From Geobacillus stearothermophilus ATCC 12980 (GTDB taxonomy: Bacteria > Bacillota > Bacilli > Bacillales > Anoxybacillaceae): DNA of 64,000 bases. Every line of letters starts with the position of its first letter. Positions within the stretch are counted from its first letter, which is position 1. The stretch covers positions 2,767,742 through 2,831,741 of the forward strand of contig NZ_CP128494.1 in the NCBI RefSeq assembly GCF_030369615.1, written 5' to 3'. The notes beneath the pieces are model-generated. The model worked only from the letters and a program-made list of their open reading frames with translations. It made no database searches and was not told where the DNA came from. Below are positions 1 to 64,000 of the stretch, piece after piece. The position numbers were made by a program, and so were the translations under genes.

Positions 1-658
1 ATTGGCCGAGGGCAAACCACCATAACGCCAGCAGCCAGTACAGGAAGGATCGGGAACTCCCTTGCCGCCAACGACGCCATACAAGCAAAGCGGCGCCCGC
101 ATCGAGCAAACCGGCAATCCCTTCGCCGGCCTTCCACCAGAGCGGCCAGCGGCTTGTCCCGTCTCCCGGCCAAAGTGGCGCTACCCAATGGATGAATAGC
201 CCAACGACCGCCGCATAAGCAAAAGCGGCGAAAAACGCTTGCCACCGTTGCCCGCTCCTCCGCTCCATCACCTCATCGCGGCGCGAAAACAGAAAAAGAA
301 GCCCCCAGGCAAGCGTCAATCGGGCCGAGAGCGAAAAAGGGGACGCTTCCACACCATCAGATGCAAAAGACAAGACAACATGCAGCGAAAACAACAAGCC
401 TGAGGAGAAAAACAGCGCCCCCATCATCAGCCGCTCCATTGACAACGTATGCGGAAACACAGACCATCCTTGCACGGCGACAAGCCAGCAAACGACCGTC
501 ACGGCGAGCCCTAAGGCAAGATGAATAGAATGATAGAATTCGGGCGAAACAGGCAACCGGCTGGCCGCAAACAGAAGCAAGCCAAACATTCCGGCCGCCA
601 GCACGGCCATCGCGCTGTGCAGACGCACCAGGCGATATCGTTCGTATTCCTTCACCAA
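1..658 (-). CDS. Membrane protein, N-terminal part; runs off the left edge
   Basis: An open frame reads without a stop from 658 to the window edge (about 219 residues) and is incomplete at its C-terminus. The visible part is a multi-pass membrane region: about five to six hydrophobic segments separated by short Arg-rich loops, and no signal peptidase site. A GGAGG motif at 666-670 lies 7 bases before a TTG codon at 656-658, which I take as the start. An in-frame ATG at 677-679 lies upstream of that motif and almost on the expected transcription start, so it is unlikely. The layout resembles the membrane input half of a signalling protein (histidine kinase or diguanylate cyclase), but no catalytic domain is inside the window, so function stays open. 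Confidence 0.6.
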   Translation of the reverse strand, partial: MVKEYERYRLVRLHSAMAVLAAGMFGLLLFAASRLPVSPEFYHSIHLALGLAVTVVCWLVAVQGWSVFPHTLSMERLMMGALFFSSGLLFSLHVVLSFASDGVEASPFSLSARLTLAWGLLFLFSRRDEVMERRSGQRWQAFFAAFAYAAVVGLFIHWVAPLWPGDGTSRWPLWWKAGEGIAGLLDAGAALLVWRRWRQGSSRSFLYWLLALWWFALGQ

Positions 659-691
659 CGAGGAACCTCCACTCTTCATTCTATATGGCTT

Positions 692-700
692 ATTATACCA
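692..700 (-). promoter_or_regulatory. Extended -10 promoter for the left-edge membrane gene
   Basis: Minus-strand TATAAT (692-697) is preceded by TG one base upstream (699-700), the extended -10 form. It lies about 20 bases before the Shine-Dalgarno of the gene. No good -35 is visible. Confidence 0.5.
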
Positions 701-751
701 TACGGCTCCCCGCCACGTATATGAACGTCACGGCCGTTTGGTTTGTCCAAT

Positions 752-783
752 AAAAAAGGAGCCTCTCCGGATGAAGAGGCTCC
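752..783 (-). terminator. Intrinsic terminator of azoR
   Basis: A 9-bp stem (758-766 with 775-783) with an 8-base loop is followed on the minus strand by six U. It lies 45 bases after the azoR stop. Confidence 0.85.
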
Positions 784-828
784 CAGGCCAAGTTTGCAGC
801 CATTTCCCGCGCAATACTCGGCCTCCCG

Positions 829-1464
829 TTAAAACGTGTGCGCCAAGTCTTTCGCCCGAGCGATGGCGTTCGCTTTAATTTCTTCCGCCTTTTCCGGCAC
901 CGCCGCATGCCCTTCGACAAACAACCCTTCAAATGACGGAACACCGAAAAATTGCATGATGACGCTTAAATACCGATGGCCCATTTCCATTTCCGCCGCC
1001 GGGCCTTCGGAGTAGAAACCGCCGCGCGCTTGAATGTGGAGCGCTTTTTTATCAGTAAGCAATCCGACCGGCCCTTGTTCCGTATATTTAAACGTCTTGC
1101 CGGCGACCGCCACGGCGTCAATGTACGCCTTTAACACCGGAGGGAACGAAAAGTTCCACATCGGCGTGACGAATACGTATTTGTCGGCGGAAATAAACTG
1201 CTCGCACAGCTCGTTCATCCGCCCGACTTTCGCTTTTTCTTCGTCAGACAGCTCTTCAAACGATTTCCCGGAGCGAAGCTTGTCCCAGCCGCTGAACACG
1301 TCGACGTCGATTTCCGGAATGTATTCCTTGTATAAGTCGAGATGAATGACTTCATGATCCGGATGCACTTGTTTGTACGTCTCAATGAACGCCTTTCCGA
1401 CCGCCATGCTGTAAGACTGCGTGTCGTCGTGCGGATGGGCGGTGATGTACAATACGTTTGTCAT
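829..1464 (-). CDS. azoR: FMN-dependent NADH:azo/quinone oxidoreductase
   Basis: The 211-residue product is a flavodoxin-fold azoreductase, a cytoplasmic FMN enzyme that reduces azo dyes and quinones with NADH and is thought to protect against electrophilic quinones. The N-terminal beta strand [13 protein letters not shown] is the phosphate-binding strand. PMWNFSFP (residues 101-108) is the family's FMN-contacting motif, and an ARGG motif follows near residue 147. The ATG at 1464 is preceded by AAAGGGAG at 9 bases; the longer frame upstream lacks a ribosome site and is rejected. It is monocistronic with its own terminator. Bacillus homologues are repressed by MarR/DUF24 quinone sensors, and a palindrome lies upstream. 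Family assignment is secure; substrate is inferred. Confidence 0.92.
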
Positions 1465-1533
1465 GATGCATACTCCCTTTCGTGATGATCTCGGCACTTT
1501 AGTGTTTGCACTTTGTTCAAGCGGCATTCACTT

Positions 1534-1549
1534 ATTTTGAATTCAAATA
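1534..1549. promoter_or_regulatory. Palindrome upstream of azoR, candidate repressor site
   Basis: The perfect 12-bp palindrome TTTGAATTCAAA (1536-1547) with AT-rich flanks lies about 75 bases upstream of the azoR start. Quinone-sensing MhqR-type repressors use GAATTC-centred palindromes in Bacillus, so this is a plausible operator, but no promoter is clearly aligned with it. Confidence 0.3.
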
Positions 1550-1607
1550 TCTCCAACAAGAGATAATTATATAAAGATCCGACACATTTGGCAAACGATT
1601 TGACCGC

Positions 1608-1636
1608 AAAAAAAAATTGCCTTTCTCCAAGGCAAT
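1608..1636 (-). terminator. Intrinsic terminator of the 49-residue small gene
   Basis: Stem ATTGCCTT/AAGGCAAT (1616-1623 with 1629-1636) followed on the minus strand by nine U, beginning one base after the small gene's stop codon. Confidence 0.85.
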
Positions 1637-1637
1637 G

Positions 1638-1787
1638 TTACTCGCTTTGTTCCACGACAAACGGGTTGCCGCTGATTTGTTTTCGTATCTCATCGGTGAG
1701 CACAAACGGTTCGCTTTTGATAACGATTTCATCATCACCAGGCGGATGGCCGCTTCCATCGTAGTAAATCGGTTTCCCTTCCATCAT
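1638..1787 (-). CDS. Small acidic protein of unknown function (49 aa)
   Basis: A short reading frame begins ATG-ATG at 1787/1784, preceded by AAGGGGG at 6 bases, and ends at 1638 directly in front of a strong terminator. The product begins MMEGKPIYYDGSGHPPGDDE and ends FVVEQSE. It is acidic, with no membrane segment, no Cys and no recognised domain. Ribosome site, full frame and terminator together argue for a real gene. Its upstream DNA is a truncated tnpB, so its original promoter may have been replaced by the insertion. I do not recognise the family. Confidence 0.55.
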   Translation of the reverse strand: MMEGKPIYYDGSGHPPGDDEIVIKSEPFVLTDEIRKQISGNPFVVEQSE

Positions 1788-1820
1788 GGTGAACCCCCTT
1801 GATCCATGCAGAAACTCGTC

Positions 1821-2127
1821 TATACTCTTTCTGTTTGTACGGATATTTGTTATCTAGCCCTTTTTGTTTGGCTTTTTTGGCGCTGTCTCTGGCGTTCAAA
1901 TATTTATGGCATACGGCTTGAATGCTTTGGCTATGGATCGGGTATTTGCCCTTCGTTTGTTTTTGAAGTTCGGTTTGGTTGATCCATTTTCCATTATTCT
2001 TTAATGCATAGTTTTTGGCAATGACTAAACAGTCATTCCAAATTTGAGCCGATATTCGGTTGCATTCGAATAATCGATCGATATCTTTTTTTGATGTTTG
2101 AAAAGGTATTTTGACCGTTCGATACAT
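1821..2127 (-). pseudogene. tnpB N-terminal remnant (IS200/IS605 family)
   Basis: The first about 102 residues (MYRTVKIPFQ through NKYPYKQKEY) read as the N-terminal segment of a TnpB RNA-guided nuclease of the IS200/IS605 superfamily. Homology then stops, and the frame runs on into the leader of the next small gene and ends at 1735. The RuvC-like catalytic domain (the D, E, D residues normally in the C-terminal half) and the zinc finger are missing, so it cannot be active. It has a start with GGAGGTG just upstream. A folded IS-end-like hairpin lies about 120 bases upstream at 2243-2295. Family call from memory of related proteins. Confidence 0.7.
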
Positions 2128-2242
2128 CCTTTCACCTCCTTACTTATAATATAAAATAAAAATATGAATAATCGAAAATCTATATTCTTTTTTCATCGAT
2201 TCTCCCATTTTTTTACTTTTTTTGATCAAAAGTAAAAAAAGG

Positions 2243-2295
2243 ACGCCGCGTATCCCCCGCCTACGCTTCGCTTAGAGGCGGGGGACTTGCGGCGT
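2243..2295. repeat. IS605-type end hairpin
   Basis: Nested palindrome: outer arms ACGCCGC/GCGGCGT (2243-2249 with 2289-2295) and inner arms CCCCCGCCT/AGGCGGGGG. The apical 24 bases at 2261-2284 recur exactly at 25841-25864 in another IS remnant. I read it as the folded terminus of an IS200/IS605 element, associated with the tnpB fragment downstream. Confidence 0.55.
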
Positions 2296-2305
2296 ATGGG
2301 TTGTT

Positions 2306-2340
2306 AAAAAAACGCCGGGGTTTCGTCGCTGCCCCGGCGT
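2306..2340 (-). terminator. Intrinsic terminator of glyQS
   Basis: A 9-bp GC-rich stem (2312-2320 with 2332-2340) with six U on the minus strand, starting 9 bases after the glyQS stop. Confidence 0.9.
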
Positions 2341-2348
2341 TCATGGCA

Positions 2349-3731
2349 TCAAAAGGCGATTTTTTCCTCTAAAAAGGCTTTGAGCTCCCCAATCGGCAAC
2401 CGCACTTGCTCCATCGTGTCGCGGTCGCGCACGGTCACTTGGCCGTCTTGTTCAGACTCGAAATCGTATGTGATGCAAAACGGCGTGCCGATTTCATCTT
2501 GGCGGCGGTACCGCTTGCCGATCGAGCCGGTTTCGTCATAGTCGACCATGAAATGTTTCGCCAGCTCTTCATAAATGCGGTGCGCCCCATCAGCGAGCTT
2601 TTTCGACAGCGGCAAGACAGCCGCTTTGTACGGCGCAAGCGCCGGATGCAAGTGCATCACCGTTCTCGTCGTGCCGTCTTCCAGCTCTTCTTCGTCATAG
2701 GCGTCGATCATAAACGCCAGCGTGACGCGGTCAGCGCCAAGCGACGGCTCAATGCAGTACGGGATGTAGCGCTCGTTCGTTTCTTGGTCGAGATAATGGA
2801 AGTCCTCGCCCGAGTATTCCATATGCCGCTTCAAATCGTAATCCGTGCGCGACGCGATGCCCCACAGCTCGCCCCAGCCGAACGGGAAATGGTACTCGAT
2901 GTCCGTTGTGGCGTTGCTGTAGTGGGACAACTCTTCTTTCGCATGGTCGCGCAGGCGGATGTTATCCTCCTTCATGCCGAGCGACAGCAGCCAGTCCTTG
3001 CAAAACTGTTTCCAATAGTCAAACCATTGCAGCTCCTCACCGGGCTTGCAGAAAAACTCGAGCTCCATCTGTTCGAATTCGCGCGTGCGGAATGTGAAGT
3101 TGCCCGGCGTAATCTCGTTGCGGAAGCTTTTGCCGATTTGCGCGATGCCAAACGGCAATTTTTTGCGCATCGTGCGCTGGACGTTTTTGAAGTTGACGAA
3201 AATGCCTTGCGCTGTCTCTGGACGCAAATAAATTTCGTTGGCGCTCGACTCGGTGACGCCTTGGTACGTTTTAAACATTAAGTTGAACTGGCGCACGTTC
3301 GTGAAATCGCGGCTGCCGCATTCCGGGCAGGCGATGTCGTATTCCTTGATGAGTTCATCCATTTTGGCCAGCGGCAACCCGTCAACGATCATCTCGATCC
3401 CTTTTTCCTCGAGCGCCTTCTCAATCAGCTTGTCGGCGCGGTGGCGCGCTTTGCACTGTTTGCAGTCGACCATCGGATCGTTGAAGTTGCCTAAGTGACC
3501 GGACGCTTCCCACGTTCTCGGGTTCATTAAAATGGCGGCGTCAAGCCCGACGTTGTACGGTGACTCTTGGACGAACTTTTTCCACCACGCCCGTTTGATG
3601 TTGTTTTTCAGCTCGACGCCAAGCGGGCCGTAATCCCACGTGTTCGCCAGCCCGCCGTAAATTTCCGAGCCCGGAAACACGAAGCCACGATGCTTGGCAT
3701 GTGCGACGATTTCTTCCATTGTGACAGCCAT
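2349..3731 (-). CDS. glyQS: Glycyl-tRNA synthetase, single-chain type
   Basis: The 460-residue product is the homodimeric (archaeal/eukaryal-type) class II glycyl-tRNA synthetase, which charges tRNA-Gly for translation. Visible features: the N-terminal [13 protein letters not shown] segment, two CxxC pairs (VDCKQC and ACPEC) in the insertion that binds metal in relatives, the class II motif 2 region [14 protein letters not shown], and motif 3 [14 protein letters not shown] followed by a C-terminal anticodon-binding domain. AGGAGG lies 9 bases before ATG 3731, while it abuts an ATG at 3740, so I use 3731. Expression is under the T-box leader upstream, which reads uncharged tRNA-Gly. Confidence 0.97.
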
Positions 3732-3767
3732 CGTGTTCATCCTCCTTCAATGTGATGTCCACCAATC

Positions 3768-3955
3768 AAAAACGCCCTCGCCCCTAGGCCTGACGCCTAG
3801 GGACGAGAGCGTAGCTCCCGCGGTTCCACCCTAGTTGATGCGCAAATCACGCATCCCCTTTTTGCCATTTCCGCTCCGGACTGCCGTTTCATTAACCGTC
3901 TTCACCGGGCTCCCACCGCCCCCGGCTCGCTTCGGAAGAGAGGGTTAACTACTAT
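3768..3955 (-). promoter_or_regulatory. T-box leader riboswitch of glyQS (tRNA-Gly sensing)
   Basis: The minus-strand leader contains the near-invariant T-box sequence AGGGTGGAACCGCGGG (3817-3832), which pairs with the tRNA acceptor end. A GC-rich terminator stem with a U run follows (3768-3811). The 5' part holds a specifier stem with a GGGGGCGG loop region, compatible with a GGC glycine specifier. Established role: uncharged tRNA-Gly stabilises the antiterminator and lets transcription reach glyQS. Exact boundaries and specifier are inferred. Confidence 0.9.
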
Positions 3956-3993
3956 TGATCCGTCATCGCGATCCATATATGATTTTGTCCACT

Positions 3994-4023
3994 ATCATAG
4001 CAAACCAGAAAGACCTATGTCAA
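3994..4023 (-). promoter_or_regulatory. Sigma-A promoter of the T-box/glyQS transcript
   Basis: TTGACA (4018-4023) and TATGAT (3994-3999) on the minus strand, spaced 18 bases. The -35 overlaps the last codons of the upstream glycosyltransferase gene. Confidence 0.8.
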
Positions 4024-4859
4024 TGGTCGCTCGCATTTTTTTGCGCCCAAAACCGCGACACGACGGGCTTCCCGTCCCAGATGACTTCGCTTTTCGCCCG
4101 GCGCTTCGCGACTTCCGGCTCGTCAAGCAATAGCCAAAAATTTTTCATCGGCAAGTCCCCAAGCCCATGCTTCTCACACAGCCGCCGCAAATATTGGCGC
4201 CGCTTGTCGTTCATATGTCGCGACACGTTGTCGCCGTCCGGGCTGAACGCGTACAACACGGTCGCCGCCGCGACACGGGTGACGCGGCATACAGAGGCGG
4301 CCCGCAAAAAGAAGTCCCAGTCCCAATAATGGTGGACAGTCGTGTCAAAGCAGCCGATCTCGTCATGGAGCGATTTTCGATACACGCTTCCAGACGGGAC
4401 GTACGTCGAAAACGTCCGCATCGCTTCCAAATCATACTCATAGGCAAATAAAAAACGGGCGGATGGAACACGCTGGTCGTTTTTCACCCGATACTGGACA
4501 ATTTCCGCATCGGCATAGGCGAAGTCCGCATGCTCGAGTGCCGCGGCCATCCGCTCGAGATGGCACGGCAACACTAAATCGTCGTCGTCGCAAAGCATGA
4601 TGAGGTCGCCACGCGCCGCCTTGACGCCTTCGTTGCGGGCGGCGACATGTCCTTCGTTTTCGCGGCGGTCGATGAGACGAACGTCAAGCTCCGGGTACAA
4701 GGCGACGACATCATGAACGGGAATGCCGCCGTCATTGACAATGATCACCTCAAAATGGCGGTATGTCTGCCGGCTCAACGCCTCGAGCAGCTCGGCAAGC
4801 GGATACGGGCGATTGTACGTCGGGATGACGACCGATACGAACGGGCGCAAGGAATCCAC
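4020..4859 (-). CDS. Family 2 glycosyltransferase
   Basis: The 279-residue product has a GT-A fold: the VSVVIPTYNRP start (residues 9-18), VNDGG near 41, ARNEG near 74 and the metal/nucleotide-binding run DDDD at 91-94. These are the signatures of inverting GT2 enzymes that transfer a nucleotide sugar to a glycan or lipid acceptor. There is no membrane segment, so it is cytosolic or peripheral. The start is GTG at 4859 with AGAGAGG just upstream. It stands alone between two terminators rather than in a polysaccharide cluster, so the acceptor cannot be inferred. Confidence 0.85.
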   Translation of the reverse strand: MDSLRPFVSVVIPTYNRPYPLAELLEALSRQTYRHFEVIIVNDGGIPVHDVVALYPELDVRLIDRRENEGHVAARNEGVKAARGDLIMLCDDDDLVLPCHLERMAAALEHADFAYADAEIVQYRVKNDQRVPSARFLFAYEYDLEAMRTFSTYVPSGSVYRKSLHDEIGCFDTTVHHYWDWDFFLRAASVCRVTRVAAATVLYAFSPDGDNVSRHMNDKRRQYLRRLCEKHGLGDLPMKNFWLLLDEPEVAKRRAKSEVIWDGKPVVSRFWAQKNASDH

Positions 4860-4881
4860 CGCCTCTCTTCATGATCCGAAC

Positions 4882-4912
4882 AAAAAAGGGCTTACCCTTA
4901 AGGTATAGCCCT
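4882..4912 (-). terminator. Intrinsic terminator of niaP
   Basis: Stem AGGGCT/AGCCCT with an inner TACC/GGTA stem, followed on the minus strand by six U. Confidence 0.85.
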
Positions 4913-4929
4913 CCGTTTGATTTGTCAAC

Positions 4930-6126
4930 TTAAGCGAGCTCTTGCTGCTTCGTCTCTTTGCCGAGGACGGCGACAGAAAGAACGGCGACAAGAACAGCGA
5001 GGCAAAACAGCGTGAAAATCATCGTCACCGACACCCCTTGCGCGACAAGCGATCCGACCAACAGCGGGCCGAAAATGCCGCCGATGCGGCCAAACGCCGC
5101 CGCCATGCCGGCGCCTGTCGCACGGATCGATGTCGGATACTGCTCCGGTGTATAGGCATACAGCGCCCCCCAGGCGCCCAAGTTGAAAAACGACAAGAAA
5201 ATGCCGGACGCCATCAGTCCGACGAGCGACTCGGCCGTGCCGAAAAAGTAGGCGCTCAATGCGGTGCCAAGCAAGTACGCAACCAAGACAAATTTCCGCC
5301 CAGCCCGCTCGATCAGCCATGCGGCGCTGAAATAACCCGGCAGCTGCGCTAGCGTCATGATAAGCACGTACTCAAAACTTTTAATCAAGCTGAACCCTTT
5401 CATGACCATGACACTCGGCAGCCATAAAAACATGCCGTAATACGAAAAGACGACGCAAAACCAAAGGAGCCAAAGCATGACCGTCTCTTTCCGATGGGGA
5501 GCGGACCATACTTTGACGATATTGCTCCACACCGTCTCCTCTTTTTGCGCGGCCGCAAACCGCGGCGAATCAGGCAGACGGAGGCGCAAATAGATCGCAT
5601 ACAGCGCTGGAATCGCCGCCATCCATAACGCCGTCCGCCATCCGTAAACTGGTATGACGAAATACGAGATGAGCGCCGCCAGCAGCCACCCGCCAGCCCA
5701 AAAGCTCTCAAGCAGCACGACAACCCGGCCGCGGTCCTTAGCCGGCACCGCCTCCGAAACGAGCGTTGACGCGACCGGCAACTCACCGCCAAGCCCCATG
5801 CCGATCAAAAAGCGGAGCGCCAAAAACGCCGCCAACGTCGTCGTCAGCGCCGACAGTCCGCTGCCGATCGAGAATAATAACAATGTGACAATGAAAACAT
5901 TTTTCCGGCCGATCCGGTCGGCGAGCAGCCCGAACACGAGCGCTCCGACCGCCATGCCGATCGAGTTGACGCTGCCGATCCAGCCGACTTGGCTGGCCGT
6001 CAAATTCCAGTCTTTTTGCAAGGCCGCCATCAAAAACGACAGCATCCCGACGTCCATGGCGTCAAACAGCCAACCGAGACCGGCGATGCCTAACAGCTTG
6101 CGCTGGGAAATCGCGGTTTGGTTCAT
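4930..6126 (-). CDS. niaP: Niacin permease, MFS transporter
   Basis: The 398-residue product is a 12-helix major facilitator. The N-terminus SQRKLLGIAGLGWLFDAMD, the loop motif LADRIGRK between helices 2 and 3, and the C-terminal RATGAGMAAAFGRIGG match the B. subtilis NiaP (YceI) nicotinate/nicotinamide importer as I remember it, so I call it niaP rather than a generic sugar porter. It imports niacin across the cytoplasmic membrane for NAD salvage. The ATG at 6126 follows AGGGGG at 6 bases; the longer frame to 6294 lacks a ribosome site and contains the promoter. A sigma-A promoter and a NiaR-like palindrome sit directly upstream, supporting NAD-responsive repression. Confidence 0.9.
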   Translation of the reverse strand: MNQTAISQRKLLGIAGLGWLFDAMDVGMLSFLMAALQKDWNLTASQVGWIGSVNSIGMAVGALVFGLLADRIGRKNVFIVTLLLFSIGSGLSALTTTLAAFLALRFLIGMGLGGELPVASTLVSEAVPAKDRGRVVVLLESFWAGGWLLAALISYFVIPVYGWRTALWMAAIPALYAIYLRLRLPDSPRFAAAQKEETVWSNIVKVWSAPHRKETVMLWLLWFCVVFSYYGMFLWLPSVMVMKGFSLIKSFEYVLIMTLAQLPGYFSAAWLIERAGRKFVLVAYLLGTALSAYFFGTAESLVGLMASGIFLSFFNLGAWGALYAYTPEQYPTSIRATGAGMAAAFGRIGGIFGPLLVGSLVAQGVSVTMIFTLFCLAVLVAVLSVAVLGKETKQQELA

Positions 6127-6147
6127 GTGTATCCCCCTGTCATTATA

Positions 6148-6161
6148 GATGTAAAGACATC
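6148..6161. promoter_or_regulatory. NiaR-like operator of niaP
   Basis: Inverted repeat GATGT-AAAG-ACATC centred just downstream of the niaP promoter -10. NiaR represses niacin uptake genes in Firmicutes when nicotinate is plentiful. The position fits a repressor roadblock; site identity is by resemblance only. Confidence 0.5.
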
Positions 6162-6172
6162 GTCTACTGTTC

Positions 6173-6201
6173 ATTATAGAGGAGGACGGAAGTAAATTCA
6201 A
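6173..6201 (-). promoter_or_regulatory. Sigma-A promoter of niaP
   Basis: TTGAAT (6196-6201) and TATAAT (6173-6178) on the minus strand with a 17-base spacer. A second TATAAT lies at 6142-6147, too near the ribosome site to be the main one. Confidence 0.75.
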
Positions 6202-6245
6202 TCCCGTATTGCTCATTGTCTCACAAAAGGAACTACAACAGTAAT

Positions 6246-6280
6246 AAAAAAGCCGCCGAAAAGCGAGTGCTCTCGGCAGC
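6246..6280 (-). terminator. Intrinsic terminator of the sucrose operon
   Basis: Stem of 8 pairs with one mismatch (6252-6259 with 6273-6280), U run on the minus strand, 20 bases after the sacA stop. Confidence 0.85.
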
Positions 6281-6300
6281 TTTGCTTGTGCCAATCCGTC

Positions 6301-7746
6301 TTATAATTCCCATTTCTCGATGTCCATCTGAAGATGCCCATGAGCGCCAAAGAAAATCGTTTGGTCGTCCGGATGCGGAAAAAACCGCGCAGTGAACGTC
6401 TCTTCGCCATCATTGACGAACAGTTCGATCGATGACGTATCAAGGAAAACATGAAGCGAACGAAGACGTGGCAATCGACATTGCCGCTTCTCCGTCAGTC
6501 CGTTCACAAAGCTTTTCCGTTCAAGCGTCAATACCCCTTCGTCACTATTGTAAACAAGGCGAGCCGCATGGCGAAAGTAAATTTCCATCATGCTTCCGAA
6601 CAGTTCGATATTGTCGAGGCGAAGTTCGATCGCATCTCCCTCGAGTCCCGGCCATGACCTCAGCTCATTCACCACAGTGGCGCTTGGATATGCTACTTTT
6701 TGTTTGCGCAACTGTTTCAGCTCTTCCACTGGCGTCTGTCTCAGCTTGCCGCCAGTGAGGCGAAGTTCGCGCGGCAAGGTGAGCGCGTGCACCCAGCGGT
6801 GGCTCACTGTCGGCTGACGGTCTTCATCCTGGTCCGGCACGCCCATCCAGCCGATGAGGATGCGCCGCCCGTTCCGGTCAAGCATCGTTTGCGGGGCGTA
6901 AAATTCAAAGCCGCGATCAAGCTCCTCAAACGTCCCGTGAAGGAATTCGGCCCGTTCGTAGTCGAAGCGGCCGACAAAATAACCTGACTGGTAGACGTTT
7001 TGGTAGCGCATGCCGTCCGGTTTTAATCCTTGCGGGCAGACGATGAGTACGTCTTGCCCATCTAATGGAAACAAGTCTGGGCATTCCCACATATAGCCAA
7101 ACGGACCAAGCCCGTTCATGTTGCCGCCAGCAATTGGGCCAAGATGCTCCCAATGACAAAGATCAGCGGAACGAAACAGCACCGCTTTTCCATCGCCGCT
7201 TTCGCTTTGCGCCCCCAGGATCATATACCAATGGCCCTGATACCGCCATACTTTCGGATCGCGGAAATGGGCCGTATATCCGTCCGGAAGTGTAATGACG
7301 ACGCCTTTTTTTGTAAAATGAATGCCATCTTCCGATACGGCCATGCATTGGTACGTTTGGCGGTTTCCTTGTTCATCTTTCACATTGCCAGTGTAAAACA
7401 GCACGAGTTTTCCATCGCAACTAATCGCACTGCCGGAATAGCAACCATCTTTGTCATACCATTCGCTTGGCGCTAACGCAATCGGCGCTGCTTGCCAATG
7501 AACCAAGTCTGGGGATGTATAATGCCCCCAGAACTTGGCGCCATGGCCGGTGCGAAACGGCATCCATTGGTAGAAGACGTGATACGTTCCGTGCCAGTCG
7601 ATCAGCCCGTTTGGATCGTTCATCAACCCGACAGGAGGCATGAGATGGTAGCGAAGCCGATACCGGTCACGATTGACAAGAGTCTCATATTTTTCGACTT
7701 CAGCGTATGCTTGTTCAATAAGTTTCTGTTCCCGTTCGGATTTCAT
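6301..7746 (-). CDS. sacA: Sucrose-6-phosphate hydrolase (GH32)
   Basis: The 481-residue cytoplasmic glycoside hydrolase splits the sucrose-6-phosphate made by the PTS permease into glucose-6-phosphate and fructose. GH32 signatures: LMNDPNG (residues 41-47, nucleophile Asp44), the RDPKVW transition-state Asp motif, and ECPDLF carrying the acid/base Glu. The five-bladed propeller is followed by the usual C-terminal beta-sandwich. GAGGGGAC precedes ATG 7746. It starts 12 bases after the sacP stop and is the last gene of the operon. Called surA in older G. stearothermophilus literature, as I recall. Confidence 0.95.
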   Translation of the reverse strand: MKSEREQKLIEQAYAEVEKYETLVNRDRYRLRYHLMPPVGLMNDPNGLIDWHGTYHVFYQWMPFRTGHGAKFWGHYTSPDLVHWQAAPIALAPSEWYDKDGCYSGSAISCDGKLVLFYTGNVKDEQGNRQTYQCMAVSEDGIHFTKKGVVITLPDGYTAHFRDPKVWRYQGHWYMILGAQSESGDGKAVLFRSADLCHWEHLGPIAGGNMNGLGPFGYMWECPDLFPLDGQDVLIVCPQGLKPDGMRYQNVYQSGYFVGRFDYERAEFLHGTFEELDRGFEFYAPQTMLDRNGRRILIGWMGVPDQDEDRQPTVSHRWVHALTLPRELRLTGGKLRQTPVEELKQLRKQKVAYPSATVVNELRSWPGLEGDAIELRLDNIELFGSMMEIYFRHAARLVYNSDEGVLTLERKSFVNGLTEKRQCRLPRLRSLHVFLDTSSIELFVNDGEETFTARFFPHPDDQTIFFGAHGHLQMDIEKWEL

Positions 7747-7758
7747 CCGCTTGTCCCC

Positions 7759-9135
7759 TCACTCTTCTTCTTCACGGAACTTTAGAAGGAATGTCGCCAC
7801 AAACGCTGAAACGACGGCAATGGCAAAACCGATTAAGTAGTGCATTAAGTTCGTGAGCCCTTCCGGCGCAACGATGGCGATCATCGGGATGCCGGTCAAC
7901 CCGTAGGCATTAGCTACTACATTCGTAAATACGACGTACGCTCCGCCGAGCGCGCCGCCAATGGCCGCAGCGATAAACGGCTTCCGGTATTTTAAGTTCA
8001 CCCCGAAAATGACTGGCTCGGTAATGCCTAAAAAAGCTGACAAGGCCGCCGGCAACGCAATCTCTTTTGTTTTTGTCCGCTTCGATTTGACAAATACAGC
8101 CAAACCGGCGCCGCCTTGGGCGACGTTGGCCATCGACCAAATTGGCAGTAAATAGTTGACCCCAAGTTTCGCCAACAAGTTCGCTTCAATGGCATGAAAG
8201 CTATGATGCACACCGGTAATGACGATCATCGAGTACAATCCACCAAAGATAAGGCCAGCTAACGCACCGCCATAATGGTAAACAAAGTTCAACACCTTCG
8301 TAATCCCATCGCCAAGCAAATTGCCGAGCGGACCAATGGCCAAAATCGTAATAAATCCCGTCAAAATGACGGTCACAAATGGAACAACAAGCAAACTGAC
8401 CGCATGGGGAACAACTTTTCGCAATCCACGCTCCACTTTGCTCATCACATACGTCGCCAGCAAAATCGGCACGACCGTCCCTTGATACCCGACCATAGCG
8501 ATATCAAAGCCAAGAAAATGCATATACTTTGGCTTGGCCTCGGCCAATCCCCACGGGTTTAATAGCGCCGGGTGAGTCATAATACCGCCGATGACCGCCC
8601 CTAAAAACGGCGTGCCTCCAAATTCTTTCGCCGCGCTAAAGCCGATTAAAATTGGCAAAATAATAAACGCCGCACTCGAAAACATATCAAGCAAAATATA
8701 CAGCGGGCTGTCTGCCGCCACCCATTTGAACGCCTTCATCATCCCAAGCAAACCCATTAACAAACCGCTCGCGACAATGGCTGGGATGATTGGGACAAAA
8801 ATGTTTGACAACGTCTTCGCAAAGCGGGCGAGCGGATTCATTTTTTGCTTGATGGCTTCTTGATGAGCATCAGCATCACCTTGCTGTATCCCTGCTTCCC
8901 GGACAAACGCCTCATACACTTTATTCACCACGCCGGTGCCAAAAATAATTTGAAACTGTCCGGAGCTGGAAAACGCCCCTTTAACCCCTTCAATGTTTTC
9001 AATGTCTTTCGCCTCGGCCTTTTTGTCATCTTTTAAGACGAGGCGAAGCCGTGTCGCGCAATGAGTTACGCTAATGATGTTTTCTTTCCCGCCAAGGAGC
9101 GGGATGAGTTGTTTAGCAATGTGTTCATAATTCAT
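7759..9135 (-). CDS. sacP: Sucrose-specific PTS permease, EIIBC
   Basis: The 458-residue membrane permease imports and phosphorylates sucrose. The N-terminal EIIB domain carries the phospho-cysteine in SVTHCATRLRL (Cys26). The C-terminal EIIC domain has about ten hydrophobic segments and the conserved substrate motif GITEPVIFG. There is no EIIA domain, so it must take phosphate from a separate EIIA(Glc)-like protein, and such a gene (10178-10672) is two genes upstream. The start ATG 9135 follows GGGGAGGAG. Sucrose specificity is inferred from the adjacent sacA and the SacT/RAT control. Confidence 0.93.
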   Translation of the reverse strand: MNYEHIAKQLIPLLGGKENIISVTHCATRLRLVLKDDKKAEAKDIENIEGVKGAFSSSGQFQIIFGTGVVNKVYEAFVREAGIQQGDADAHQEAIKQKMNPLARFAKTLSNIFVPIIPAIVASGLLMGLLGMMKAFKWVAADSPLYILLDMFSSAAFIILPILIGFSAAKEFGGTPFLGAVIGGIMTHPALLNPWGLAEAKPKYMHFLGFDIAMVGYQGTVVPILLATYVMSKVERGLRKVVPHAVSLLVVPFVTVILTGFITILAIGPLGNLLGDGITKVLNFVYHYGGALAGLIFGGLYSMIVITGVHHSFHAIEANLLAKLGVNYLLPIWSMANVAQGGAGLAVFVKSKRTKTKEIALPAALSAFLGITEPVIFGVNLKYRKPFIAAAIGGALGGAYVVFTNVVANAYGLTGIPMIAIVAPEGLTNLMHYLIGFAIAVVSAFVATFLLKFREEEE

Positions 9136-9174
9136 CGGTGAACTCCTCCCCTTCTGAATGATGGTAAAATGAAA

Positions 9175-9254
9175 AACAAAAAAGACCTAAAACATACAAA
9201 GGGCGATCTAGCGGCATGACTCACTTGCCGTTCCCTTCATACGTTTTAGGTCTT
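9175..9254 (-). terminator. Conditional terminator before sacP
   Basis: Long stem AAGACCTAAAAC/GTTTTAGGTCTT (9243-9254 with 9182-9193) followed by an interrupted U run. It overlaps the RAT element, so it forms only when the antiterminator is absent. Confidence 0.85.
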
Positions 9255-9278
9255 GCCTGCTCGAAGCAGTCACAATCC
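9249..9278 (-). promoter_or_regulatory. RAT, ribonucleic antiterminator for SacT
   Basis: The minus strand reads GGATTGTGACTGC, a short loop, then GCAGGCAAGACC, an excellent match to the RNA target of BglG/SacT antiterminators. Its 3' end shares six bases with the 5' arm of the following terminator, so the two structures exclude each other. Confidence 0.92.
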
Positions 9279-9303
9279 CGCAATATTTCGTTGTCTGTTT
9301 TGC

Positions 9304-9332
9304 ATTATACGACAACTTGCTGTTTTTGTCAA
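9304..9332 (-). promoter_or_regulatory. Sigma-A promoter of sacPA
   Basis: Consensus TTGACA (9327-9332) and TATAAT (9304-9309) on the minus strand, spacer 17. The -35 overlaps the sacT stop codon. It gives sacP-sacA their own RAT-controlled transcript. Confidence 0.88.
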
Positions 9333-9340
9333 CGCTTTCG
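9327..9340. promoter_or_regulatory. Candidate CcpA site (cre) on the sacPA promoter
   Basis: CGAAAGCGTTGACA on the minus strand matches 10 of 14 positions of the TGAAAGCG-NTTTCA consensus and covers the -35, where CcpA binding would block polymerase. Confidence 0.4.
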
Positions 9341-10159
9341 CAACCGTTGGATATGGAGGACGATATAGGCGAGTTCCTCCTCCGGAAAACGGATGCCATA
9401 TTCCTTCTCTGCATAGCTTGCCGCTTTTTGTGTACACGCCCATTCCCTTGCATATTTTGTCTGAATGAGCGCAAGCATCTCCTCATCCATCGAATGAATC
9501 GGCTCCCCGTTTTCGATGCGGCTTAAGGCAAAGCGCAAATGAGTGAGCAGCCGCTGGTATGAAATGCTTTCCTTATCGATCGATATGCCGAGCTCCGTTT
9601 GGATAAGGTCAACGAATTCATGAATGAGCGTCGTCTCGCGCATCGTTTTGTTCATGCTGGCGGCATCGAGTTTCGCCGTATGAATATGAAGGGCGATATG
9701 GGCCACCTCGTCATCGGGAATCTCGATGCCAAGCCGCTCTTTGATCAACTGTTTCGCCCATAGCCCAATTTCATACTCCGCCTTATATAGCACTTTAATT
9801 TCATTGAGCAATTTGTTTTGAATGCGGTAACCTTGCTTCAACCGCTCGATGGCAAACGACAAATGGTCAGTCAGCGCAATATGAATATGGTCGTTGAGCG
9901 GTGCTTGCAGTTTGCCTTCCGCATAGCTGATAATTTCTTCGGCAATATCGATATGTTCTTCTGGCAACGTGCGAAGCAATTGCTGGAACTTCTCATTTTC
10001 TTCTTCCATGACGAAAATTTTCTCAATGCGGCCCGGGGGGATGAGATCGTTTTTCCGCTTTTGAAACGCAATCCCCGGGCCCATGACAATTTTCTCTTTG
10101 CCTTCGTCGAGCACGACAACAGCGTTGTTGTTTAAAATCTTATGGATGCGAAACGCCAT
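9329..10159 (-). CDS. sacT: BglG-family transcription antiterminator of the sucrose operon
   Basis: The 276-residue product is a SacT/SacY/LicT-type RNA-binding antiterminator. An N-terminal RNA-binding domain of about 55 residues (MAFRIHKILNNNAVVV... with GPGIAFQKRKND) is followed by two PTS regulation domains carrying conserved His residues (EEHIDIAEEI and DDEVAHIALHIH in PRD1; an EELAYIVLHIQ motif closes PRD2). When sucrose is present it binds the RAT just downstream of its own gene and allows read-through into sacPA. Phosphorylation by EII sacP and HPr is the expected switch. ATG 10159 follows GGGAGG. Confidence 0.9.
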   Translation of the reverse strand: MAFRIHKILNNNAVVVLDEGKEKIVMGPGIAFQKRKNDLIPPGRIEKIFVMEEENEKFQQLLRTLPEEHIDIAEEIISYAEGKLQAPLNDHIHIALTDHLSFAIERLKQGYRIQNKLLNEIKVLYKAEYEIGLWAKQLIKERLGIEIPDDEVAHIALHIHTAKLDAASMNKTMRETTLIHEFVDLIQTELGISIDKESISYQRLLTHLRFALSRIENGEPIHSMDEEMLALIQTKYAREWACTQKAASYAEKEYGIRFPEEELAYIVLHIQRLRKR

Positions 10160-10177
10160 ATGTCCTCCCTTCCGCCC

Positions 10178-10672
10178 TTATTTCATTTTCACATGAAATA
10201 AGACCGTCTCGCCTTTTTTGGCTGATGCCTCGGCCTTTCTCTCAAGGCTTTTGAGGGCATCCCCGTTCGTAATGATGATGGGCGTCACCGCGCTTTTCGC
10301 TTTCTCGCGCACAAGTGGCAAGTCGACAGAAAGAAGCCGATCGCCCCGCTTCACTCGGTCGCCGGCTTTGACATAAGCGGTAAACCCTTCCCCGTTCATC
10401 GACACGGTGTCGATGCCGACATGGATGAGCAACTCCACACCCGCTGCCGAACGCAAGCCGATGGCGTGTTTCGTCGGAAAGAGCTGAATGATTTCGCCAT
10501 CGACCGGAGCGACGACATCCCCATCCGCCGGGTCGATGGCGATACCATCGCCCATCATGTTTTGCGCAAACACCGGATCCGGCACGTCTTCAAGCGGCAC
10601 AATCGTCCCGTCAAGCGGTGCGGTGATCATCTCTTCCTTCGGCTGTTGCTTGCCAAACCATTTTTTGAACAA
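10178..10672 (-). CDS. PTS EIIA(Glc)-like phosphotransfer protein
   Basis: The 164-residue soluble protein has the EIIA(Glc)/Crr beta-sandwich pattern: the ITAPLDGTIVPLEDVPDPVFA start, His69 in PTKHAIGL and the phosphorylated His84 in LLIHVGIDTV. It should accept phosphate from HPr and donate it to Cys26 of SacP, which lacks its own EIIA. The start is TTG 10672 with AAAGGA about 9 bases upstream; a nearby ATG at 10679 is out of frame. It leads the sacT transcript, 18 bases before sacT. It resembles stand-alone YpqE/Crr proteins, so it may also serve other EIIA-less permeases. Confidence 0.88.
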   Translation of the reverse strand: MFKKWFGKQQPKEEMITAPLDGTIVPLEDVPDPVFAQNMMGDGIAIDPADGDVVAPVDGEIIQLFPTKHAIGLRSAAGVELLIHVGIDTVSMNGEGFTAYVKAGDRVKRGDRLLSVDLPLVREKAKSAVTPIIITNGDALKSLERKAEASAKKGETVLFHVKMK

Positions 10673-10709
10673 CGAACATCATCCTTTCTTTTGCAGTTCA
10701 TCTGAAAAC

Positions 10710-10737
10710 AGTATACCGAAACGGAAGAAAACCGCAA
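10710..10737 (-). promoter_or_regulatory. Likely promoter of the EIIA-sacT transcript
   Basis: TTGCGG (10732-10737) and TATACT (10710-10715) on the minus strand, spacer 16, about 38 bases upstream of the TTG start. The -35 lies in the adjacent pseudogene's tail. Confidence 0.55.
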
Positions 10738-11024
10738 GCCGTGCCGCCAAGATTCGGCGTTTTGATGCCATCGGCGGTAACATCTCCAATCGTTTTTAGC
10801 AACAAGGCGCCGAGCTCTTCTTCAACGAAATGGTCAGACATCAACTTCGCTGTCTAAATTTGCCCGATCGGATTGGCGATACCTTTGCCGTAAATATCCG
10901 GCGCCAAACCGTGCACCGGTTCAAACATTGACGGATATTTGCTGTTGACGTTCATGTTCGCCACGAGAACGGCTTTCTTGCCAATTCCGTCGCTGGGAAT
11001 GACGGCAATGTCCCATTTTTTCAT
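10736..11024 (-). pseudogene. Tartrate/D-malate dehydrogenase-type pseudogene, internally deleted
   Basis: The minus strand carries three pieces of an isocitrate/isopropylmalate-dehydrogenase superfamily enzyme. The N-terminus MKKWDIAVIPSDGIGK is fused directly to the C-terminal MFEPVHGLAPDIYGKGIANPIGQI. After an in-frame TAG at a normally Trp position, it continues LMSDHFVEEELGALLLKTIGDVTADG through KTPNLGGT. About 200 or more central residues, including the substrate Arg cluster and the catalytic Tyr/Lys region, are gone. The mix of motifs suggests the tartrate dehydrogenase/D-malate dehydrogenase branch (YcsA-like), which I cannot distinguish further. Non-functional. Confidence 0.8.
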
Positions 11025-11162
11025 TCTTGGGAGAATTCCTTCTTTCCTTCCTTGGACAGAAAGCGCAGCCATTCCTTTCTTTCATCATACAATAACGGTG
11101 GTGGATTCACATTTATGATAAAATGAAACTACAAATCATATGGACGATGCGAGGGAGTCAAT

Positions 11163-12398
11163 ATGTCTTATGATACCGACCCGTTCCGCGGCGAATTTGA
11201 CAGCCTTGAAGAGTTTGCCGACCGCGTCAGCGACGTGCTGAAATGCCCGGTGACGATCGAAGATGCGAACCATCGGCTCATCGCCTACAGCGCCCATGAC
11301 GATTACACCGATCCGGCACGGACGGCGACGATCATCAGCCGGCGCGTCCCGGAAAAAGTGATCAACAGCTTATGGAAACAAGGCGCCATCCCGGCGCTGC
11401 TCAAAAGCCGCGAGCCGGTGCGCGTGCCGCCGATTCATGACGTCGGCCTCGGCAGCCGCGTCGCTGTGTCGATCTGGAAAAATGATGAGGTGATCGGTTT
11501 CATCTGGGTGCTGGAAACGAACCGGACGCTGTCGCCTGAGGAGATGGAATGGCTCAAGCTCGCCGCCAAGGCAGCGAAAAACAAAGTGTTGCAGCTGTAT
11601 ATGCGCAAAAACAAAAAAGAAGAGCGGGTGCAGGAGCTGTTTTGGAAGTTGCTGACGAGCCATATCGCGGCCGAAGACGAGATTCGCGCCCATCTCGCTG
11701 CCATGCAAATCCCGACCGCACCGCAGTTTGCCGTTGTCGTCTTCCGCTTTGCCGCTGATTTGACCGCCGAAATGGAGCGGCAAATTTCTTATCTCTTGCA
11801 GACGACTCAGCAACTCCCGCTCCTTCTTTATACGACCGACGGCCGCGATGTGATTTTGCTTGGGGCGCCCAAAACTGACCAGCCGCTGAAAGAGCTGAGT
11901 GCATTCATCGAATCGTTCGCCGCCAAAATGAAAGAACGATTTCACATCCACGATGTGCAGTGCGGGTTTGGCGGCGTGTACGGTGCCTATCGCCTCATTG
12001 AAAAAAGCTACCGCGAAGCGCTCGCCGTCCTGGCGCTGAAAGAAAAGCTCGGCGATGAAATCAAGTCGGTTTACGGCTACGCCCAACTCGGTATTTACCA
12101 ATTTTTTGACTTTTTGCTTAAAAAAAAACGGCAAGGAGGCTGGACCAACCCGGCGCTTGAGAAATTGCAAGCCTATGACCGCAAACATCACAGCGACTTG
12201 GTGAAAACGTTTGAAACATTTTTTGACCATAACGAAAATGTGCAAGAAACCGCTGACGTCCTCAACGTTCACCCGAACACGCTTGCTTATCGGCTCAAGC
12301 GGATTGCCGACATCGCCGAGCTTGATCTCAATGACATGAATCAAAAAATCAAATTATACATCGATATTAAATTAGCGAAATACGAAGCGCGCGGTTGA
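11163..12398 (+). CDS. adeR: PucR-family transcriptional activator, likely of ald
   Basis: The 411-residue cytoplasmic regulator has an N-terminal GAF-like sensor (about residues 15-155), a middle CdaR/PucR domain (about 160-310) and a C-terminal helix-turn-helix of the PucR type, VQETADVLNVHPNTLAYRLKRI. B. subtilis AdeR has this architecture, lies next to ald and activates it in response to alanine. The same adjacency here (ald starts 118 bases downstream on the same strand) supports the name. GAGGGAG precedes ATG 11163. It ends in its own terminator, so ald is a separate transcript. Confidence 0.82.
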   Translation: MSYDTDPFRGEFDSLEEFADRVSDVLKCPVTIEDANHRLIAYSAHDDYTDPARTATIISRRVPEKVINSLWKQGAIPALLKSREPVRVPPIHDVGLGSRVAVSIWKNDEVIGFIWVLETNRTLSPEEMEWLKLAAKAAKNKVLQLYMRKNKKEERVQELFWKLLTSHIAAEDEIRAHLAAMQIPTAPQFAVVVFRFAADLTAEMERQISYLLQTTQQLPLLLYTTDGRDVILLGAPKTDQPLKELSAFIESFAAKMKERFHIHDVQCGFGGVYGAYRLIEKSYREALAVLALKEKLGDEIKSVYGYAQLGIYQFFDFLLKKKRQGGWTNPALEKLQAYDRKHHSDLVKTFETFFDHNENVQETADVLNVHPNTLAYRLKRIADIAELDLNDMNQKIKLYIDIKLAKYEARG

Positions 12399-12442
12399 AT
12401 TTGTGGAAATCCACAAAACCCACGCGCTTCTTTCTCTTTTTT
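12384..12442 (+). terminator. Terminator of adeR
   Basis: An extended stem pairs GAAGCGCG (12384-12391) with CGCGCTTC (12423-12430), with an inner perfect 8-bp arm TTTGTGGA/TCCACAAA, followed by a T-rich run to 12442. The adeR stop codon lies inside the stem. Confidence 0.75.
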
Positions 12443-12515
12443 GAACAACGCCCGGCCCGTTCCGTCTCTTTTATACTATAAGTAAGGCCACTTTTGATGA
12501 GGAGGAACCATATTC

Positions 12516-13649
12516 ATGATTATTGGAGTGCCAAAGGAAATTAAAAATAACGAAAACCGTGTCGCCATTACGCCGGCTGGCGTATTGTCGTTCGTTCAGG
12601 CAGGACATACGGTGCTCATTGAGAAAGAGGCAGGGGTTGGAAGCGGTTTCAGCGACAATGATTACGCCCGTGCCGGAGCACAAATCATCGAGCGAGCGGA
12701 AGATGTGTGGGCGCAAGCAGATATGGTGATGAAAGTGAAAGAGCCGCTGCCAAGCGAATACCGCTTCTTCCGTCCGGGGCTTGTGCTGTTCACCTACTTG
12801 CATTTGGCCGCCGACCCAGAGTTGACGCGCGCGTTAAAAGAAAGCGGCGTTATCGCCATCGCCTATGAAACTGTGCAAGTCGGCCGCACGCTGCCGCTGT
12901 TGACGCCGATGAGCGAAGTCGCCGGACGGATGGCGGCGCAAATCGGGGCGCAATTTTTGGAAAAGCCGTACGGCGGCAAAGGCATTTTGCTTGGCGGCGT
13001 CCCTGGCGTCGCCCGCGGCAAAGTAGTCATCATCGGCGGCGGGGTCGTCGGCACGAATGCGGCAAAAGTCGCGGTCGGCCTCGGGGCAGATGTCACGATC
13101 ATCGACTTGAACGCGGATCGCCTGCGCGAGCTTGACGACATTTTCGGCAACCAAATTACGACGCTCATGTCCAACCCGATGAACATTGCCGAAGCGGTCG
13201 CAGAGGCCGACCTTGTCATCGGCGCTGTCCTCATCCCAGGGGCGCGGGCGCCGAAGCTCGTCACCGAGGACATGGTGAAAGCGATGAAACCGGGTTCGGT
13301 CATCGTCGATGTCGCCATCGACCAAGGGGGTATTGTCGAGACGAGCGACCACGTCACGACGCACGACGACCCGACGTACGTCAAACACGGCGTCGTCCAT
13401 TATGCGGTCGCCAACATGCCGGGTGCTGTCCCGCGCACCTCGACGATCGCCTTGACGAACGTCACGATCCCATACGCCTTGCAAATCGCCAATAAAGGCG
13501 TCATGCAAGCCATTACGGACAACCCGGCGCTCGAGCTTGGCGTCAACGTCGCCAACGGCGAAATCACGTACGAAGCCGTCGCCCGCGACCTCGGCTATCG
13601 CTACGTCCCGGCCCGCGAAGCGCTCGGGAAAACGTTGGCTGCCAACTAA
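12516..13649 (+). CDS. ald: Alanine dehydrogenase
   Basis: The 377-residue enzyme catalyses NAD-dependent L-alanine + H2O to pyruvate + NH3, used for alanine catabolism and during sporulation in Bacillus. Catalytic and substrate residues are in place: Arg15 in [10 protein letters not shown], Lys73/Lys75 in VMKVKEP, and His96 in [10 protein letters not shown]. The Rossmann nucleotide-binding loop [10 protein letters not shown] lies near residue 175. Length matches the family. GAGGAGG precedes ATG 12516. A -10-like TATACT lies at 12472-12477 with no good -35, as expected for an activator-dependent promoter under AdeR. Confidence 0.97.
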
Positions 13650-13716
13650 CCATGATGGACGCGGCCGACAACGCGCGCTGCCGGCCGCCTGTTCATCATT
13701 GTCCATTCCCATGATC

Positions 13717-13743
13717 GCCCGCTCATAGCGGGCGGCTTTTTTT
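13717..13743 (+). terminator. Intrinsic terminator of ald
   Basis: Stem GCCCGCT/AGCGGGC (13717-13723 with 13727-13733) and a run of seven T, about 70 bases after the ald stop. Confidence 0.85.
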
Positions 13744-13753
13744 ATCTTAATTA

Positions 13754-13810
13754 GGCGAGAAGACTCCCACTTCAACGAAGCGAAGCGGAGTAAGTGGGAG
13801 ATGAATCGCC
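13754..13810. repeat. Solitary IS605-type hairpin end
   Basis: Nested inverted repeat: GGCGA/TCGCC outside and CTCCCACTT/AAGTGGGAG inside (13764-13772 with 13792-13800), with a GAAGCGAAGC apical loop. The right arm AGTGGGAGATGAAT recurs in the tnpB tail remnant at 25994-26007. No coding remnant accompanies it. Confidence 0.5.
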
Positions 13811-13909
13811 TTAACTATATTTTGCTGAAAATAGGATAGATTCAGTAAAATATGGTATAACTGTAGATGAGCAAATTCACTGACATAAATTGACAACTAA
13901 ACAAAAAAG

Positions 13910-13981
13910 GAGACATGAACCGGACTCCTTGGGTAAAATAGATGTGTTCAAAACCCATTCACACAAGGAGGTTCATGTCTC
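13910..13981 (+). promoter_or_regulatory. Leader hairpin masking the transposase ribosome site
   Basis: GAGACATGAAC (13910-13920) pairs with GTTCATGTCTC (13971-13981), and CTCCTTG (13925-13931) pairs with CAAGGAG (13964-13970). The folded right arm contains the AAGGAGG Shine-Dalgarno of the transposase. Transcripts entering from outside contain both arms. A -10-like TAAAAT at 13934-13939 would start RNA inside the loop and free the ribosome site. Confidence 0.65.
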
Positions 13982-15169
13982 ATGAATAGATTAGCACATC
14001 ACCAAGGAATCCACAAGTTTTTCTTCACGTTGGGGTTGACGCTGCAGCTTTCCAAACCGGTCATCAAGCATCTCATTCATATTGTCGATGCCTTGACCAC
14101 CAAGGGATTCTCGGGAACATTGACTGATATTCATTACTGGAGCTTTCATCCGAATCATCGAACGACGCTCCGTCACTTTTTCACGAAAAGCCCTTGGAAC
14201 GAGGAAAGGCTGCTTGGGAAGCTTCAAGAGTGGATCCTTTCCCAGGTCGAACGACTGGCCAAACGGAAGAATCAACCCCTTTTTGTTTCGATTGATGATA
14301 CGATTTGCCAAAAAACGAAGCCTTCGTCACGGGCTGTGCACGCCATTCAAGGGTGCGACTGGCACTACTCGCATAAAGATCATCAATCGGTCTGGGGGCA
14401 TTCGCTCGTTTGGCTGATGGTGCACACCTTCACGCAGGCGTTCCCATTTGCGTTCCGCCTGTATGACAAGAAAGCGGGAAAAAGCAAGATCGACCTGGCG
14501 ATCGAGATGCTTTCCTCGCTCAAGGTGAAGCGGGCTCAGCCGGTGTATGTGCTCATGGATTCGTGGTATCCGTCCAAAAAGCTCATCGAAGCCTGTCTGA
14601 AACAGGGATTCCATGTCATCGCGATGCTCAAGACGAACCGGATTCTCTACCCGAAAGGCATCGCCATCCAAGCCAAGCAGTTTGCCCGCTATATCGAGTC
14701 CAAAGACACCCGCCTCGTCACGGTGGGGCAGGAGCGTTATCGCGTGTATCGCTATGAGGGGGCGATCCATGGCCTCGATGACGCGGTGGTGTTGCTGGCT
14801 TGGAAGGCGGATCAGCCGATGGCGCCGGAACATCTTCATTGCATCTTGAGCACCGACCGGGAACTCGGGGACGAAGACATCTTGCGTTACTACGCCCAGC
14901 GCTGGACGATCGAGTGCTTTTTCCGGCAGGCGCAAGATCAACTGAAGCTGGATGGATACCGCGTTCGCCACATTCGGGCGGTGAAACGGTATTGGGCGGT
15001 GGTGTTGCTCTCCTGCGTGTACAGCATCGCCGAATCCCGACAAAACCTCTCCACCAGGCTGGAGCTTCTTCGGTCGCGGAAAGACCACAGCGTCGTCGAG
15101 TTCATTTATGACGCTGCAAAGCAAGATATTCCCATTGATGTGATCAAAAAACAGCTCCGTATCGCGTAA
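13982..15169 (+). CDS. Transposase, DDE superfamily (IS4/IS701-like)
   Basis: The 395-residue transposase has an RNase H-like DDE core: the first Asp in FVSIDDTICQKT (about residue 103), the second in YVLMDSWYPSKK (about 190), and the Glu in YAQRWTIECFFRQAQDQLKL (about 310), a Y-R-E signature like that of the IS4 clan. The N-terminal about 90 residues would bind the ends. AAGGAGG lies 10 bases before ATG 13982, inside the leader hairpin. The frame is intact with no premature stop, so the element may be active. I cannot name the ISfinder type; IS701 and IS4 groups are both possible. Confidence 0.88.
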   Translation: MNRLAHHQGIHKFFFTLGLTLQLSKPVIKHLIHIVDALTTKGFSGTLTDIHYWSFHPNHRTTLRHFFTKSPWNEERLLGKLQEWILSQVERLAKRKNQPLFVSIDDTICQKTKPSSRAVHAIQGCDWHYSHKDHQSVWGHSLVWLMVHTFTQAFPFAFRLYDKKAGKSKIDLAIEMLSSLKVKRAQPVYVLMDSWYPSKKLIEACLKQGFHVIAMLKTNRILYPKGIAIQAKQFARYIESKDTRLVTVGQERYRVYRYEGAIHGLDDAVVLLAWKADQPMAPEHLHCILSTDRELGDEDILRYYAQRWTIECFFRQAQDQLKLDGYRVRHIRAVKRYWAVVLLSCVYSIAESRQNLSTRLELLRSRKDHSVVEFIYDAAKQDIPIDVIKKQLRIA

Positions 15170-15255
15170 GGGGTACCCTGTTTGTCTCTCTAACCATGGA
15201 AATTATTGTAATGAAAAATGCTCATCTACAGTTATGAAGCAAAGGAGTGATGATG

Positions 15256-16071
15256 ATGACGATGCCAAAAGCGTTAACGATCGCCGGCTCGGACAGCAGC
15301 GGCGGCGCCGGGCTGCAGGCGGACTTAAAAACGTTCCAAGAGCTTGGCGTTTACGGCATGACGGCGATCACGACAATCGTCGCCATGGACCCGCACAACC
15401 GGTGGGCGCACCAAGTGTTCCCCGTTGACCTAGCAACGATCGAAGCCCAGCTTGAGACGATCATCGTCGGCGTCGGGATTGATGCCTTAAAAACAGGCAT
15501 GCTTCCGACAACTGATATCATTGAATTAGCGGCGCGGACGATTGAAAAGCATGGTTTGAAAAATGCGGTCGTCGATCCAGTTATGGTGTGCAAAGGGGCG
15601 GATGAGCCGCTCCACCCGGAAAATACGGTGTGCTACCGGGAAACGCTTGTACCAAAAGCAACGGTCGTGACGCCGAACTTGTTTGAGGCGGCGCAGCTAG
15701 CCGGCCTGCCGCGCATTGAAACGGTTGAAGACATGAAAGAGGCGGCTGGACGCATTCATGAGCTCGGAGCTCAATATGTGATCGTCAAAGGCGGACGGAA
15801 AATTCCGCACGACTATGCGGTTGACGTCCTTTACGACGGCAAAACGTTTGAACTCCTCGAATCGGAGCGGATCGACACGACGTATACGCATGGCGCCGGC
15901 TGCACGTTCTCAGCCGCCATCGCCGCCGAACTGGCAAAAGGCCGGCCGGTGAAAGACGCCATCGCCACCGCCAAGGCGTTCATCACCGCCGCCATTCGCC
16001 ATTCGTTCCCGTTAAACGAATACGTCGGCCCGACGCATCACGGCGCGTACCGACGCTATGAAGGAAAGTAG
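15256..16071 (+). CDS. pdxK: Pyridoxine/pyridoxal kinase, ThiD-like
   Basis: The 271-residue ribokinase-fold enzyme phosphorylates pyridoxal, pyridoxine or pyridoxamine in vitamin B6 salvage. It also resembles HMP kinase ThiD, but whole-length resemblance to B. subtilis PdxK (ALTIAGSDSSGGAG start, TGMLPT, DPVMVCKGADE, and the anion-hole GAGCTFSAAIAAELAKG) favours pdxK. AAAGGAG (15241-15247) lies 8 bases before ATG 15256; two earlier tandem ATGs are less well spaced. The insertion sequence ends 6 bases before that ribosome site, so the native promoter has been displaced. Expression may depend on read-through from the IS. Confidence 0.9.
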   Translation: MTMPKALTIAGSDSSGGAGLQADLKTFQELGVYGMTAITTIVAMDPHNRWAHQVFPVDLATIEAQLETIIVGVGIDALKTGMLPTTDIIELAARTIEKHGLKNAVVDPVMVCKGADEPLHPENTVCYRETLVPKATVVTPNLFEAAQLAGLPRIETVEDMKEAAGRIHELGAQYVIVKGGRKIPHDYAVDVLYDGKTFELLESERIDTTYTHGAGCTFSAAIAAELAKGRPVKDAIATAKAFITAAIRHSFPLNEYVGPTHHGAYRRYEGK

Positions 16072-16255
16072 GCCACGTTTCGATCCTTGTCTTTTTTCAC
16101 AAGACAGCCCGCTCCCGGAGCAATAGCGCTAGCTTCTTTTGCAAGACAGAGAACCGGCGTGCCCATGCCTAAAAAATGGATGCACAGGACGGGCTTGGCC
16201 ATAATCAAATAGGCATTATGCGCCGCGACAACATGGAGAAAGGAGAGTGCCGCCA

Positions 16256-17116
16256 TTGCGCGTATCCGCTGTCCAATATCATTTGCATACGATCCGTTCG
16301 TTTGACGAATTTGCCGCGCAAGTGACGCATTACGTCAAAACAGCGCAAGAGTTTGACGCCGAGTTTGTCTTGTTCCCAGAATTTTTCACGACCCAATTGC
16401 TTTCCATTCCACTTGATGACGGACGTCAAGCAGCGATCGACGACTTGCCGGACTACACGGAGCCGTATTGCGGGCTGTTTACGTCGCTCGCCAAAGACAC
16501 GGGCATGTATTTGATCGGCGGTACGCATGTCATCCGCGAAAACGGCAAGCTGTACAATGTCGCCCACTTGTTTGCGCCGGACGGAACGATCCATCGCCAA
16601 GCGAAGCTGCACATCACCCCGACCGAGGCCAACGAATGGAACATCGCCCCGGGTGACGGACTGCACGTCTTTGAAACGGACAAAGCGACGATCGCTATTT
16701 TGACGTGCTATGACATCGAGTTTCCGGAAATCGTTCGCCTGGCGCGCGCGAAAGGGGCGGACGTCATCTTCTGTCCGTCGTGCACCGACGATCGGCACGG
16801 GTTTTATCGTGTACGGTATTGCTGCCACGCGCGGGCGGTCGAAAACGAAGTGTATGTCGTCACAACCGGCACGGTCGGCTCGCTTCCAACGGTCGACTTT
16901 ATGCGCGCCAATTTCGGCCAGGCGGCCGTCATCACGCCAAACGACATTCCGTTCCCGCAAGGCGGCGTCCTTGCGGCGGGCGAGATCAACAGCGACATGG
17001 TCATTACGGCTGACCTTGACTTGTCGCTCCTTCGCAAAGTGCGGGAAAAAGGATCGGTCGCGACATGGCGCGACCGGCGCACTGATCTGTATCCAGACTG
17101 GAACACGATGGCGTAA
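16256..17116 (+). CDS. Carbon-nitrogen hydrolase, nitrilase superfamily
   Basis: The 286-residue product has the nitrilase-superfamily catalytic triad: Glu42 in LFPEFF, Lys117 in RQAKLHI and Cys151 in LTCYDIEFPE. Members hydrolyse amides or nitriles, for example omega-amidase, carbamoylputrescine amidase or amidase-like enzymes. Nothing in the sequence fixes the substrate. AAAGGAG (16239-16245) is 10 bases before a TTG at 16256, which I take as start; an in-frame GTG at 16247 sits too close to it. No operon partner: pdxK is upstream by about 180 bases and the convergent putP lies downstream. Confidence 0.85.
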   Translation: MRVSAVQYHLHTIRSFDEFAAQVTHYVKTAQEFDAEFVLFPEFFTTQLLSIPLDDGRQAAIDDLPDYTEPYCGLFTSLAKDTGMYLIGGTHVIRENGKLYNVAHLFAPDGTIHRQAKLHITPTEANEWNIAPGDGLHVFETDKATIAILTCYDIEFPEIVRLARAKGADVIFCPSCTDDRHGFYRVRYCCHARAVENEVYVVTTGTVGSLPTVDFMRANFGQAAVITPNDIPFPQGGVLAAGEINSDMVITADLDLSLLRKVREKGSVATWRDRRTDLYPDWNTMA

Positions 17117-17433
17117 CAGCGGCGGCCCTTCGCCCCGCCTCCGGGCGGAGGTGCCAAGGGGGGCTGCGGCCGGACTAAAAGGGTGCGGCGCCGCGACATG
17201 TGTTGGCATCCGAACCAAAGCAGGGTGCGGCACCCCTTTGCCTCGTCTTAAAGCTGATCATGGCGACACCGCCTCAACACTGCCATCGCCCAGCCGAAAC
17301 AGCATAGCGACGCGGCGACACGGTAAGGCGGTCGGACGAATTGCGAGGCCGCAACAACGCCTATATGATGAAGGACAAAATGCCGATCATGACAACAGGG
17401 TGTCCCCACCGAGGAACACCCTGTTCATTTCGC
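17117..17433. other. Non-coding stretch between convergent genes
   Basis: 317 bases, GC-rich in the first half, no gene I can support. A long hairpin AACAGGGTGT/ACACCCTGTT (17397-17426) lies just after the putP stop and may end transcription from both sides, although it lacks a U run. Confidence 0.5.
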
Positions 17434-18891
17434 TTATGACAACGATTTCTTAAACTGATCAAACTGTTCCGCCACTTTCCCTTCCGGCGCTTTCGTCAAC
17501 AGGCTCACGACGACAATAGCGGCGAGGCTCGCGGCGAAGCCGGGAATCATCTCATACAACAGCCCTTTCAAATACTCCGACTGCGTCCACAAAATGACCG
17601 TTGCCGCCCCAGCGACCATGCCGGCGAGCGCCCCCCATTTCGTCATCCGCCGCCAGCATAAGCTAAGCAAAATGACGGGGCCAAACGATGCGCCAAATCC
17701 AGCCCACGCATAGCCGACCAAGTTTAAAATGGTGTCGTTTTTCGTGTACGCCAGCGCCGTTGCGACAATGGCGACAAGGAGCACCGACAAACGCCCGACG
17801 AAGACAAGCTCCTTATCCGAAGCCGCGCGGCGGAACACGACTTTATACAAGTCTTCGGTCAGCGAGCTCGACGTGACGAGCAACTGTGACGAGATCGTGC
17901 TCATAATCGCCGCTAAAATCGCCGCCAGCAAAAACCCGGTAATAATCGGATGGAACAAAATGTGTCCGAGTTGAATAAACACCGTTTCCGGATCATCAAG
18001 CTTCATGCCGCGCTGCGAAAAATAAGCGATTCCAAAAAGACCCGTCAACATCGCTCCGACAACGGAGAAAATCATCCAGCCCATGCCGATGCGGCGGGCG
18101 CTTTTCATTTCTTTCACCGACTTAATGGCCATAAAGCGGACGATAATGTGCGGCTGGCCGAAATACCCGAGCCCCCAGGCGAATAACGAAATGATGCCAA
18201 GAACACTCGTTCCTTTCCATAAGTTCAACAAGTTGGGATCGATGTCGCGGATCGTCTCCATCGTATCTACTGGCCCGCCTGTATGGAACAGCGTCACGAC
18301 TGGCACTAAAATCAACGCGATGAACATAATCGTCCCTTGGACAAAGTCCGTCCAGCTGACGGCCAAAAAGCCGCCAAACAGCGTGTAGGCGACAACAACA
18401 CCGCCGACGATCCACAATCCCGTATGGTAGCTAACACCAAATGAGTTTTCAAACAGAACGCCCCCCGAAACGAGGCCGGACGAGACATAAAACGTAAAAA
18501 AGACCATAATGACAATCCCAGATACCATTCGCAACAATTTCGTGGCATCCCCGAATCGGTTTTCCAAAAACTCCGGAATCGTAATCGAGTCGTTCGCTAC
18601 TTCCGTATAGACGCGCAAGCGCGGCGCGACAAACAACCAGTTTGCATAAGCGCCAAGCGTCAAGCCGATGACGATCCAGGCGGCACTCACCCCATCGACA
18701 TACATCGCCCCCGGCAGCCCCATGAGCAGCCAGCCGCTCATGTCGGAAGCCCCGGCGCTGAGCGCCGTCACCGCCGGTCCGAGCGTCCGGCCGCCAAGCA
18801 TATAATCAGACAAATTGGACGTCCGTTTATACGCCCAATAGCCAATCCAAAGCATGCCGACTAAATACACAATGACGGAAAATAAAACCAT
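17434..18891 (-). CDS. putP: Sodium/proline symporter
   Basis: The 485-residue product is a 13-helix sodium:solute symporter (SSS family) that imports proline with Na+. Features: the helix 1 start [21 protein letters not shown], the substrate/Na+ motif [18 protein letters not shown], the NRFGD loop, and a Ser-rich [20 protein letters not shown] segment typical of PutP/OpuE. It could serve catabolic uptake (PutP) or osmoprotective uptake (OpuE); no put catabolic genes are adjacent to decide. AAGGAGAG precedes ATG 18891. The divergent artJ lies about 400 bases away. Confidence 0.92.
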
Positions 18892-19297
18892 ATGGGCTCT
18901 CCTTCCTCTACTGTCTTGTCACCACTTTCATCATAACGAAATTGATAGTATTTACACAATAGTATTTATTTTTCCATACCTCTATAATAAACAAATTGAC
19001 AAAACCTTTGCCAACTCTACCCTCTTTCTGGTATAATATTCTGTAAATTCAAAATCAATCGTTTATGTCTTTTTATACATAAAAAATTATTTTATAAAAA
19101 TGCACACGAAATGATATTAGCCATATGCCCTTCAGTTAATGTGGCGAAAAACATTGAAAAATGCGCCTTTTCCCCATTTATACGGCGTGCCAAAATGTTC
19201 AAACAATTATTTTTATAAAACCTATTGCATAATAACAAAAATATTGATAGTATGATAATCGTTCATCGACAATGATTCCAAAGGGGGATTTTATAGG
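18892..19297. promoter_or_regulatory. AT-rich divergent control region putP / artJ
   Basis: 406 bases without a gene. Minus strand: TATGAT with TTGTGT 18 bases upstream, a plausible putP promoter. Plus strand: an extended -10 TGGTATAAT at 19029-19037. The direct repeat ATAGTATTTA occurs at 18945-18954 and 18959-18968, and a related TTGATAGTATGATAAT lies near 19244. These may be regulator contacts or merely AT-rich chance. Confidence 0.45.
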
Positions 19298-20119
19298 ATG
19301 TTAAAAATGAAGAAAGGTTTGATCGTAGCGGTCGTTGCTGCGTTGTTTATGGCGCTCGCCGCTTGTGGCAAGTCGACAGAAACAAGCTCTCCGTCAGGCG
19401 CTGAAAAAGAAGGGAAGCAAAAAATCACCGTCGGGACGGACGCGTCGTTTGCGCCATTTGAATATATGCAAAAAGGAAAAATTGTTGGGTTTGACGCCGA
19501 CCTTTTGGATGCGGTGATGAAAGAAGCCGGCTTGGATTATGAATTAAAAAACATCGGCTGGGATCCGCTGTTCGCTTCGCTGCAAAGCAAAGAAATCGAC
19601 ATGGGCATTTCCGGCATTACGATTACGGACGAACGGAAACAATCTTATGATTTCTCAGCTCCGTACTTTGAAGCAACACAAGTCATCTTAGTCAAACAAG
19701 GCAGCCCGGTGAAAAACGCCCTTGACTTAAAAGGGAAAACGATCGGCGTTCAAAACGCGACAACCGGTCAAGAAGCTGCGGAGAAGCTATTTGGCAAAGG
19801 CGATCATATTAAAAAATTCGAAACGAGTGTTGTTGCCATTATGGAACTGCTAAACGGCGGTGTTGATGCTGTCATCACGGACAACGCGGTGGCAAACGAA
19901 TACATGAAAAACAATCCGGACAAAAAATTGCAAGTCATTGAAGATCCACAAAACTTCGCTTCGGAATACTACGGCATGATCTTCCCGAAAGAAAGCGAAT
20001 TGAAAGCCAAAGTGGACGAAGCATTGCAAAAAGTGATCGACAGCGGCAAATATGCAGATATTTACAAAAAATGGTTTGGCAAAGAACCGAATATGGAAGG
20101 CTTAAAACAACAACAATAA
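19298..20119 (+). CDS. artJ: Arg/Lys/His-binding lipoprotein of an ABC importer
   Basis: The 273-residue lipoprotein is anchored outside the membrane: signal peptide with lipobox LAAC (Cys23), then a Ser-rich linker. The mature part is a type II periplasmic-binding-protein fold (SBP_bac_3): VGTDASFAPFEYM, GFDADLLDAV, and the ITDERKQSYDFSAPYFEA hinge region. The sequence closely matches, as I remember it, the structurally studied ArtJ of G. stearothermophilus that binds arginine, lysine and histidine. AAGGGGG precedes ATG 19298. A hairpin after the gene probably keeps artJ mRNA more abundant than the membrane parts. Confidence 0.92.
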   Translation: MLKMKKGLIVAVVAALFMALAACGKSTETSSPSGAEKEGKQKITVGTDASFAPFEYMQKGKIVGFDADLLDAVMKEAGLDYELKNIGWDPLFASLQSKEIDMGISGITITDERKQSYDFSAPYFEATQVILVKQGSPVKNALDLKGKTIGVQNATTGQEAAEKLFGKGDHIKKFETSVVAIMELLNGGVDAVITDNAVANEYMKNNPDKKLQVIEDPQNFASEYYGMIFPKESELKAKVDEALQKVIDSGKYADIYKKWFGKEPNMEGLKQQQ

Positions 20120-20133
20120 GCGCACGAACATAG

Positions 20134-20169
20134 AAAAATGCGTAACTGCTAGCAAGTTACGCATTTTTC
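20134..20169 (+). terminator. Intercistronic hairpin after artJ
   Basis: Stem AAAAATGCGTAACT/AGTTACGCATTTTT with loop GCTAGCA-like bases. The T-rich 3' side can attenuate transcription between artJ and artM, giving excess binding protein, a common layout in ABC importers. Confidence 0.7.
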
Positions 20170-20188
20170 TTAGAGAAAGGTGAGATCG

Positions 20189-20845
20189 ATGGATTTTCGT
20201 TTTGATATTATTGTTGAATACGCCCCTTACTTTTGGCAAGGGCTGCTCGTAACGATCGGCGTATCATTAGCCGGCATCGTGTTCGGCCTCATTCTCGGCC
20301 TGTTCATCGGCCTTGGCAAAATGTCGTCCAACCCGATTATTCGTTTGCCGTTTTCGTGGTACATTAACTTTTTCCGCGGTACGCCGCTTGTCGTGCAAAT
20401 TTTGCTCGTCCATTTCGGCGCCATGCCGCTCTTTTTCGCCCAGCCAAATGCCGTCGCTTCCCTGGCCGTCTCGCTGTCGCTCAACTCGGCCGCGTATGTG
20501 GCCGAGATTTTCCGCGCCGGCATCCAGTCGATCGACAAAGGGCAAATGGAAGCGGCCCGCTCGCTTGGGATGACGCATGCGCAGGCGATGCGCTACATTA
20601 TTTTGCCGCAGGCGTTAAAGCGAATGATTCCGCCGTTTGCGAACGAGTTTATCGTCTTAATTAAAGATTCGTCGCTTGGGATGGTCATCGCCGCCCCGGA
20701 AATCATGTATTGGGGGAAATCGGCCGCGGGTGAGTATTACCGTGTTTGGGAGCCGTATTTAACAGTGGCGTTCATCTATTTGCTCTTAACGCTTTCGTTA
20801 AGCAAACTGTCACACTATCTTGAAAGGAAGTATTCGACCCAATGA
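20189..20845 (+). CDS. artM: Amino-acid ABC transporter permease
   Basis: The 218-residue HisM/GlnP-family permease has about five membrane helices. It carries the cytoplasmic EAA loop [28 protein letters not shown], which docks on the ATPase. It should act as a homodimer with ArtP and receive substrate from ArtJ. AAAGG lies 8 bases before ATG 20189; a GTG three codons upstream overlaps that site. The stop overlaps the artP start (ATGA). Confidence 0.92.
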
Positions 20846-21564
20846 TTGACGTACGCCAGCTGAAAAAATCGTTCGGTTCGCTCCAAGTTTTAAAAGGAAT
20901 CGATGTCCATATTCGCGAAGGAGAAGTCGTGGTCGTCATCGGCCCATCGGGGTCGGGAAAATCGACGTTTTTACGCTGTTTAAACTTGCTTGAGGATTTC
21001 GATGAAGGTGAAATTATTATTGACGGCATTAATTTAAAGGCGAAAGACACGAACTTAAATAAAGTGCGGGAAGAAGTCGGAATGGTGTTCCAGCGCTTTA
21101 ACTTGTTTCCGCATATGACGGTGCTGAACAATATCACGCTGGCACCGATGAAAGTGCGGAAATGGCCGCGTGAAAAAGCGGAAGCGAAGGCGATGGAGCT
21201 GCTCGCCAAAGTCGGGCTGCAAGACAAAGCGCACGTCTACCCGGACTCCCTCTCCGGTGGACAGGCGCAGCGCGTCGCCATCGCCCGGGCATTGGCCATG
21301 GAACCGAAAATCATGCTGTTTGACGAGCCGACGTCAGCGCTTGACCCGGAAATGGTCGGGGAAGTGCTCTCGGTCATGAAGCAGCTGGCCAATGAAGGGA
21401 TGACGATGGTCGTCGTCACCCACGAGATGGGCTTTGCCCGTGAAGTCGGCGACCGCGTCCTGTTTATGGACGGCGGCTACATTGTCGAGGAAGGGAAGCC
21501 GGAAGACTTGTTCGACCACCCGCAGCATGAGCGGACGAAAGCGTTTTTATCAAAAGTGCTGTAA
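20842..21564 (+). CDS. artP: ATP-binding subunit of the basic amino-acid ABC importer
   Basis: The 240-residue nucleotide-binding protein has Walker [10 protein letters not shown] (residues 34-42), a Q-loop in MVFQRFNLF, the signature [15 protein letters not shown], Walker B IMLFDEP with the D-loop SALD, and the H-loop His in VVTHEMG. It matches the G. stearothermophilus ArtP known from crystal structures, as far as I recall the sequence. It drives ArtM-mediated uptake of arginine, lysine and histidine. Overlaps artM by 4 bases; last gene of the unit, followed by a strong terminator. Confidence 0.94.
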
Positions 21565-21567
21565 AAC

Positions 21568-21602
21568 GTCGTCTTGCCTGTTTGAGGCAAGACGACTTTT
21601 TT
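21568..21602 (+). terminator. Terminator of artJMP
   Basis: Perfect 11-bp stem GTCGTCTTGCC/GGCAAGACGAC followed by six T. Confidence 0.92.
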
Positions 21603-21718
21603 AGGCACATATCATGCCCCCTATAATGCAACCACGTTGCCTCTCCATCTCTTCAATGTTCCGTCAACGGCTCCCCCATTTCAGGCATCTATGACACCAC
21701 AAAAGCCCTTCTGAACAT

Positions 21719-21744
21719 AAAAAGCCGGCCGAACCCCGGCCAGC
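21719..21744 (-). terminator. Terminator of the qox operon
   Basis: Stem 21724-21731 with 21737-21744 (one G-U pair) and a U run on the minus strand. Confidence 0.8.
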
Positions 21745-21750
21745 CTCGCT

Positions 21751-22050
21751 TTACAACACAAACTGCATCACCCAAATCGAACCGGCGACAACGACAACAG
21801 CAATAAAGAAGCTGTATACCATGTTGAACGTTTGCACTTTGCCGCTGTCGCTTTCGTTGACGTGCATGAATAGAAACAGCTGCAAGCTCGCTTGGATGAT
21901 CGCGAACAAGACGATGATGACGATCACGGCTTTAAGCGGCAGCCCAGACGAGAGCGCCACCCAAAGAGCCGCAAACGTCAAGACGAGCGACAACAAAAAC
22001 CCAATAATATGTTTCCACGGAAATGATTCGCGATGGCTGTTTGCGCCCAT
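21751..22050 (-). CDS. qoxD: Quinol oxidase aa3-600, subunit IV
   Basis: The 99-residue protein has three membrane helices, the pattern of the small CyoD/QoxD subunit (IGFLLSLVLTFAALWVAL, then LFAIIQASLQLFLFMHV). It helps assemble the menaquinol oxidase in the cytoplasmic membrane. One base separates it from qoxC, whose end carries its ribosome site. Last gene of the operon. Confidence 0.92.
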   Translation of the reverse strand: MGANSHRESFPWKHIIGFLLSLVLTFAALWVALSSGLPLKAVIVIIVLFAIIQASLQLFLFMHVNESDSGKVQTFNMVYSFFIAVVVVAGSIWVMQFVL

Positions 22051-22051
22051 G

Positions 22052-22666
22052 TTAGATCACCATCCCTAACAAATAGACGAGCGTGAAGATGAAAATCCAA
22101 ACGACGTCCAAAAAGTGCCAGTACAAGCTGACAATAAACACTTTGCGCGCTGTTTTCGGCGTAAAGCCGCGCTGGAGAAGCTGGATGATGATCAAAATCA
22201 TCCAGCCAATCCCTACACTGACGTGGGCGCCGTGCGTGCCGACGAGCACGAAAAAGCTTGATAAAAATGCGCTCGTCTGCATCGTCGCTCCTTCATGGAC
22301 GTAATGGATGAACTCGCGAATTTCAACCGTAATAAACCCCAACCCAAGCAGAAGCGTCACGAGCAGCCAAGCGATCAGCCCGCTCATGCGGCCGCGGCGC
22401 ATTTCAAAAATGGCCAACCCACATGTGAAACTGCTCGTCAACAGCAACAACGTTTCGATCAAAACGTCTTTTACCTCAAACAGCTCCGCTGCCGTCGGCC
22501 CCGAGCCGGTCCGTTGGAACAAGACGAGATATGTCGCAAACAGCGTCGCAAACAGCGCGACTTCCGCCCCGAGGAAAATCCAGAAACCCAATATGTTCAA
22601 CCGACTTTCTTGCGTCCGATACTCCAGCGGCACCGTTTCCTCATAGCGATGTGCAGCTTCTCCCAT
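22052..22666 (-). CDS. qoxC: Quinol oxidase aa3-600, subunit III
   Basis: The 204-residue subunit III has five membrane helices: NILGFWIFLGAEVALFATLFATY, the glutamate-bearing ITVEIREFIHYVHEG, TLFVGTHGAHVSVG-like VLVGTHGAHVSVGIGW, and a C-terminal YWHFLDVVWIFIFTLVYL, the usual subunit III ending. It stabilises the proton-pumping core. The ATG at 22666 lies 3 bases after the qoxB stop. Confidence 0.93.
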   Translation of the reverse strand: MGEAAHRYEETVPLEYRTQESRLNILGFWIFLGAEVALFATLFATYLVLFQRTGSGPTAAELFEVKDVLIETLLLLTSSFTCGLAIFEMRRGRMSGLIAWLLVTLLLGLGFITVEIREFIHYVHEGATMQTSAFLSSFFVLVGTHGAHVSVGIGWMILIIIQLLQRGFTPKTARKVFIVSLYWHFLDVVWIFIFTLVYLLGMVI

Positions 22667-22669
22667 TCG

Positions 22670-24615
22670 TCACGCCCCCTTCCGCACCGCTCGTTCCGTC
22701 CGTTTGATTTCGTCAACCGGAATATGGTAGCCATCATCGTCTTCAAATGAGCGGAGAATCAATCCAAGCACAATGAACAACGCACCAACGATAGCCAACG
22801 CAAACCACTTGAACACAAGGCCGAACCCGGCGACGAAAAACGCCACCGACATCCAAAACGGGCGTCCTGAGTTGCTTGGCATATGGATCGGCTTCAAGTC
22901 TTCTTCTTTCACGTGGAAGCCGCCATACTTTTTCTTCATCACCCAATACGCGTCCACATCTTCGACAACCGGCGTCACCGGGAAATTGTAATGCACCGGC
23001 GGCGACGCGGTCGCCCACTCAAGCGTCCGTCCGTTCCACGGGTCGCCGGTCATGTCGCGCTCGCCGTAGCGGGCGCTGTAATAAATGTTGTAACAAAGCA
23101 CGATAAACCCGATGCCCATCAACACCGCCCCGACCGTCGCGACGACGTTGAGCGGCGTCCAGCCGAGACCAGCCGAGTACGTGTACATGCGGCGCGTCAT
23201 CCCCATCAATCCTAGGAAATACATCGGGAAGAAGCAGATGTTAAAGCCGATCATAAACAGCCAAAACGTCCACTTGCCAAGCCGTTCATTCAAGATATGG
23301 CCGAACATTTTCGGATACAATAATGCAAACCGGCAAAGCAGGCGAACACCGTACCCGCGATCAACACGTAATGGAAATGGGCAATCAGAAAATAGCTGTT
23401 ATGGTATTGATAATCGGCCGCGGCCATTGCCAGCATCACGCCTGTCACGCCGCCGATGACAAAGTTCGGAATAAACGCCAGCGACCAAAGCATCGCGGTT
23501 GTAAAACGAATTTTCCCTTTTCGGATCGTAAACAGCCAGTTGAAAATTTTCACCCCGGTCGGGATCGCGATCGCCATCGTCGTGATCGAGAAGGCAGAGT
23601 TCACGGCCGGCCCTGCGCCCATCGTAAAGAAGTGGTGCACCCAAACGATAAAGCTTAAAAACGCAATGCCGACGATCGAACCGACCATCGCCTTATAACC
23701 GAACAGCCGTTTCTGCGCAAACGTGCTGACCACTTCCGAGAAAATGCCGAACGACGGCAAAATGACGATATACACTTCCGGATGGCCCCAAATCCAGAAC
23801 AAGTTCGCCCAGAGCATCGACATGCCGCCGTTGGCCATCGTGAAAAATTGCGTGCCAAATACGCGGTCGAACGTCATTAATGCCAAGGCGACCGTCAACA
23901 CCGGGAAGGCGAAAATAATGAGCACGCATGTGATGAGAATCGTCCACGTAAACATCGGCATGCGCATCAACGTCATGCCCGGCGCACGCATTTTTAAAAT
24001 CGTGACAAGGAAGTTGATCCCGGTCATCAATGTTCCGATCCCGGAAATTTGTAAAGCGACAGCGTAATAGTTGTTGCCGACGCCATGGCTGAATTCGTTG
24101 CCGGCAAGCGGGAAGTACGCCGTCCAACCGGCGTCCGGCGATCCGCCGATGACGAATGAAATGTTAAACAGCAACGCACCGAAGAAAAAGAGCCAAAAGC
24201 TTAACGCATTCAAATATGGAAACGCGACGTCGCGCGCCCCAATTTGCAGCGGAACGACAATGTTCATCAAACCGATGATGAACGGCATCGCCATAAACAA
24301 GATCATAATCGTCCCGTGCGTCGTAAATATTTCATTATAATGTTGCGCGTCAAGAAACTTCATGTTCGGCGCGGTCAGCTGCGCCCGCATCAAAAGCGCA
24401 TCAACGCCGCCGCGGAAGAGCATCAAAACTGCGCAAATAATGTACATGACGCCGATTTTTTTATGGTCGACGGTAGTGAGCCATTCGTTCCACAGCCATT
24501 TCCATTTTTTAAAATACGTCAAGACGAACACAATGCCGATTATCGTTAAAACGATCGCGACATCAGCCGCGTAAATGAGCGGCTCTCCGGTTACGAAAAA
24601 CTCGCTCCATTTCAT
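22670..24615 (-). pseudogene. qoxB: Quinol oxidase aa3-600 subunit I, single-base frameshift
   Basis: Two adjacent frames together give a full-length (about 648-residue) subunit I, the haem-copper catalytic core that oxidises menaquinol and reduces O2. The first frame (to 23290) carries the low-spin haem His region [15 protein letters not shown], the CuB ligands [12 protein letters not shown] and VHHFFTMG, and the paired haem ligands [10 protein letters not shown]. The second resumes [16 protein letters not shown]. At about 23318 the expected TATTGGTATCCG reads TATTGTATCCG: one G is missing, so the product would stop after [12 protein letters not shown]. All motifs are otherwise intact, so this may be a sequencing error or a very recent loss. 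Confidence 0.88.
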
Positions 24616-24632
24616 CTTTCGCTCCTCCTTTC

Positions 24633-25538
24633 CTACTCCCCATGATGGTGACCGTTTGTCATCGTTTCATCATGTTGATCGTCATTTTTCATTGGCTTTC
24701 CATCTCCATGATGGCTGTTCTGTTTCGCATGGTCAATCCATTGCAAGTGGGTGTTCGAAAACGTCATTCGCCCAACAAGCCCCGGTTTTAAAATTTGTGT
24801 GTATTTTTCCTCATCGAGCTTCGGGGCGGTTTGTTTCACTTCATTTATCCATTTGCGGAAGTCCGTTCCCGTTTGGGCGACAACCTCAAATTCCATATGG
24901 GCGAACTTTTCCCCGGAAAAGTTGGCGCTCCGCCCCATATACGATCCTGGTTTATCAGCTTGTAAAATCAGCTCTGTCTCCATGCCGTCCATCGCATATT
25001 TTTGTCCGCCTAGCTCCGGCACCCAAAACGAATTCATCGGTCCGACGGACGTGAGCTTGAATTTGACCGGCACACCGGCCGGAATATGGACGTAGTTGAC
25101 CGTTTCAATGTTTTCTTCCGGATAGCTGAAAATCCATTTCCAGTTCGCCGCCGTCACATGAATCGTGATCGGTTTCACGTTCTCGGTCGGCGGCTTTTCC
25201 AATGCAAACGTCGCCTTCACTGTTGGAACAGCGAGCGCAGCGACAATCAAAATCGGAATGGCCGTCCAGACGACTTCAAGCAACGTGTTTCCTTCCTCAT
25301 CCGGCGGCTCATAGCCGGCATTTTCCGGCTTCTCGCGATAACGAATGAGAAAAACGGCAAACAACGTAAATACAACAACAATAATGAACAACATAAAGCC
25401 GACAGACCACATGATCAAATCATACTGCATGCGCGCCACCGGCCCTTGCGGATTTAACACCGCTGTGCGCTCGACGCAACCACCAAGCAAAAGCAAAAAC
25501 GGCAAGGCTAACATGACGCGCCATATCGCCTGTTTCAT
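24633..25538 (-). CDS. qoxA: Quinol oxidase aa3-600, subunit II
   Basis: The 301-residue lipoprotein has signal peptide and lipobox LGGC (Cys21), two membrane helices, then a cupredoxin domain on the outer face. The CuA ligands of cytochrome c oxidases are absent (the region reads [41 protein letters not shown]), as expected for a quinol rather than cytochrome c oxidase. The C-terminal tail is His-rich. GGGGGAT precedes ATG 25538. First gene of qoxABCD. Confidence 0.93.
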
Positions 25539-25773
25539 CGCTCTGTATCCCCCTTTATCCGTCCCCGATATCCAGGGCGTCTTCCATCCAATAATTTATT
25601 TGTTTTCTACCATATCAAAGTTGAAAATATTTGAAACCAACACACGCAAAAGTTCATAAATCAGCAAAACATTTGTCACCAACTGTTCAATCATTGTTCA
25701 AGAAATCGTCACTTGTTTTCCTCGTTCAGGGAAATATTGATGGGAAAAGGGATTGAAGGAAGAAAAAGCCATC

Positions 25774-25820
25774 AAAAAAACGGCCGGATTCCTACGTTCC
25801 AAAAAATCCGGCCGTTTCTT
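25774..25820 (-). terminator. Terminator behind trmH, now separated from it by IS DNA
   Basis: Stem AAACGGCCGGATT/AATCCGGCCGTTT with flanking A and T runs, so it could act on either strand. It lies between the IS scar and qoxA. Confidence 0.75.
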
Positions 25821-25825
25821 GTATG

Positions 25826-26055
25826 TGAACTACCCACCACCTACGCTTCGCTTAGAGGCGGGGGCTTCAAGCGACTTGTGTATGTTCGCTGAACGGTAAG
25901 CCACACACAAGAACCCTTTACGCTTCCCTTCGTTCCGAAGGTGTCCGTTCTAGCCATATTCTATCCTATTCGTTGGCTAACGCCAACCGACATTCATCTC
26001 CCACTTTCACTGGTGCTGGCGCACCTTCACGTTTAGAAGTAGAAGACTTCTTTCG
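25826..26055 (-). mobile_element. IS605 right end with tnpB tail and omega-RNA-like region
   Basis: On the minus strand, just after trmH, a frame reads KKSSTSKREGAPAPVKVGDE then CRLALANE-stop, which I take as the C-terminal tail of a TnpB. About 140 bases follow that fold into several hairpins and end in the AAGCGAAGCGTAGG stem near the right end (the 24 bases at 25841-25864 equal 2261-2284). TnpB elements encode their guide (omega) RNA exactly there. No rest of tnpB is present. Boundaries are inferred. Confidence 0.6.
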
Positions 26056-26063
26056 GAGGGAAG

Positions 26064-26774
26064 TTAAATGGTATACCCTTGCAGCTCAAGCTGTTTGCGG
26101 ATGCGCGGATTCAACGTTTGCCACATCCATTGTTGGTAGAGCGCTTTTTTCTCATTCGACGATAAATAATAGCGCGTTCCGGCTTGGCGGCGCGCGCGCT
26201 CAGTCACATCGTACAGCGCCAGCGCCGCGGCAACGGAAATGTTAAAGCTTTGGACGAAGCCGTACATCGGGATGACGAACGTCCCGTCTGCGAGTTTCAG
26301 CGCCTCATCGGATACGCCGCTATGTTCGTTGCCAAATAAAAGCGCCGTCGGTTTGGATACATCGATGTCGGAAAGAGGAATCGTCCCCTCGCCAAGATAG
26401 CTGGCATACACTTGATACCCTTGCTGTTTTAAGTCGTTGATGGCGGTTTCGATATCAGGCTGCCGGTGAAGCGTCAGCCATTGGTCAGCATGGCGCGTCA
26501 CGAGCCGGTTTGGCGAAAATGGCGCTTTTCCCGTGACGATATGGATGTCTTGAACGCCGAACGCCTCGGCTGTCCGCAGCACCGCTGCCTGATTGTGCGG
26601 GTCGTCGACCGCTTCAATCAAAACCGTAATATAACGGGTGCGCTCGTTAAGAACGTCATACATTCGTTTTAATCGTTTCGGCAAAATCATTTCCCAAACC
26701 GGACGCGTCTGCTCGGTCAGCAGCCCTTCTTGCTGCAGCTGGGCAAGAAACGTCTTCATGTCCCGTTCTTCCAT
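26064..26774 (-). CDS. trmH: tRNA (guanosine-2'-O-)methyltransferase, SpoU/SPOUT class
   Basis: The 236-residue enzyme methylates the 2'-OH of a guanosine in RNA, in TrmH the G18 of tRNAs. SPOUT signatures: motif 1 region VDDPHNQAAVLRTAEAFG, motif 2 LFGNEHSGVSDEAL and the knot-forming motif 3 IPMYGFVQSFNISVAAALALY. An N-terminal helical extension (RPVWEMILPKRLKRMYDVLNERTRYI) is as in TrmH. AAGGTGATC precedes ATG 26774; the longer frame to 26855 lacks a ribosome site. Other SpoU family members modify rRNA, but this architecture favours tRNA. Confidence 0.9.
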   Translation of the reverse strand: MEERDMKTFLAQLQQEGLLTEQTRPVWEMILPKRLKRMYDVLNERTRYITVLIEAVDDPHNQAAVLRTAEAFGVQDIHIVTGKAPFSPNRLVTRHADQWLTLHRQPDIETAINDLKQQGYQVYASYLGEGTIPLSDIDVSKPTALLFGNEHSGVSDEALKLADGTFVIPMYGFVQSFNISVAAALALYDVTERARRQAGTRYYLSSNEKKALYQQWMWQTLNPRIRKQLELQGYTI

Positions 26775-26923
26775 GTCGATCACCTTCGCTCCGTTCCTCT
26801 TCTCCTGTGCTTTCCTATTGTACAAAATAGGATGCCGCTGGGCAATCTCGATCATTCCCTGAACTATTCAAACTATTCTATAAATAATATTTTGGAAACA
26901 TTGTTCATTTACAAACTATCATT

Positions 26924-27025
26924 CATGCGGCTGCCGGAATCATTAACTTCGTCGTCTTGACTGCGGCTTTATCGTCATGCAACAACGGCATTTTCAGCAC
27001 GAGCCGGATAATGGCGAAGCAAAAC
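26924..27025 (+). pseudogene. Amino-acid permease fragment
   Basis: About 34 codons on the plus strand read [20 protein letters not shown] followed by [12 protein letters not shown], a segment highly conserved in APC-family amino-acid permeases (AroP/LysP type). Both ends are missing: the upstream side fades into AT-rich DNA and the downstream side stops at the MITE. A gene scrap only. Confidence 0.65.
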
Positions 27026-27179
27026 GGGGCTGACCCAAAAGAGCGGTAATGCTCCTATCTGGGGCGACATAGAAAAATAGACCAACACGAAAAACCCGGT
27101 AAAACCGAGGATTTCAGAGGTGGTCTCTTTCACATACTTCGGTTACATTTCATCAAAAAGGGACTTTTGAGTCAGCTCC
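27026..27179. mobile_element. MITE-like element, copy 1
   Basis: 154 bases bounded by imperfect inverted repeats related to GGGGCTGACCCAAAAG (27026-27041) and its complement (27164-27179). A second copy lies at 51462-51616 in inverted orientation, clearly homologous along its whole length by eye. No coding capacity, so it would need a transposase from elsewhere. Confidence 0.7.
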
Positions 27180-27218
27180 GTTTCCTTTTCATTTGTTGGC
27201 AACTGCACAACCCGTCCC

Positions 27219-28607
27219 TCATCTTTCTTTGACGCCGATGTACGCCTGGCGCGGGTGGTTCGGCTGATCCGGGTATTTCAATCGGATTTTCCCTTCGTCG
27301 ACCAGCTTCCCTAAGTAGTTGGTGCGCAGCCCATCCGGCGTCCGTTCCAACAGCGTCGCCAACTCTTTCAGCCGCAACGGTCGCTCGCAGCACAGGCGGA
27401 CGATCATCTCTTCCATAACCGCCGGAGCCAACCGCTTTTTTCGACGTGCTAGTTCTGCCATCTCCCACAGCCGCTCATCGATCGACTCGTTTCTCTCTTC
27501 TTCCTCCCTTTCATCAACAGATATAGCATTATTTACGGAGTTTGGTGTTTTATTAACGGAGTTTTCACCTTTATTAACGGAGCATGTCGGGATATTTACG
27601 GAGTCAACCTCGTTTTTTACGGAGTTCGCCTCCCTATTCAAGGAGTTTTTCGAGTTGTTTACGGAGTTTTGTTCGATAATAACGGAGTTGAGCTCCTTAT
27701 TTACGTAGTTGGCCTCGTTACTTCCGAAGTCCACGTCATGTTGATCCGCACCGTGTTCTATCCATGCTTGTTCTTGCTGTTGCAATGATTCATTGATTTC
27801 TGTTTCAATTGTCGCCCCCGCCTCAGCTGGAAACAACAATGGGCATAACGTCACGATCGTGCGGTCTGGATTCATTTGCTGCAAAATATCGACCGGCTGG
27901 ACAAGCGCCCGTTCCTGCCAATCATGCATGCGCTTCAAACCGGATCCTGCGCGTTTGCATACATCGATCAACAAAAACATTTTAAAGATGTTCGGATTGC
28001 GCAGATTGCTCATTTGTCCAGCCATAGCGGCTTCAATTGGCAGGCGGAACCGGCCCGGGTTGGCAAATCGAAACGCCCCGTCCTCTTTTTCAACGGTAAT
28101 GCCGCCTTCTTCCCCGTAATCGGCATGAACGATGGCATTAGCGAGCGCCTCGGCGAGCAGATCACGCCCTTCCTCAAGCCAAACGTGGCGCTCCAACTCC
28201 GCCAACACGCGGAAATAAAAATCATAGGCGTTGCCGGACCACGTTCCATCCTGCGATGTGAACCGCTTCGCCCATCCTGCCGCCTTTGCACCGTCATATT
28301 CCCGGTATTCTAAAAAATATTGCGGCAGCACCTCGGTAATGATCCGCTCTTCGCTGAACATCACGAGTCCGGCGAGCGTCAGTCCTTCTTTGCTGCTGTC
28401 GCGCAGCTTGCCCCAAGCGCCGATTTTGTATAAAAACTCTTTCGTCTCAAGACTGTTCCATGGATGCCCCGGTTTGGCGCGGGCAAACTGCTCCCGGTAA
28501 TGGCTGACGGTCTCAAAATTGAGCTCGCTCAAGCTGTAATGCTCTAAAATAAAGCTGTCTGCCAACCCATTGGCGCGTTCATGAAACGAATGTGTATATT
28601 TATTCAC
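27219..28607 (-). CDS. ATPase-domain (RecG/Schlafen-like) regulator with heptad-repeat linker, possibly N-terminally truncated
   Basis: The 462-residue product resembles the C-terminal two-thirds of AlbA_2/HATPase_c_4 proteins (often labelled RecG-like or ATP-binding transcriptional regulators). It carries KEGLTLAGLVMFSEE, then an ATP-binding HATPase_c_4 region (LAEALANAIVHADYGE, NPNIFKMFLLIDVCKRAGSG) to about residue 270. Residues 300-362 are nine consecutive 7-residue repeats of the form NSVNxxx. A C-terminal winged-helix follows (RPLRLKELATLLERTPDGLRTNYLGKL). The usual N-terminal AlbA_2 domain is missing. GTG 28607 has AGGAAG 7 bases upstream and an extended -10 (TGGTACAAT) farther up, so it may still be expressed. 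Confidence 0.65.
   Translation of the reverse strand: MNKYTHSFHERANGLADSFILEHYSLSELNFETVSHYREQFARAKPGHPWNSLETKEFLYKIGAWGKLRDSSKEGLTLAGLVMFSEERIITEVLPQYFLEYREYDGAKAAGWAKRFTSQDGTWSGNAYDFYFRVLAELERHVWLEEGRDLLAEALANAIVHADYGEEGGITVEKEDGAFRFANPGRFRLPIEAAMAGQMSNLRNPNIFKMFLLIDVCKRAGSGLKRMHDWQERALVQPVDILQQMNPDRTIVTLCPLLFPAEAGATIETEINESLQQQEQAWIEHGADQHDVDFGSNEANYVNKELNSVIIEQNSVNNSKNSLNREANSVKNEVDSVNIPTCSVNKGENSVNKTPNSVNNAISVDEREEEERNESIDERLWEMAELARRKKRLAPAVMEEMIVRLCCERPLRLKELATLLERTPDGLRTNYLGKLVDEGKIRLKYPDQPNHPRQAYIGVKER
27522..27710 (-). repeat. Nine tandem 21-bp coding repeats
   Basis: Nine in-frame 21-base units without gaps encode NYVNKEL, NSVIIEQ, NSVNNSK, NSLNREA, NSVKNEV, DSVNIPT, CSVNKGE, NSVNKTP, NSVNNAI. 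The ACGGAGTT core (plus strand) is nearly constant, while the last 9-12 bases of each unit differ. Confidence 0.9.
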
Positions 28608-28722
28608 TCTTGATCTTCCTTTAACATTATTTTTGCAAAACAGTCTTGACCTCTTTTTTTCTATTGTACCATCTTTTATTCTCCTTGCGGACGATTGCCA
28701 AAAAAAGAAAAGGGTTGTGGAT

Positions 28723-29662
28723 ATGTGGAACGAGCACACGCCGGTCGCCGACATTGAACAAGGAGAGCGGCTGTCCGTCGTGACGCGCAGCAAACGGCGG
28801 GTCACATGCGACCACATCGCCGTCTGTTCCCACTTTCCGTTTTATGACGGCGGATTTTATGTTTCCCGCATGTATGCTGAGCGCTCGTATGTCATTGCCA
28901 TCACAGCTGCAGAGCCATACCCGGGAGGCATGTACTTGAGCGCCGACAACCCGAAGCGCTCGGTCCGTTCCGCAGCGGCAAATGGCGAGACGCTTATTCT
29001 CATCGGCGGGGAAAACCATAAGACCGGCCAAGGGGTGCCGACAATGCGCCATTATGAGGCGTTGTCCTCGTTCGCCTCGCAGTTGTTTACGGTAAAAGAC
29101 ATTCGTTACCGTTGGTCGGCCCAAGACTTGACGACGCTTGATAAAGTGCCATATATCGGCCCGATGACGGCAGGGACGCCAAACATTTATGTCGCGACAG
29201 GGTACCGGAAGTGGGGGATGACAAACGGCACAGCGGCGGGGATGATGTTGTCCGACCTCATTCTCGGCCGCGACAACCGGTATCGCGACTTGTACTCTCC
29301 GTCGCGCTTTTACGCCGACCCGAGCGTGCGGCAATTTTTCACGACAAACCTCGATGTCGCCAAACACTTGATCGTTGGAAAAATCGAACTAGCTGTTCGC
29401 CAGCCGCAAGATTTGGCGCGCGGAGAAGGGGCGGTCGTCTCGGTCAACGGGAAACGGGCGGGCGCCTAATAAGGACGAGGCGGGAACGCTTCATGTCGTT
29501 GATACGACGTGCACCCATATGGGCTGCGAGCTGGAGTGGAACAGCGGCGACAAGACGTGGGACTGTCCATGCCATGGCTCGCGCTTCTCGATCGATGGCG
29601 ATGTGATCGAAGGACCGGCGAAACAGCCGCTCGCGTGCATTGAACTTGATGACACGAAGTGA
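28723..29662 (+). pseudogene. yhfW-like FAD oxidoreductase with Rieske domain, truncated and frameshifted
   Basis: The plus strand encodes the second half of a DadA-type FAD oxidoreductase (ASHYPFYDG-like CSHFPFYDGGFYVSRMY, VATGYRKWGMTNGTAAGMML). A C-terminal Rieske 2Fe-2S domain follows (CTHMGC and CPCHGS cluster motifs, ending LACIELDDTK). The N-terminal FAD-binding dinucleotide fold is absent: homology begins near 28720 beside the divergent neighbour. At about 29468 an extra A turns GCC-TAT-AAG into GCC-TAA-TAA, cutting off the Rieske domain, which continues in the next frame to 29662. It resembles B. subtilis YhfW. Non-functional. Confidence 0.8.
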
Positions 29663-29774
29663 CGCGCTGACGCGAGACGGCGGCGCATGCAGAACATCGT
29701 TGCAGTGGACATGTCGACCTTGAATTCCAATGGGGGTTGGGAGCGTATATTCCTAACCCCCTTATCGTTTTCAT

Positions 29775-29802
29775 TTGCCGATCGCGCATTTCGTGATAAG
29801 AT
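29775..29802 (+). promoter_or_regulatory. Likely promoter of manA
   Basis: TTGCCG (29775-29780) and TAAGAT (29797-29802), spacer 16, about 45 bases upstream of the manA ribosome site. Confidence 0.55.
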
Positions 29803-29853
29803 GAAAATGAGAGTGGACTGTACGTTACATGATGTTTTCGGGAGGGATGACGC

Positions 29854-30816
29854 ATGGACTTTGAACCGATTTTTCTCACCCCTGTCTTCCAAGAACGGAT
29901 TTGGGGCGGCACGAAGCTCGCCGAACGATTCGGCTACGACATTCCGTCTTCGCAAACAGGGGAATGCTGGGCGGTGTCCGCCCATCCGCACGGACAGACA
30001 GTCGTCGCCCGCGGACCGTTTGCCGGGATGACGCTTGGTCAATTATGGGAGGAACGCCGCGATTTGTTCGGCCACTTCCCGTCTGATCGCTTTCCGCTGT
30101 TGACGAAAATTTTGGACGCCAACGCCGACTTGTCCGTCCAAGTCCACCCGGACGATGAATACGCCAAAACGCATGAAGGCGGAGAGCTCGGCAAAACGGA
30201 ATGTTGGTACATCATCGATTGCAAGCCGGGCGCTGAGCTCATTTACGGCCATTACGCCGAGACGAAGGAGCAGCTGCGCGCCATGATGGAGGCGGGGGAG
30301 TGGGAGCGCTTGCTCCGGAAAGTGCCGATCCGCCCGGGCGACTTCTTCTATGTCCCAAGCGGCACGATCCACGCCCTTTGCGAAGGAACACTCGTCCTCG
30401 AGACGCAGCAAAGCTCGGACACGACATACCGCGTCTACGACTACGACCGTGTCGACAGCCAAGGGCGCAGGCGGGAGCTTCATCTTGACAAAGCAATAGA
30501 TGTCACGACTGTCCCGCACCGCGACATCGACATCCGCCCCCATGTCGCCGAATTCCCGGGCGCGACTGTGACGACATTCGTGGAAGGCGACTACTTCGGC
30601 GTCCAAAAATGGGACGTCCGCGGCGCGTTCGAATCAGAGCAGGCAAAACCGTTTCTCATCGTCAGCATCCTCGAAGGCGAAGGCGAGCTTGTCCGCAAAG
30701 GACAGACATACTTGCTTCGCCGGGGCGACCATTTCATTTTGCCGCATCAATTCGGCCGTTTCACCATTCGCGGCTCCCTCCAGGCGATCGCGTCGTGGCC
30801 GCGGACAGGCAAATAA
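29854..30816 (+). CDS. manA: Mannose-6-phosphate isomerase, class I
   Basis: The 320-residue zinc-dependent cupin enzyme interconverts mannose-6-phosphate and fructose-6-phosphate, linking mannose use and GDP-mannose supply to glycolysis. Zinc ligands are in QVHPDDEYA (Gln and His), GKTECWYI (Glu) and GTIHAL (His). The catalytic Arg lies farther on in the family-typical C-terminal cupin. GGGAGG precedes ATG 29854. Monocistronic, with its own promoter and terminator. Length fits the short Bacillus type. Confidence 0.95.
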   Translation: MDFEPIFLTPVFQERIWGGTKLAERFGYDIPSSQTGECWAVSAHPHGQTVVARGPFAGMTLGQLWEERRDLFGHFPSDRFPLLTKILDANADLSVQVHPDDEYAKTHEGGELGKTECWYIIDCKPGAELIYGHYAETKEQLRAMMEAGEWERLLRKVPIRPGDFFYVPSGTIHALCEGTLVLETQQSSDTTYRVYDYDRVDSQGRRRELHLDKAIDVTTVPHRDIDIRPHVAEFPGATVTTFVEGDYFGVQKWDVRGAFESEQAKPFLIVSILEGEGELVRKGQTYLLRRGDHFILPHQFGRFTIRGSLQAIASWPRTGK

Positions 30817-30852
30817 ACGACTGACTTCCTCAACCAATGGGTTGCAACATAC

Positions 30853-30889
30853 AAAAAAGGTGTCCTCTTGCCTTTGGGACACCTTTTTC
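30853..30889 (+). terminator. Terminator of manA
   Basis: Stem AAGGTGTCC/GGGACACCTT flanked by A and T runs; could act in both directions. Confidence 0.85.
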
Positions 30890-30941
30890 TATTGTCCACC
30901 CGAGAAGGGGACGGCTGAACAGAACATGCCGTTCAACAATA

Positions 30942-30964
30942 GGATTTCACCCATGAAGAAATCC
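30942..30964 (-). terminator. Weak hairpin after glxK
   Basis: Stem GGATTTC/GAAATCC just beyond the glxK stop, followed on the minus strand only by TATTGTTG, so a poor terminator. Confidence 0.4.
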
Positions 30965-30979
30965 CATCATCTTCCCCGC

Positions 30980-32134
30980 TTAGGAGAAAGATGTCCCTTT
31001 CATTTGACCGAGACGATACACAGAGGCAATATGCCGCGCCGTTTGCGTCACATACTGTTCCGCCTGCTCGAACGCTTTCTCAAACGGAATGACGCCGGGA
31101 ACAATTGTAAAGAGGGCGTCAATGCCATGGTCTAAGACGACCGCACTGTCGTCGCCTAACGAACCGGCGATGCCGATGACCGGGACGCCGAACTGCTTCG
31201 CCGTTTTGGCGACACCGATCGGCGTTTTTCCGAATATCGTCTGTCCGTCGATCCGTCCTTCACCGGTAATGACTAAATCGGCGCCTTTGACGCGCTCCGC
31301 GAGCTGAACCGTCTCGATCACAATATCAACGCCGCGCTTCAGCTCAGCCGGGAGGAACGCAAGCAACCCCGCTCCCAAGCCTCCGGCCGCGCCGGCGCCG
31401 GGAATGTCGCCGACTTGTTTGCCGAGTTCGCGGCTGATGACGTCGGCATAGTGCGTCAAGTTCTGGTCGAGAACCGCGACCATATCCGGTGTCGCCCCCT
31501 TTTGCGGGCCGAAAATGGCGGACGCGCCTCTCGGTCCGGTGAGCGGATTATCGACATCGCATGCGACATCAATGCGCACGTTCTCTAGACGCGGATCGAG
31601 CCCGGACAAGTCGATCGACTGCAAATAAGCGAGCGCTCCGCCTCCCGGACCGATGTCCCGGCCGTCTTCGTCCAAAAGCCTTCCCCCAAGCGCCTGCACC
31701 ATGCCGGCCCCGCCATCGTTTGTCGCGCTGCCGCCAATGCCGATAATCAAATGAGTGGCGCCGGCGTCAAGCGCTGCTCGGATCAGTTCTCCCGTCCCCC
31801 GTGTCGTCGTCACCAACGGATTACGTCGGTCGCGTGGGACAAGGTGCAGCCCCGAGGCAGCCGCCATCTCGATGACCGCTGTCTTCCCGTCGCCGAGCAA
31901 GCCAAAAAACGCCCGCACCGGCTCACCGAGCGGTCCGGTCACGTTCACTTCCACGATGCGGCCGCCAGTCGCATCAACAAGCGACTGCACCGTCCCTTCC
32001 CCGCCATCGGCCATCGGCACTTTCACGTACTCAGCTTCTGGAAACACCGACCGGAACCCGCGTTCCACCGCCTCGGCGACTTCGAGCGCCGAGAGGCTTT
32101 CTTTAAACGAATCTGGGGCAATGACGACCTTCAT
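30980..32134 (-). CDS. glxK: Glycerate kinase
   Basis: The 384-residue GlxK/GarK-family enzyme phosphorylates D-glycerate with ATP to a phosphoglycerate, feeding glyoxylate, glucarate or serine breakdown into glycolysis. Family blocks are present: VIAPDSFKESLSA at the start, PMADGGEGTV, the IIGIGGSATNDGGAG loop, and TGEGRIDGQTIFGKTP near the C-terminus. GAGGG precedes ATG 32134; the longer frame upstream has no ribosome site. The neighbouring DNA upstream is decayed, so any former operon partner (permease or regulator) has been lost. Confidence 0.92.
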   Translation of the reverse strand: MKVVIAPDSFKESLSALEVAEAVERGFRSVFPEAEYVKVPMADGGEGTVQSLVDATGGRIVEVNVTGPLGEPVRAFFGLLGDGKTAVIEMAAASGLHLVPRDRRNPLVTTTRGTGELIRAALDAGATHLIIGIGGSATNDGGAGMVQALGGRLLDEDGRDIGPGGGALAYLQSIDLSGLDPRLENVRIDVACDVDNPLTGPRGASAIFGPQKGATPDMVAVLDQNLTHYADVISRELGKQVGDIPGAGAAGGLGAGLLAFLPAELKRGVDIVIETVQLAERVKGADLVITGEGRIDGQTIFGKTPIGVAKTAKQFGVPVIGIAGSLGDDSAVVLDHGIDALFTIVPGVIPFEKAFEQAEQYVTQTARHIASVYRLGQMKGTSFS

Positions 32135-32143
32135 CTTTTTCCC

Positions 32144-32690
32144 TCCTCGATGTCGTGAAACGGGGCGACACATGGCCATAACGATGCAAACGCAGCCGGC
32201 CGCACGAACAGCGGATTCATATCCGTGCGGCGCAAGCCACTAGGCCGCAGCGGCCCAGACGATGGCCATCGCGGTCAGAGCGGCGGTCGCCCCCTACTAT
32301 TGTTTTCACCAACGAAAATGCCGTTTCCTTTATCGGGCAGGCAAACAGATAGATGCCGAATGGGCCAATGACCGTTGAAACAGTCTTGACCGCGATCAAC
32401 GAAGGCAACGCTGCGCACTTCCGTCGCCGCGATTTTCCATAGGGCTCAGCTCGGAAGTGCAGCGCCCTCAGTCCGGCGTACATTTGATTTCCAGAAACTC
32501 GCGGTCTCTCGTCCCCGCCCGATGGTGCTGATGGAACGATCGATGTTTGATCCCCGTCCTTTCGCCGCTCGTATTATATACAACGAAAGAGGCAGGATCT
32601 AGCGGCATCGCTCATGATGTCAAATTTTGATAAAAAAAGACGGAGACAGCCGCTTTTGTGTGAGTAAAATATTTGTGGGTGACATTCCAA
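32144..32690. other. Gene-poor, apparently decayed stretch upstream of glxK
   Basis: No intact gene. A minus-strand frame (32217-32483) contains a hydrophobic stretch AVKTVSTVIGPFGIYLFAC that may be the relic of a membrane transporter, but I cannot name the family. Confidence 0.35.
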
Positions 32691-32784
32691 AATGATCCCC
32701 GACGAGGGTTGCGAACTTTTGTTCACGACGCTCGTCGGGGCCACCAAGCGAAGCGCGGTAGAACAAGCAAATGTCATGCAAAAA

Positions 32785-32847
32785 GGACTCTCTCCCTGCT
32801 ATGATGGTAATTATCAACATCAACCGAAAACAGGAGGGAGAGAGTCC
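32785..32847 (+). promoter_or_regulatory. Leader hairpin over the ISLre2-type transposase ribosome site
   Basis: GGACTCTCTCCC (32785-32796) pairs with GGGAGAGAGTCC (32836-32847). The right arm contains part of the AGGAGGG ribosome site in front of ATG 32848. A TATGAT at 32800-32805 between the arms could start RNA that lacks the left arm. Confidence 0.6.
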
Positions 32848-33395
32848 ATGAAACATCTTAACACATAATGGATTTTATGGAAATAACTAGAGGAACAATT
32901 CGTCAGAACTCTTCAAAAGGTGTTCGCTGTCTTGTTGGCGGCCCTTTTGGAGGAGATCGATCAACAATTGGCGGAAGCGCGGGACAAGCGCCGGTATCAG
33001 CTGAAAGACAAACGGTCGACTACGATCCAAACGCTGTTTGGAGAAGTGACGTTTCGACGGAACGACTACTATGACCGGCAAACGGGGAACTATACCTTCT
33101 TGCTGGATGCCGAATTAGGCTGCTGGAAAGACCAAGGGCTTCGGGCGTTTCTGAGGGCGATGGCGGCCCGAATCGACGGGATTTGGCGGAGAAATGGGCA
33201 GTTGGTGGAGGAAGAAGAGACCCGAACGGCGGCCTCGGCCTCAACAACGTCCAAGCGGATCGAACAGGCCAAGCGGAAGGCCGGACGGTTATGGGCAGAT
33301 GTGGTGCGTCAGAATCTACCGTGTCTGCAGCGGTCATCCAGGACACCGATCCATCAAGCGTTGTCGGTGCTCCGGGATGGTGGTTGTGTGTAAAA
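32848..33395 (+). pseudogene. Decayed transposase, ISLre2 (UPF0236) type
   Basis: From ATG 32848 the frame reads MKHLNT-stop-WILWK-stop-LEEQFVRTLQKVF, then LLAALLEEIDQQLAEARDKR followed by RYQLKDKRSTTIQTLFGEV and TFRRNDYYDRQTGNYTFLLDAELG, which I recognise as the N-terminal region of the ISLre2/UPF0236 transposases. Both early stops are TAA where CAA (Gln) is expected. After residue about 90 the homology jumps frame and is lost, and the catalytic core is missing. A folded element CCCCGACGAG/CTCGTCGGGG lies upstream at 32698-32738. Inactive remnant. Confidence 0.72.
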
Positions 33396-33711
33396 AAATG
33401 GAATATCGTATCATCGCCTCAAGATGAGGGATGAGAGTCCAAAAGCGCTTACGATATGAATTCCTGAAAATGGTTCGCTAACTAGTGATTGACAACGCCC
33501 GTAGTGAACCGAAAAAATGTTCTCCACAAAGTCTTGACTGACTCGACGCATACCCCTTGCCTCTTGGGGCGATGTTAAAGTCGTTGTTTGCCGATAAAAC
33601 GTCCGAACATCGTGTCACCATTTATGTATCACACGAAACATTATCGGAACAAAACCAGCTAAACTGAGAAAAAAGTATTAAAAAACATCCCCCAAAGTAA
33701 AAGGGGACGGC
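33396..33711. other. Intergenic remnant DNA
   Basis: No complete gene. A short plus-strand frame (33539-33667) reads LDAYPLPLGAMLKSLFADKT followed by SEHRVTIYVSHETL, perhaps the start of a family 8 glycosyltransferase truncated at once. The rest is unassigned. Confidence 0.3.
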
Positions 33712-34191
33712 TCACTTGTGATACGGCTCCCCCCGATTGATCCGAAATGCGCGGTAAATCTGCTCGAGCAAAATGAGACGCATGAGCTGGTGAGGAAACG
33801 TCATTTTCGAAAACGACAACGCCTCGTCAGCGCGCGCCATCACTTGTTTGCTTAAGCCAAGCGAGCCGCCGATGACGAACACTACCTTGCTTTTGCCATA
33901 GGTGGCGAGCTCATCGAGACGGGCGGCAAATTGCTCGGACGATTTCATCTTTCCTTCAATCGCAAGCGCGATGACGTGGGCGTCATGCGGAATTTTCGCC
34001 AACAGCCGCTCGCCTTCCCGCTGTCTGATTTGCTCTTCCTCAAGTTCGCTTGCCCGTTCGGAGGTTTTTTCATCGGCGACCTCAATGATCTCAATTTTTG
34101 CATATGCGGACAGACGCTTTGTGTACTCATTGATCCCTTGAATTAAATATTTTTCCTTCAATTTGCCCACAGCAGCAATGGAAATATGCAC
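33712..34191 (-). CDS. rlmH: 23S rRNA pseudouridine-1915 N3-methyltransferase
   Basis: The 159-residue SPOUT methyltransferase (YydA/RlmH) modifies m3-pseudouridine 1915 in helix 69 of 23S rRNA on assembled 70S ribosomes. The S-adenosylmethionine-binding knot reads [20 protein letters not shown], and the C-terminus [20 protein letters not shown] followed by [15 protein letters not shown] is nearly invariant in the family. Full length. It sits next to a DnaA-box cluster, as B. subtilis yydA does. Confidence 0.96.
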
Positions 34192-34216
34192 ACATCATCC
34201 CCACCTTACAAACAAC

Positions 34217-34341
34217 TTATCAACAATATTTATCCACATATACACAACACATATCCACATATTGTGCAAAAACATCAGCATCCTACGGCATAGACAGCCT
34301 TTTTCTTGCAAAAACGGCACAGTTTTTCGCTGTTATCCACA
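34217..34341. promoter_or_regulatory. DnaA-box cluster at rlmH/yyzF
   Basis: Perfect TTATCCACA at 34230-34238 and 34333-34341, one-mismatch boxes TTATCAACA (34217-34225) and ATATCCACA (34251-34259), plus TCATCCACA at 34369-34377. B. subtilis has a DnaA-box cluster at yydA (the rlmH orthologue) that affects initiation control. Confidence 0.65.
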
Positions 34342-34427
34342 AACATGACATCAGGGGCCTGCTCCGTCTCATCCACATATTCGTCAATGGCCATATCGAT
34401 GTGCTCCTCACATGTGAATATCATCAT
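34275..34427 (-). CDS. yyzF: CxxH/CxxC zinc-binding-like small protein
   Basis: This 50-residue product begins MMIFTCEEHIDMAIDEYVDE and ends KLCRFCKKKAVYAVGC. It has a CxxH pair (Cys6-His9) and a CxxC pair, the pattern of the YyzF family found beside yydA/rlmH in Bacillus, probably a metal-binding protein of unknown role. AAAGGAG lies 6 bases before the tandem ATGs at 34427/34424. Its upstream half overlaps one of the DnaA boxes. Confidence 0.85.
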   Translation of the reverse strand: MMIFTCEEHIDMAIDEYVDETEQAPDVMFVDNSEKLCRFCKKKAVYAVGC

Positions 34428-34447
34428 TCTCGCTCCTTTCCTTGTGG

Positions 34448-34473
34448 AAAAAAGAAGGAGCGTTTCCGCTCCT
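34448..34473 (-). terminator. Terminator of the wal-htrC operon
   Basis: Stem AGGAGCG/CGCTCCT with a 4-base loop and a U-rich tail on the minus strand. Confidence 0.85.
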
Positions 34474-34486
34474 CCATCGTTTTCGT

Positions 34487-35734
34487 TTAATACGACTCAC
34501 GCGTCAACTTCATCGTGACCGTGCGTTTTTCCCCATCACGATAAAACGTGACTTCCATCCGGTCGCCGATCGATTTTTTCGTATACAAATATTTGCGCAA
34601 GTCGAGCACATTGCGGATTTTTTCGCCATCAAGCGCCACGATGACATCAAACTGTTTTAAGCCTGCCTGGGCGGCTGGCGACATCGGCACGACTCGGATG
34701 ACCGCAGCCCCTTCTGTTACATTCGGCGGCAAATGAAGCGTCGCCTGCAAATGGTACGATGGGATGTCGCTCAGCGAGCGAAGTTCAACGCCCATATATG
34801 GACGGCGCACTTGTCCGTATTTTTCCAAGTCCGAAATGATCGGAATGGCTGTGTTGATCGGGATCGCAAATCCGATGCCTTCAACCGCCTCTTGGGCGAT
34901 TTTCATCGAATTAATGCCAATGACTTGCCCTTTGATGTTGACGAGGGCGCCGCCGCTGTTGCCCGGGTTAATGGCTGCGTCTGTCTGCAATACTTCCGCA
35001 TTCCAATCCGGAGAGCCGTCCTGGTCCAAGTCAACTTCCACCGTCCGGTTCGTCCCGGAAATAATGCCTTGCGTCACCGACCCGGCAAACTGCAGGCCAA
35101 GCGGGTTGCCGATGGCGATGACCGGCTCTCCTGGCTTTACCGCGTCGGAGTCGCCGAACTCAGCCACCTTTTTCACATGCTTTGCATCGATTTCCAGCAC
35201 AGCCAAGTCCATTAGCACATCGCTGCCCAGCAGCTTCGCCGGCACTCTCGTCCCATCTTTGAGGCTCACTTCGAGCTGACTGGCGTTTTCAACAACATGA
35301 TGGTTCGTGACGATAAACGCCCGTCCTCCCGCTTTCTTGTAAATGACGCCCGATCCGACGCCAGCCTCGCCTCCTTGCGACCAGAAGCTGGCTTCTTGAA
35401 TGTTGACAACGCCGACAACCGCATCCGATACTTGGTCGATCGCCTTTGTCACCGCCGTCGTCACATCGACGGAAACGCTTTGCCGAACCGCAGGAGCTTC
35501 ACTTTCCCCTTCCGGCTTCCCTCGTTCCTCTTGCGACGGCACGATGTCGTACGGGAGGACGTCCCAACGGGAAAACGCCGGAATGGACATGAGGACAAGC
35601 AATCCTCCTAACACAGCGCCGACAAGCGTGGACAAAAACGAACCGCTGCGCCGTTTCCGTCTCGTTTGCCCGTGCGCTTCGTAATGGTCATCGTAATATC
35701 CCACATTCACCACCCTTTCCACATTCGTCTTCAT
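34487..35734 (-). CDS. htrC: HtrA-type membrane serine protease
   Basis: This 415-residue DegP/HtrA-family protease (B. subtilis YyxA/HtrC) is anchored by one N-terminal helix (about residues 33-52) with the protease outside. Catalytic triad: His in IVTNHHVVE, Asp in DVLMDLAVL and Ser in NPGNSGGAL, followed by one C-terminal PDZ domain (from about residue 310). It degrades or refolds damaged exported proteins. It is the last gene of the walRKHIJ block, about 70 bases after walJ, the usual Bacillus arrangement. Confidence 0.94.
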   Translation of the reverse strand: MKTNVERVVNVGYYDDHYEAHGQTRRKRRSGSFLSTLVGAVLGGLLVLMSIPAFSRWDVLPYDIVPSQEERGKPEGESEAPAVRQSVSVDVTTAVTKAIDQVSDAVVGVVNIQEASFWSQGGEAGVGSGVIYKKAGGRAFIVTNHHVVENASQLEVSLKDGTRVPAKLLGSDVLMDLAVLEIDAKHVKKVAEFGDSDAVKPGEPVIAIGNPLGLQFAGSVTQGIISGTNRTVEVDLDQDGSPDWNAEVLQTDAAINPGNSGGALVNIKGQVIGINSMKIAQEAVEGIGFAIPINTAIPIISDLEKYGQVRRPYMGVELRSLSDIPSYHLQATLHLPPNVTEGAAVIRVVPMSPAAQAGLKQFDVIVALDGEKIRNVLDLRKYLYTKKSIGDRMEVTFYRDGEKRTVTMKLTRESY

Positions 35735-35805
35735 CCCTCATTATAATCATCAATAGAGAAAAAAATCCAACAAACACATTTTCCCCAGTTTAGCCAAAAC
35801 GCCTC

Positions 35806-36600
35806 TCATACATACGCCAACGCGGTCGCCCGACGGGGATCGGTGTCGTATAAATGAAAGCGGGCGCCGACTGCCAGCCCTCTTTGTTCCAATATTTGCG
35901 CCACAGTCATGCGCGCCAGCTCTTTCATATTGTTATCTTGACTTAAATGAGCCAAATACACTTGTTTTGTCCGCTCCCCGATCACATCGGCAAGCGCCAG
36001 CCCTGCTTCCTCGTTCGAAATATGGCCGACATCGCTTAAAATGCGGCGCTTGACGCTCCACGGATACCTCCCCATCCGCAGCATCCCGACGTCGTGGTTG
36101 CTTTCAAACACGAACACATCAGCATTTTCGATCGTCTTTTTGATCCGCTCGCTCACGTAGCCGGTGTCGGTGAGCAACGCAAGCTTTTTTCCCCCGTAGT
36201 GAAAGACGTAAAACATCGGTTCAGCCGCATCGTGAGAGACGCCAAACGATTCGACATCCACATCGCCGAACGTCCTCACCGCGCCGAGTGGAAAGACAAA
36301 TTTTTGTTCGGCCGGAATGTCGCCGACGACCTGTTCCATCGCCCGCCATGTTTTTTCATTCGCATACACAGGCAGGCGGTATTTGCGAGCGAGCACCCCA
36401 AGCCCTTTAATGTGGTCGCTATGTTCATGGGTGACAAGCAGCCCATCAAGCTCCTTTGGATGGCGGCCGATTTCGGCAAACAGCTGCTCAAGCTGCCTGC
36501 CGCTCAACCCGGCGTCGACGAGCAAGCGTTGGCGGTCCGTTTCAACGTAAAACGCGTTGCCGGTACTGCCGCTGGCCAGTACACTAAATCGCATCGTCAT
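35806..36600 (-). CDS. walJ: Metallo-beta-lactamase-fold exonuclease-like protein
   Basis: The 264-residue product (YycJ/WalJ) has the metal-binding signature THEHSDH (about residues 58-64), [16 protein letters not shown] and further His ligands (HISNEE, HLSQDNN). The family is thought to act as a 5'-3' nuclease linking replication or repair with cell division. The exact role in this host is inferred. It follows walI by 6 bases within the wal operon; ATG 36600 has GGAG 9 bases upstream. Confidence 0.93.
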
Positions 36601-36606
36601 TCAAGC

Positions 36607-37392
36607 TCACTCCAACACACTTCCTTCATCGGTAATGACTTGTCCTTCAAACGCATTCACAAAATAATCTTCTTTCCGATTGACGACGATATGCCATGTC
36701 GGCGTCAACACTTGGGAAGCGGTAAACTGGACGAGGCCATAGTAGCCAAGCTCCACTTTCGTGACGCGGTCGCCCGGCTGCAAATATCCTTTCCGGTACA
36801 GCGTCTCAAGAGCTTTAATGGCCGGAACGATGTCTTGTTTCCGCTCGTATTTTTCCAAGTCATCGAGCATCGTCTGTTCATAAGAAACAGCTTTTTGCTG
36901 CTTATTGACATGAATGATGAGCTTGCTGTTTTCGTTGCCATAAATCATTTTGCCTTCGTACACTTGGTAACAAATTACCGTTCCTTCCCCTTCATCAAAT
37001 GACCAAAGGGCGTACTGCTCCCCATCCAAAATATAGCGCCGCAAAAACTCGCGCAACTGGTACGGGTCGCTGACATTTAAAGCAATGGGATGGAGAAACG
37101 TTCCTTTCAATTTCGTTTCTCCTTCTTCGATTTTTACTTTTTGCGCGGACAGTTTTTTCGTATCGGCGGCGGTAAACGCTCGGCTTTTGCCGCTGACGTA
37201 CGCCGCTTTCGTCACTTCTTTCGGCAGCTCCACATACGTGATGCCGTTCGCTTTGAGCTGCTCTTCAATGGTCGTTTCCAAAATGACATCAAGCTGGCTG
37301 CTGTTTCGTTTTTCCATAAACTGATACACTAAAAAGCAGTCGAGGATGAGGAACACAATGATGAAAATCGTCTTCGTTTTACTCCAATCCAT
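36607..37392 (-). CDS. walI: WalK regulatory membrane protein YycI
   Basis: The 261-residue protein has one N-terminal membrane helix (IFIIVFLILDCFLVYQF) and an extracytoplasmic YycI domain. With WalH it contacts the transmembrane part of WalK and restrains its kinase activity in B. subtilis. GGAGGGGG precedes ATG 37392, which lies 14 bases inside the end of walH, so the two are translationally coupled. Confidence 0.93.
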   Translation of the reverse strand: MDWSKTKTIFIIVFLILDCFLVYQFMEKRNSSQLDVILETTIEEQLKANGITYVELPKEVTKAAYVSGKSRAFTAADTKKLSAQKVKIEEGETKLKGTFLHPIALNVSDPYQLREFLRRYILDGEQYALWSFDEGEGTVICYQVYEGKMIYGNENSKLIIHVNKQQKAVSYEQTMLDDLEKYERKQDIVPAIKALETLYRKGYLQPGDRVTKVELGYYGLVQFTASQVLTPTWHIVVNRKEDYFVNAFEGQVITDEGSVLE

Positions 37393-38707
37393 TCGTTCCC
37401 CCTCCTCCGCCGTCCCCATCGTCGCTCACTTTTTTCCACGTTTGCTCGTACAAATAAAACCACGCCGGTTCCAGACGAATCACTTTCTCCCGTTCCGGAT
37501 CTTTGAAGAGCTCGTAGCCGATGGCGATATCTTTCACGAGCGATTTGCGAACGCCTTTCGCTTGTTCAAGCTGTTTGACGATCTCACGGCCGGACGGCAG
37601 CGTTTTCGGGGTTCGGGTGCGGTCGGGGATTTCCAGACGGAAGAGCGGGCGCTGATATTTCATTAAATCGCTCGCCCCCCACGTCTCCACGATTTCCGAC
37701 ATGCCGTATTCATTAAAAACCGGATACCCGTTGACAACAAGCCGGAAAATGACTTTCCGATCTTCTTCACTCCAACGGGCAAAATGGTATAAATCAGTCC
37801 AGCCGCCATGTTCATTGACAAAATCAATGCTTTTTTGAATGAAGTGAGTTTCTTGATCAGTTTGGCCCATATTGGAGACACGGGCTGCCGGATTGACATA
37901 CAGAAGCAGGCGCTGAAAGAAATCGACGTCCATCAGTCGCGAACCATCGGTGTACTCCTCGCCAAACGGAATCAAGTCCTTTTTCACAAAGCTCGGGTCG
38001 CTAAACAGCGCTTCTTTAAACTTATCGACGTCCAACTCATCGGTGTAGTATTGCAAACTGCTAAGCTCCACTTCTTTTTCCGGCAAATAAAGCTGCTTCG
38101 TCTCGCTGACCGGATAAGCGAAATAACGTGGAAAATGGTTGGCCTCCTTCGCCAGCCGGCTGATGGCGTCCTGCGAAGCGTCACTGGCGGTCGCCTTATA
38201 AATTTTGTGCCTATCGGTTGCGATAAAATAGACTGGGAATTTATCCCCTTCACTGAATGGAACAAGAATGCGGTCAAATGCCAAGCCATCAAGCCCTCTA
38301 TCTTCCACCGTGAAGATCAACCGGTAAATATCGATCGGCAGCTCGTCTGGGTAAATGATTTCCAGCCGCTCTTTTCCGTCTAAAAACGACAAAAACTTTC
38401 CTTGCGGGACGGAAGATGAAATGTTCTCAAAATCGTCGAGCGCCCATTTTTTGACTTCTTTCAGCACTTCATTTTTCTTTTCCTCTTTCGTGAGGGCGTA
38501 GTGGGCTCCGCCTTTATGGATGAGCACCTGCTTTGGCTGCACGACCATCGCCGTATCAACTTGCGTATTGCTGACGGAAACGTGCTGAATATACTCGTCG
38601 TTTTGCAGCACGTCATATTTAGGATGATACGTCCATAAAGCAAATGTCATCATAATGCTGATGAGCACAAGCGACGTCAACACAACTGTTTTGATCGCTT
38701 CATACAT
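37379..38707 (-). CDS. walH: WalK regulatory membrane protein YycH
   Basis: The 442-residue protein has one N-terminal helix (TVVLTSLVLISIMMTFALW) and a large extracytoplasmic YycH domain. It partners WalI in controlling WalK. AAAGGA lies upstream of ATG 38707, which overlaps the end of walK by 8 bases (ATGTATGA). An ATG at 38719 abuts the same ribosome site too closely and is rejected. Confidence 0.93.
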   Translation of the reverse strand: MYEAIKTVVLTSLVLISIMMTFALWTYHPKYDVLQNDEYIQHVSVSNTQVDTAMVVQPKQVLIHKGGAHYALTKEEKKNEVLKEVKKWALDDFENISSSVPQGKFLSFLDGKERLEIIYPDELPIDIYRLIFTVEDRGLDGLAFDRILVPFSEGDKFPVYFIATDRHKIYKATASDASQDAISRLAKEANHFPRYFAYPVSETKQLYLPEKEVELSSLQYYTDELDVDKFKEALFSDPSFVKKDLIPFGEEYTDGSRLMDVDFFQRLLLYVNPAARVSNMGQTDQETHFIQKSIDFVNEHGGWTDLYHFARWSEEDRKVIFRLVVNGYPVFNEYGMSEIVETWGASDLMKYQRPLFRLEIPDRTRTPKTLPSGREIVKQLEQAKGVRKSLVKDIAIGYELFKDPEREKVIRLEPAWFYLYEQTWKKVSDDGDGGGGGTNGLE

Positions 38708-40529
38708 CGTACCAGTCATCCTTTTGCTCCCGTTCTAGCGGCAGCGTAAAATAAATCGTCGTCCCTTTATGTTCTTTGCTTTCCGCCCAAATCGTCCCGC
38801 CATGGGCGAGCACGACTTCTTTGGCAATGGCCAGTCCGAGGCCGGTGCCGCCCAATTTGCGCGACCGCGCCTTATCGACCCGGTAAAAACGCTCAAAAAT
38901 TTTCGCCAAATCGGCCTTCGGGATGCCGACCCCTTCGTCGCTGACGCTGACAATGATCTCGTCGGCCAGCTCGCGGACGCGGAACGTGATCGTCCCGCCT
39001 TGCGGAGAGTATTTCAACGCATTGGAAATGATGTTATCCAATACTTGTGTGATTTTGTCCTCATCCACTTCGATGAAAATCGCCTGGCGCGGAATTTTGC
39101 GAACGAACCGGATGTTATCGCTTTTTGTCAGTTCAAACCGGTCAATCACTTTATGAAAATAAGCCGAAAAATTGATCCATGTCTTTTTCAGCTTGTAATC
39201 TTTGCTGTCGAGCTTCGACAGATGAAGCAAGTCGTTGACGAGCCGAATCATGCGCTCCGTTTCATTTTGCACGACTTGAATGAACCTTGGAGCGATGTCT
39301 TTATCTTGCCAGGCGCCATCCGCCAATGCCTCTAAATAGCTTTTCATTGTCGTCAAGGGCGTGCGCAGCTCATGCGAGACATTGGCGACGAACTGCCGCC
39401 GCTCGCGGTCGATTTTTTCTTGCTCGGTGATGTCGTGCAAAACGACAATCAGCCCGTTGACAAACCCGCCCTCTTTTTGAATGACCGATAGTGACGCCCG
39501 CAAAATGTACAATTCCTCATCGGTGCTGAAATCCAAAATGAGTGAGTCGCGTTCCTCGAGCAGCGTTTCAAACGTATATTGGTCAGCGATGCCGAGCACG
39601 TCGACGATCGAACTCGACAGCACTGTTTCACGTGAAACATTCAAAATGTTTAACGCCGCATCATTAATGAGAATGACGCGGCCGCGGCGGTCGGTCGCGA
39701 TCACGCCATCGGTCATGTGCGTCAACACCGACTCAAGCTTGCGCCGTTCGCCTTCCGTTGTCGCCTGCGCTTCCTGCAGTTTTTTCGTCAAGTTGTTAAA
39801 GGTCATCGCCAGCTGGCCGATTTCATCATAGCCGTACACTTTGACTTTGCGGGAAAAATCGCCCCTTGTCATCGCCAGCGCTTGCCGGCGCATATCGGAA
39901 ATCGGCCGGGTGATGGTGCGCGACAAAAAAATACCGAGCACGGCGGTAATGGCGAGCGCGATCCCCGTCCCAGTCGCCAAAATCATGTTGATTTGCCGCA
40001 TTTGCGAAAAGACGTTTTCCATTGAGGCAATAACGTAAATGACCCCTTTGACTTCCCCGCTCGTCTTAATCGGAGTCGAGGAAATGTACATACGATGGCC
40101 TGTCCTTGAATCAAGCATCATCCGGTCGACAGTTTCGCCGGTGACGAGCGAACGCTTCACGTAAATCTCCGTCGTCCGCTTCCCGACGATGTTTTGCATA
40201 TACGGATTCGACGTCGCCAACACCTTCCCTTTGGCATCAATGACGCGCACTTCGGAAATATCTTGGGAAACGAAATCATGAAGAAGCGAACGGATGTCTT
40301 CTTCCAATGTCGGGCTTTTTTCATCGCGCTCCCGATTCATTGCCTGCTCGACGTTATAGGCGAGCAGCGTCACCCGTTCGTTCAGTGAGTTTTTGAAATT
40401 TTGCACAAGCTCCGTTTCCAACTTACGGACAAAATACACGCCGATGATTTGCATGGCGACAAGAATGAGCAGCACATAAATAATAACAAACTTAAAGCGG
40501 ATCGAACGAAATGGCCCTACTTTTTTCAT
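38700..40529 (-). CDS. walK: Essential cell-wall sensor histidine kinase
   Basis: The 609-residue WalK (YycG) has two membrane helices (about residues 10-30 and 183-205) framing an extracellular PAS-like domain, a HAMP (about 205-257), a cytoplasmic PAS (about 265-370), a HisKA domain with the phospho-His in NVSHELRTPLTTM (near residue 390), and a HATPase domain with N, G1 (DEGVGIP) and G2 (GTGLGLAIAKE) boxes. It senses peptidoglycan turnover and phosphorylates WalR. A parS site lies within the coding sequence. It starts 6 bases after walR. Confidence 0.97.
   Translation of the reverse strand: MKKVGPFRSIRFKFVIIYVLLILVAMQIIGVYFVRKLETELVQNFKNSLNERVTLLAYNVEQAMNRERDEKSPTLEEDIRSLLHDFVSQDISEVRVIDAKGKVLATSNPYMQNIVGKRTTEIYVKRSLVTGETVDRMMLDSRTGHRMYISSTPIKTSGEVKGVIYVIASMENVFSQMRQINMILATGTGIALAITAVLGIFLSRTITRPISDMRRQALAMTRGDFSRKVKVYGYDEIGQLAMTFNNLTKKLQEAQATTEGERRKLESVLTHMTDGVIATDRRGRVILINDAALNILNVSRETVLSSSIVDVLGIADQYTFETLLEERDSLILDFSTDEELYILRASLSVIQKEGGFVNGLIVVLHDITEQEKIDRERRQFVANVSHELRTPLTTMKSYLEALADGAWQDKDIAPRFIQVVQNETERMIRLVNDLLHLSKLDSKDYKLKKTWINFSAYFHKVIDRFELTKSDNIRFVRKIPRQAIFIEVDEDKITQVLDNIISNALKYSPQGGTITFRVRELADEIIVSVSDEGVGIPKADLAKIFERFYRVDKARSRKLGGTGLGLAIAKEVVLAHGGTIWAESKEHKGTTIYFTLPLEREQKDDWYDV
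39624..39639. promoter_or_regulatory. parS site within walK
   Basis: TGTTTCACGTGAAACA, identical to the consensus palindrome bound by Spo0J (ParB). It lies about 15 kb from the spo0J site and 24 kb from oriC. Confidence 0.93.
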
Positions 40530-40535
40530 GCCGAC

Positions 40536-41249
40536 TCATGACTCCTGTTCCGGGTTGCGCAAATAATAGCCGACGCCCCGTCTTGTGACGATCCACGACG
40601 GATGGGAAGGGTTGTCTTCGATTTTTTCACGCAGCCTTCTTACCGTCACATCGACCGTGCGCACATCGCCGTAATAGTCGTAGCCCCAAACCGTTTGCAG
40701 CAAGTGTTCGCGCGTCATCACTTGGCCGATATGTTTCGCCAAATAGTGGAGCAGTTCAAATTCGCGCTGGGTCAACGCGATCGTCTCCCCCCGTTTTTGC
40801 ACGACGTACGCATCTGGACGGATGACAAGCGGCCCGATGACGATTTCATTCGTTTCATTCTCCACTTCCTCTTGGTTGGCTGTTTGCGCATGGCGGCGCA
40901 AGTTCGCTTTGACTCGCGCCAGCAGCTCGCGCGTGCTGAACGGCTTTGTCACATAATCGTCCGCCCCCAGCTCCAAACCAAGCACTTTATCAATCTCGGA
41001 ATCTTTCGCCGTCAGCATGATGATCGGCATGTCGTATTTTTTCCGCACCTCGCGGCATACTTCCATGCCGTCTTTCAGCGGCAGCATAATATCCAATAAA
41101 ATCAAATCCGGCATCGTTTCTTCCACTTTTTGCAGCGCTTCCTCGCCGTCATAGGCGCAGATGACTTCGTACCCTTCTTTTTGTAAGTTAAATTGCAAAA
41201 TATCGGCAATCGGTTTTTCATCGTCAACAACTAAAATGCGTTTTTCCAT
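40536..41249 (-). CDS. walR: Essential cell-wall response regulator
   Basis: The 237-residue OmpR-type regulator (YycF) has a receiver with the acidic pair DD (residues 9-10), phospho-acceptor Asp53 ([11 protein letters not shown]) and Lys in TKPFSTREL. It is followed by a winged-helix DNA-binding domain ([20 protein letters not shown], then [15 protein letters not shown]). It controls autolysins and wall metabolism. ATG 41249 has AAGGAAGG upstream. First gene of the wal operon; the folded tandem repeat lies 110 bases upstream. Confidence 0.97.
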
Positions 41250-41358
41250 CTCGCTCACGCCCTTCCTTTTGCGATGGAATGCTATCATTATTAATTTACC
41301 ACGTTATAAAAACGAAATCATCCTTTGCCCGCTGCCATTTTGAGGAGCAAACCATATA

Positions 41359-41584
41359 TATAGATGCAATTTGAAGATTTACCATTTGCAGCCTTTATCG
41401 ACTGTCAGGCGACCGAACAACGCCGCTTCACAGACCCATATATGGGTCTGTGAAGCAGGTGGTTGTTCGGTCTTCCGTCACGCCTTGGCGTGACGGGGCA
41501 AGCCTATGGCTTGCCTTCGACAGTCGAAAATGGACAAACCGCTTTTCCGTCAAGGATATGTTAAACTTCTTCGTTGCATCTATA
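41359..41584. repeat. Folded repeat unit 1
   Basis: 226 bases bounded by TATAGATGCAA / TTGCATCTATA. Inside are nested hairpins: GACTGTC/GACAGTC, then ACCGAACAAC/GTTGTTCGGT enclosing a 14-bp arm (41424-41437 with 41442-41455), then CCGTCACGCC/GGCGTGACGG, then CAAGCC/GGCTTG. No coding frame. Confidence 0.85.
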
Positions 41585-41820
41585 TAGATGCAATTTAAAG
41601 CTTTAACATTTTTCGTTTTTACCGGTCATTTCATCCGAATGTCAAGTGACCGAACAACACCGCTTAAAGACCCATGAATGGGTCTTTAAGCGAGTCGTTG
41701 TTCGGTCTTCCGTCACGCCTTAGCGTGACGGAGGCAAGCCTATGGCTTGCCTTCGACAGTCAAAAATGGATGAGCCACTTTTCCGCCAAGGATATGTTAA
41801 ACGATTTCGTTGCATCTATA
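41583..41820. repeat. Folded repeat unit 2
   Basis: 238 bases, same boundaries and hairpin order as unit 1, and touching it end to end. The main arm differs in sequence (GCTTAAAGACCCA against GCTTCACAGACCCA) but its partner strand changes to match, so pairing is kept. Confidence 0.85.
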
Positions 41821-41888
41821 CAGTGAAAAGGGCATAGACGCACGCGCATGACACCGATCACGGACGGAACCGCTTTTCCTCCGCGAAT

Positions 41889-41922
41889 GAAAAAAGCATA
41901 GACGCATGTGCATCTATGCTTT
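41889..41922 (-). terminator. Terminator of purA
   Basis: Stem AAAGCATAGA/TCTATGCTTT (41893-41902 with 41913-41922) with an A run that gives a U tail on the minus strand, 20 bases after the purA stop. Confidence 0.85.
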
Positions 41923-41941
41923 GGTGTTCACCGCTAGCCGC

Positions 41942-43339
<1,398 letters not shown>

Positions 43340-43380
43340 TTAAACCCGAAAGGAGGCGCCTGCCGCCAACGTGAGCCGGT

Positions 43381-44745
43381 TTACGCCCCCGGCGGAATTT
43401 GCGCCTCATCGAAGCGGCGCTCTAGGTTGACAAACTTATTATACTCTTTAATAAAAGCGAGCTGCACCGTTCCGACTGGACCATTGCGCTGTTTGGCAAT
43501 AATGATTTCAATGATGTTTTTGTTCTCAGAATCTTTGTTGTAATAGTCATCGCGGTACAAAAAGGCGACAATGTCGGCGTCTTGCTCAATGCTTCCGGAT
43601 TCACGAATATCGGACATCATCGGCCGTTTGTCTTGGCGCTGCTCGACGCTGCGCGACAGCTGCGACAAGGCGATGACCGGCACTTCAAGCTCGCGGGCGA
43701 GCGCCTTCAGCGAGCGGGAAATTTCCGATACTTCCTGTTGGCGATTTTCTTTGCTACGTCCGCTCCCTTGAATGAGCTGCAAATAATCAATGACAATCAT
43801 GCCGAGCCCGCTTTCCTGCTTAAGCCGGCGGCATTTGGCGCGAATGTCGCTGACGCGGATGCTCGGCGTGTCGTCGATATAAATGCCGGCGTTCGATAAA
43901 CTCCCCATCGCCATCGTCAGCTTGCCCCAGTCTTCCGGCGTCAATTTGCCGGTGCGCAAGTTTTGCGCGTTAATGTTGCCTTCTGCACAAAGCATCCGCA
44001 TCACCAGCTGCTGGGCGCTCATCTCCAAACTGAAAATGGCGACATTTTCATTCGTTTTCGTCGCTACATTTTGGGCAATATTTAAGGCGAACGCTGTTTT
44101 CCCAACCGACGGCCGGGCGGCCACGATAATCAAATCGCTCCGCTGAAAACCGGACGTCATCCGGTCAAGCTCGGTGAACCCGGTCGGGATGCCGGTGATT
44201 TCCCCATCCCGGTTATGGAGCATCTCAATATTGTCATACGTTTGCACGAGAATGTCCTTAATATTTTTAAAGGCGCCCGAATGCTTCCGTTGGGAAACCT
44301 CCATAATTTTGCGCTCAGCTTCATCAAGCAAAACGTCGATCTCGTCTTCCCTTGTATATCCGTCTTGCGCGATCGATGTCGCTGTGCGGATGAGGCGGCG
44401 CAGCACCGATTTTTCCTCGACGATGCGGGCGTAATATTCGACGTTGGCCGCTGTTGGCACGGCGTCGGCGAGCTCGCTTAAGTAGGAGACGCCGCCGATT
44501 TCCTCAAGCTGCTCGGAAGCGGCGAGTTCCGCCGTCACCGTCACCAAATCGACCGGCTCCCCCCTGTCGGCGACGCGAAGCATGGCGTGAAAAATTTTTT
44601 GATGGGCTGCACGGTAAAAATCCTCTGGGATTAAAATTTCCGAAGCAGGCACTAACGCAGCGGGATCCAAAAATACGGCGCCAAGCACCGCTTGCTCAGC
44701 TTCAATGCTTTGTGGAGGAATTCGTTCTGAAAACAGCTCGCTCAT
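43381..44745 (-). CDS. dnaC: Replicative DNA helicase (DnaB type)
   Basis: The 454-residue hexameric 5'-3' helicase of the replisome (dnaC in Bacillus, DnaB elsewhere) has an N-terminal primase-interacting domain (to about residue 150), a linker, then a RecA-like domain with Walker A ARPSVGKTAF, Walker B MIVIDYLQL, and the DNA-binding SQLSRSVEQR region. It matches the G. stearothermophilus DnaB sequence as I remember it, including length. AAAGGTGG precedes ATG 44745. It follows gdpP and rplI in the conserved order. Confidence 0.97.
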   Translation of the reverse strand: MSELFSERIPPQSIEAEQAVLGAVFLDPAALVPASEILIPEDFYRAAHQKIFHAMLRVADRGEPVDLVTVTAELAASEQLEEIGGVSYLSELADAVPTAANVEYYARIVEEKSVLRRLIRTATSIAQDGYTREDEIDVLLDEAERKIMEVSQRKHSGAFKNIKDILVQTYDNIEMLHNRDGEITGIPTGFTELDRMTSGFQRSDLIIVAARPSVGKTAFALNIAQNVATKTNENVAIFSLEMSAQQLVMRMLCAEGNINAQNLRTGKLTPEDWGKLTMAMGSLSNAGIYIDDTPSIRVSDIRAKCRRLKQESGLGMIVIDYLQLIQGSGRSKENRQQEVSEISRSLKALARELEVPVIALSQLSRSVEQRQDKRPMMSDIRESGSIEQDADIVAFLYRDDYYNKDSENKNIIEIIIAKQRNGPVGTVQLAFIKEYNKFVNLERRFDEAQIPPGA

Positions 44746-44806
44746 CGTTTCACCACCTTTTCCCCCGTTGTATCTTTCTCTGTTGCAGCTAATAAGCAAA
44801 GGAGCC

Positions 44807-44827
44807 CCGCCGCAGCGGGCGGGGGCA
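44807..44827 (-). terminator. GC hairpin between rplI and dnaC
   Basis: GC-rich stem 44807-44813 with about 44820-44827; only a weak U-poor tail (TCCTTTGC) on the minus strand, so probably an attenuator or processing site. Confidence 0.4.
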
Positions 44828-44856
44828 TCTTCGCTTCCTGAAATGAGACGTCGCCG

Positions 44857-47279
<2,423 letters not shown>

Positions 47280-47326
47280 TCAAGTCAGCTCCTACACTGA
47301 AGAAATGGCTCACCTTATCCAATTAT

Positions 47327-48253
47327 TTATAGGCGGCGGCGCAAATCAAATCCTAAATCAATTATACCGAATATCGCCACAAGATAAAGTAGAAAAGGCA
47401 GGAATAAACAAACAACCGTCCCAGCGATCACCACGCCTTTCGCAATGCCTTTTTTGTAGGCGGCGTAATACAAAAACGAAAATCCTTGTACTGCCATGGC
47501 AAGCTGCAGCACATAAGAGAGGTTCAATACAGCAATATAAGGGAAAGTTCCCTCGGCAAACGGAAACATGGAAAGAACAAGCACCATGATGTATATCCAT
47601 AGCACGCTTTTTGGCAAGGAGAGCTCACGAAACGGCGGCCACGTGCCGACCGGGAGCTTCAGCCGCTTCATAATGGGCAGCGAGACCATGATGGTCACGT
47701 AGGCGAGCGCCAACGCAGCGATGACAAACAGCGTCGGAACCATGTAGCCGATCAGTTCGATTCCTTGTTCAAGCTGCTTTTGCATCCCAGCTGGCGGCTT
47801 TTGGCCCATCGCTTCCATCATGCGCATCGCCGTATCAAACGACTCGCGCACTAAACCAAGCGTATCCCGGATCATGTCAACTTGGAAAAATTGAATCGAA
47901 ATGATGTAATCAAGCACGATGTTGGCTAAAAACACGAGGGCGCCGACAAGCCAGATGAGATAGCGGTTTTTCTGTTTCGCCAACATCGCGCCGACCGTTA
48001 TGCCAACAGTGCCAAACATAAGCGCCATCGGCAGCGACAAAAACGAACCGATAAGGCTGGAGACAACGAGAGCCGCAACGAGCAGCAACCAGGCAGGGGC
48101 AAGCCCGTGACGCATCGTAAACACCATAAATGGAAGCGCTAAAAACAGGGCAGCGACAAAGCCGATCACCGGCACGTACAACGCCATCAAAAACAAAACG
48201 GCAAACAGCGCGAGTTCGATGGCTGCTTCAGTGAGGGCGTGCGTTTTCCGCAA
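47327..48253 (-). CDS. yybS: DUF2232 membrane protein
   Basis: The 308-residue polytopic membrane protein has eight or so hydrophobic segments and matches YybS, which precedes gdpP (yybT) in Bacillus. Function unknown; the family is distantly related to ECF-type S components. The start is TTG 48253 with AAAGGAG 8 bases upstream. It is separated from rpsR by a terminator and so probably has its own promoter. Confidence 0.88.
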   Translation of the reverse strand: MRKTHALTEAAIELALFAVLFLMALYVPVIGFVAALFLALPFMVFTMRHGLAPAWLLLVAALVVSSLIGSFLSLPMALMFGTVGITVGAMLAKQKNRYLIWLVGALVFLANIVLDYIISIQFFQVDMIRDTLGLVRESFDTAMRMMEAMGQKPPAGMQKQLEQGIELIGYMVPTLFVIAALALAYVTIMVSLPIMKRLKLPVGTWPPFRELSLPKSVLWIYIMVLVLSMFPFAEGTFPYIAVLNLSYVLQLAMAVQGFSFLYYAAYKKGIAKGVVIAGTVVCLFLPFLLYLVAIFGIIDLGFDLRRRL

Positions 48254-48294
48254 TGAACGTTCTCCTTTCCATCTAGTTTACTCAGCATAAATAG

Positions 48295-48327
48295 AAAAAG
48301 CAGTAAGGTCCCCCTTACTGCTTTTTT
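48295..48327 (-). terminator. Terminator of rpsF-ssb-rpsR
   Basis: Stem AAAAAGCAGTAAGG/CCTTACTGCTTTTT with runs on both sides, immediately after the rpsR stop. Confidence 0.9.
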
Positions 48328-48331
48328 CAGC

Positions 48332-48568
48332 TCACTCATCGGCAACGTACGGCAACAGCGCCATTTGGCGCGCCCGTTTGATTGCGACCGTCAGTTTGCG
48401 CTGATATTTCGCGCTCGTTCCCGTCACACGGCGCGGTAAAATTTTGCCGCGTTCAGAGATGAATTTTTTCAGCAAATCAACGTCTTTGTAGTCGATGTGC
48501 GTGATGTTGTTTGCCGTGAAATAACATACTTTGCGGCGTTTGCCACGACCGCCTTTCCGTCCTGCCAT
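48332..48568 (-). CDS. rpsR: Ribosomal protein S18
   Basis: The 78-residue small-subunit protein pairs with S6 on the 30S platform. Typical sequence: a basic start [19 protein letters not shown], the [19 protein letters not shown] core, then [29 protein letters not shown]. Only one Cys remains, so no zinc site. GGAGG precedes ATG 48568. Last gene of the rpsF-ssb-rpsR operon. Confidence 0.98.
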
Positions 48569-48609
48569 GCTTCGTTCCTCCTTTCCGCTTCTATCGTTTC
48601 CATGATCGT

Positions 48610-49104
48610 TCAAAACGGTAAATCATCGTCGGAAATATCAATCGGCTGGCCGTCATTGGCAAAAGGATCTTCGTCGAGGAGGCCAACCCCTTTCTCGCTT
48701 GAATGACGGTGGTTCTGATCTTGTCCGAATGGGAACGGATCCCCATAGTATCCGCCTGCTGCTGCCCCACGCTGCTCATTGCTTCCTTTTGGCTCAAGAA
48801 ATTGGACGTTGTCAGCCACCACTTCCGTCACATACACGCGTCGGCCTTCCTGGTTTTCATAGCTGCGGGTTTGCAGCCGGCCGTCAACCCCGGCCAAGCT
48901 CCCTTTTTTCAAGAAGTTGGCGACGTTTTCCGCTTGGCGGCGCCAAACGACGCATTGAATAAAATCCGCCTCCCGCTCGCCCTGCTGATTCGTAAACGGG
49001 CGGTTGACCGCGAGCGTGAACGTGGCAACAGCCACTCCGCTTGGAGTGTAGCGCAACTCCGGATCTTTCGTTAACCTGCCGACCAAAATGACGCGGTTAA
49101 TCAT
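48610..49104 (-). CDS. ssb: Single-stranded DNA-binding protein
   Basis: The 164-residue SsbA protects ssDNA during replication and repair and recruits partners. An N-terminal OB fold ([20 protein letters not shown] to about residue 105) is followed by a Gly/Gln-rich disordered linker and the acidic tip DISDDDLPF that binds other genome-maintenance proteins. GAGGTGG precedes ATG 49104. Between the genes for S6 and S18, the standard layout. Confidence 0.98.
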
Positions 49105-49133
49105 CAGAACCACCTCGTACTATATACAAAAAA

Positions 49134-49421
49134 TTATTCTTCTTCTTTCACAACGATATGGCGGATAATGTCTTCGCTGATGCGCGCTAAACGGTCAAAT
49201 TCTTGCACCGCTTTCGGCTCTGCCGTGACGTTGACAATCATGTAGTAGCCGTCGCGATATTTTTCAATTTCATAGGCTAAACGGCGTTTGCCCCAATCCG
49301 TCACATTCGTAATCTCCGCACCGTTTTCTTTCAACACGTTGTTAAACCGCTCGACGAGAGCTTGTCTTGCTTCATCGTCCATGTTCGGGCGGATGATGTA
49401 CATGATTTCGTATTTTCTCAC
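49134..49421 (-). CDS. rpsF: Ribosomal protein S6
   Basis: The 95-residue S6 has the [20 protein letters not shown] start, the conserved [18 protein letters not shown] strand pair and an acidic tail. It binds S18 and 16S rRNA. The start is GTG 49421 with GGAGGTGACGAGC in front. First gene of its operon. The leader shows the S6:S18-binding motif that allows the complex to repress its own operon. Confidence 0.97.
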
Positions 49422-49426
49422 GCTCG

Positions 49427-49470
49427 TCACCTCCTTTTGGTCTAAACGGCCCTTCCCGTCGAAGGGCAAG
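49427..49470 (-). promoter_or_regulatory. rpsF leader, S6:S18 autoregulatory RNA motif
   Basis: The minus-strand leader folds as GCCCTTC-GACG-GGAAGGGC with the flanking CCG trinucleotide that mimics the 16S S6:S18 site, just upstream of the ribosome site. Such rpsF leaders are widespread; assignment by motif resemblance. Confidence 0.65.
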
Positions 49471-49498
49471 GAGCAATAATCATTACTCACATTCGTTG

Positions 49499-49527
49499 AT
49501 TATACCATGACTGTCGGCAATAAGCAA
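49499..49527 (-). promoter_or_regulatory. Sigma-A promoter of rpsF
   Basis: TTGCTT (49522-49527) and TATAAT (49499-49504) on the minus strand, spacer 17, with a TG extension. Confidence 0.8.
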
Positions 49528-49680
49528 GGCTATTCCGCTTCATTCCGATGACGGAAACATTCGCCAGAATTAGCACTGGAAGTTCACCACGCCGCCAATC
49601 ATTTTCCTTTCTCCGCGGCATTGCACATGGAACTCACGCAGTCTGCCGCCCCTTGGCCGCGGACTCTGTCGACAATGGCG

Positions 49681-50781
49681 TTACACATTGAACCGGAAGT
49701 GCATGATGTCGCCGTCTTGCACTTCGTAATCTTTCCCTTCCAGCCGCACTTTGCCGGCTTCGCGCGCCGCCGCCATCGAGCCGGCAGCGACTAAATCGTC
49801 GTATGAAACGGTTTCAGCGCGAATGAACCCGCGCTCAAAGTCAGAGTGAATAATACCGGCGCATTGCGGCGCCTTCATCCCTTTGCGAAACGTCCATGCC
49901 CGCACTTCTTGTTCACCGGCGGTAAAAAACGTCGCCAGCCCAAGCAAGCTGTAGGCGGCGCGAATGAGCTGATCGAGGCCGGATTGTTCAATGCCGAGCT
50001 CTTGCAAAAACTGCTGTTTTTCCTCATCGCTGAACTCGGCGATTTCTTCTTCAATTTTTGCACAGACGACAATCACTTCCGCATTGTCGCTTTTGGCAAA
50101 CTCACGCACTTCCGCGACGAACGGATTGCTCTCCGGATCAGCGACATCGTCCTCGCCGACATTGGCGACATAAAGCATCGGTTTGGTCGTCAGCAAGTGC
50201 AGCTGCTTGACGACTTTCATCTCTTCATCGGCAAACTCGATCGTGCGCGCCGGCTTGCCGGCTTCGAGCGTCTCTTTCAGCCGCAGCAAAATTTCGTATT
50301 CAAACGCCGCCTCTTTGTCTTTTTGCTTGGCGATTTTGCCCACCCGCTCCACTCGTTTGTCGACCGTCTCCAGGTCAGCAAAAATAAGCTCTAAGTTGAT
50401 CGTTTCAATATCGGCGAGCGGATCGACTTTGCCGGCGACGTGGGTGATGTTTTCATCGCTGAAGCAACGGACGACTTGGCAAATCGCATCAACTTGGCGA
50501 ATGTGCGACAAAAACTTGTTTCCAAGCCCTTCCCCTTTGCTTGCTCCTTTCACGATCCCGGCGATGTCGGTAAACTCAAAAACCGTCGGCACGGTCCGCT
50601 TCGGCCGGAACATGTCGGTCAGGACGGTCAACCGCTCGTCCGGCACTTCTACGACGCCGACGTTCGGTTCAATCGTGCAAAACGGATAATTGGCCGATTC
50701 GGCACCTGCTTTTGTAATGGCGTTAAACAACGTCGATTTGCCGACGTTTGGCAACCCGACGATTCCTGCTGTCAATCCCAT
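49681..50781 (-). CDS. ychF: Universally conserved Obg-like ATPase
   Basis: The 366-residue TRAFAC P-loop ATPase has G1 GLPNVGKSTLF, G3 DIAGIVKGASKGEGLGN, a coiled-coil insertion (about 130-210), and a C-terminal TGS domain (RAWTFRKGMKAPQCAGIIHSDFERGF). It binds ribosomes and prefers ATP; its physiological role is still debated. AGAGGAG precedes ATG 50781. B. subtilis yyaF occupies the same position. Confidence 0.97.
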   Translation of the reverse strand: MGLTAGIVGLPNVGKSTLFNAITKAGAESANYPFCTIEPNVGVVEVPDERLTVLTDMFRPKRTVPTVFEFTDIAGIVKGASKGEGLGNKFLSHIRQVDAICQVVRCFSDENITHVAGKVDPLADIETINLELIFADLETVDKRVERVGKIAKQKDKEAAFEYEILLRLKETLEAGKPARTIEFADEEMKVVKQLHLLTTKPMLYVANVGEDDVADPESNPFVAEVREFAKSDNAEVIVVCAKIEEEIAEFSDEEKQQFLQELGIEQSGLDQLIRAAYSLLGLATFFTAGEQEVRAWTFRKGMKAPQCAGIIHSDFERGFIRAETVSYDDLVAAGSMAAAREAGKVRLEGKDYEVQDGDIMHFRFNV

Positions 50782-50818
50782 TCGTTCCACTCCTCTTTCC
50801 CGTTCGCATCTTCCCTCA

Positions 50819-51461
50819 TTATATGGGCTGGCACAAAAAATGACAAGCTTCAATGCGCACAGTTTGCAGCGCCGGAACGAGAGGGTAATGCTGAGAATGG
50901 TTTGAACGGAGCGGATGGATCGTCAACAACCGGTACGGATACTTGGCGGCCAATGCCGGATGAGCTTCTTCCGACTCAGCCGGGTACATGATTTGCAGCC
51001 GGCCGTCCATTCCTTTTTGCCGGGCAATGTTCGAAGTGAATTCATATTTGCCGCTTGGCGTTTGGAAACGGCGGTCATGCCATGGCACCGGCTCGACGGG
51101 CAGAAGAATACGATGCTCAGCTTTGATCCGCTCGAGCGTAATCCCTTGTGTTTCCAACGGGCGCAGCGCCATGGCGAGAAACTGCTCGCGCGTATAGGCG
51201 AACACATCGCCAAAGCCAAGCCGTTTGGCCAGCTCCGTCCAAATCCAAAGATCAGGCTTCGCCTCGCCCGGCGGGTCGACGAGCTTCGGCCCGTAATTCA
51301 AATACGCATGGTACATTGACGAACAATAAACGTCTTCTTCCTCAAACGAAGCCGCAACCGGAAGGACATAATCAGCAGCGGCGGCGGTATCAGTCATAAA
51401 CTGTTCAAAGACAACAACAGTGTTGACCGAGGCAAACGCCTCTTTCATTAAATTCGTATTC
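50819..51461 (-). pseudogene. yyaE-like molybdopterin oxidoreductase, C-terminal remnant
   Basis: About 210 codons encode the C-terminal part of a molybdopterin-dependent oxidoreductase: SPNTNLMKEAFASVNTVVVF, DYVLPVAASFEEEDVY, TPSGKYEFTS and a terminal HPLRSNHSQHYPLVPAL segment of the molydop-binding domain. The N-terminal 4Fe-4S and cofactor-binding parts are absent; the frame ends upstream exactly at the MITE. B. subtilis yyaE, of this family, lies in the same place next to yyaF (ychF), so this is a decayed native gene. Confidence 0.82.
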
Positions 51462-51616
51462 GGGCTGACGCAAAAGCCCCTTTTTGATGAGATGCAACCG
51501 AAGTATGGGAAAGAGACCCCCCTCCTGAAACCCTTGGCTTTACCGGATGTTTCGTGGCGGTCTATGTTTCCATGCTGCTCCAGATAGGAGCGTTACCGCT
51601 CTTTTGGATCAGCCCC
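51462..51616. mobile_element. MITE-like element, copy 2
   Basis: 155 bases with ends GGGCTGACGCAAAAG (51462 on) and TCAGCCCC (51609-51616), the inverted counterpart of the element at 27026-27179. It replaces the upstream part of the yyaE remnant. Confidence 0.7.
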
Positions 51617-51621
51617 TTTTG

Positions 51622-51819
51622 TCATTCTTCATGCCTGACTAACACTTTTTTCATTTTGCGAATAAACTCTTTGCGCGGCAACAGAACGCTGTGGGCGCAC
51701 CCCTCGCATTTGATGCGGATATCCGCGCCTAAGCGGATCACTTTCCAACGGTTCGTGCCGCACGGGTGCGGCTTTTTCATCTCAACAATATCATACAAGC
51801 CAAATTCCTTCTCTTCCAT
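51622..51819 (-). CDS. yyzM: DUF951 small protein
   Basis: The 65-residue protein begins MEEKEFGLYDIVEMKKPHPC and carries the core GTNRWKVIRLGADIRIKCEGC, typical of DUF951 (YyzM), found between yyaC/mscS and ychF homologues in Bacilli. The three Cys suggest metal or nucleic-acid binding; function unknown. GGAGGTGAGCAG precedes ATG 51819. 19 bases downstream of the channel gene and probably cotranscribed with it. Confidence 0.88.
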   Translation of the reverse strand: MEEKEFGLYDIVEMKKPHPCGTNRWKVIRLGADIRIKCEGCAHSVLLPRKEFIRKMKKVLVRHEE

Positions 51820-51838
51820 CTGCTCACCTCCATGATTA

Positions 51839-52750
51839 TCATGATTTCTGCCCTTGCCATTTGGCATCAAGCGGCTCCTCTCCGCTTCGCCGATGCAACA
51901 CGAACCTTGGGTATGCCATTTCGATTCCGCGTTCGTCTAAAAGCATCTTTACTTCTTTGCGGATGGCTCTTGCCACACCGACATGGCACATCGGCTTCGT
52001 TTCGCATGTAATACGAAGCACCATTTCCGAGTTTACTAAGTTTTGCACGCCAAGCAACTGCGGCGGTGCGACCATATCCTCGTATTTGTCCGGCAACTGC
52101 AGCAGCAGTTCACGAATCGCTTTTTCTGCCTCTTCAATATCTTCTTCATAGGAGATGCTGATGTCCACTACCGCCAAACTGTTGTGAAGTGAATAGTTCG
52201 TCACTTGCGTAATGCTGCCGTTAGGCAAAATATGCACTTCTCCCGTCCAGCTTTTAATTTTCGTCACCCGAAGCCCGATCTCTTCCACATACCCTTCAAA
52301 ATTGCCGATGCGGACGTAATCGCCGACCGCAAACTGGTCTTCAAAAATGATGAAAAACCCGGTGATGATGTCTTTTACTAAGCTTTGCGCCCCGAAGCCG
52401 ACGGCCAGGCCAACAACCCCGGCCCCAGCCAACAACGCTTTGACCGGAACACCAAACGTATCTAAAATCATCAACAGCGCCATAAAATATAGTACGTACG
52501 TAATCACATTGTCTAACAGCCGCGTTAACGTCATCTCTCGCCGTTCCGAAATGCGGATCGGTGCTTTCTCCCGCACTTTGAACATATTATGAACGGCTAT
52601 TTTCAACACTTTCACTGCTGCGGCGCATATGAGTAGGATAAGAACAATCTTAAGCGCCCCTGTTCCAATTCGAAGCCATAGCTCCTCATTCGTCAACAGC
52701 TCGAGCAACCGGTTAACCGTTTTTTCCATCGCATTCAATGTTGACGACAC
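51839..52750 (-). CDS. Small-conductance mechanosensitive channel, MscS family
   Basis: The 303-residue membrane channel protects against hypo-osmotic shock. There are three membrane helices; the pore helix TM3 shows the Ala/Gly-rich GAGVVGLAVGFGAQSLVKDIITG pattern, followed by the beta domain (FAVGDYVRIGNFEGYVEEIGLR) and the C-terminal alpha/beta vestibule. The start is uncertain: GTG 52750 has AAAGG close by, and a TTG four codons in has GAGGTG at better spacing. It resembles B. subtilis YkuT-type channels rather than MscL. Confidence 0.88.
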   Translation of the reverse strand: MSSTLNAMEKTVNRLLELLTNEELWLRIGTGALKIVLILLICAAAVKVLKIAVHNMFKVREKAPIRISERREMTLTRLLDNVITYVLYFMALLMILDTFGVPVKALLAGAGVVGLAVGFGAQSLVKDIITGFFIIFEDQFAVGDYVRIGNFEGYVEEIGLRVTKIKSWTGEVHILPNGSITQVTNYSLHNSLAVVDISISYEEDIEEAEKAIRELLLQLPDKYEDMVAPPQLLGVQNLVNSEMVLRITCETKPMCHVGVARAIRKEVKMLLDERGIEMAYPRFVLHRRSGEEPLDAKWQGQKS

Positions 52751-52935
52751 CTCAACCTTTTTCTATTCTGCGCTTTTATTTTAACAAGATGGACCGCCGA
52801 TTTGTAGTCAAATGCAGGCAACGGGCGAAAAAGAAAAGACAAGAAAAGACAAGAAAACAAACATCGAGATGTATATGATTTTTTTATTTTCCGTATACTG
52901 TTAATAATTTTGAACCGAAAGTAGGAGTGAATCGC

Positions 52936-53556
52936 ATGAGCATACCGTCGATATTTTTCTCTTCCCGGGAAGAAAGGAATCGCGTTTTTTATGATGAACA
53001 GGGGGCGGCATCGTCCATCGCCTGGCGAATCACTTCGCTGCTTCCCGATCCGCTCGTTCAACCGATTGCCGTCGTCTGCATCGGCACGGACCGTTCGACC
53101 GGCGATTCGCTTGGACCGCTCGTCGGCACGATACTGAAGGAGAAGCCATTGGCCCGTTTTCACGTATACGGAACGCTTGAAGAGCCGATTCATGCGGTCA
53201 ACTTGGAAGAAAAAGTGGGGGCCATTCAGCTGATTCATCGCGATCCGTTTATCATCGCTGTCGACGCTTGCCTCGGACGGTTGAAAAGCGTCGGGGCCAT
53301 CACCGTGTCGAAAGGGCCGGTTCGCCCCGGAGCCGGAGTGAACAAGCAACTTCCCCCTGTCGGCGACGCCCATATTACTGGAGTCGTCAATGTGAGCGGG
53401 TTTATGGAATTTTTCGTCTTGCAAAATACGCGTCTTCATCTCGTCATGAATATGGCGAAAACGATCGCCAACGGCATTTATGAAGCGGAGCGGCACATCA
53501 TCCGCAAAGAGCGAGCCGCCCAACCGCTTCTGAAAGACCGGCATTCCTTATGGTAA
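52936..53556 (+). CDS. yyaC: Spore protease YyaC
   Basis: The 206-residue protein belongs to the YyaC family, structurally related to hydrogenase-maturation proteases. Conserved blocks are VVCIGTDRSTGDSLGPLVGT, VYGTLEEPIHAVNL, IAVDACLG and GVVNVSGFMEFFVLQNTRL. It is expressed in sporulating Bacillus. GGAGTGAATCGC precedes ATG 52936; an in-frame GTG at 52927 overlaps the ribosome site. It is the only plus-strand gene in the otherwise minus-strand origin block, consistent with developmental control. Confidence 0.9.
   Translation: MSIPSIFFSSREERNRVFYDEQGAASSIAWRITSLLPDPLVQPIAVVCIGTDRSTGDSLGPLVGTILKEKPLARFHVYGTLEEPIHAVNLEEKVGAIQLIHRDPFIIAVDACLGRLKSVGAITVSKGPVRPGAGVNKQLPPVGDAHITGVVNVSGFMEFFVLQNTRLHLVMNMAKTIANGIYEAERHIIRKERAAQPLLKDRHSLW
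52960..52973. promoter_or_regulatory. Candidate Noc-binding site in yyaC
   Basis: TCTTCCCGGGAAGA contains the central TTCCCGGGAA of the Noc consensus but not its outer bases. The position in the origin region fits; weak on sequence alone. Confidence 0.25.
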
Positions 53557-53561
53557 ACAGC

Positions 53562-53609
53562 AAAATCCCCTCTCATCCGGCTGTTGTTCTTAAAGAGGGG
53601 ATTTCTTTT
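53562..53609 (+). terminator. Terminator of yyaC
   Basis: Stem AAAATCCCCTCT/AGAGGGGATTT with a T-rich tail. Confidence 0.8.
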
Positions 53610-53690
53610 GCGCTCCTTGAACGCCCGGTTTAGGCGCTCCCTCTGCACGGACGTCGTTTGTCCGCTCTCGGCCGAAGAGGCGGCCGTCTA

Positions 53691-54392
53691 TTAGACGAAT
53701 GAAAGAACACACACGGCAGCCGCCACGACAAGAATGCTCGGCAGCAAATTCGCCACGCGAATGTTCGTCAAACCGAGCATATTCAGCCCGATGGCCATAA
53801 TTAAAATTCTGCCGGTGGCCGTTGATTCCGCGATGAATGAATCCAGCACTTCCCTTGGCACGAACCGTTCAATTTGCGTGGCCAGCAGCGCGATGCCGCC
53901 TTCGTACAGGACAACGGGCAGGGCGGAGAACATGACGCCGATGCCGAGCGTCGTCGTCAAAATGACGCTCGCAAAGCCGTCTAAAATCGCCTTCGTATAC
54001 AAGACGCTATGATCGCCGCGCAGTCCGCTGTCAAGCGCCCCAACAATCGCCATCGCCCCGATGACAAACAACAGCGTCGCGCTCACAAATCCTTTGGCAC
54101 TGCCGATTTCTCCGCTGCCGCCGACTTTCTTTTCCAGCCATCGTCCGAGCCGGTTCAGCTTTTCCTCCCAATTCCACCATTTGCCGAGAATGCCGCCGAA
54201 AACAAGGCTGAAGATGACAATGAGAAACTGTTCGCTTTTCATTCCCATTTGGATGCCAAGGAGCGCCACCGCCAGTCCGATTCCTCCCATCACCGTCTCT
54301 TATACCCGTTCGGGAATGCGGTGAAACCATTTTCTAATCAATGCCCCGGCTACAATGCTGAGCCCGTTCACAATCGTTCCTAGCAATACCAT
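53691..54392 (-). pseudogene. DUF554 membrane protein, nonsense mutation
   Basis: From ATG 54392 (GGGG 8 bases upstream) the frame reads VLLGTIVNGLSIVAGALIRK then WFHRIPERV, then an in-frame TAA at 54300-54302. It continues without shift ETVMGGIGLAVALLGIQMGM to 53691, together a normal-length (about 233-residue) DUF554 membrane protein with six or seven helices. The stop stands where Lys (AAA/AAG) is usual, so one base change explains it. A downstream start (GTG/ATG near 54293) could yield a shortened 200-residue product. Function of DUF554 is unknown. Confidence 0.8.
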
Positions 54393-54450
54393 GATGTTCA
54401 CCCCTCTCTAGCTCCAGCAAAAATAAACCGGCCCTTATTGCCAGACCGCT

Positions 54451-55311
54451 CTACTCGTCGAACTGCACATCAAGCAGTTCCAATATTCTTTGCAAGTCTT
54501 CCGGAGAAAAAAACTCGATTTCAATTTTCCCCTTTTTCTTCGTCTGTTTGATCGTGACGTTTGTGCCGAATTTTTCGCGCAACAGCGATTCGCTCTCACG
54601 GAGAAACACGCTTTTTTCCGGCGGTTTCCGTTTCGATGTTTCACGTGAAACATTTTCGTTGATTTGCCGGATCAGTTTCTCGAGCTGGCGGACGTTCAGC
54701 CCGTCGCGGACAATCCTCTCGATCACGAACTTCATTTTGCTTTTTTGCTTCAGCCCGAGCAGCGCACGTCCATGGCCCATTGACAGCGTTCCATCGGCAA
54801 GCAGTTTTTGCACGTCGGGAGGAAGCGACAAGAGGCGCACATGATTGGCGACGTGCGGGCGGCTCTTTCCGACGCGGCTGGCGACTTCCTCCTGGGTCAG
54901 ATGCAGTTTGTCCATCAACATTTTATAAGCCATCGCTTCTTCAATCGGGTTCAAATCTTCGCGCTGCAAGTTTTCCAAAAGGGCAAACTCCATCATTTGT
55001 TCATCGGTCAGTTCGCGCACGACGACCGGCACAAACTGCAGGTTCGCCTCTTTTGCCGCCCGGTAGCGCCGCTCGCCGACGACAATTTCAAACCCTTTGA
55101 CCGACTGGCGGACGATGAGCGGCTGCAAAATGCCGTGCTGCAAAATGGACTGTTTTAACTCTTCGATCGTTTCGGGCTGAAATGTTTTCCGCGGCTGGTA
55201 TGGATTCGGATGAAGGACATGAATGCTGACCTCCTGCACCACTCCCTCTTTTCCGTCGAGTTCGAGGTTGTGAAACAGCGCATTAATGCCTTTGCCAAGA
55301 CCTTTAGCCAC
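54451..55311 (-). CDS. spo0J: Chromosome partitioning protein ParB
   Basis: The 286-residue CTP-dependent clamp binds parS, spreads and loads SMC for origin segregation; it also acts with Soj on sporulation and initiation. N-terminal ParB/Srx CTPase domain with the [11 protein letters not shown] motif, [14 protein letters not shown], the HTH ([23 protein letters not shown]), then the C-terminal dimerisation domain. GGAGG is 9 bases before GTG 55311; the TTG two codons earlier is too close. Overlaps the end of soj by 8 bases. Contains its own parS. Confidence 0.97.
54637..54652. promoter_or_regulatory. parS site within spo0J
   Basis: TGTTTCACGTGAAACA, perfect consensus palindrome. B. subtilis also has a parS inside spo0J. 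Confidence 0.95.
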
Positions 55312-56065
55312 GCTCAAGCACCTCCTTCGCCAACTCTAAATACACTTCCGCCCCCCGCGATTTGACATCGTACAAAATCACCGGCTTGCCGTGGCTTGGC
55401 GCTTCGCTCAGCCGCACGTTTCTCGGGATGATCGTTTCGTACACCATTTCGCGAAAATACTTTTTGACCTCCTGAATGACTTGCAACCCTAAATTCGTCC
55501 GCGCATCGAGCATGGTCAACAAGACGCCTTCGAGGCGCAAATTATAGTTTAAGTGGCGCTGCACAAGCCGAATCGTGTTCAGCAGCTGGCTGAGCCCTTC
55601 AAGCGCATAATATTCGCACTGGACGGGAATCATGACGGAATCGGCCGCCGTCAGCGCATTCAGCGTCAGCAGCCCTAGCGAAGGGGGGCAATCGATAATG
55701 ATAAAGTCGTACATGGCTTTCAGCGGCTCAAGCGCATTTTTGAGCCGGATTTCTCGGGAAATGACCGAAACAAGCTCAATTTCTGCACCGGCAAGTTGGA
55801 TCGTCGCCGGGATGACATATAAGTTTTCAATGTTCGTCGGCCGAATGACCTCTTTCGCCTTCATATCGCCAATAATGACATTATAAATGCATTCGTCGAC
55901 ATCGCCTTTTTCAATGCCGATGCCGCTTGTCGCGTTTCCTTGCGGATCGGCGTCAACGAGCAGCACTTTTTTTCCGAGATGCGCCAAACAGGCCGACAGG
56001 TTGACAGCTGTTGTCGTTTTTCCGACTCCGCCTTTCTGATTTGCAATAGCAATGACTTTGCCCAC
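55304..56065 (-). CDS. soj: Chromosome partitioning ATPase ParA
   Basis: The 253-residue ParA-type ATPase has the deviant Walker [16 protein letters not shown] (residues 9-23), A-prime [12 protein letters not shown] and Walker [20 protein letters not shown]. It dimerises with ATP on DNA, works with Spo0J in origin segregation and regulates DnaA. The start is GTG 56065 with AGGTAGGTGG upstream. It begins after the noc terminator, so soj-spo0J is a separate unit. Confidence 0.97.
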
Positions 56066-56143
56066 GGTGCCACCTACCTCTATTCCTTACTCGTAAATTC
56101 TATTTTACCATGAAAAAAGGAAAATGACTTTGTTTTCTGAAAG

Positions 56144-56174
56144 AAAAAAACCCCATCAGCTACGCTTGATGAGG
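56144..56174 (-). terminator. Terminator of noc
   Basis: Stem CCTCATCA/TGATGGGG (56151-56158 with 56167-56174, one mismatch) followed by seven U on the minus strand. Confidence 0.85.
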
Positions 56175-56192
56175 CAAAAGGCGACTTGATGA

Positions 56193-57038
56193 TTATTTTT
56201 TCGCGATGCGAATCGTAATTTGATAGTAATCGTCAAATTCCTCTTCTTCGGAATGGACGGATACGCCACTGTTTTCCACCATGGAGAGCGATTGGCGGAT
56301 CGTGTTGACGGCGATACGCATATCGCGGCTGAACGCCTTCCGTTTCGGCTTCGGCTTTCGCTCGCCAGCCTCGAGCATCTTGACGACCCTGTCTTCCGTC
56401 TGCTTGACGTTGAGCTGTTTGTCGATGATTTCTTGCAACAGTTTCAGCTGTTTCTCTTTATCTTTCAACACAATTAACGCGCGTGCGTGGCGCTCAGTGA
56501 TCGTCCGCTGCAACAGCGCCTCTTGCACTTCCTGAGGGAGTTTTAGGAGACGCAGCTTGTTGGCGATCGTTGATTGCCCCTTGCCAAGGCGCTGGGCGAG
56601 CGCCTCCTGCGTCAAATCGTGCAGCTCGATCAGCCTGGCGTACGCCATCGCCTCTTCGATCGGCGTCAATTCCTCGCGTTGTAGGTTTTCGATGAGGGCG
56701 ACGGAGGCGGTTTCTTTGTCGTTTAAGTTTTTCACAATAGCGGGGATTTCCGTCCAGCCAAGCTTTTGCACCGCCCGCCATCTCCGCTCGCCGGCAATGA
56801 TTTCAAATTGGCCGTTTCCGCATTCACGCACAACGATCGGTTGAATAATGCCATGCGTGCGGATCGTCAACGCCAATTCATCGATTTTCTCCTCATCGAA
56901 CACAGCGCGCGGTTGGAAACGGTTTGGAATAATGCTGGAAATGGGAATATGGCGCACTTCTTCCCGGTCTTTGTCTTCTCCCATTTCTTCTTGCTCTTTT
57001 TCTCCAAAGCTGAACAAGCGCGAAAACGTATGCTTCAT
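56193..57038 (-). CDS. noc: Nucleoid occlusion protein
   Basis: The 281-residue ParB paralogue prevents FtsZ assembly over the nucleoid. The N-terminal amphipathic [15 protein letters not shown] is the membrane-targeting helix of Noc. A ParB-like CTPase domain with [12 protein letters not shown] and [14 protein letters not shown] and an HTH ([23 protein letters not shown]) follow. The different recognition helix from spo0J fits binding to Noc sites rather than parS. Gene order rsmG-noc-soj-spo0J is the Bacillus one. Confidence 0.96.
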
Positions 57039-57179
57039 CCCCCTACACCACCTTTGGACATACTTGGCCGATATTCTCTGTTTTGCCCGGCATACGCCGC
57101 TGCTTTAGGCCGTCTTTTGTTTCCCTTGGCATAGGACGCAAAGCGGAGGGACGGACCCCCGCGCCGTCTGCAAGGGGTT

Positions 57180-57896
57180 TTATTGAATCGGTTGTTTGCT
57201 CGGCATTCCCGGCTTGCGCGGATATCGAGCCGGCGTCTTTTTCGTTTTGCGGACGAAAATGATCGTCCGTTCGCCCTCTTCGAACGGCAGCATGAACGTT
57301 TCCACCGCCGCCACCTCCCCGCCAAGCACAGAAATTGCCTTCTCCCCCTCTTTCAGCTCTTCCGGCGCTGAGGCAGCTTTCATCGCAATGAATGTACCGC
57401 CTGTCTTCACAAGCGGAAGACAAAGTTCAGCAAGCACCGGCATGCGCGCCACCGCTCTAGCCGTGACGACATCGAACGATTCGCGCATCCCCTTTTGGCG
57501 GGCGAACGTCTCGGCGCGGTCATGGTACAGCGCTACATCCGCAAGTTCCAGCTCTGCTGCGAGATGCTCCAAAAAGCGGATGCGCTTTTGCAGCGAATCG
57601 ACGATCGAGATGCGCAGCTGCGGAAAGCAAATTTTGAGCGGAATGCTCGGAAACCCCGCCCCGGCGCCTACATCGCAAAGCGATATAGGCGCGGAAAAAT
57701 TGTAATAGAAAGCCGGAGAAACCGAATCAAAAAAATGCTTTACATAGACGCCGGGCTTGTCCGTAATGGCAGTCAAATTCATTTTCTCATTCCATTCCAC
57801 AAGCAGTTCATAATAGCGCTCAAACTGCGCAAGCGCCCGGGAAGAAAGGGAAATCCCTCTCTCTTCAAGCATGGATTGAAATTGTGTCGCCTCCAT
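57180..57896 (-). CDS. rsmG: 16S rRNA (guanine-527-N7)-methyltransferase
   Basis: The 238-residue GidB/RsmG enzyme uses S-adenosylmethionine to methylate G527 in the 530 loop; loss gives low-level streptomycin resistance. The SAM motif is [17 protein letters not shown], with [13 protein letters not shown] and [20 protein letters not shown] downstream. 23 bases after the mnmG stop, in the conserved mnmE-mnmG-rsmG run. Confidence 0.96.
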
Positions 57897-57919
57897 ATGC
57901 CAATCCTTTCCCTCATGAT

Positions 57920-59809
57920 TTATTCATTCGACACGCGCGCGATTCTTCCTTGTTCCAAATACACTAATAATATCGAAATATCGGCGGGATTGACGCCGGA
58001 AATGCGCGATGCCTGGGCAATTGAGAGCGGCCGCACTTGCTTCAGTTTTTGCCGCGCCTCGGTCGCCAGCCCTTGGATGGCGTCGTAATCGATATCTTCC
58101 GGGATTTTTTTGTTTTCCATTTTTTTGAGCCGCTCGACTTCCTGCAGCGATTTTTGGATGTAGCCTTCGTACTTGATTTGAATTTCGACTTGCTCGGCCA
58201 CTTCCGGAGCGATGTCCTCGTCCGCCGGCGCCAGTTTTCGAATATGTTCATACGTCATTTCCGGACGCCGGAGCAAATCAGCGGAGCGGATGCCGTCTTT
58301 CAGCTCGCTTCCGCCCGCTTCGCGGATGACTTCCTGCACTTTTGGCGTCGGTTTGATGATCACCGTTTGCAGCCGCTTTTTCTCCCGCTCGATCGCCTCT
58401 TTTTTCGCCAAAAATTTTTGATACCGCTCTTCGGAAATGAGGCCGATCCGATAGCCGAGCTCGGTCAGGCGCAAATCGGCGTTGTCGTGGCGGAGCAACA
58501 ACCGATATTCAGCGCGCGAGGTGAGCAAGCGGTACGGCTCGTTCGTCCCTTTCGTCACCAAGTCGTCGATTAAGACGCCAATATAGGCGTCCGAACGGCT
58601 TAAAATGATCTCCTCGCGGCCGAGCGCACGGTGGGCGGCGTTAATGCCGGCCATAATGCCTTGGCCCGCCGCTTCTTCATAGCCGGACGTACCGTTGATT
58701 TGCCCTGCGGTATACAAGTTTTTCACAAGCTTCGTCTCGAGCGTCGGCCAGAGCTGGGTCGGCACGATCGCATCGTACTCGATCGCATATCCCGCCCGCA
58801 TGAGCTGCGCTTTCTCAAGCCCCGGAATCGTTTCAAGAAGCTTGCGCTGAATATGTTCCGGCAGGCTCGTTGACAGTCCTTGCACGTACACTTCTTCCGT
58901 TTCCCGCCCCTCCGGCTCGAGGAAAATTTGATGGCGCGGCTTGTCATGGAACCGAACGACTTTATCTTCGATCGATGGGCAATAGCGCGGTCCGGTTCCT
59001 TTAATCATGCCGGAGTACATCGGCGACAAATGCAAATTTTCATCGATGATTCGGTGCGTTTCCTCCGTCGTGTACGTCAGCCAGCACGGCAGCTGATCCG
59101 TGATGTATGTTGTCGTCTCGTACGAAAACGCCCGCGGCTCTTCGTCGCCCGGCTGAATTTCCGTTTTGCTGTAATCGATCGTCCGGCTGTTGACGCGCGG
59201 CGGCGTGCCCGTTTTAAAGCGGACGAGCTTAAACCCAAGCTCCTCTAAATGCTCGGACAGCTTGATCGACGGCTGCTGATTGTTCGGTCCGCTCGAATAT
59301 TTAATGTCGCCAATGATAATCTCCCCGCGCAAAAACGTCCCGGTTGTGATGACGACCGCCTTGGCGTAATAATGAGCCCCCGTTTGCGTAACGACGCCTT
59401 TGCAGACGCCGTCTTCCACGATGAGCCGCTCAACTTTGCCCTGCAGCAGCGTCAAGTTTTCCTGCCTTTCAAGCGTCTTCTTCATTTCCCGCTGGTACAG
59501 CACTTTATCAGCCTGGGCCCTCAGCGCGCGCACGGCCGGGCCTTTCCCGGTGTTGAGCATCCGGATTTGAATGTATGTTTTATCGATGTTTCTTCCCATT
59601 TCCCCGCCGAGAGCGTCGATTTCACGCACGACGATCCCTTTCGCTGGGCCGCCGATCGACGGGTTGCACGGCATGAACGCAATCATATCAAGGTTAAGGG
59701 TGATGACGAGCGTTTTCGCCCCGATGCGCGCAGCTGCCAATGCCGCTTCACAGCCAGCATGGCCGGCGCCGACGACGATGACGTCATACGATCCTCCTTG
59801 GTAATCCAT
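57920..59809 (-). CDS. mnmG: tRNA uridine-34 carboxymethylaminomethyl enzyme, FAD subunit
   Basis: The 629-residue FAD protein (GidA) works with MnmE to install the cmnm5 group on the wobble uridine of several tRNAs. Rossmann motif [21 protein letters not shown], the [24 protein letters not shown] block, the FAD-contacting [21 protein letters not shown] and the C-terminal helical domain ending [23 protein letters not shown] precedes ATG 59809. Confidence 0.97.
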
Positions 59810-59826
59810 GCTTGTTTCCTCCTTGC

Positions 59827-61215
59827 TTATTTTCCTAAACAAAATTGAGCAAACAGCTGATCAATCAAACTTTCGTGCACTGTATCACCCACGATTTCGC
59901 CAAGCAGCTCCCACGCCCGGCGCAAATCGATTTGCACAAGATCGACCGGCATGCCGGCGTCAATGCCGGCCAAGGCATCGTCAATCGCCTGTTTCGCCTG
60001 CTCGAGCAAGGCGATATGGCGGGAGTTGGAGACGTATGTTAAATCGCCGGCTTCCAGTTCGCCGCCGAAAAATAAGTCAGCAATCGCCTGTTCCAATTCA
60101 TCAATTCCTTGTTCGCGCAACAACGACGTCGCCACAACCGGACGGCCGGCCGCCAGCTCGTTCACGCGCTCCATGTCAATCTTCTTGGGCAAATCGGTCT
60201 TATTCACAATGACGATGACATCCATCCCTTCCGTCATCGCAAACAGCCGTTCATCTTCTTCTGTCAGCGGTTCGTGGTAGTTTAAAACGAGCAAAATTAA
60301 ATCGGCCCGCTTCAACATTTGCCGGGAGCGCTCGACGCCGATTCGTTCGACAACATCTTCCGTTTCCCGGATACCGGCCGTATCAATCAAGCGGAGCGGC
60401 ACGCCGCGGACGTTGACATACTCCTCAATGACATCGCGCGTCGTCCCCGGGATATCGGTGACGATCGCCCGATTTTCATGGGCGAGCGCATTTAACAGCG
60501 AAGACTTGCCGACGTTCGGCCGTCCGATAATGACCGTGGCCAACCCTTCGCGCAAAATTTTCCCCTGATTGGCGGTCGACAAAAGCTTTTCAATTTGCCG
60601 GCGCACATATTGCGCCTTCTCCTTTAGCAGCCGCGGCGTCATCTCCTCGACATCATCGTATTCGGGATAATCGATGTTCACTTCAACATGCGCCAGCGTC
60701 TCCAAAATCGTCTGCCGCAGCTCGCGGATGAGCTTGGAAAGACGCCCCTCCATTTGCTGCAAGGCGACATTCATGGCCCGGTCCGTTTTCGCTCGAATCA
60801 AGTCAATGACCGCCTCCGCTTGGGACAAGTCAATGCGCCCGTTTAAAAACGCCCGCTTCGTAAACTCGCCCGGCTCGGCAAGCCGCGCTCCGTTGGCGAG
60901 CACTAACTGCAAAACGCGGTTGACGGAAACAAATCCGCCATGGCAGTTAATTTCCACCACGTCCTCGCGTGTAAATGTTTTCGGCGCCCGCATGACCGAC
61001 ACCATCACTTCTTCGACGACCCGGCCGCTTTTCGGGTCGACAATATGCCCGTAATGGATCGTATGCGACGGGACGTCTTTCAGCCGCTTCCCGCTCGGGC
61101 TCCGAAACAGCCGGTCAGTGATCTCCACCGCCTCATCTCCGCTCAGCCGGACGATGGCGATCGCCCCCTCGCCCATCGGCGTTGAAATGGCGGCAATCGT
61201 ATCCAATTGTGTCAC
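59827..61215 (-). CDS. mnmE: tRNA modification GTPase
   Basis: The 462-residue partner of MnmG has an N-terminal tetrahydrofolate-binding domain ([20 protein letters not shown]), a helical domain, an inserted G domain ([28 protein letters not shown]) and the C-terminal catalytic Cys motif FCLGK. Start GTG 61215 has GAGGTG upstream. Begins a new transcript after the jag interval, which contains a DnaA box. Confidence 0.97.
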
Positions 61216-61437
61216 CGCTTTTCACCTCGCTTTTCTCCGTTTCTTCTATATCCACAGCCTTTCTCAGCCGCATGCTCCCTGTGCATAGTTGTTTAGTTCA
61301 ATTTTAACTTATCCACATGTGAATAACAATATGGCACGCTCAGCCCCGCTGTGGAAAAATATATTGCTGGCCCATTTTCGCGCAGCCGCAAGTACACAAG
61401 CGAAAGAGGGCAAAAAAAGAGGCCTCCTCCACATTCG
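61216..61437. other. Intergenic region with DnaA boxes
   Basis: 222 bases with a perfect TTATCCACA at 61310-61318, a one-mismatch ATATCCACA at 61248-61256 and a TGTGGAAAA near 61351, between mnmE and jag. No coding frame. It may be part of the wider origin region. Confidence 0.5.
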
Positions 61438-62094
61438 TTAGAGGGGCGTCCTTTTCGTTGGCGATTTTTTGCTTGTTATCGGGGAAACAACAATAAGGCG
61501 GTGCGGGTCAACTCCAACCGAATAGGTAGAGACATGCTTATGGCCGGCCAACGCAGCATGGATGATTTTGCGTTCATGGGCGGGCAACGGCTCCAGCCTC
61601 ACTTCTTTGCCTGTCCTGACCGCCTGAGCTGCCAGTTTGTGCGCCAGTTCCACAAGCGCCTTTTCCCTTCGTTCACGATAATGCTCCACGTCAACCGCAA
61701 TCGACACATATTCCTCCGCATGGCGATTGGCAACAAGCTGCGCCAAAAACTGGAGAGCATTTAAAGTTTGGCCGTGTTTGCCGATCAACAAACCGACCGG
61801 CCCCCCATGGATGTGGAGCGTCACTTGCTTGCCGCAGCGGACAGCTTCGACGTATGCCTCTTCCGCTCCCATATGCGCAATGACTTGCTGCAAGAAGCGC
61901 ACCGTCTCCTCAACCGGATCCATTTTCAACACCGCTTTGACAACCGCCGGCCGGCCGCCAAACAAGCCAAACCAACCTCTTTTCCCTTCGTCGATCACAA
62001 CAATAACCGCACGCTCTCGAGGCACGCCAAGCTGCGCGAGCGCCAACTGCACCGCCTCTTCGACTGTCCGGGCAGTCGCGGTCACTTCTTTCAC
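61438..62094 (-). CDS. jag: RNA-binding protein Jag (KhpB)
   Basis: The 218-residue SpoIIIJ-associated protein has an N-terminal Jag_N domain ([20 protein letters not shown]), a KH domain with [17 protein letters not shown], and an R3H domain ([14 protein letters not shown]). It binds RNA and affects division and elongation in Gram-positives. Start GTG 62094 overlaps the spoIIIJ stop by 4 bases; AGGAGGAG lies upstream. Confidence 0.95.
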
Positions 62095-62855
62095 TTTTTC
62101 GCTCCTCCTGAATGGGCGGCAATCTCCGGCCCTTTAATGAGATACGTTTGCACAATGGAGAAAATATTTCCGACGACCCAGTAAAGCGACAAAGCAGCTG
62201 GGAAGTTGATCGCGAAAATGACGATCATAATCGGCATCATCCAAAGCATCATCGCCATTTGTGGATTTTGCTGAGCGGAGCCGGCCATCATGATCTTTTG
62301 CTGGATAAACGTCGTCACCCCGGCAATGACCGGCAAAATAAAATACGGATCCTTTTCGCCAAGGTCAAACCATAAAAAATTTTGTTGGGCAATTTCCCTT
62401 GTCCGCATAATCGCGTGGTAAAAACCGATTATAATCGGCATTTGGATTAAAATCGGCAAACAGCCGGCCATCGGATTGACCCCGTGCTTTTGGAACAAGA
62501 GCATCATTTCCTGCTGGAGCTTTTGCTGTGTCTGAGCGTCTTTCGAACTGTACTTTTTACGCAACGCCTCTATTTCCGGCTGAAGCGCTTGCATCGCTTT
62601 GGCATTGCGCGTCTGTTGGATCATCAGCGGCAAAATCAACAAACGGATTAAAATAGTGACGACAATAATCGACAACCCAAAACTTCCGCCGAGCAGCCCG
62701 GCCACATATTTGATCAGCCAGGAGAGCGGATAAACGATATACTCATTCCAAAATCCTTTGCTTTCCGGAGTGATCGGCTGATTGATTTCCGTGCATCCGG
62801 CCAGCATGGCAGCCAATGCACCGATCAAAGCAATGAATAGTATTCGCCTTTTCAC
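62091..62855 (-). CDS. spoIIIJ: Membrane protein insertase YidC1
   Basis: The 254-residue YidC/Oxa1 insertase is a lipoprotein with lipobox LAGC (Cys21) and five membrane helices (starting [20 protein letters not shown]; the Arg in the hydrophilic groove is in ILIRLLILP). It inserts membrane proteins with or without Sec and is needed for sigma-G activation in sporulating Bacillus. GGAGG is 9 bases before GTG 62855. Cotranscribed with jag. Confidence 0.95.
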
Positions 62856-62936
62856 CTTCTTTTTCCTCCCACATGTACAAGTTCACTGTATGTATTTTAT
62901 CATCTTTTTCCGCCCTTGTGAGAGCGTTTTTTCAGG

Positions 62937-63296
62937 CTAAATCCGGCGTTCAGCCTCCTTTTTCAGCCCCCCGGCTTTCCGCAGCACATGGATCAAACTT
63001 TTTTTCACTTCCGCGTAGCCCATTTCCGCCGCAGGCTGCCTGGCAATAATGACATAGTCCTTGCCAGGGGCGACCTCTTCTTTCAATTCAAGAAAGCATT
63101 GGCGGACGTATCGTTTGATCCGGTTTCTGACAACCGCTTTGCCAAGCTTTTTGCTGACTGACAGCCCAATGCGAAAATAAGGCTGCTCAGGACGGTCAAG
63201 CGTGTAGACAACAAACTGGCGGTTCGCCACCGAGACGCCCTGCTGAAACACCTCTTGAAATTCCTCGTTTTTTTTGATGCGATATTTTTTTTTCAT
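62937..63296 (-). CDS. rnpA: Ribonuclease P protein component
   Basis: The 119-residue basic protein supports the RNase P RNA in maturing tRNA 5' ends. Family blocks: [40 protein letters not shown] (the RNR motif) and [17 protein letters not shown] 63296 gives an N-terminus like B. subtilis RnpA; only AGGGG stands upstream, and an in-frame ATG seven codons earlier is an alternative. It lies behind the rpmH terminator-like hairpin. Confidence 0.94.
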
Positions 63297-63344
63297 GCCC
63301 CTAAAACACTCCATTTGCCTAGTTTCCCGCCGCCAAAACATTGA

Positions 63345-63371
63345 GAAAAAAGACCACTGAAGCTTCAGTGG
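63345..63371 (-). terminator. Hairpin/terminator between rpmH and rnpA
   Basis: An 18-base perfect palindrome CCACTGAAGCTTCAGTGG with a U-rich tail on the minus strand, just after the rpmH stop. Probably an attenuator giving far more rpmH than rnpA mRNA. Confidence 0.8.
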
Positions 63372-63375
63372 CCTA

Positions 63376-63510
63376 TTATGCAGACAATACTTTTCTTCCT
63401 TTGCGACGGCGGCGCGCCAATACTTTTCTCCCATTTTTCGTGCTCATGCGCGCGCGGAACCCGTGCACTTTGCTGCGCTTCCGTCTATTTGGTTGATACG
63501 TCCGTTTCAT
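63376..63510 (-). CDS. rpmH: Ribosomal protein L34
   Basis: This 44-residue, very basic protein begins [20 protein letters not shown] and ends [12 protein letters not shown], the invariant L34 pattern. GGGAGGTG precedes ATG 63510. It marks the left boundary of oriC in Bacillus, facing away from dnaA. Confidence 0.98.
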
Positions 63511-63556
63511 CTATGACACCTCCCTGAAGGAATAACTGTTACGGGCAGTCTTTCTC

Positions 63557-63586
63557 ATTATATTGAACAATCTCAGCAAATGTCAA
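63557..63586 (-). promoter_or_regulatory. Sigma-A promoter of rpmH
   Basis: Consensus TTGACA (63581-63586) and TATAAT (63557-63562) on the minus strand, spacer 18. Confidence 0.88.
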
Positions 63587-63599
63587 CCGCCCCTTTCTC

Positions 63600-64000
63600 T
63601 TTTCTTGAGGCGGCCTTGATGTGGATAAATTTTTCTGTCCTCAACCACAATCCACAACATTTATCGACATTTTTTTCACATACGCAACGGTGTGGATAAC
63701 GTTTTTTTCACAACCTGTCCGTTTTGTGGATAATCAAAAAATTCCGTTGCAACAAGCCGTTTTATTTGCTATTATTATTGTGTTTTCACTATGGTCGACA
63801 ATGGATAACTGTGTGGATAAAAAAACATATCCACACTTGTGGATAGGTTGTGGATATGTTTTTTCACATCTTGTTTATAATGTTGTCCACAGTTGGTGGG
63901 TTTTGTCGAAAAGCCGTCTTTTTTCCTTAATATATCTTTTCCACAAACTTATTTTTTTAAACAAATGATTATCCTCTGAATTAAAAGGGAGGGGCAACGG
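63600..64000. other. oriC: Chromosomal replication origin, DnaA-box cluster upstream of dnaA
   Basis: Perfect DnaA boxes (TTATCCACA, either strand) at 63620-63628, 63691-63699, 63725-63733 and 63812-63820, with near-perfect ones at 63827-63835, 63838-63846, 63849-63857, 63883-63891 and 63937-63945, in AT-rich DNA. In Bacillus this region between rpmH and dnaA is the upstream half of the bipartite origin. dnaA itself should begin just beyond the right edge; GGGAGGGG near 63990 may be its ribosome site. A TATAAT at 63876-63881 may belong to its promoter. Confidence 0.93.

Follow-up and report, generated by a model that had tools for sequence, protein, structure and literature searches.

The window analysed here is a stretch of 64,000 nucleotides from Geobacillus stearothermophilus ATCC 12980. 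Between walR and purA it contains two tandem units, A and B, which lie directly upstream of walR, 70 bp from its longest frame, and overlap one another by a single TA (41583-41584). The two units, their ends and the order of their hairpins are as the first-pass annotation had described them, with exact coordinates of 41359-41584 and 41583-41820. The features of the pair are as follows.

41359..41584, forward strand: unit A, an IS630-type MITE of 226 bp, with ends TATAGATGCAA..TTGCATCTATA and flanks TA/TA.
41583..41820, forward strand: unit B, an IS630-type MITE of 238 bp, with a CA duplication and its own right flank CAGTG.
41359..41385, forward strand: left terminal inverted repeat of unit A; the family consensus of this end resembles the ends of the resident IS630 group (19-22 of 27 positions).
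41792..41820, reverse strand: right terminal inverted repeat of unit B, from sequence and end alignment.
41577..41590, unstranded: A/B junction CATCTATATAGATG of the nested copies, with the TA common to both units.
41400..41525, forward strand: folded core of unit A, with closing stem GACTGTC/GACAGTC, long arm and two hairpins, from the fold and a match to covariance model R1 (G000:C1:2809141-2809266, 133 bits).
41637..41761, forward strand: folded core of unit B, with a partly mismatched closing stem (GAATGTC), from sequence, fold and alignment A2.

No open reading frame of 80 or more amino acids overlaps either unit, and a consensus scan of 41200-42000 found no sigma-70-like promoter. Consensus scanning returned three terminator-like sites in 801 bases (1.4 expected), one of them behind purA, and marked the top hairpin of unit B as terminator-like on both strands. 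Downstream of purA, positions 41893-41922 of the reverse strand form a terminator-like hairpin, with a partial second copy at about 41824-41849. A role of the units in wal control, or in the expression of walR or purA, is not supported.

The joined walR-purA flanks align in one piece and without the element in ten of the 13 other genomes of the genus, and partially in G004 and G012 among the matches listed. At six of these loci (five of the ten and that of G004), which were aligned at the junction, divergence is too great for an empty site to be read cleanly. One relative, G011, has a single unit at walR-purA (L042) that is 98% like B and reads ..AAACCA[B]CAGTG.., that is, with a CA duplication. 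In the window, the position of unit A is a TA within the left end of unit B. As G011 holds B only and A sits in the left end of B, the tandem fits two successive insertions, in which B would have entered a CA first and A later the TA in the left end of B. A cis-regulatory element or noncoding RNA peculiar to this interval could explain a position so close in front of walR; it is extremely improbable, given that the same element occurs at many unrelated sites, that most relatives align across the interval without it while one has unit B alone, and that the promoter scan was negative. The earlier suggestion of a protein-binding cruciform next to the wal operon is not supported by the same comparison, the site being one of dozens.

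At least 28 copies are present in the 2.86 Mb genome of this strain, with fragments of a copy counted as one and a single weak fragment omitted; this is a lower bound, as 40 of 46 candidates were scored. All 14 genomes of the genus, this one included, carry the element, G008 with a partial match only. Within the family it was found in 27 of 41 genomes and six of nine genera (again including its own), and named carriers include Geobacillus jurassicus, zalihae, proteiniphilus, thermocatenulatus and icigianus. A copy with 82% identity is present on plasmid pHTA426 of G. kaustophilus, where no gene or feature is listed at its position; this is the only annotated copy examined, and the gene table is incomplete. 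Elsewhere in the family, outside Geobacillus, both ends were found for 20 elements; these span 192-247 bp, the shortest being barely longer than ends plus core, and 17 of them have TA on both sides. The phage collection gave no match, and no description of the element was found in the titles and abstract openings of the open-access literature. The element is thus short (226-238 bp), lacks a transposase gene and occurs in many dispersed copies, as a MITE does.

Its boundaries were defined by searching the genus genomes with the joined flanks of the insertions of this genome. Clean empty alleles for five insertions give the ends TATAGATGCAA...TTGCATCTATA and a 2-bp duplication, which is TG at L017, TA at L015 and L016, CA at L005 and TA at L009, where the right end is altered; the empty site of L019 is not clean. 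By eye, the L005 insertion interrupts a permease-like reading frame that is continuous in relatives. The fetched loci contain 108 distinct copies, 75 of them with intact TATA ends. Identical dinucleotides flank 66 of these 75, compared with two of 75 for the next dinucleotide, which served as the control. The 66 duplications comprise 58 TA, four TG, three CA and one GA, and the target consensus is ATC-TA-GAT. Terminal inverted repeats and a target duplication, both read against empty sites, are again those of a MITE. The units had been suggested to be a folded non-autonomous transposon, and this is borne out by the dispersed copies, the empty sites, the target duplications and ends that match the resident IS630 group. 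At two further loci the copies have unusual surroundings. The copy at L007 lies inside an apparent membrane-protein frame, which it possibly disrupts, and adjoins a possible second partial MITE end. The copy at L151 (G000:C1:1147165-1147631) is split in two by foreign sequence of about 240 bp, which we take to resemble a small IS200/IS605-like relic.

An IS630 model matches all 14 genus genomes, 13 of them above the curated cut-off. The resident IS630 group is about 1190-1200 bp long, with ends TATA[CAG]ATGCA..TTGAA.AGTTAAC, and nine of the ten elements shown have TA on both sides. The left end of the MITE family consensus shares 19-22 of 27 positions, without gaps, with each of five IS630 end variants, a similarity reached by at most two of 2000 shuffles in which TATA was kept fixed. 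The right end aligns to the IS630 ends with gaps only (p up to 0.009), and two further IS630 end variants gave no match to the MITE ends. Since both ends and target match the Geobacillus IS630 group, the element is classified as an IS630-type MITE. The target duplication of IS630 is generally given as strictly TA; the TG and CA duplications in seven of the 66 copies are unusual for IS630 and count against the assignment. An exact end-pattern search of this genome returned no autonomous element with the MITE ends, so that the partner is assigned by similarity. Apart from MITE copies already known, its matches were a lone end at 883456, which may be a relic, a site at 1148712 that looks like chance, the only end of a truncated copy (394655) and the split copy (1147165/1147621). 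Judging from the ends and the target, a resident IS630-family transposase most likely moves the MITE. An IS30-type transposase in its place would accord with 2-bp duplications that are non-TA in eight of the 66 copies, and the MITE ends presumably resemble the IS30 end TGTAGATTCAA; this is very improbable in view of the agreement with the IS630 ends, and IS30 was rejected as the mobiliser because an IS30 model matches none of the 14 genus genomes.

The CCTGAAAA sequences beside ten copies were considered as part of the element and rejected, since they form the terminus of an IS110-family element. Ten of the 28 copies in this genome (L006, L008, L010, L011, L012, L013, L018, L021, L022 and L025) end exactly in ..ATCTAT and continue as CCTGAAAA[T/C]ACC, which is this IS110-family end, and the IS110 element seems to use MITE ends as a landing site. 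A gene-less version of about 105 bp exists, and part of an IS110-family transposase is found in L039, apparently with an IS630 element inserted into it. In the L187 region (G000:C1:2640472), an IS630 copy likewise has this IS110-type end near its own end.

Enclosed by the ends is a core of about 125 nt that forms a four-way junction, built from a closing stem and three arms whose order is fixed: first the long arm, which bears a nested palindromic top hairpin, then CCGTCACGCC/GGCGTGACGG and then GGCAAGCC/GGCTTGCC. The 'four hairpins' originally reported do follow the same order in both units; they are really one closing stem and three arms. As RNA, unit A with two extra bases folds at -119 kcal/mol (z -13.7) and unit B with four extra bases at -110 kcal/mol (z -12.9), values reached by none of 200 shuffles in either case; as DNA, unit B folds at -67 kcal/mol (z -12.8). 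The long arm does differ in sequence between the two units while pairing in both; in most of the family members that could be parsed, however, the arms at this position stay mismatched. The long-arm neck was parsed in 84 of the 108 copies, and the perfectly matching necks belong to the unit-B clade (nine), the unit-A clade (seven) and two copies of G010. Mismatched necks read CTTAAA/TGTGAAG in seven copies of one form, with more in variants, beside perfected necks that read CTTAAA/TTTAAG in nine.

The core is conserved as well as the ends. Between Geobacillus and the other genera identity is 81% for the core and 81% for the left end, compared with 70% for the filler (63% for shuffled filler). 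Covariation among the Geobacillus copies is weak to moderate: four of 62 pairs change on both sides, which was reached in 63 of 500 shuffles, and the other four measures were reached by 5-21 of 500. Across genera it is stronger. Alignment A3 (35 cores, with row L001 cut three bases out of register) contains 44 cells with two-sided changes (19.5 ± 2.8 in shuffles; 0/500) and has a covariation of 0.113, compared with at most 0.064 when slid; it has nine pairs with two-sided changes (6.4 expected from shuffles, reached by 20/500), and its further pair types were reached by 141/500. Alignment A6 comprises 23 cores, aligned by covariance model R1 and free of opposite-strand rows. Of its cells, 92.6% are paired; two-sided changes affect 33 of its 49 pairs and 143 of its cells (39.1 ± 5.2 cells in shuffles; 0/500), and covariation is 0.362, compared with at most 0.098 when slid. 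Alignment A4, once its four opposite-strand rows are removed, similarly has 33 such pairs and 125 such cells, where shuffles give 30.5 cells and at most 43. Because the model structure guided the fitting of A4 and A6, both lean towards it, and the copies are related, so that the shuffles overstate independence. A check free of alignment agrees: six single cores (types I-IV, described below, and an unassigned one) each give the same three-arm junction, with z of -10.5 to -14.3. The covariance search beyond this genome that the first-pass annotation had proposed thus recovered the core across genera and families with strong covariation. The selection on a folded nucleic acid claimed at the outset is supported by this covariation of the core across families, and not by the two units alone. 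A comparison with Rfam, likewise proposed, had a negative outcome, as no core reached a gathering score of Rfam 15 (searched in window positions 39000-44000 and in seven loci that represent types I-III and the unassigned core). Elsewhere in three of the core loci, Rfam models matched a ylbH leader, RAGATH-18 and a tRNA; the RAGATH-18 RNA (L270:793-856 in G028, 73.9 bits) shares its 3-kb locus with a type II MITE.

The core also occurs behind other ends. In G020, a type I copy has as its neighbour another foldback element, built alike but with ends GTGTTGATTAACCA, and four end types carrying the core were distinguished in all.

Type I: IS630-like ends, TA duplication.
Type II: ends GTGTTGAT.., IS5377-like (IS4); duplications of 10-13 bp in six of 12 copies, 8 bp in one and 3-6 bp in five (control maximum 7).
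Type III: ends GGCTsTTTTC..; 8-bp duplications perfect in eight of 12 loci, 7/8 in two and 4/8 in one, with no end pair in one.
Type IV: ends like GGCTTTGTTTAACA, two copies in G118; TTGTATTA on both sides at L306 and a near match at L309 (by eye).

In addition, a core in G150 (L272) lies between two genes without recognised ends. The type II end is also present on an IS4-family element of this genome that is 98.5% identical to annotated IS5377; type II ends match one end of that element, and the similarity to annotated IS5377 starts there. With R1, type II cores score 30-54 bits and type III cores 50-72 bits. Matches of type I cores on the opposite strand reach 57 bits through the palindromic long arm, the only part that they share, and the homology of type II cores therefore rests on architecture together with score. 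Searches with stricter filters, in which weak matches are lost, found the core in 13 of 299 genomes of the order (R1), four of them outside the family, and in six of 398 genomes of the class (R2), adding G118. The insertion sequences were searched with R2 in 16 loci, 14 of IS630 (ten of the matching group) and two of IS5377, and no clear core was found inside them. The only insertion-sequence locus with R2 matches is L160, where the matches are located in a neighbouring MITE; one of these is weak (18 bits, E 0.008) and extends over the final ~36 bases of the insertion sequence. The core is no leftover of the insertion sequences in these 16 loci. Type III ends without the core are found at L302, L303 and L304 on plasmids of Parageobacillus, Bacillus methanolicus and Cytobacillus, perhaps as other derivatives of the same type III transposon. 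None of the three plasmid records examined, of ten, names a transposase at these ends, and we take the 8-bp system, as a guess, to be ISL3. Because the same architecture recurs behind different ends and no clear core is found in the insertion sequences, MITEs belonging to at least three different transposition systems appear to share a single folded module. The further step, that Bacillales possess in this core a structured nucleic-acid module standing on its own, which several unrelated systems (IS630, IS4/IS5377 and at least one 8-bp-duplication system) have independently packaged into MITEs with its stems rewritten by compensatory change, is put forward tentatively, as a possibility somewhat short of an even chance.

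The third-arm loop occurs in both orientations (CCTTGG 32, CCAAGG 15, CTAAGG 20, CCTTAG 12; 18/108 unparsed), as does the fourth-arm loop (CCTGTGG 32, CCACAGG 14, CCTATGG 12, CCATAGG 7; 10/108 unparsed). In codirectional gene settings, the element has the same direction as its neighbours in 35 cases and the opposite in 41 (p 0.57; 103 copies examined, with genes called by simple ORF picking). A count of abutting genes was left out of account, since the ORF picker reads open ends. The lack of a strand bias and the two loop orientations favour folded DNA over a sense RNA and speak against a role that needs one RNA strand. Activity at the RNA level, in which the junction would alter transcript stability or read-through or be bound or cut by a host ribonuclease, is unlikely for these reasons, and also since the hairpin loops are variable and the cores reach no curated Rfam score; it would account for the very stable RNA folds of units and single cores, the compensatory changes across genera and families and the terminator-like top hairpin of unit B, and transcripts of the Correia/NEMIS elements are proposed RNase III targets in the available part of one account (PMC2229807).

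Loop inversions and mismatched necks beside perfected ones fit events on folded DNA, for example template switching or hairpin repair, and such events would explain how the long arms of A and B differ yet pair. Arm-to-arm templated correction could yield some of the compensatory changes without selection. A core without function, its arms kept perfect by these processes and its spread a matter of chance recombination among MITEs, is in keeping with mismatched precursors that coexist with perfected arms, with loop inversions as a sign that such DNA events occur and with the weak to moderate covariation within Geobacillus. We regard it as somewhat unlikely, because the fixed arm order, the conserved hairpin tips and the recurrence within different ends are hard to obtain by chance and because the core is better conserved between genera than the filler. 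Action of the core at the DNA level has, in our estimate, close to an even chance.

Taken together, each unit is probably a MITE with IS630-type ends, likely moved by a resident IS630 transposase, whose core is a structured module common to other MITE types. In this proposal, the resident IS630-family transposase would bind the inverted ends of about 27 nt, and the element would be pasted in at a dinucleotide, in most cases a TA within a CTAG-like site, with duplication of 2 bp. Insertion of B into CA, followed by that of A into the TA of the left end of B, would yield the tandem pair at walR-purA. Within the ends, the core of about 125 nt folds as a four-way junction; with one strand exposed, it may work as a DNA fold that helps the copying, transposition or tolerance of the element. 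Bacterial MITEs are usually seen as passive, with two transposase-gripped ends and filler between them. Here the middle is conserved as well as the ends, and the junction is kept by compensatory change over several Bacillales families. If the core is functional, MITE interiors are selected parts and not debris, and the tight folding of many bacterial MITEs becomes testable by swapping or scrambling of cores. If the module is indeed shared, the core would be a common functional part, for instance a folded-DNA device that aids copying, excision or host tolerance. The covariance models can be used to annotate such elements.

Several known systems can be compared with the window element. The bcr1 element of the Bacillus cereus group has a folded structure, with ends and duplication that differ from those of the window element; by description, it is alike as a small dispersed repeat of Bacillales. 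In the case of IS5377 (IS4 family), the ends of type II MITEs match one end of an IS5377-like element of this genome; there is no relation to the IS630 ends that the window elements carry, and the core was not found in the two IS5377 loci searched. The ends of Correia/NEMIS elements of Neisseria begin with TATAG. These elements, as covered by the available part of the source, are alike in their terminal TA, inverted ends, target duplication and folded transcripts, and differ in their 24-bp ends, in reported IHF and promoter motifs and in that this part of the account describes no four-way-junction core (PMC2229807). The Nezha MITE of cyanobacteria, compared by description alone from a partial text, was likewise assigned to an insertion sequence (ISNpu3-like, proposed) by end similarity (PMC3049150). 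A survey of stem-loop sequences does not name Geobacillus in its main text (PMC2267715). The nearest described element is RUP of pneumococcus, a non-autonomous element of 107 bp with about 100 copies and IS630-Spn1 as its proposed mobiliser (PMC2229807; PMC3049150). The portions of these sources at hand, which allow a likeness by description alone, give RUP IS630-like ends, a TA target and a tight fold with hybridised ends, as in the window element; RUP differs in its length and in that a module common to other MITE types is not described in them (PMC2229807; PMC3049150). The window element is the same kind of element as RUP, Correia/NEMIS and Nezha, and what is new is a core common to several transposition systems.
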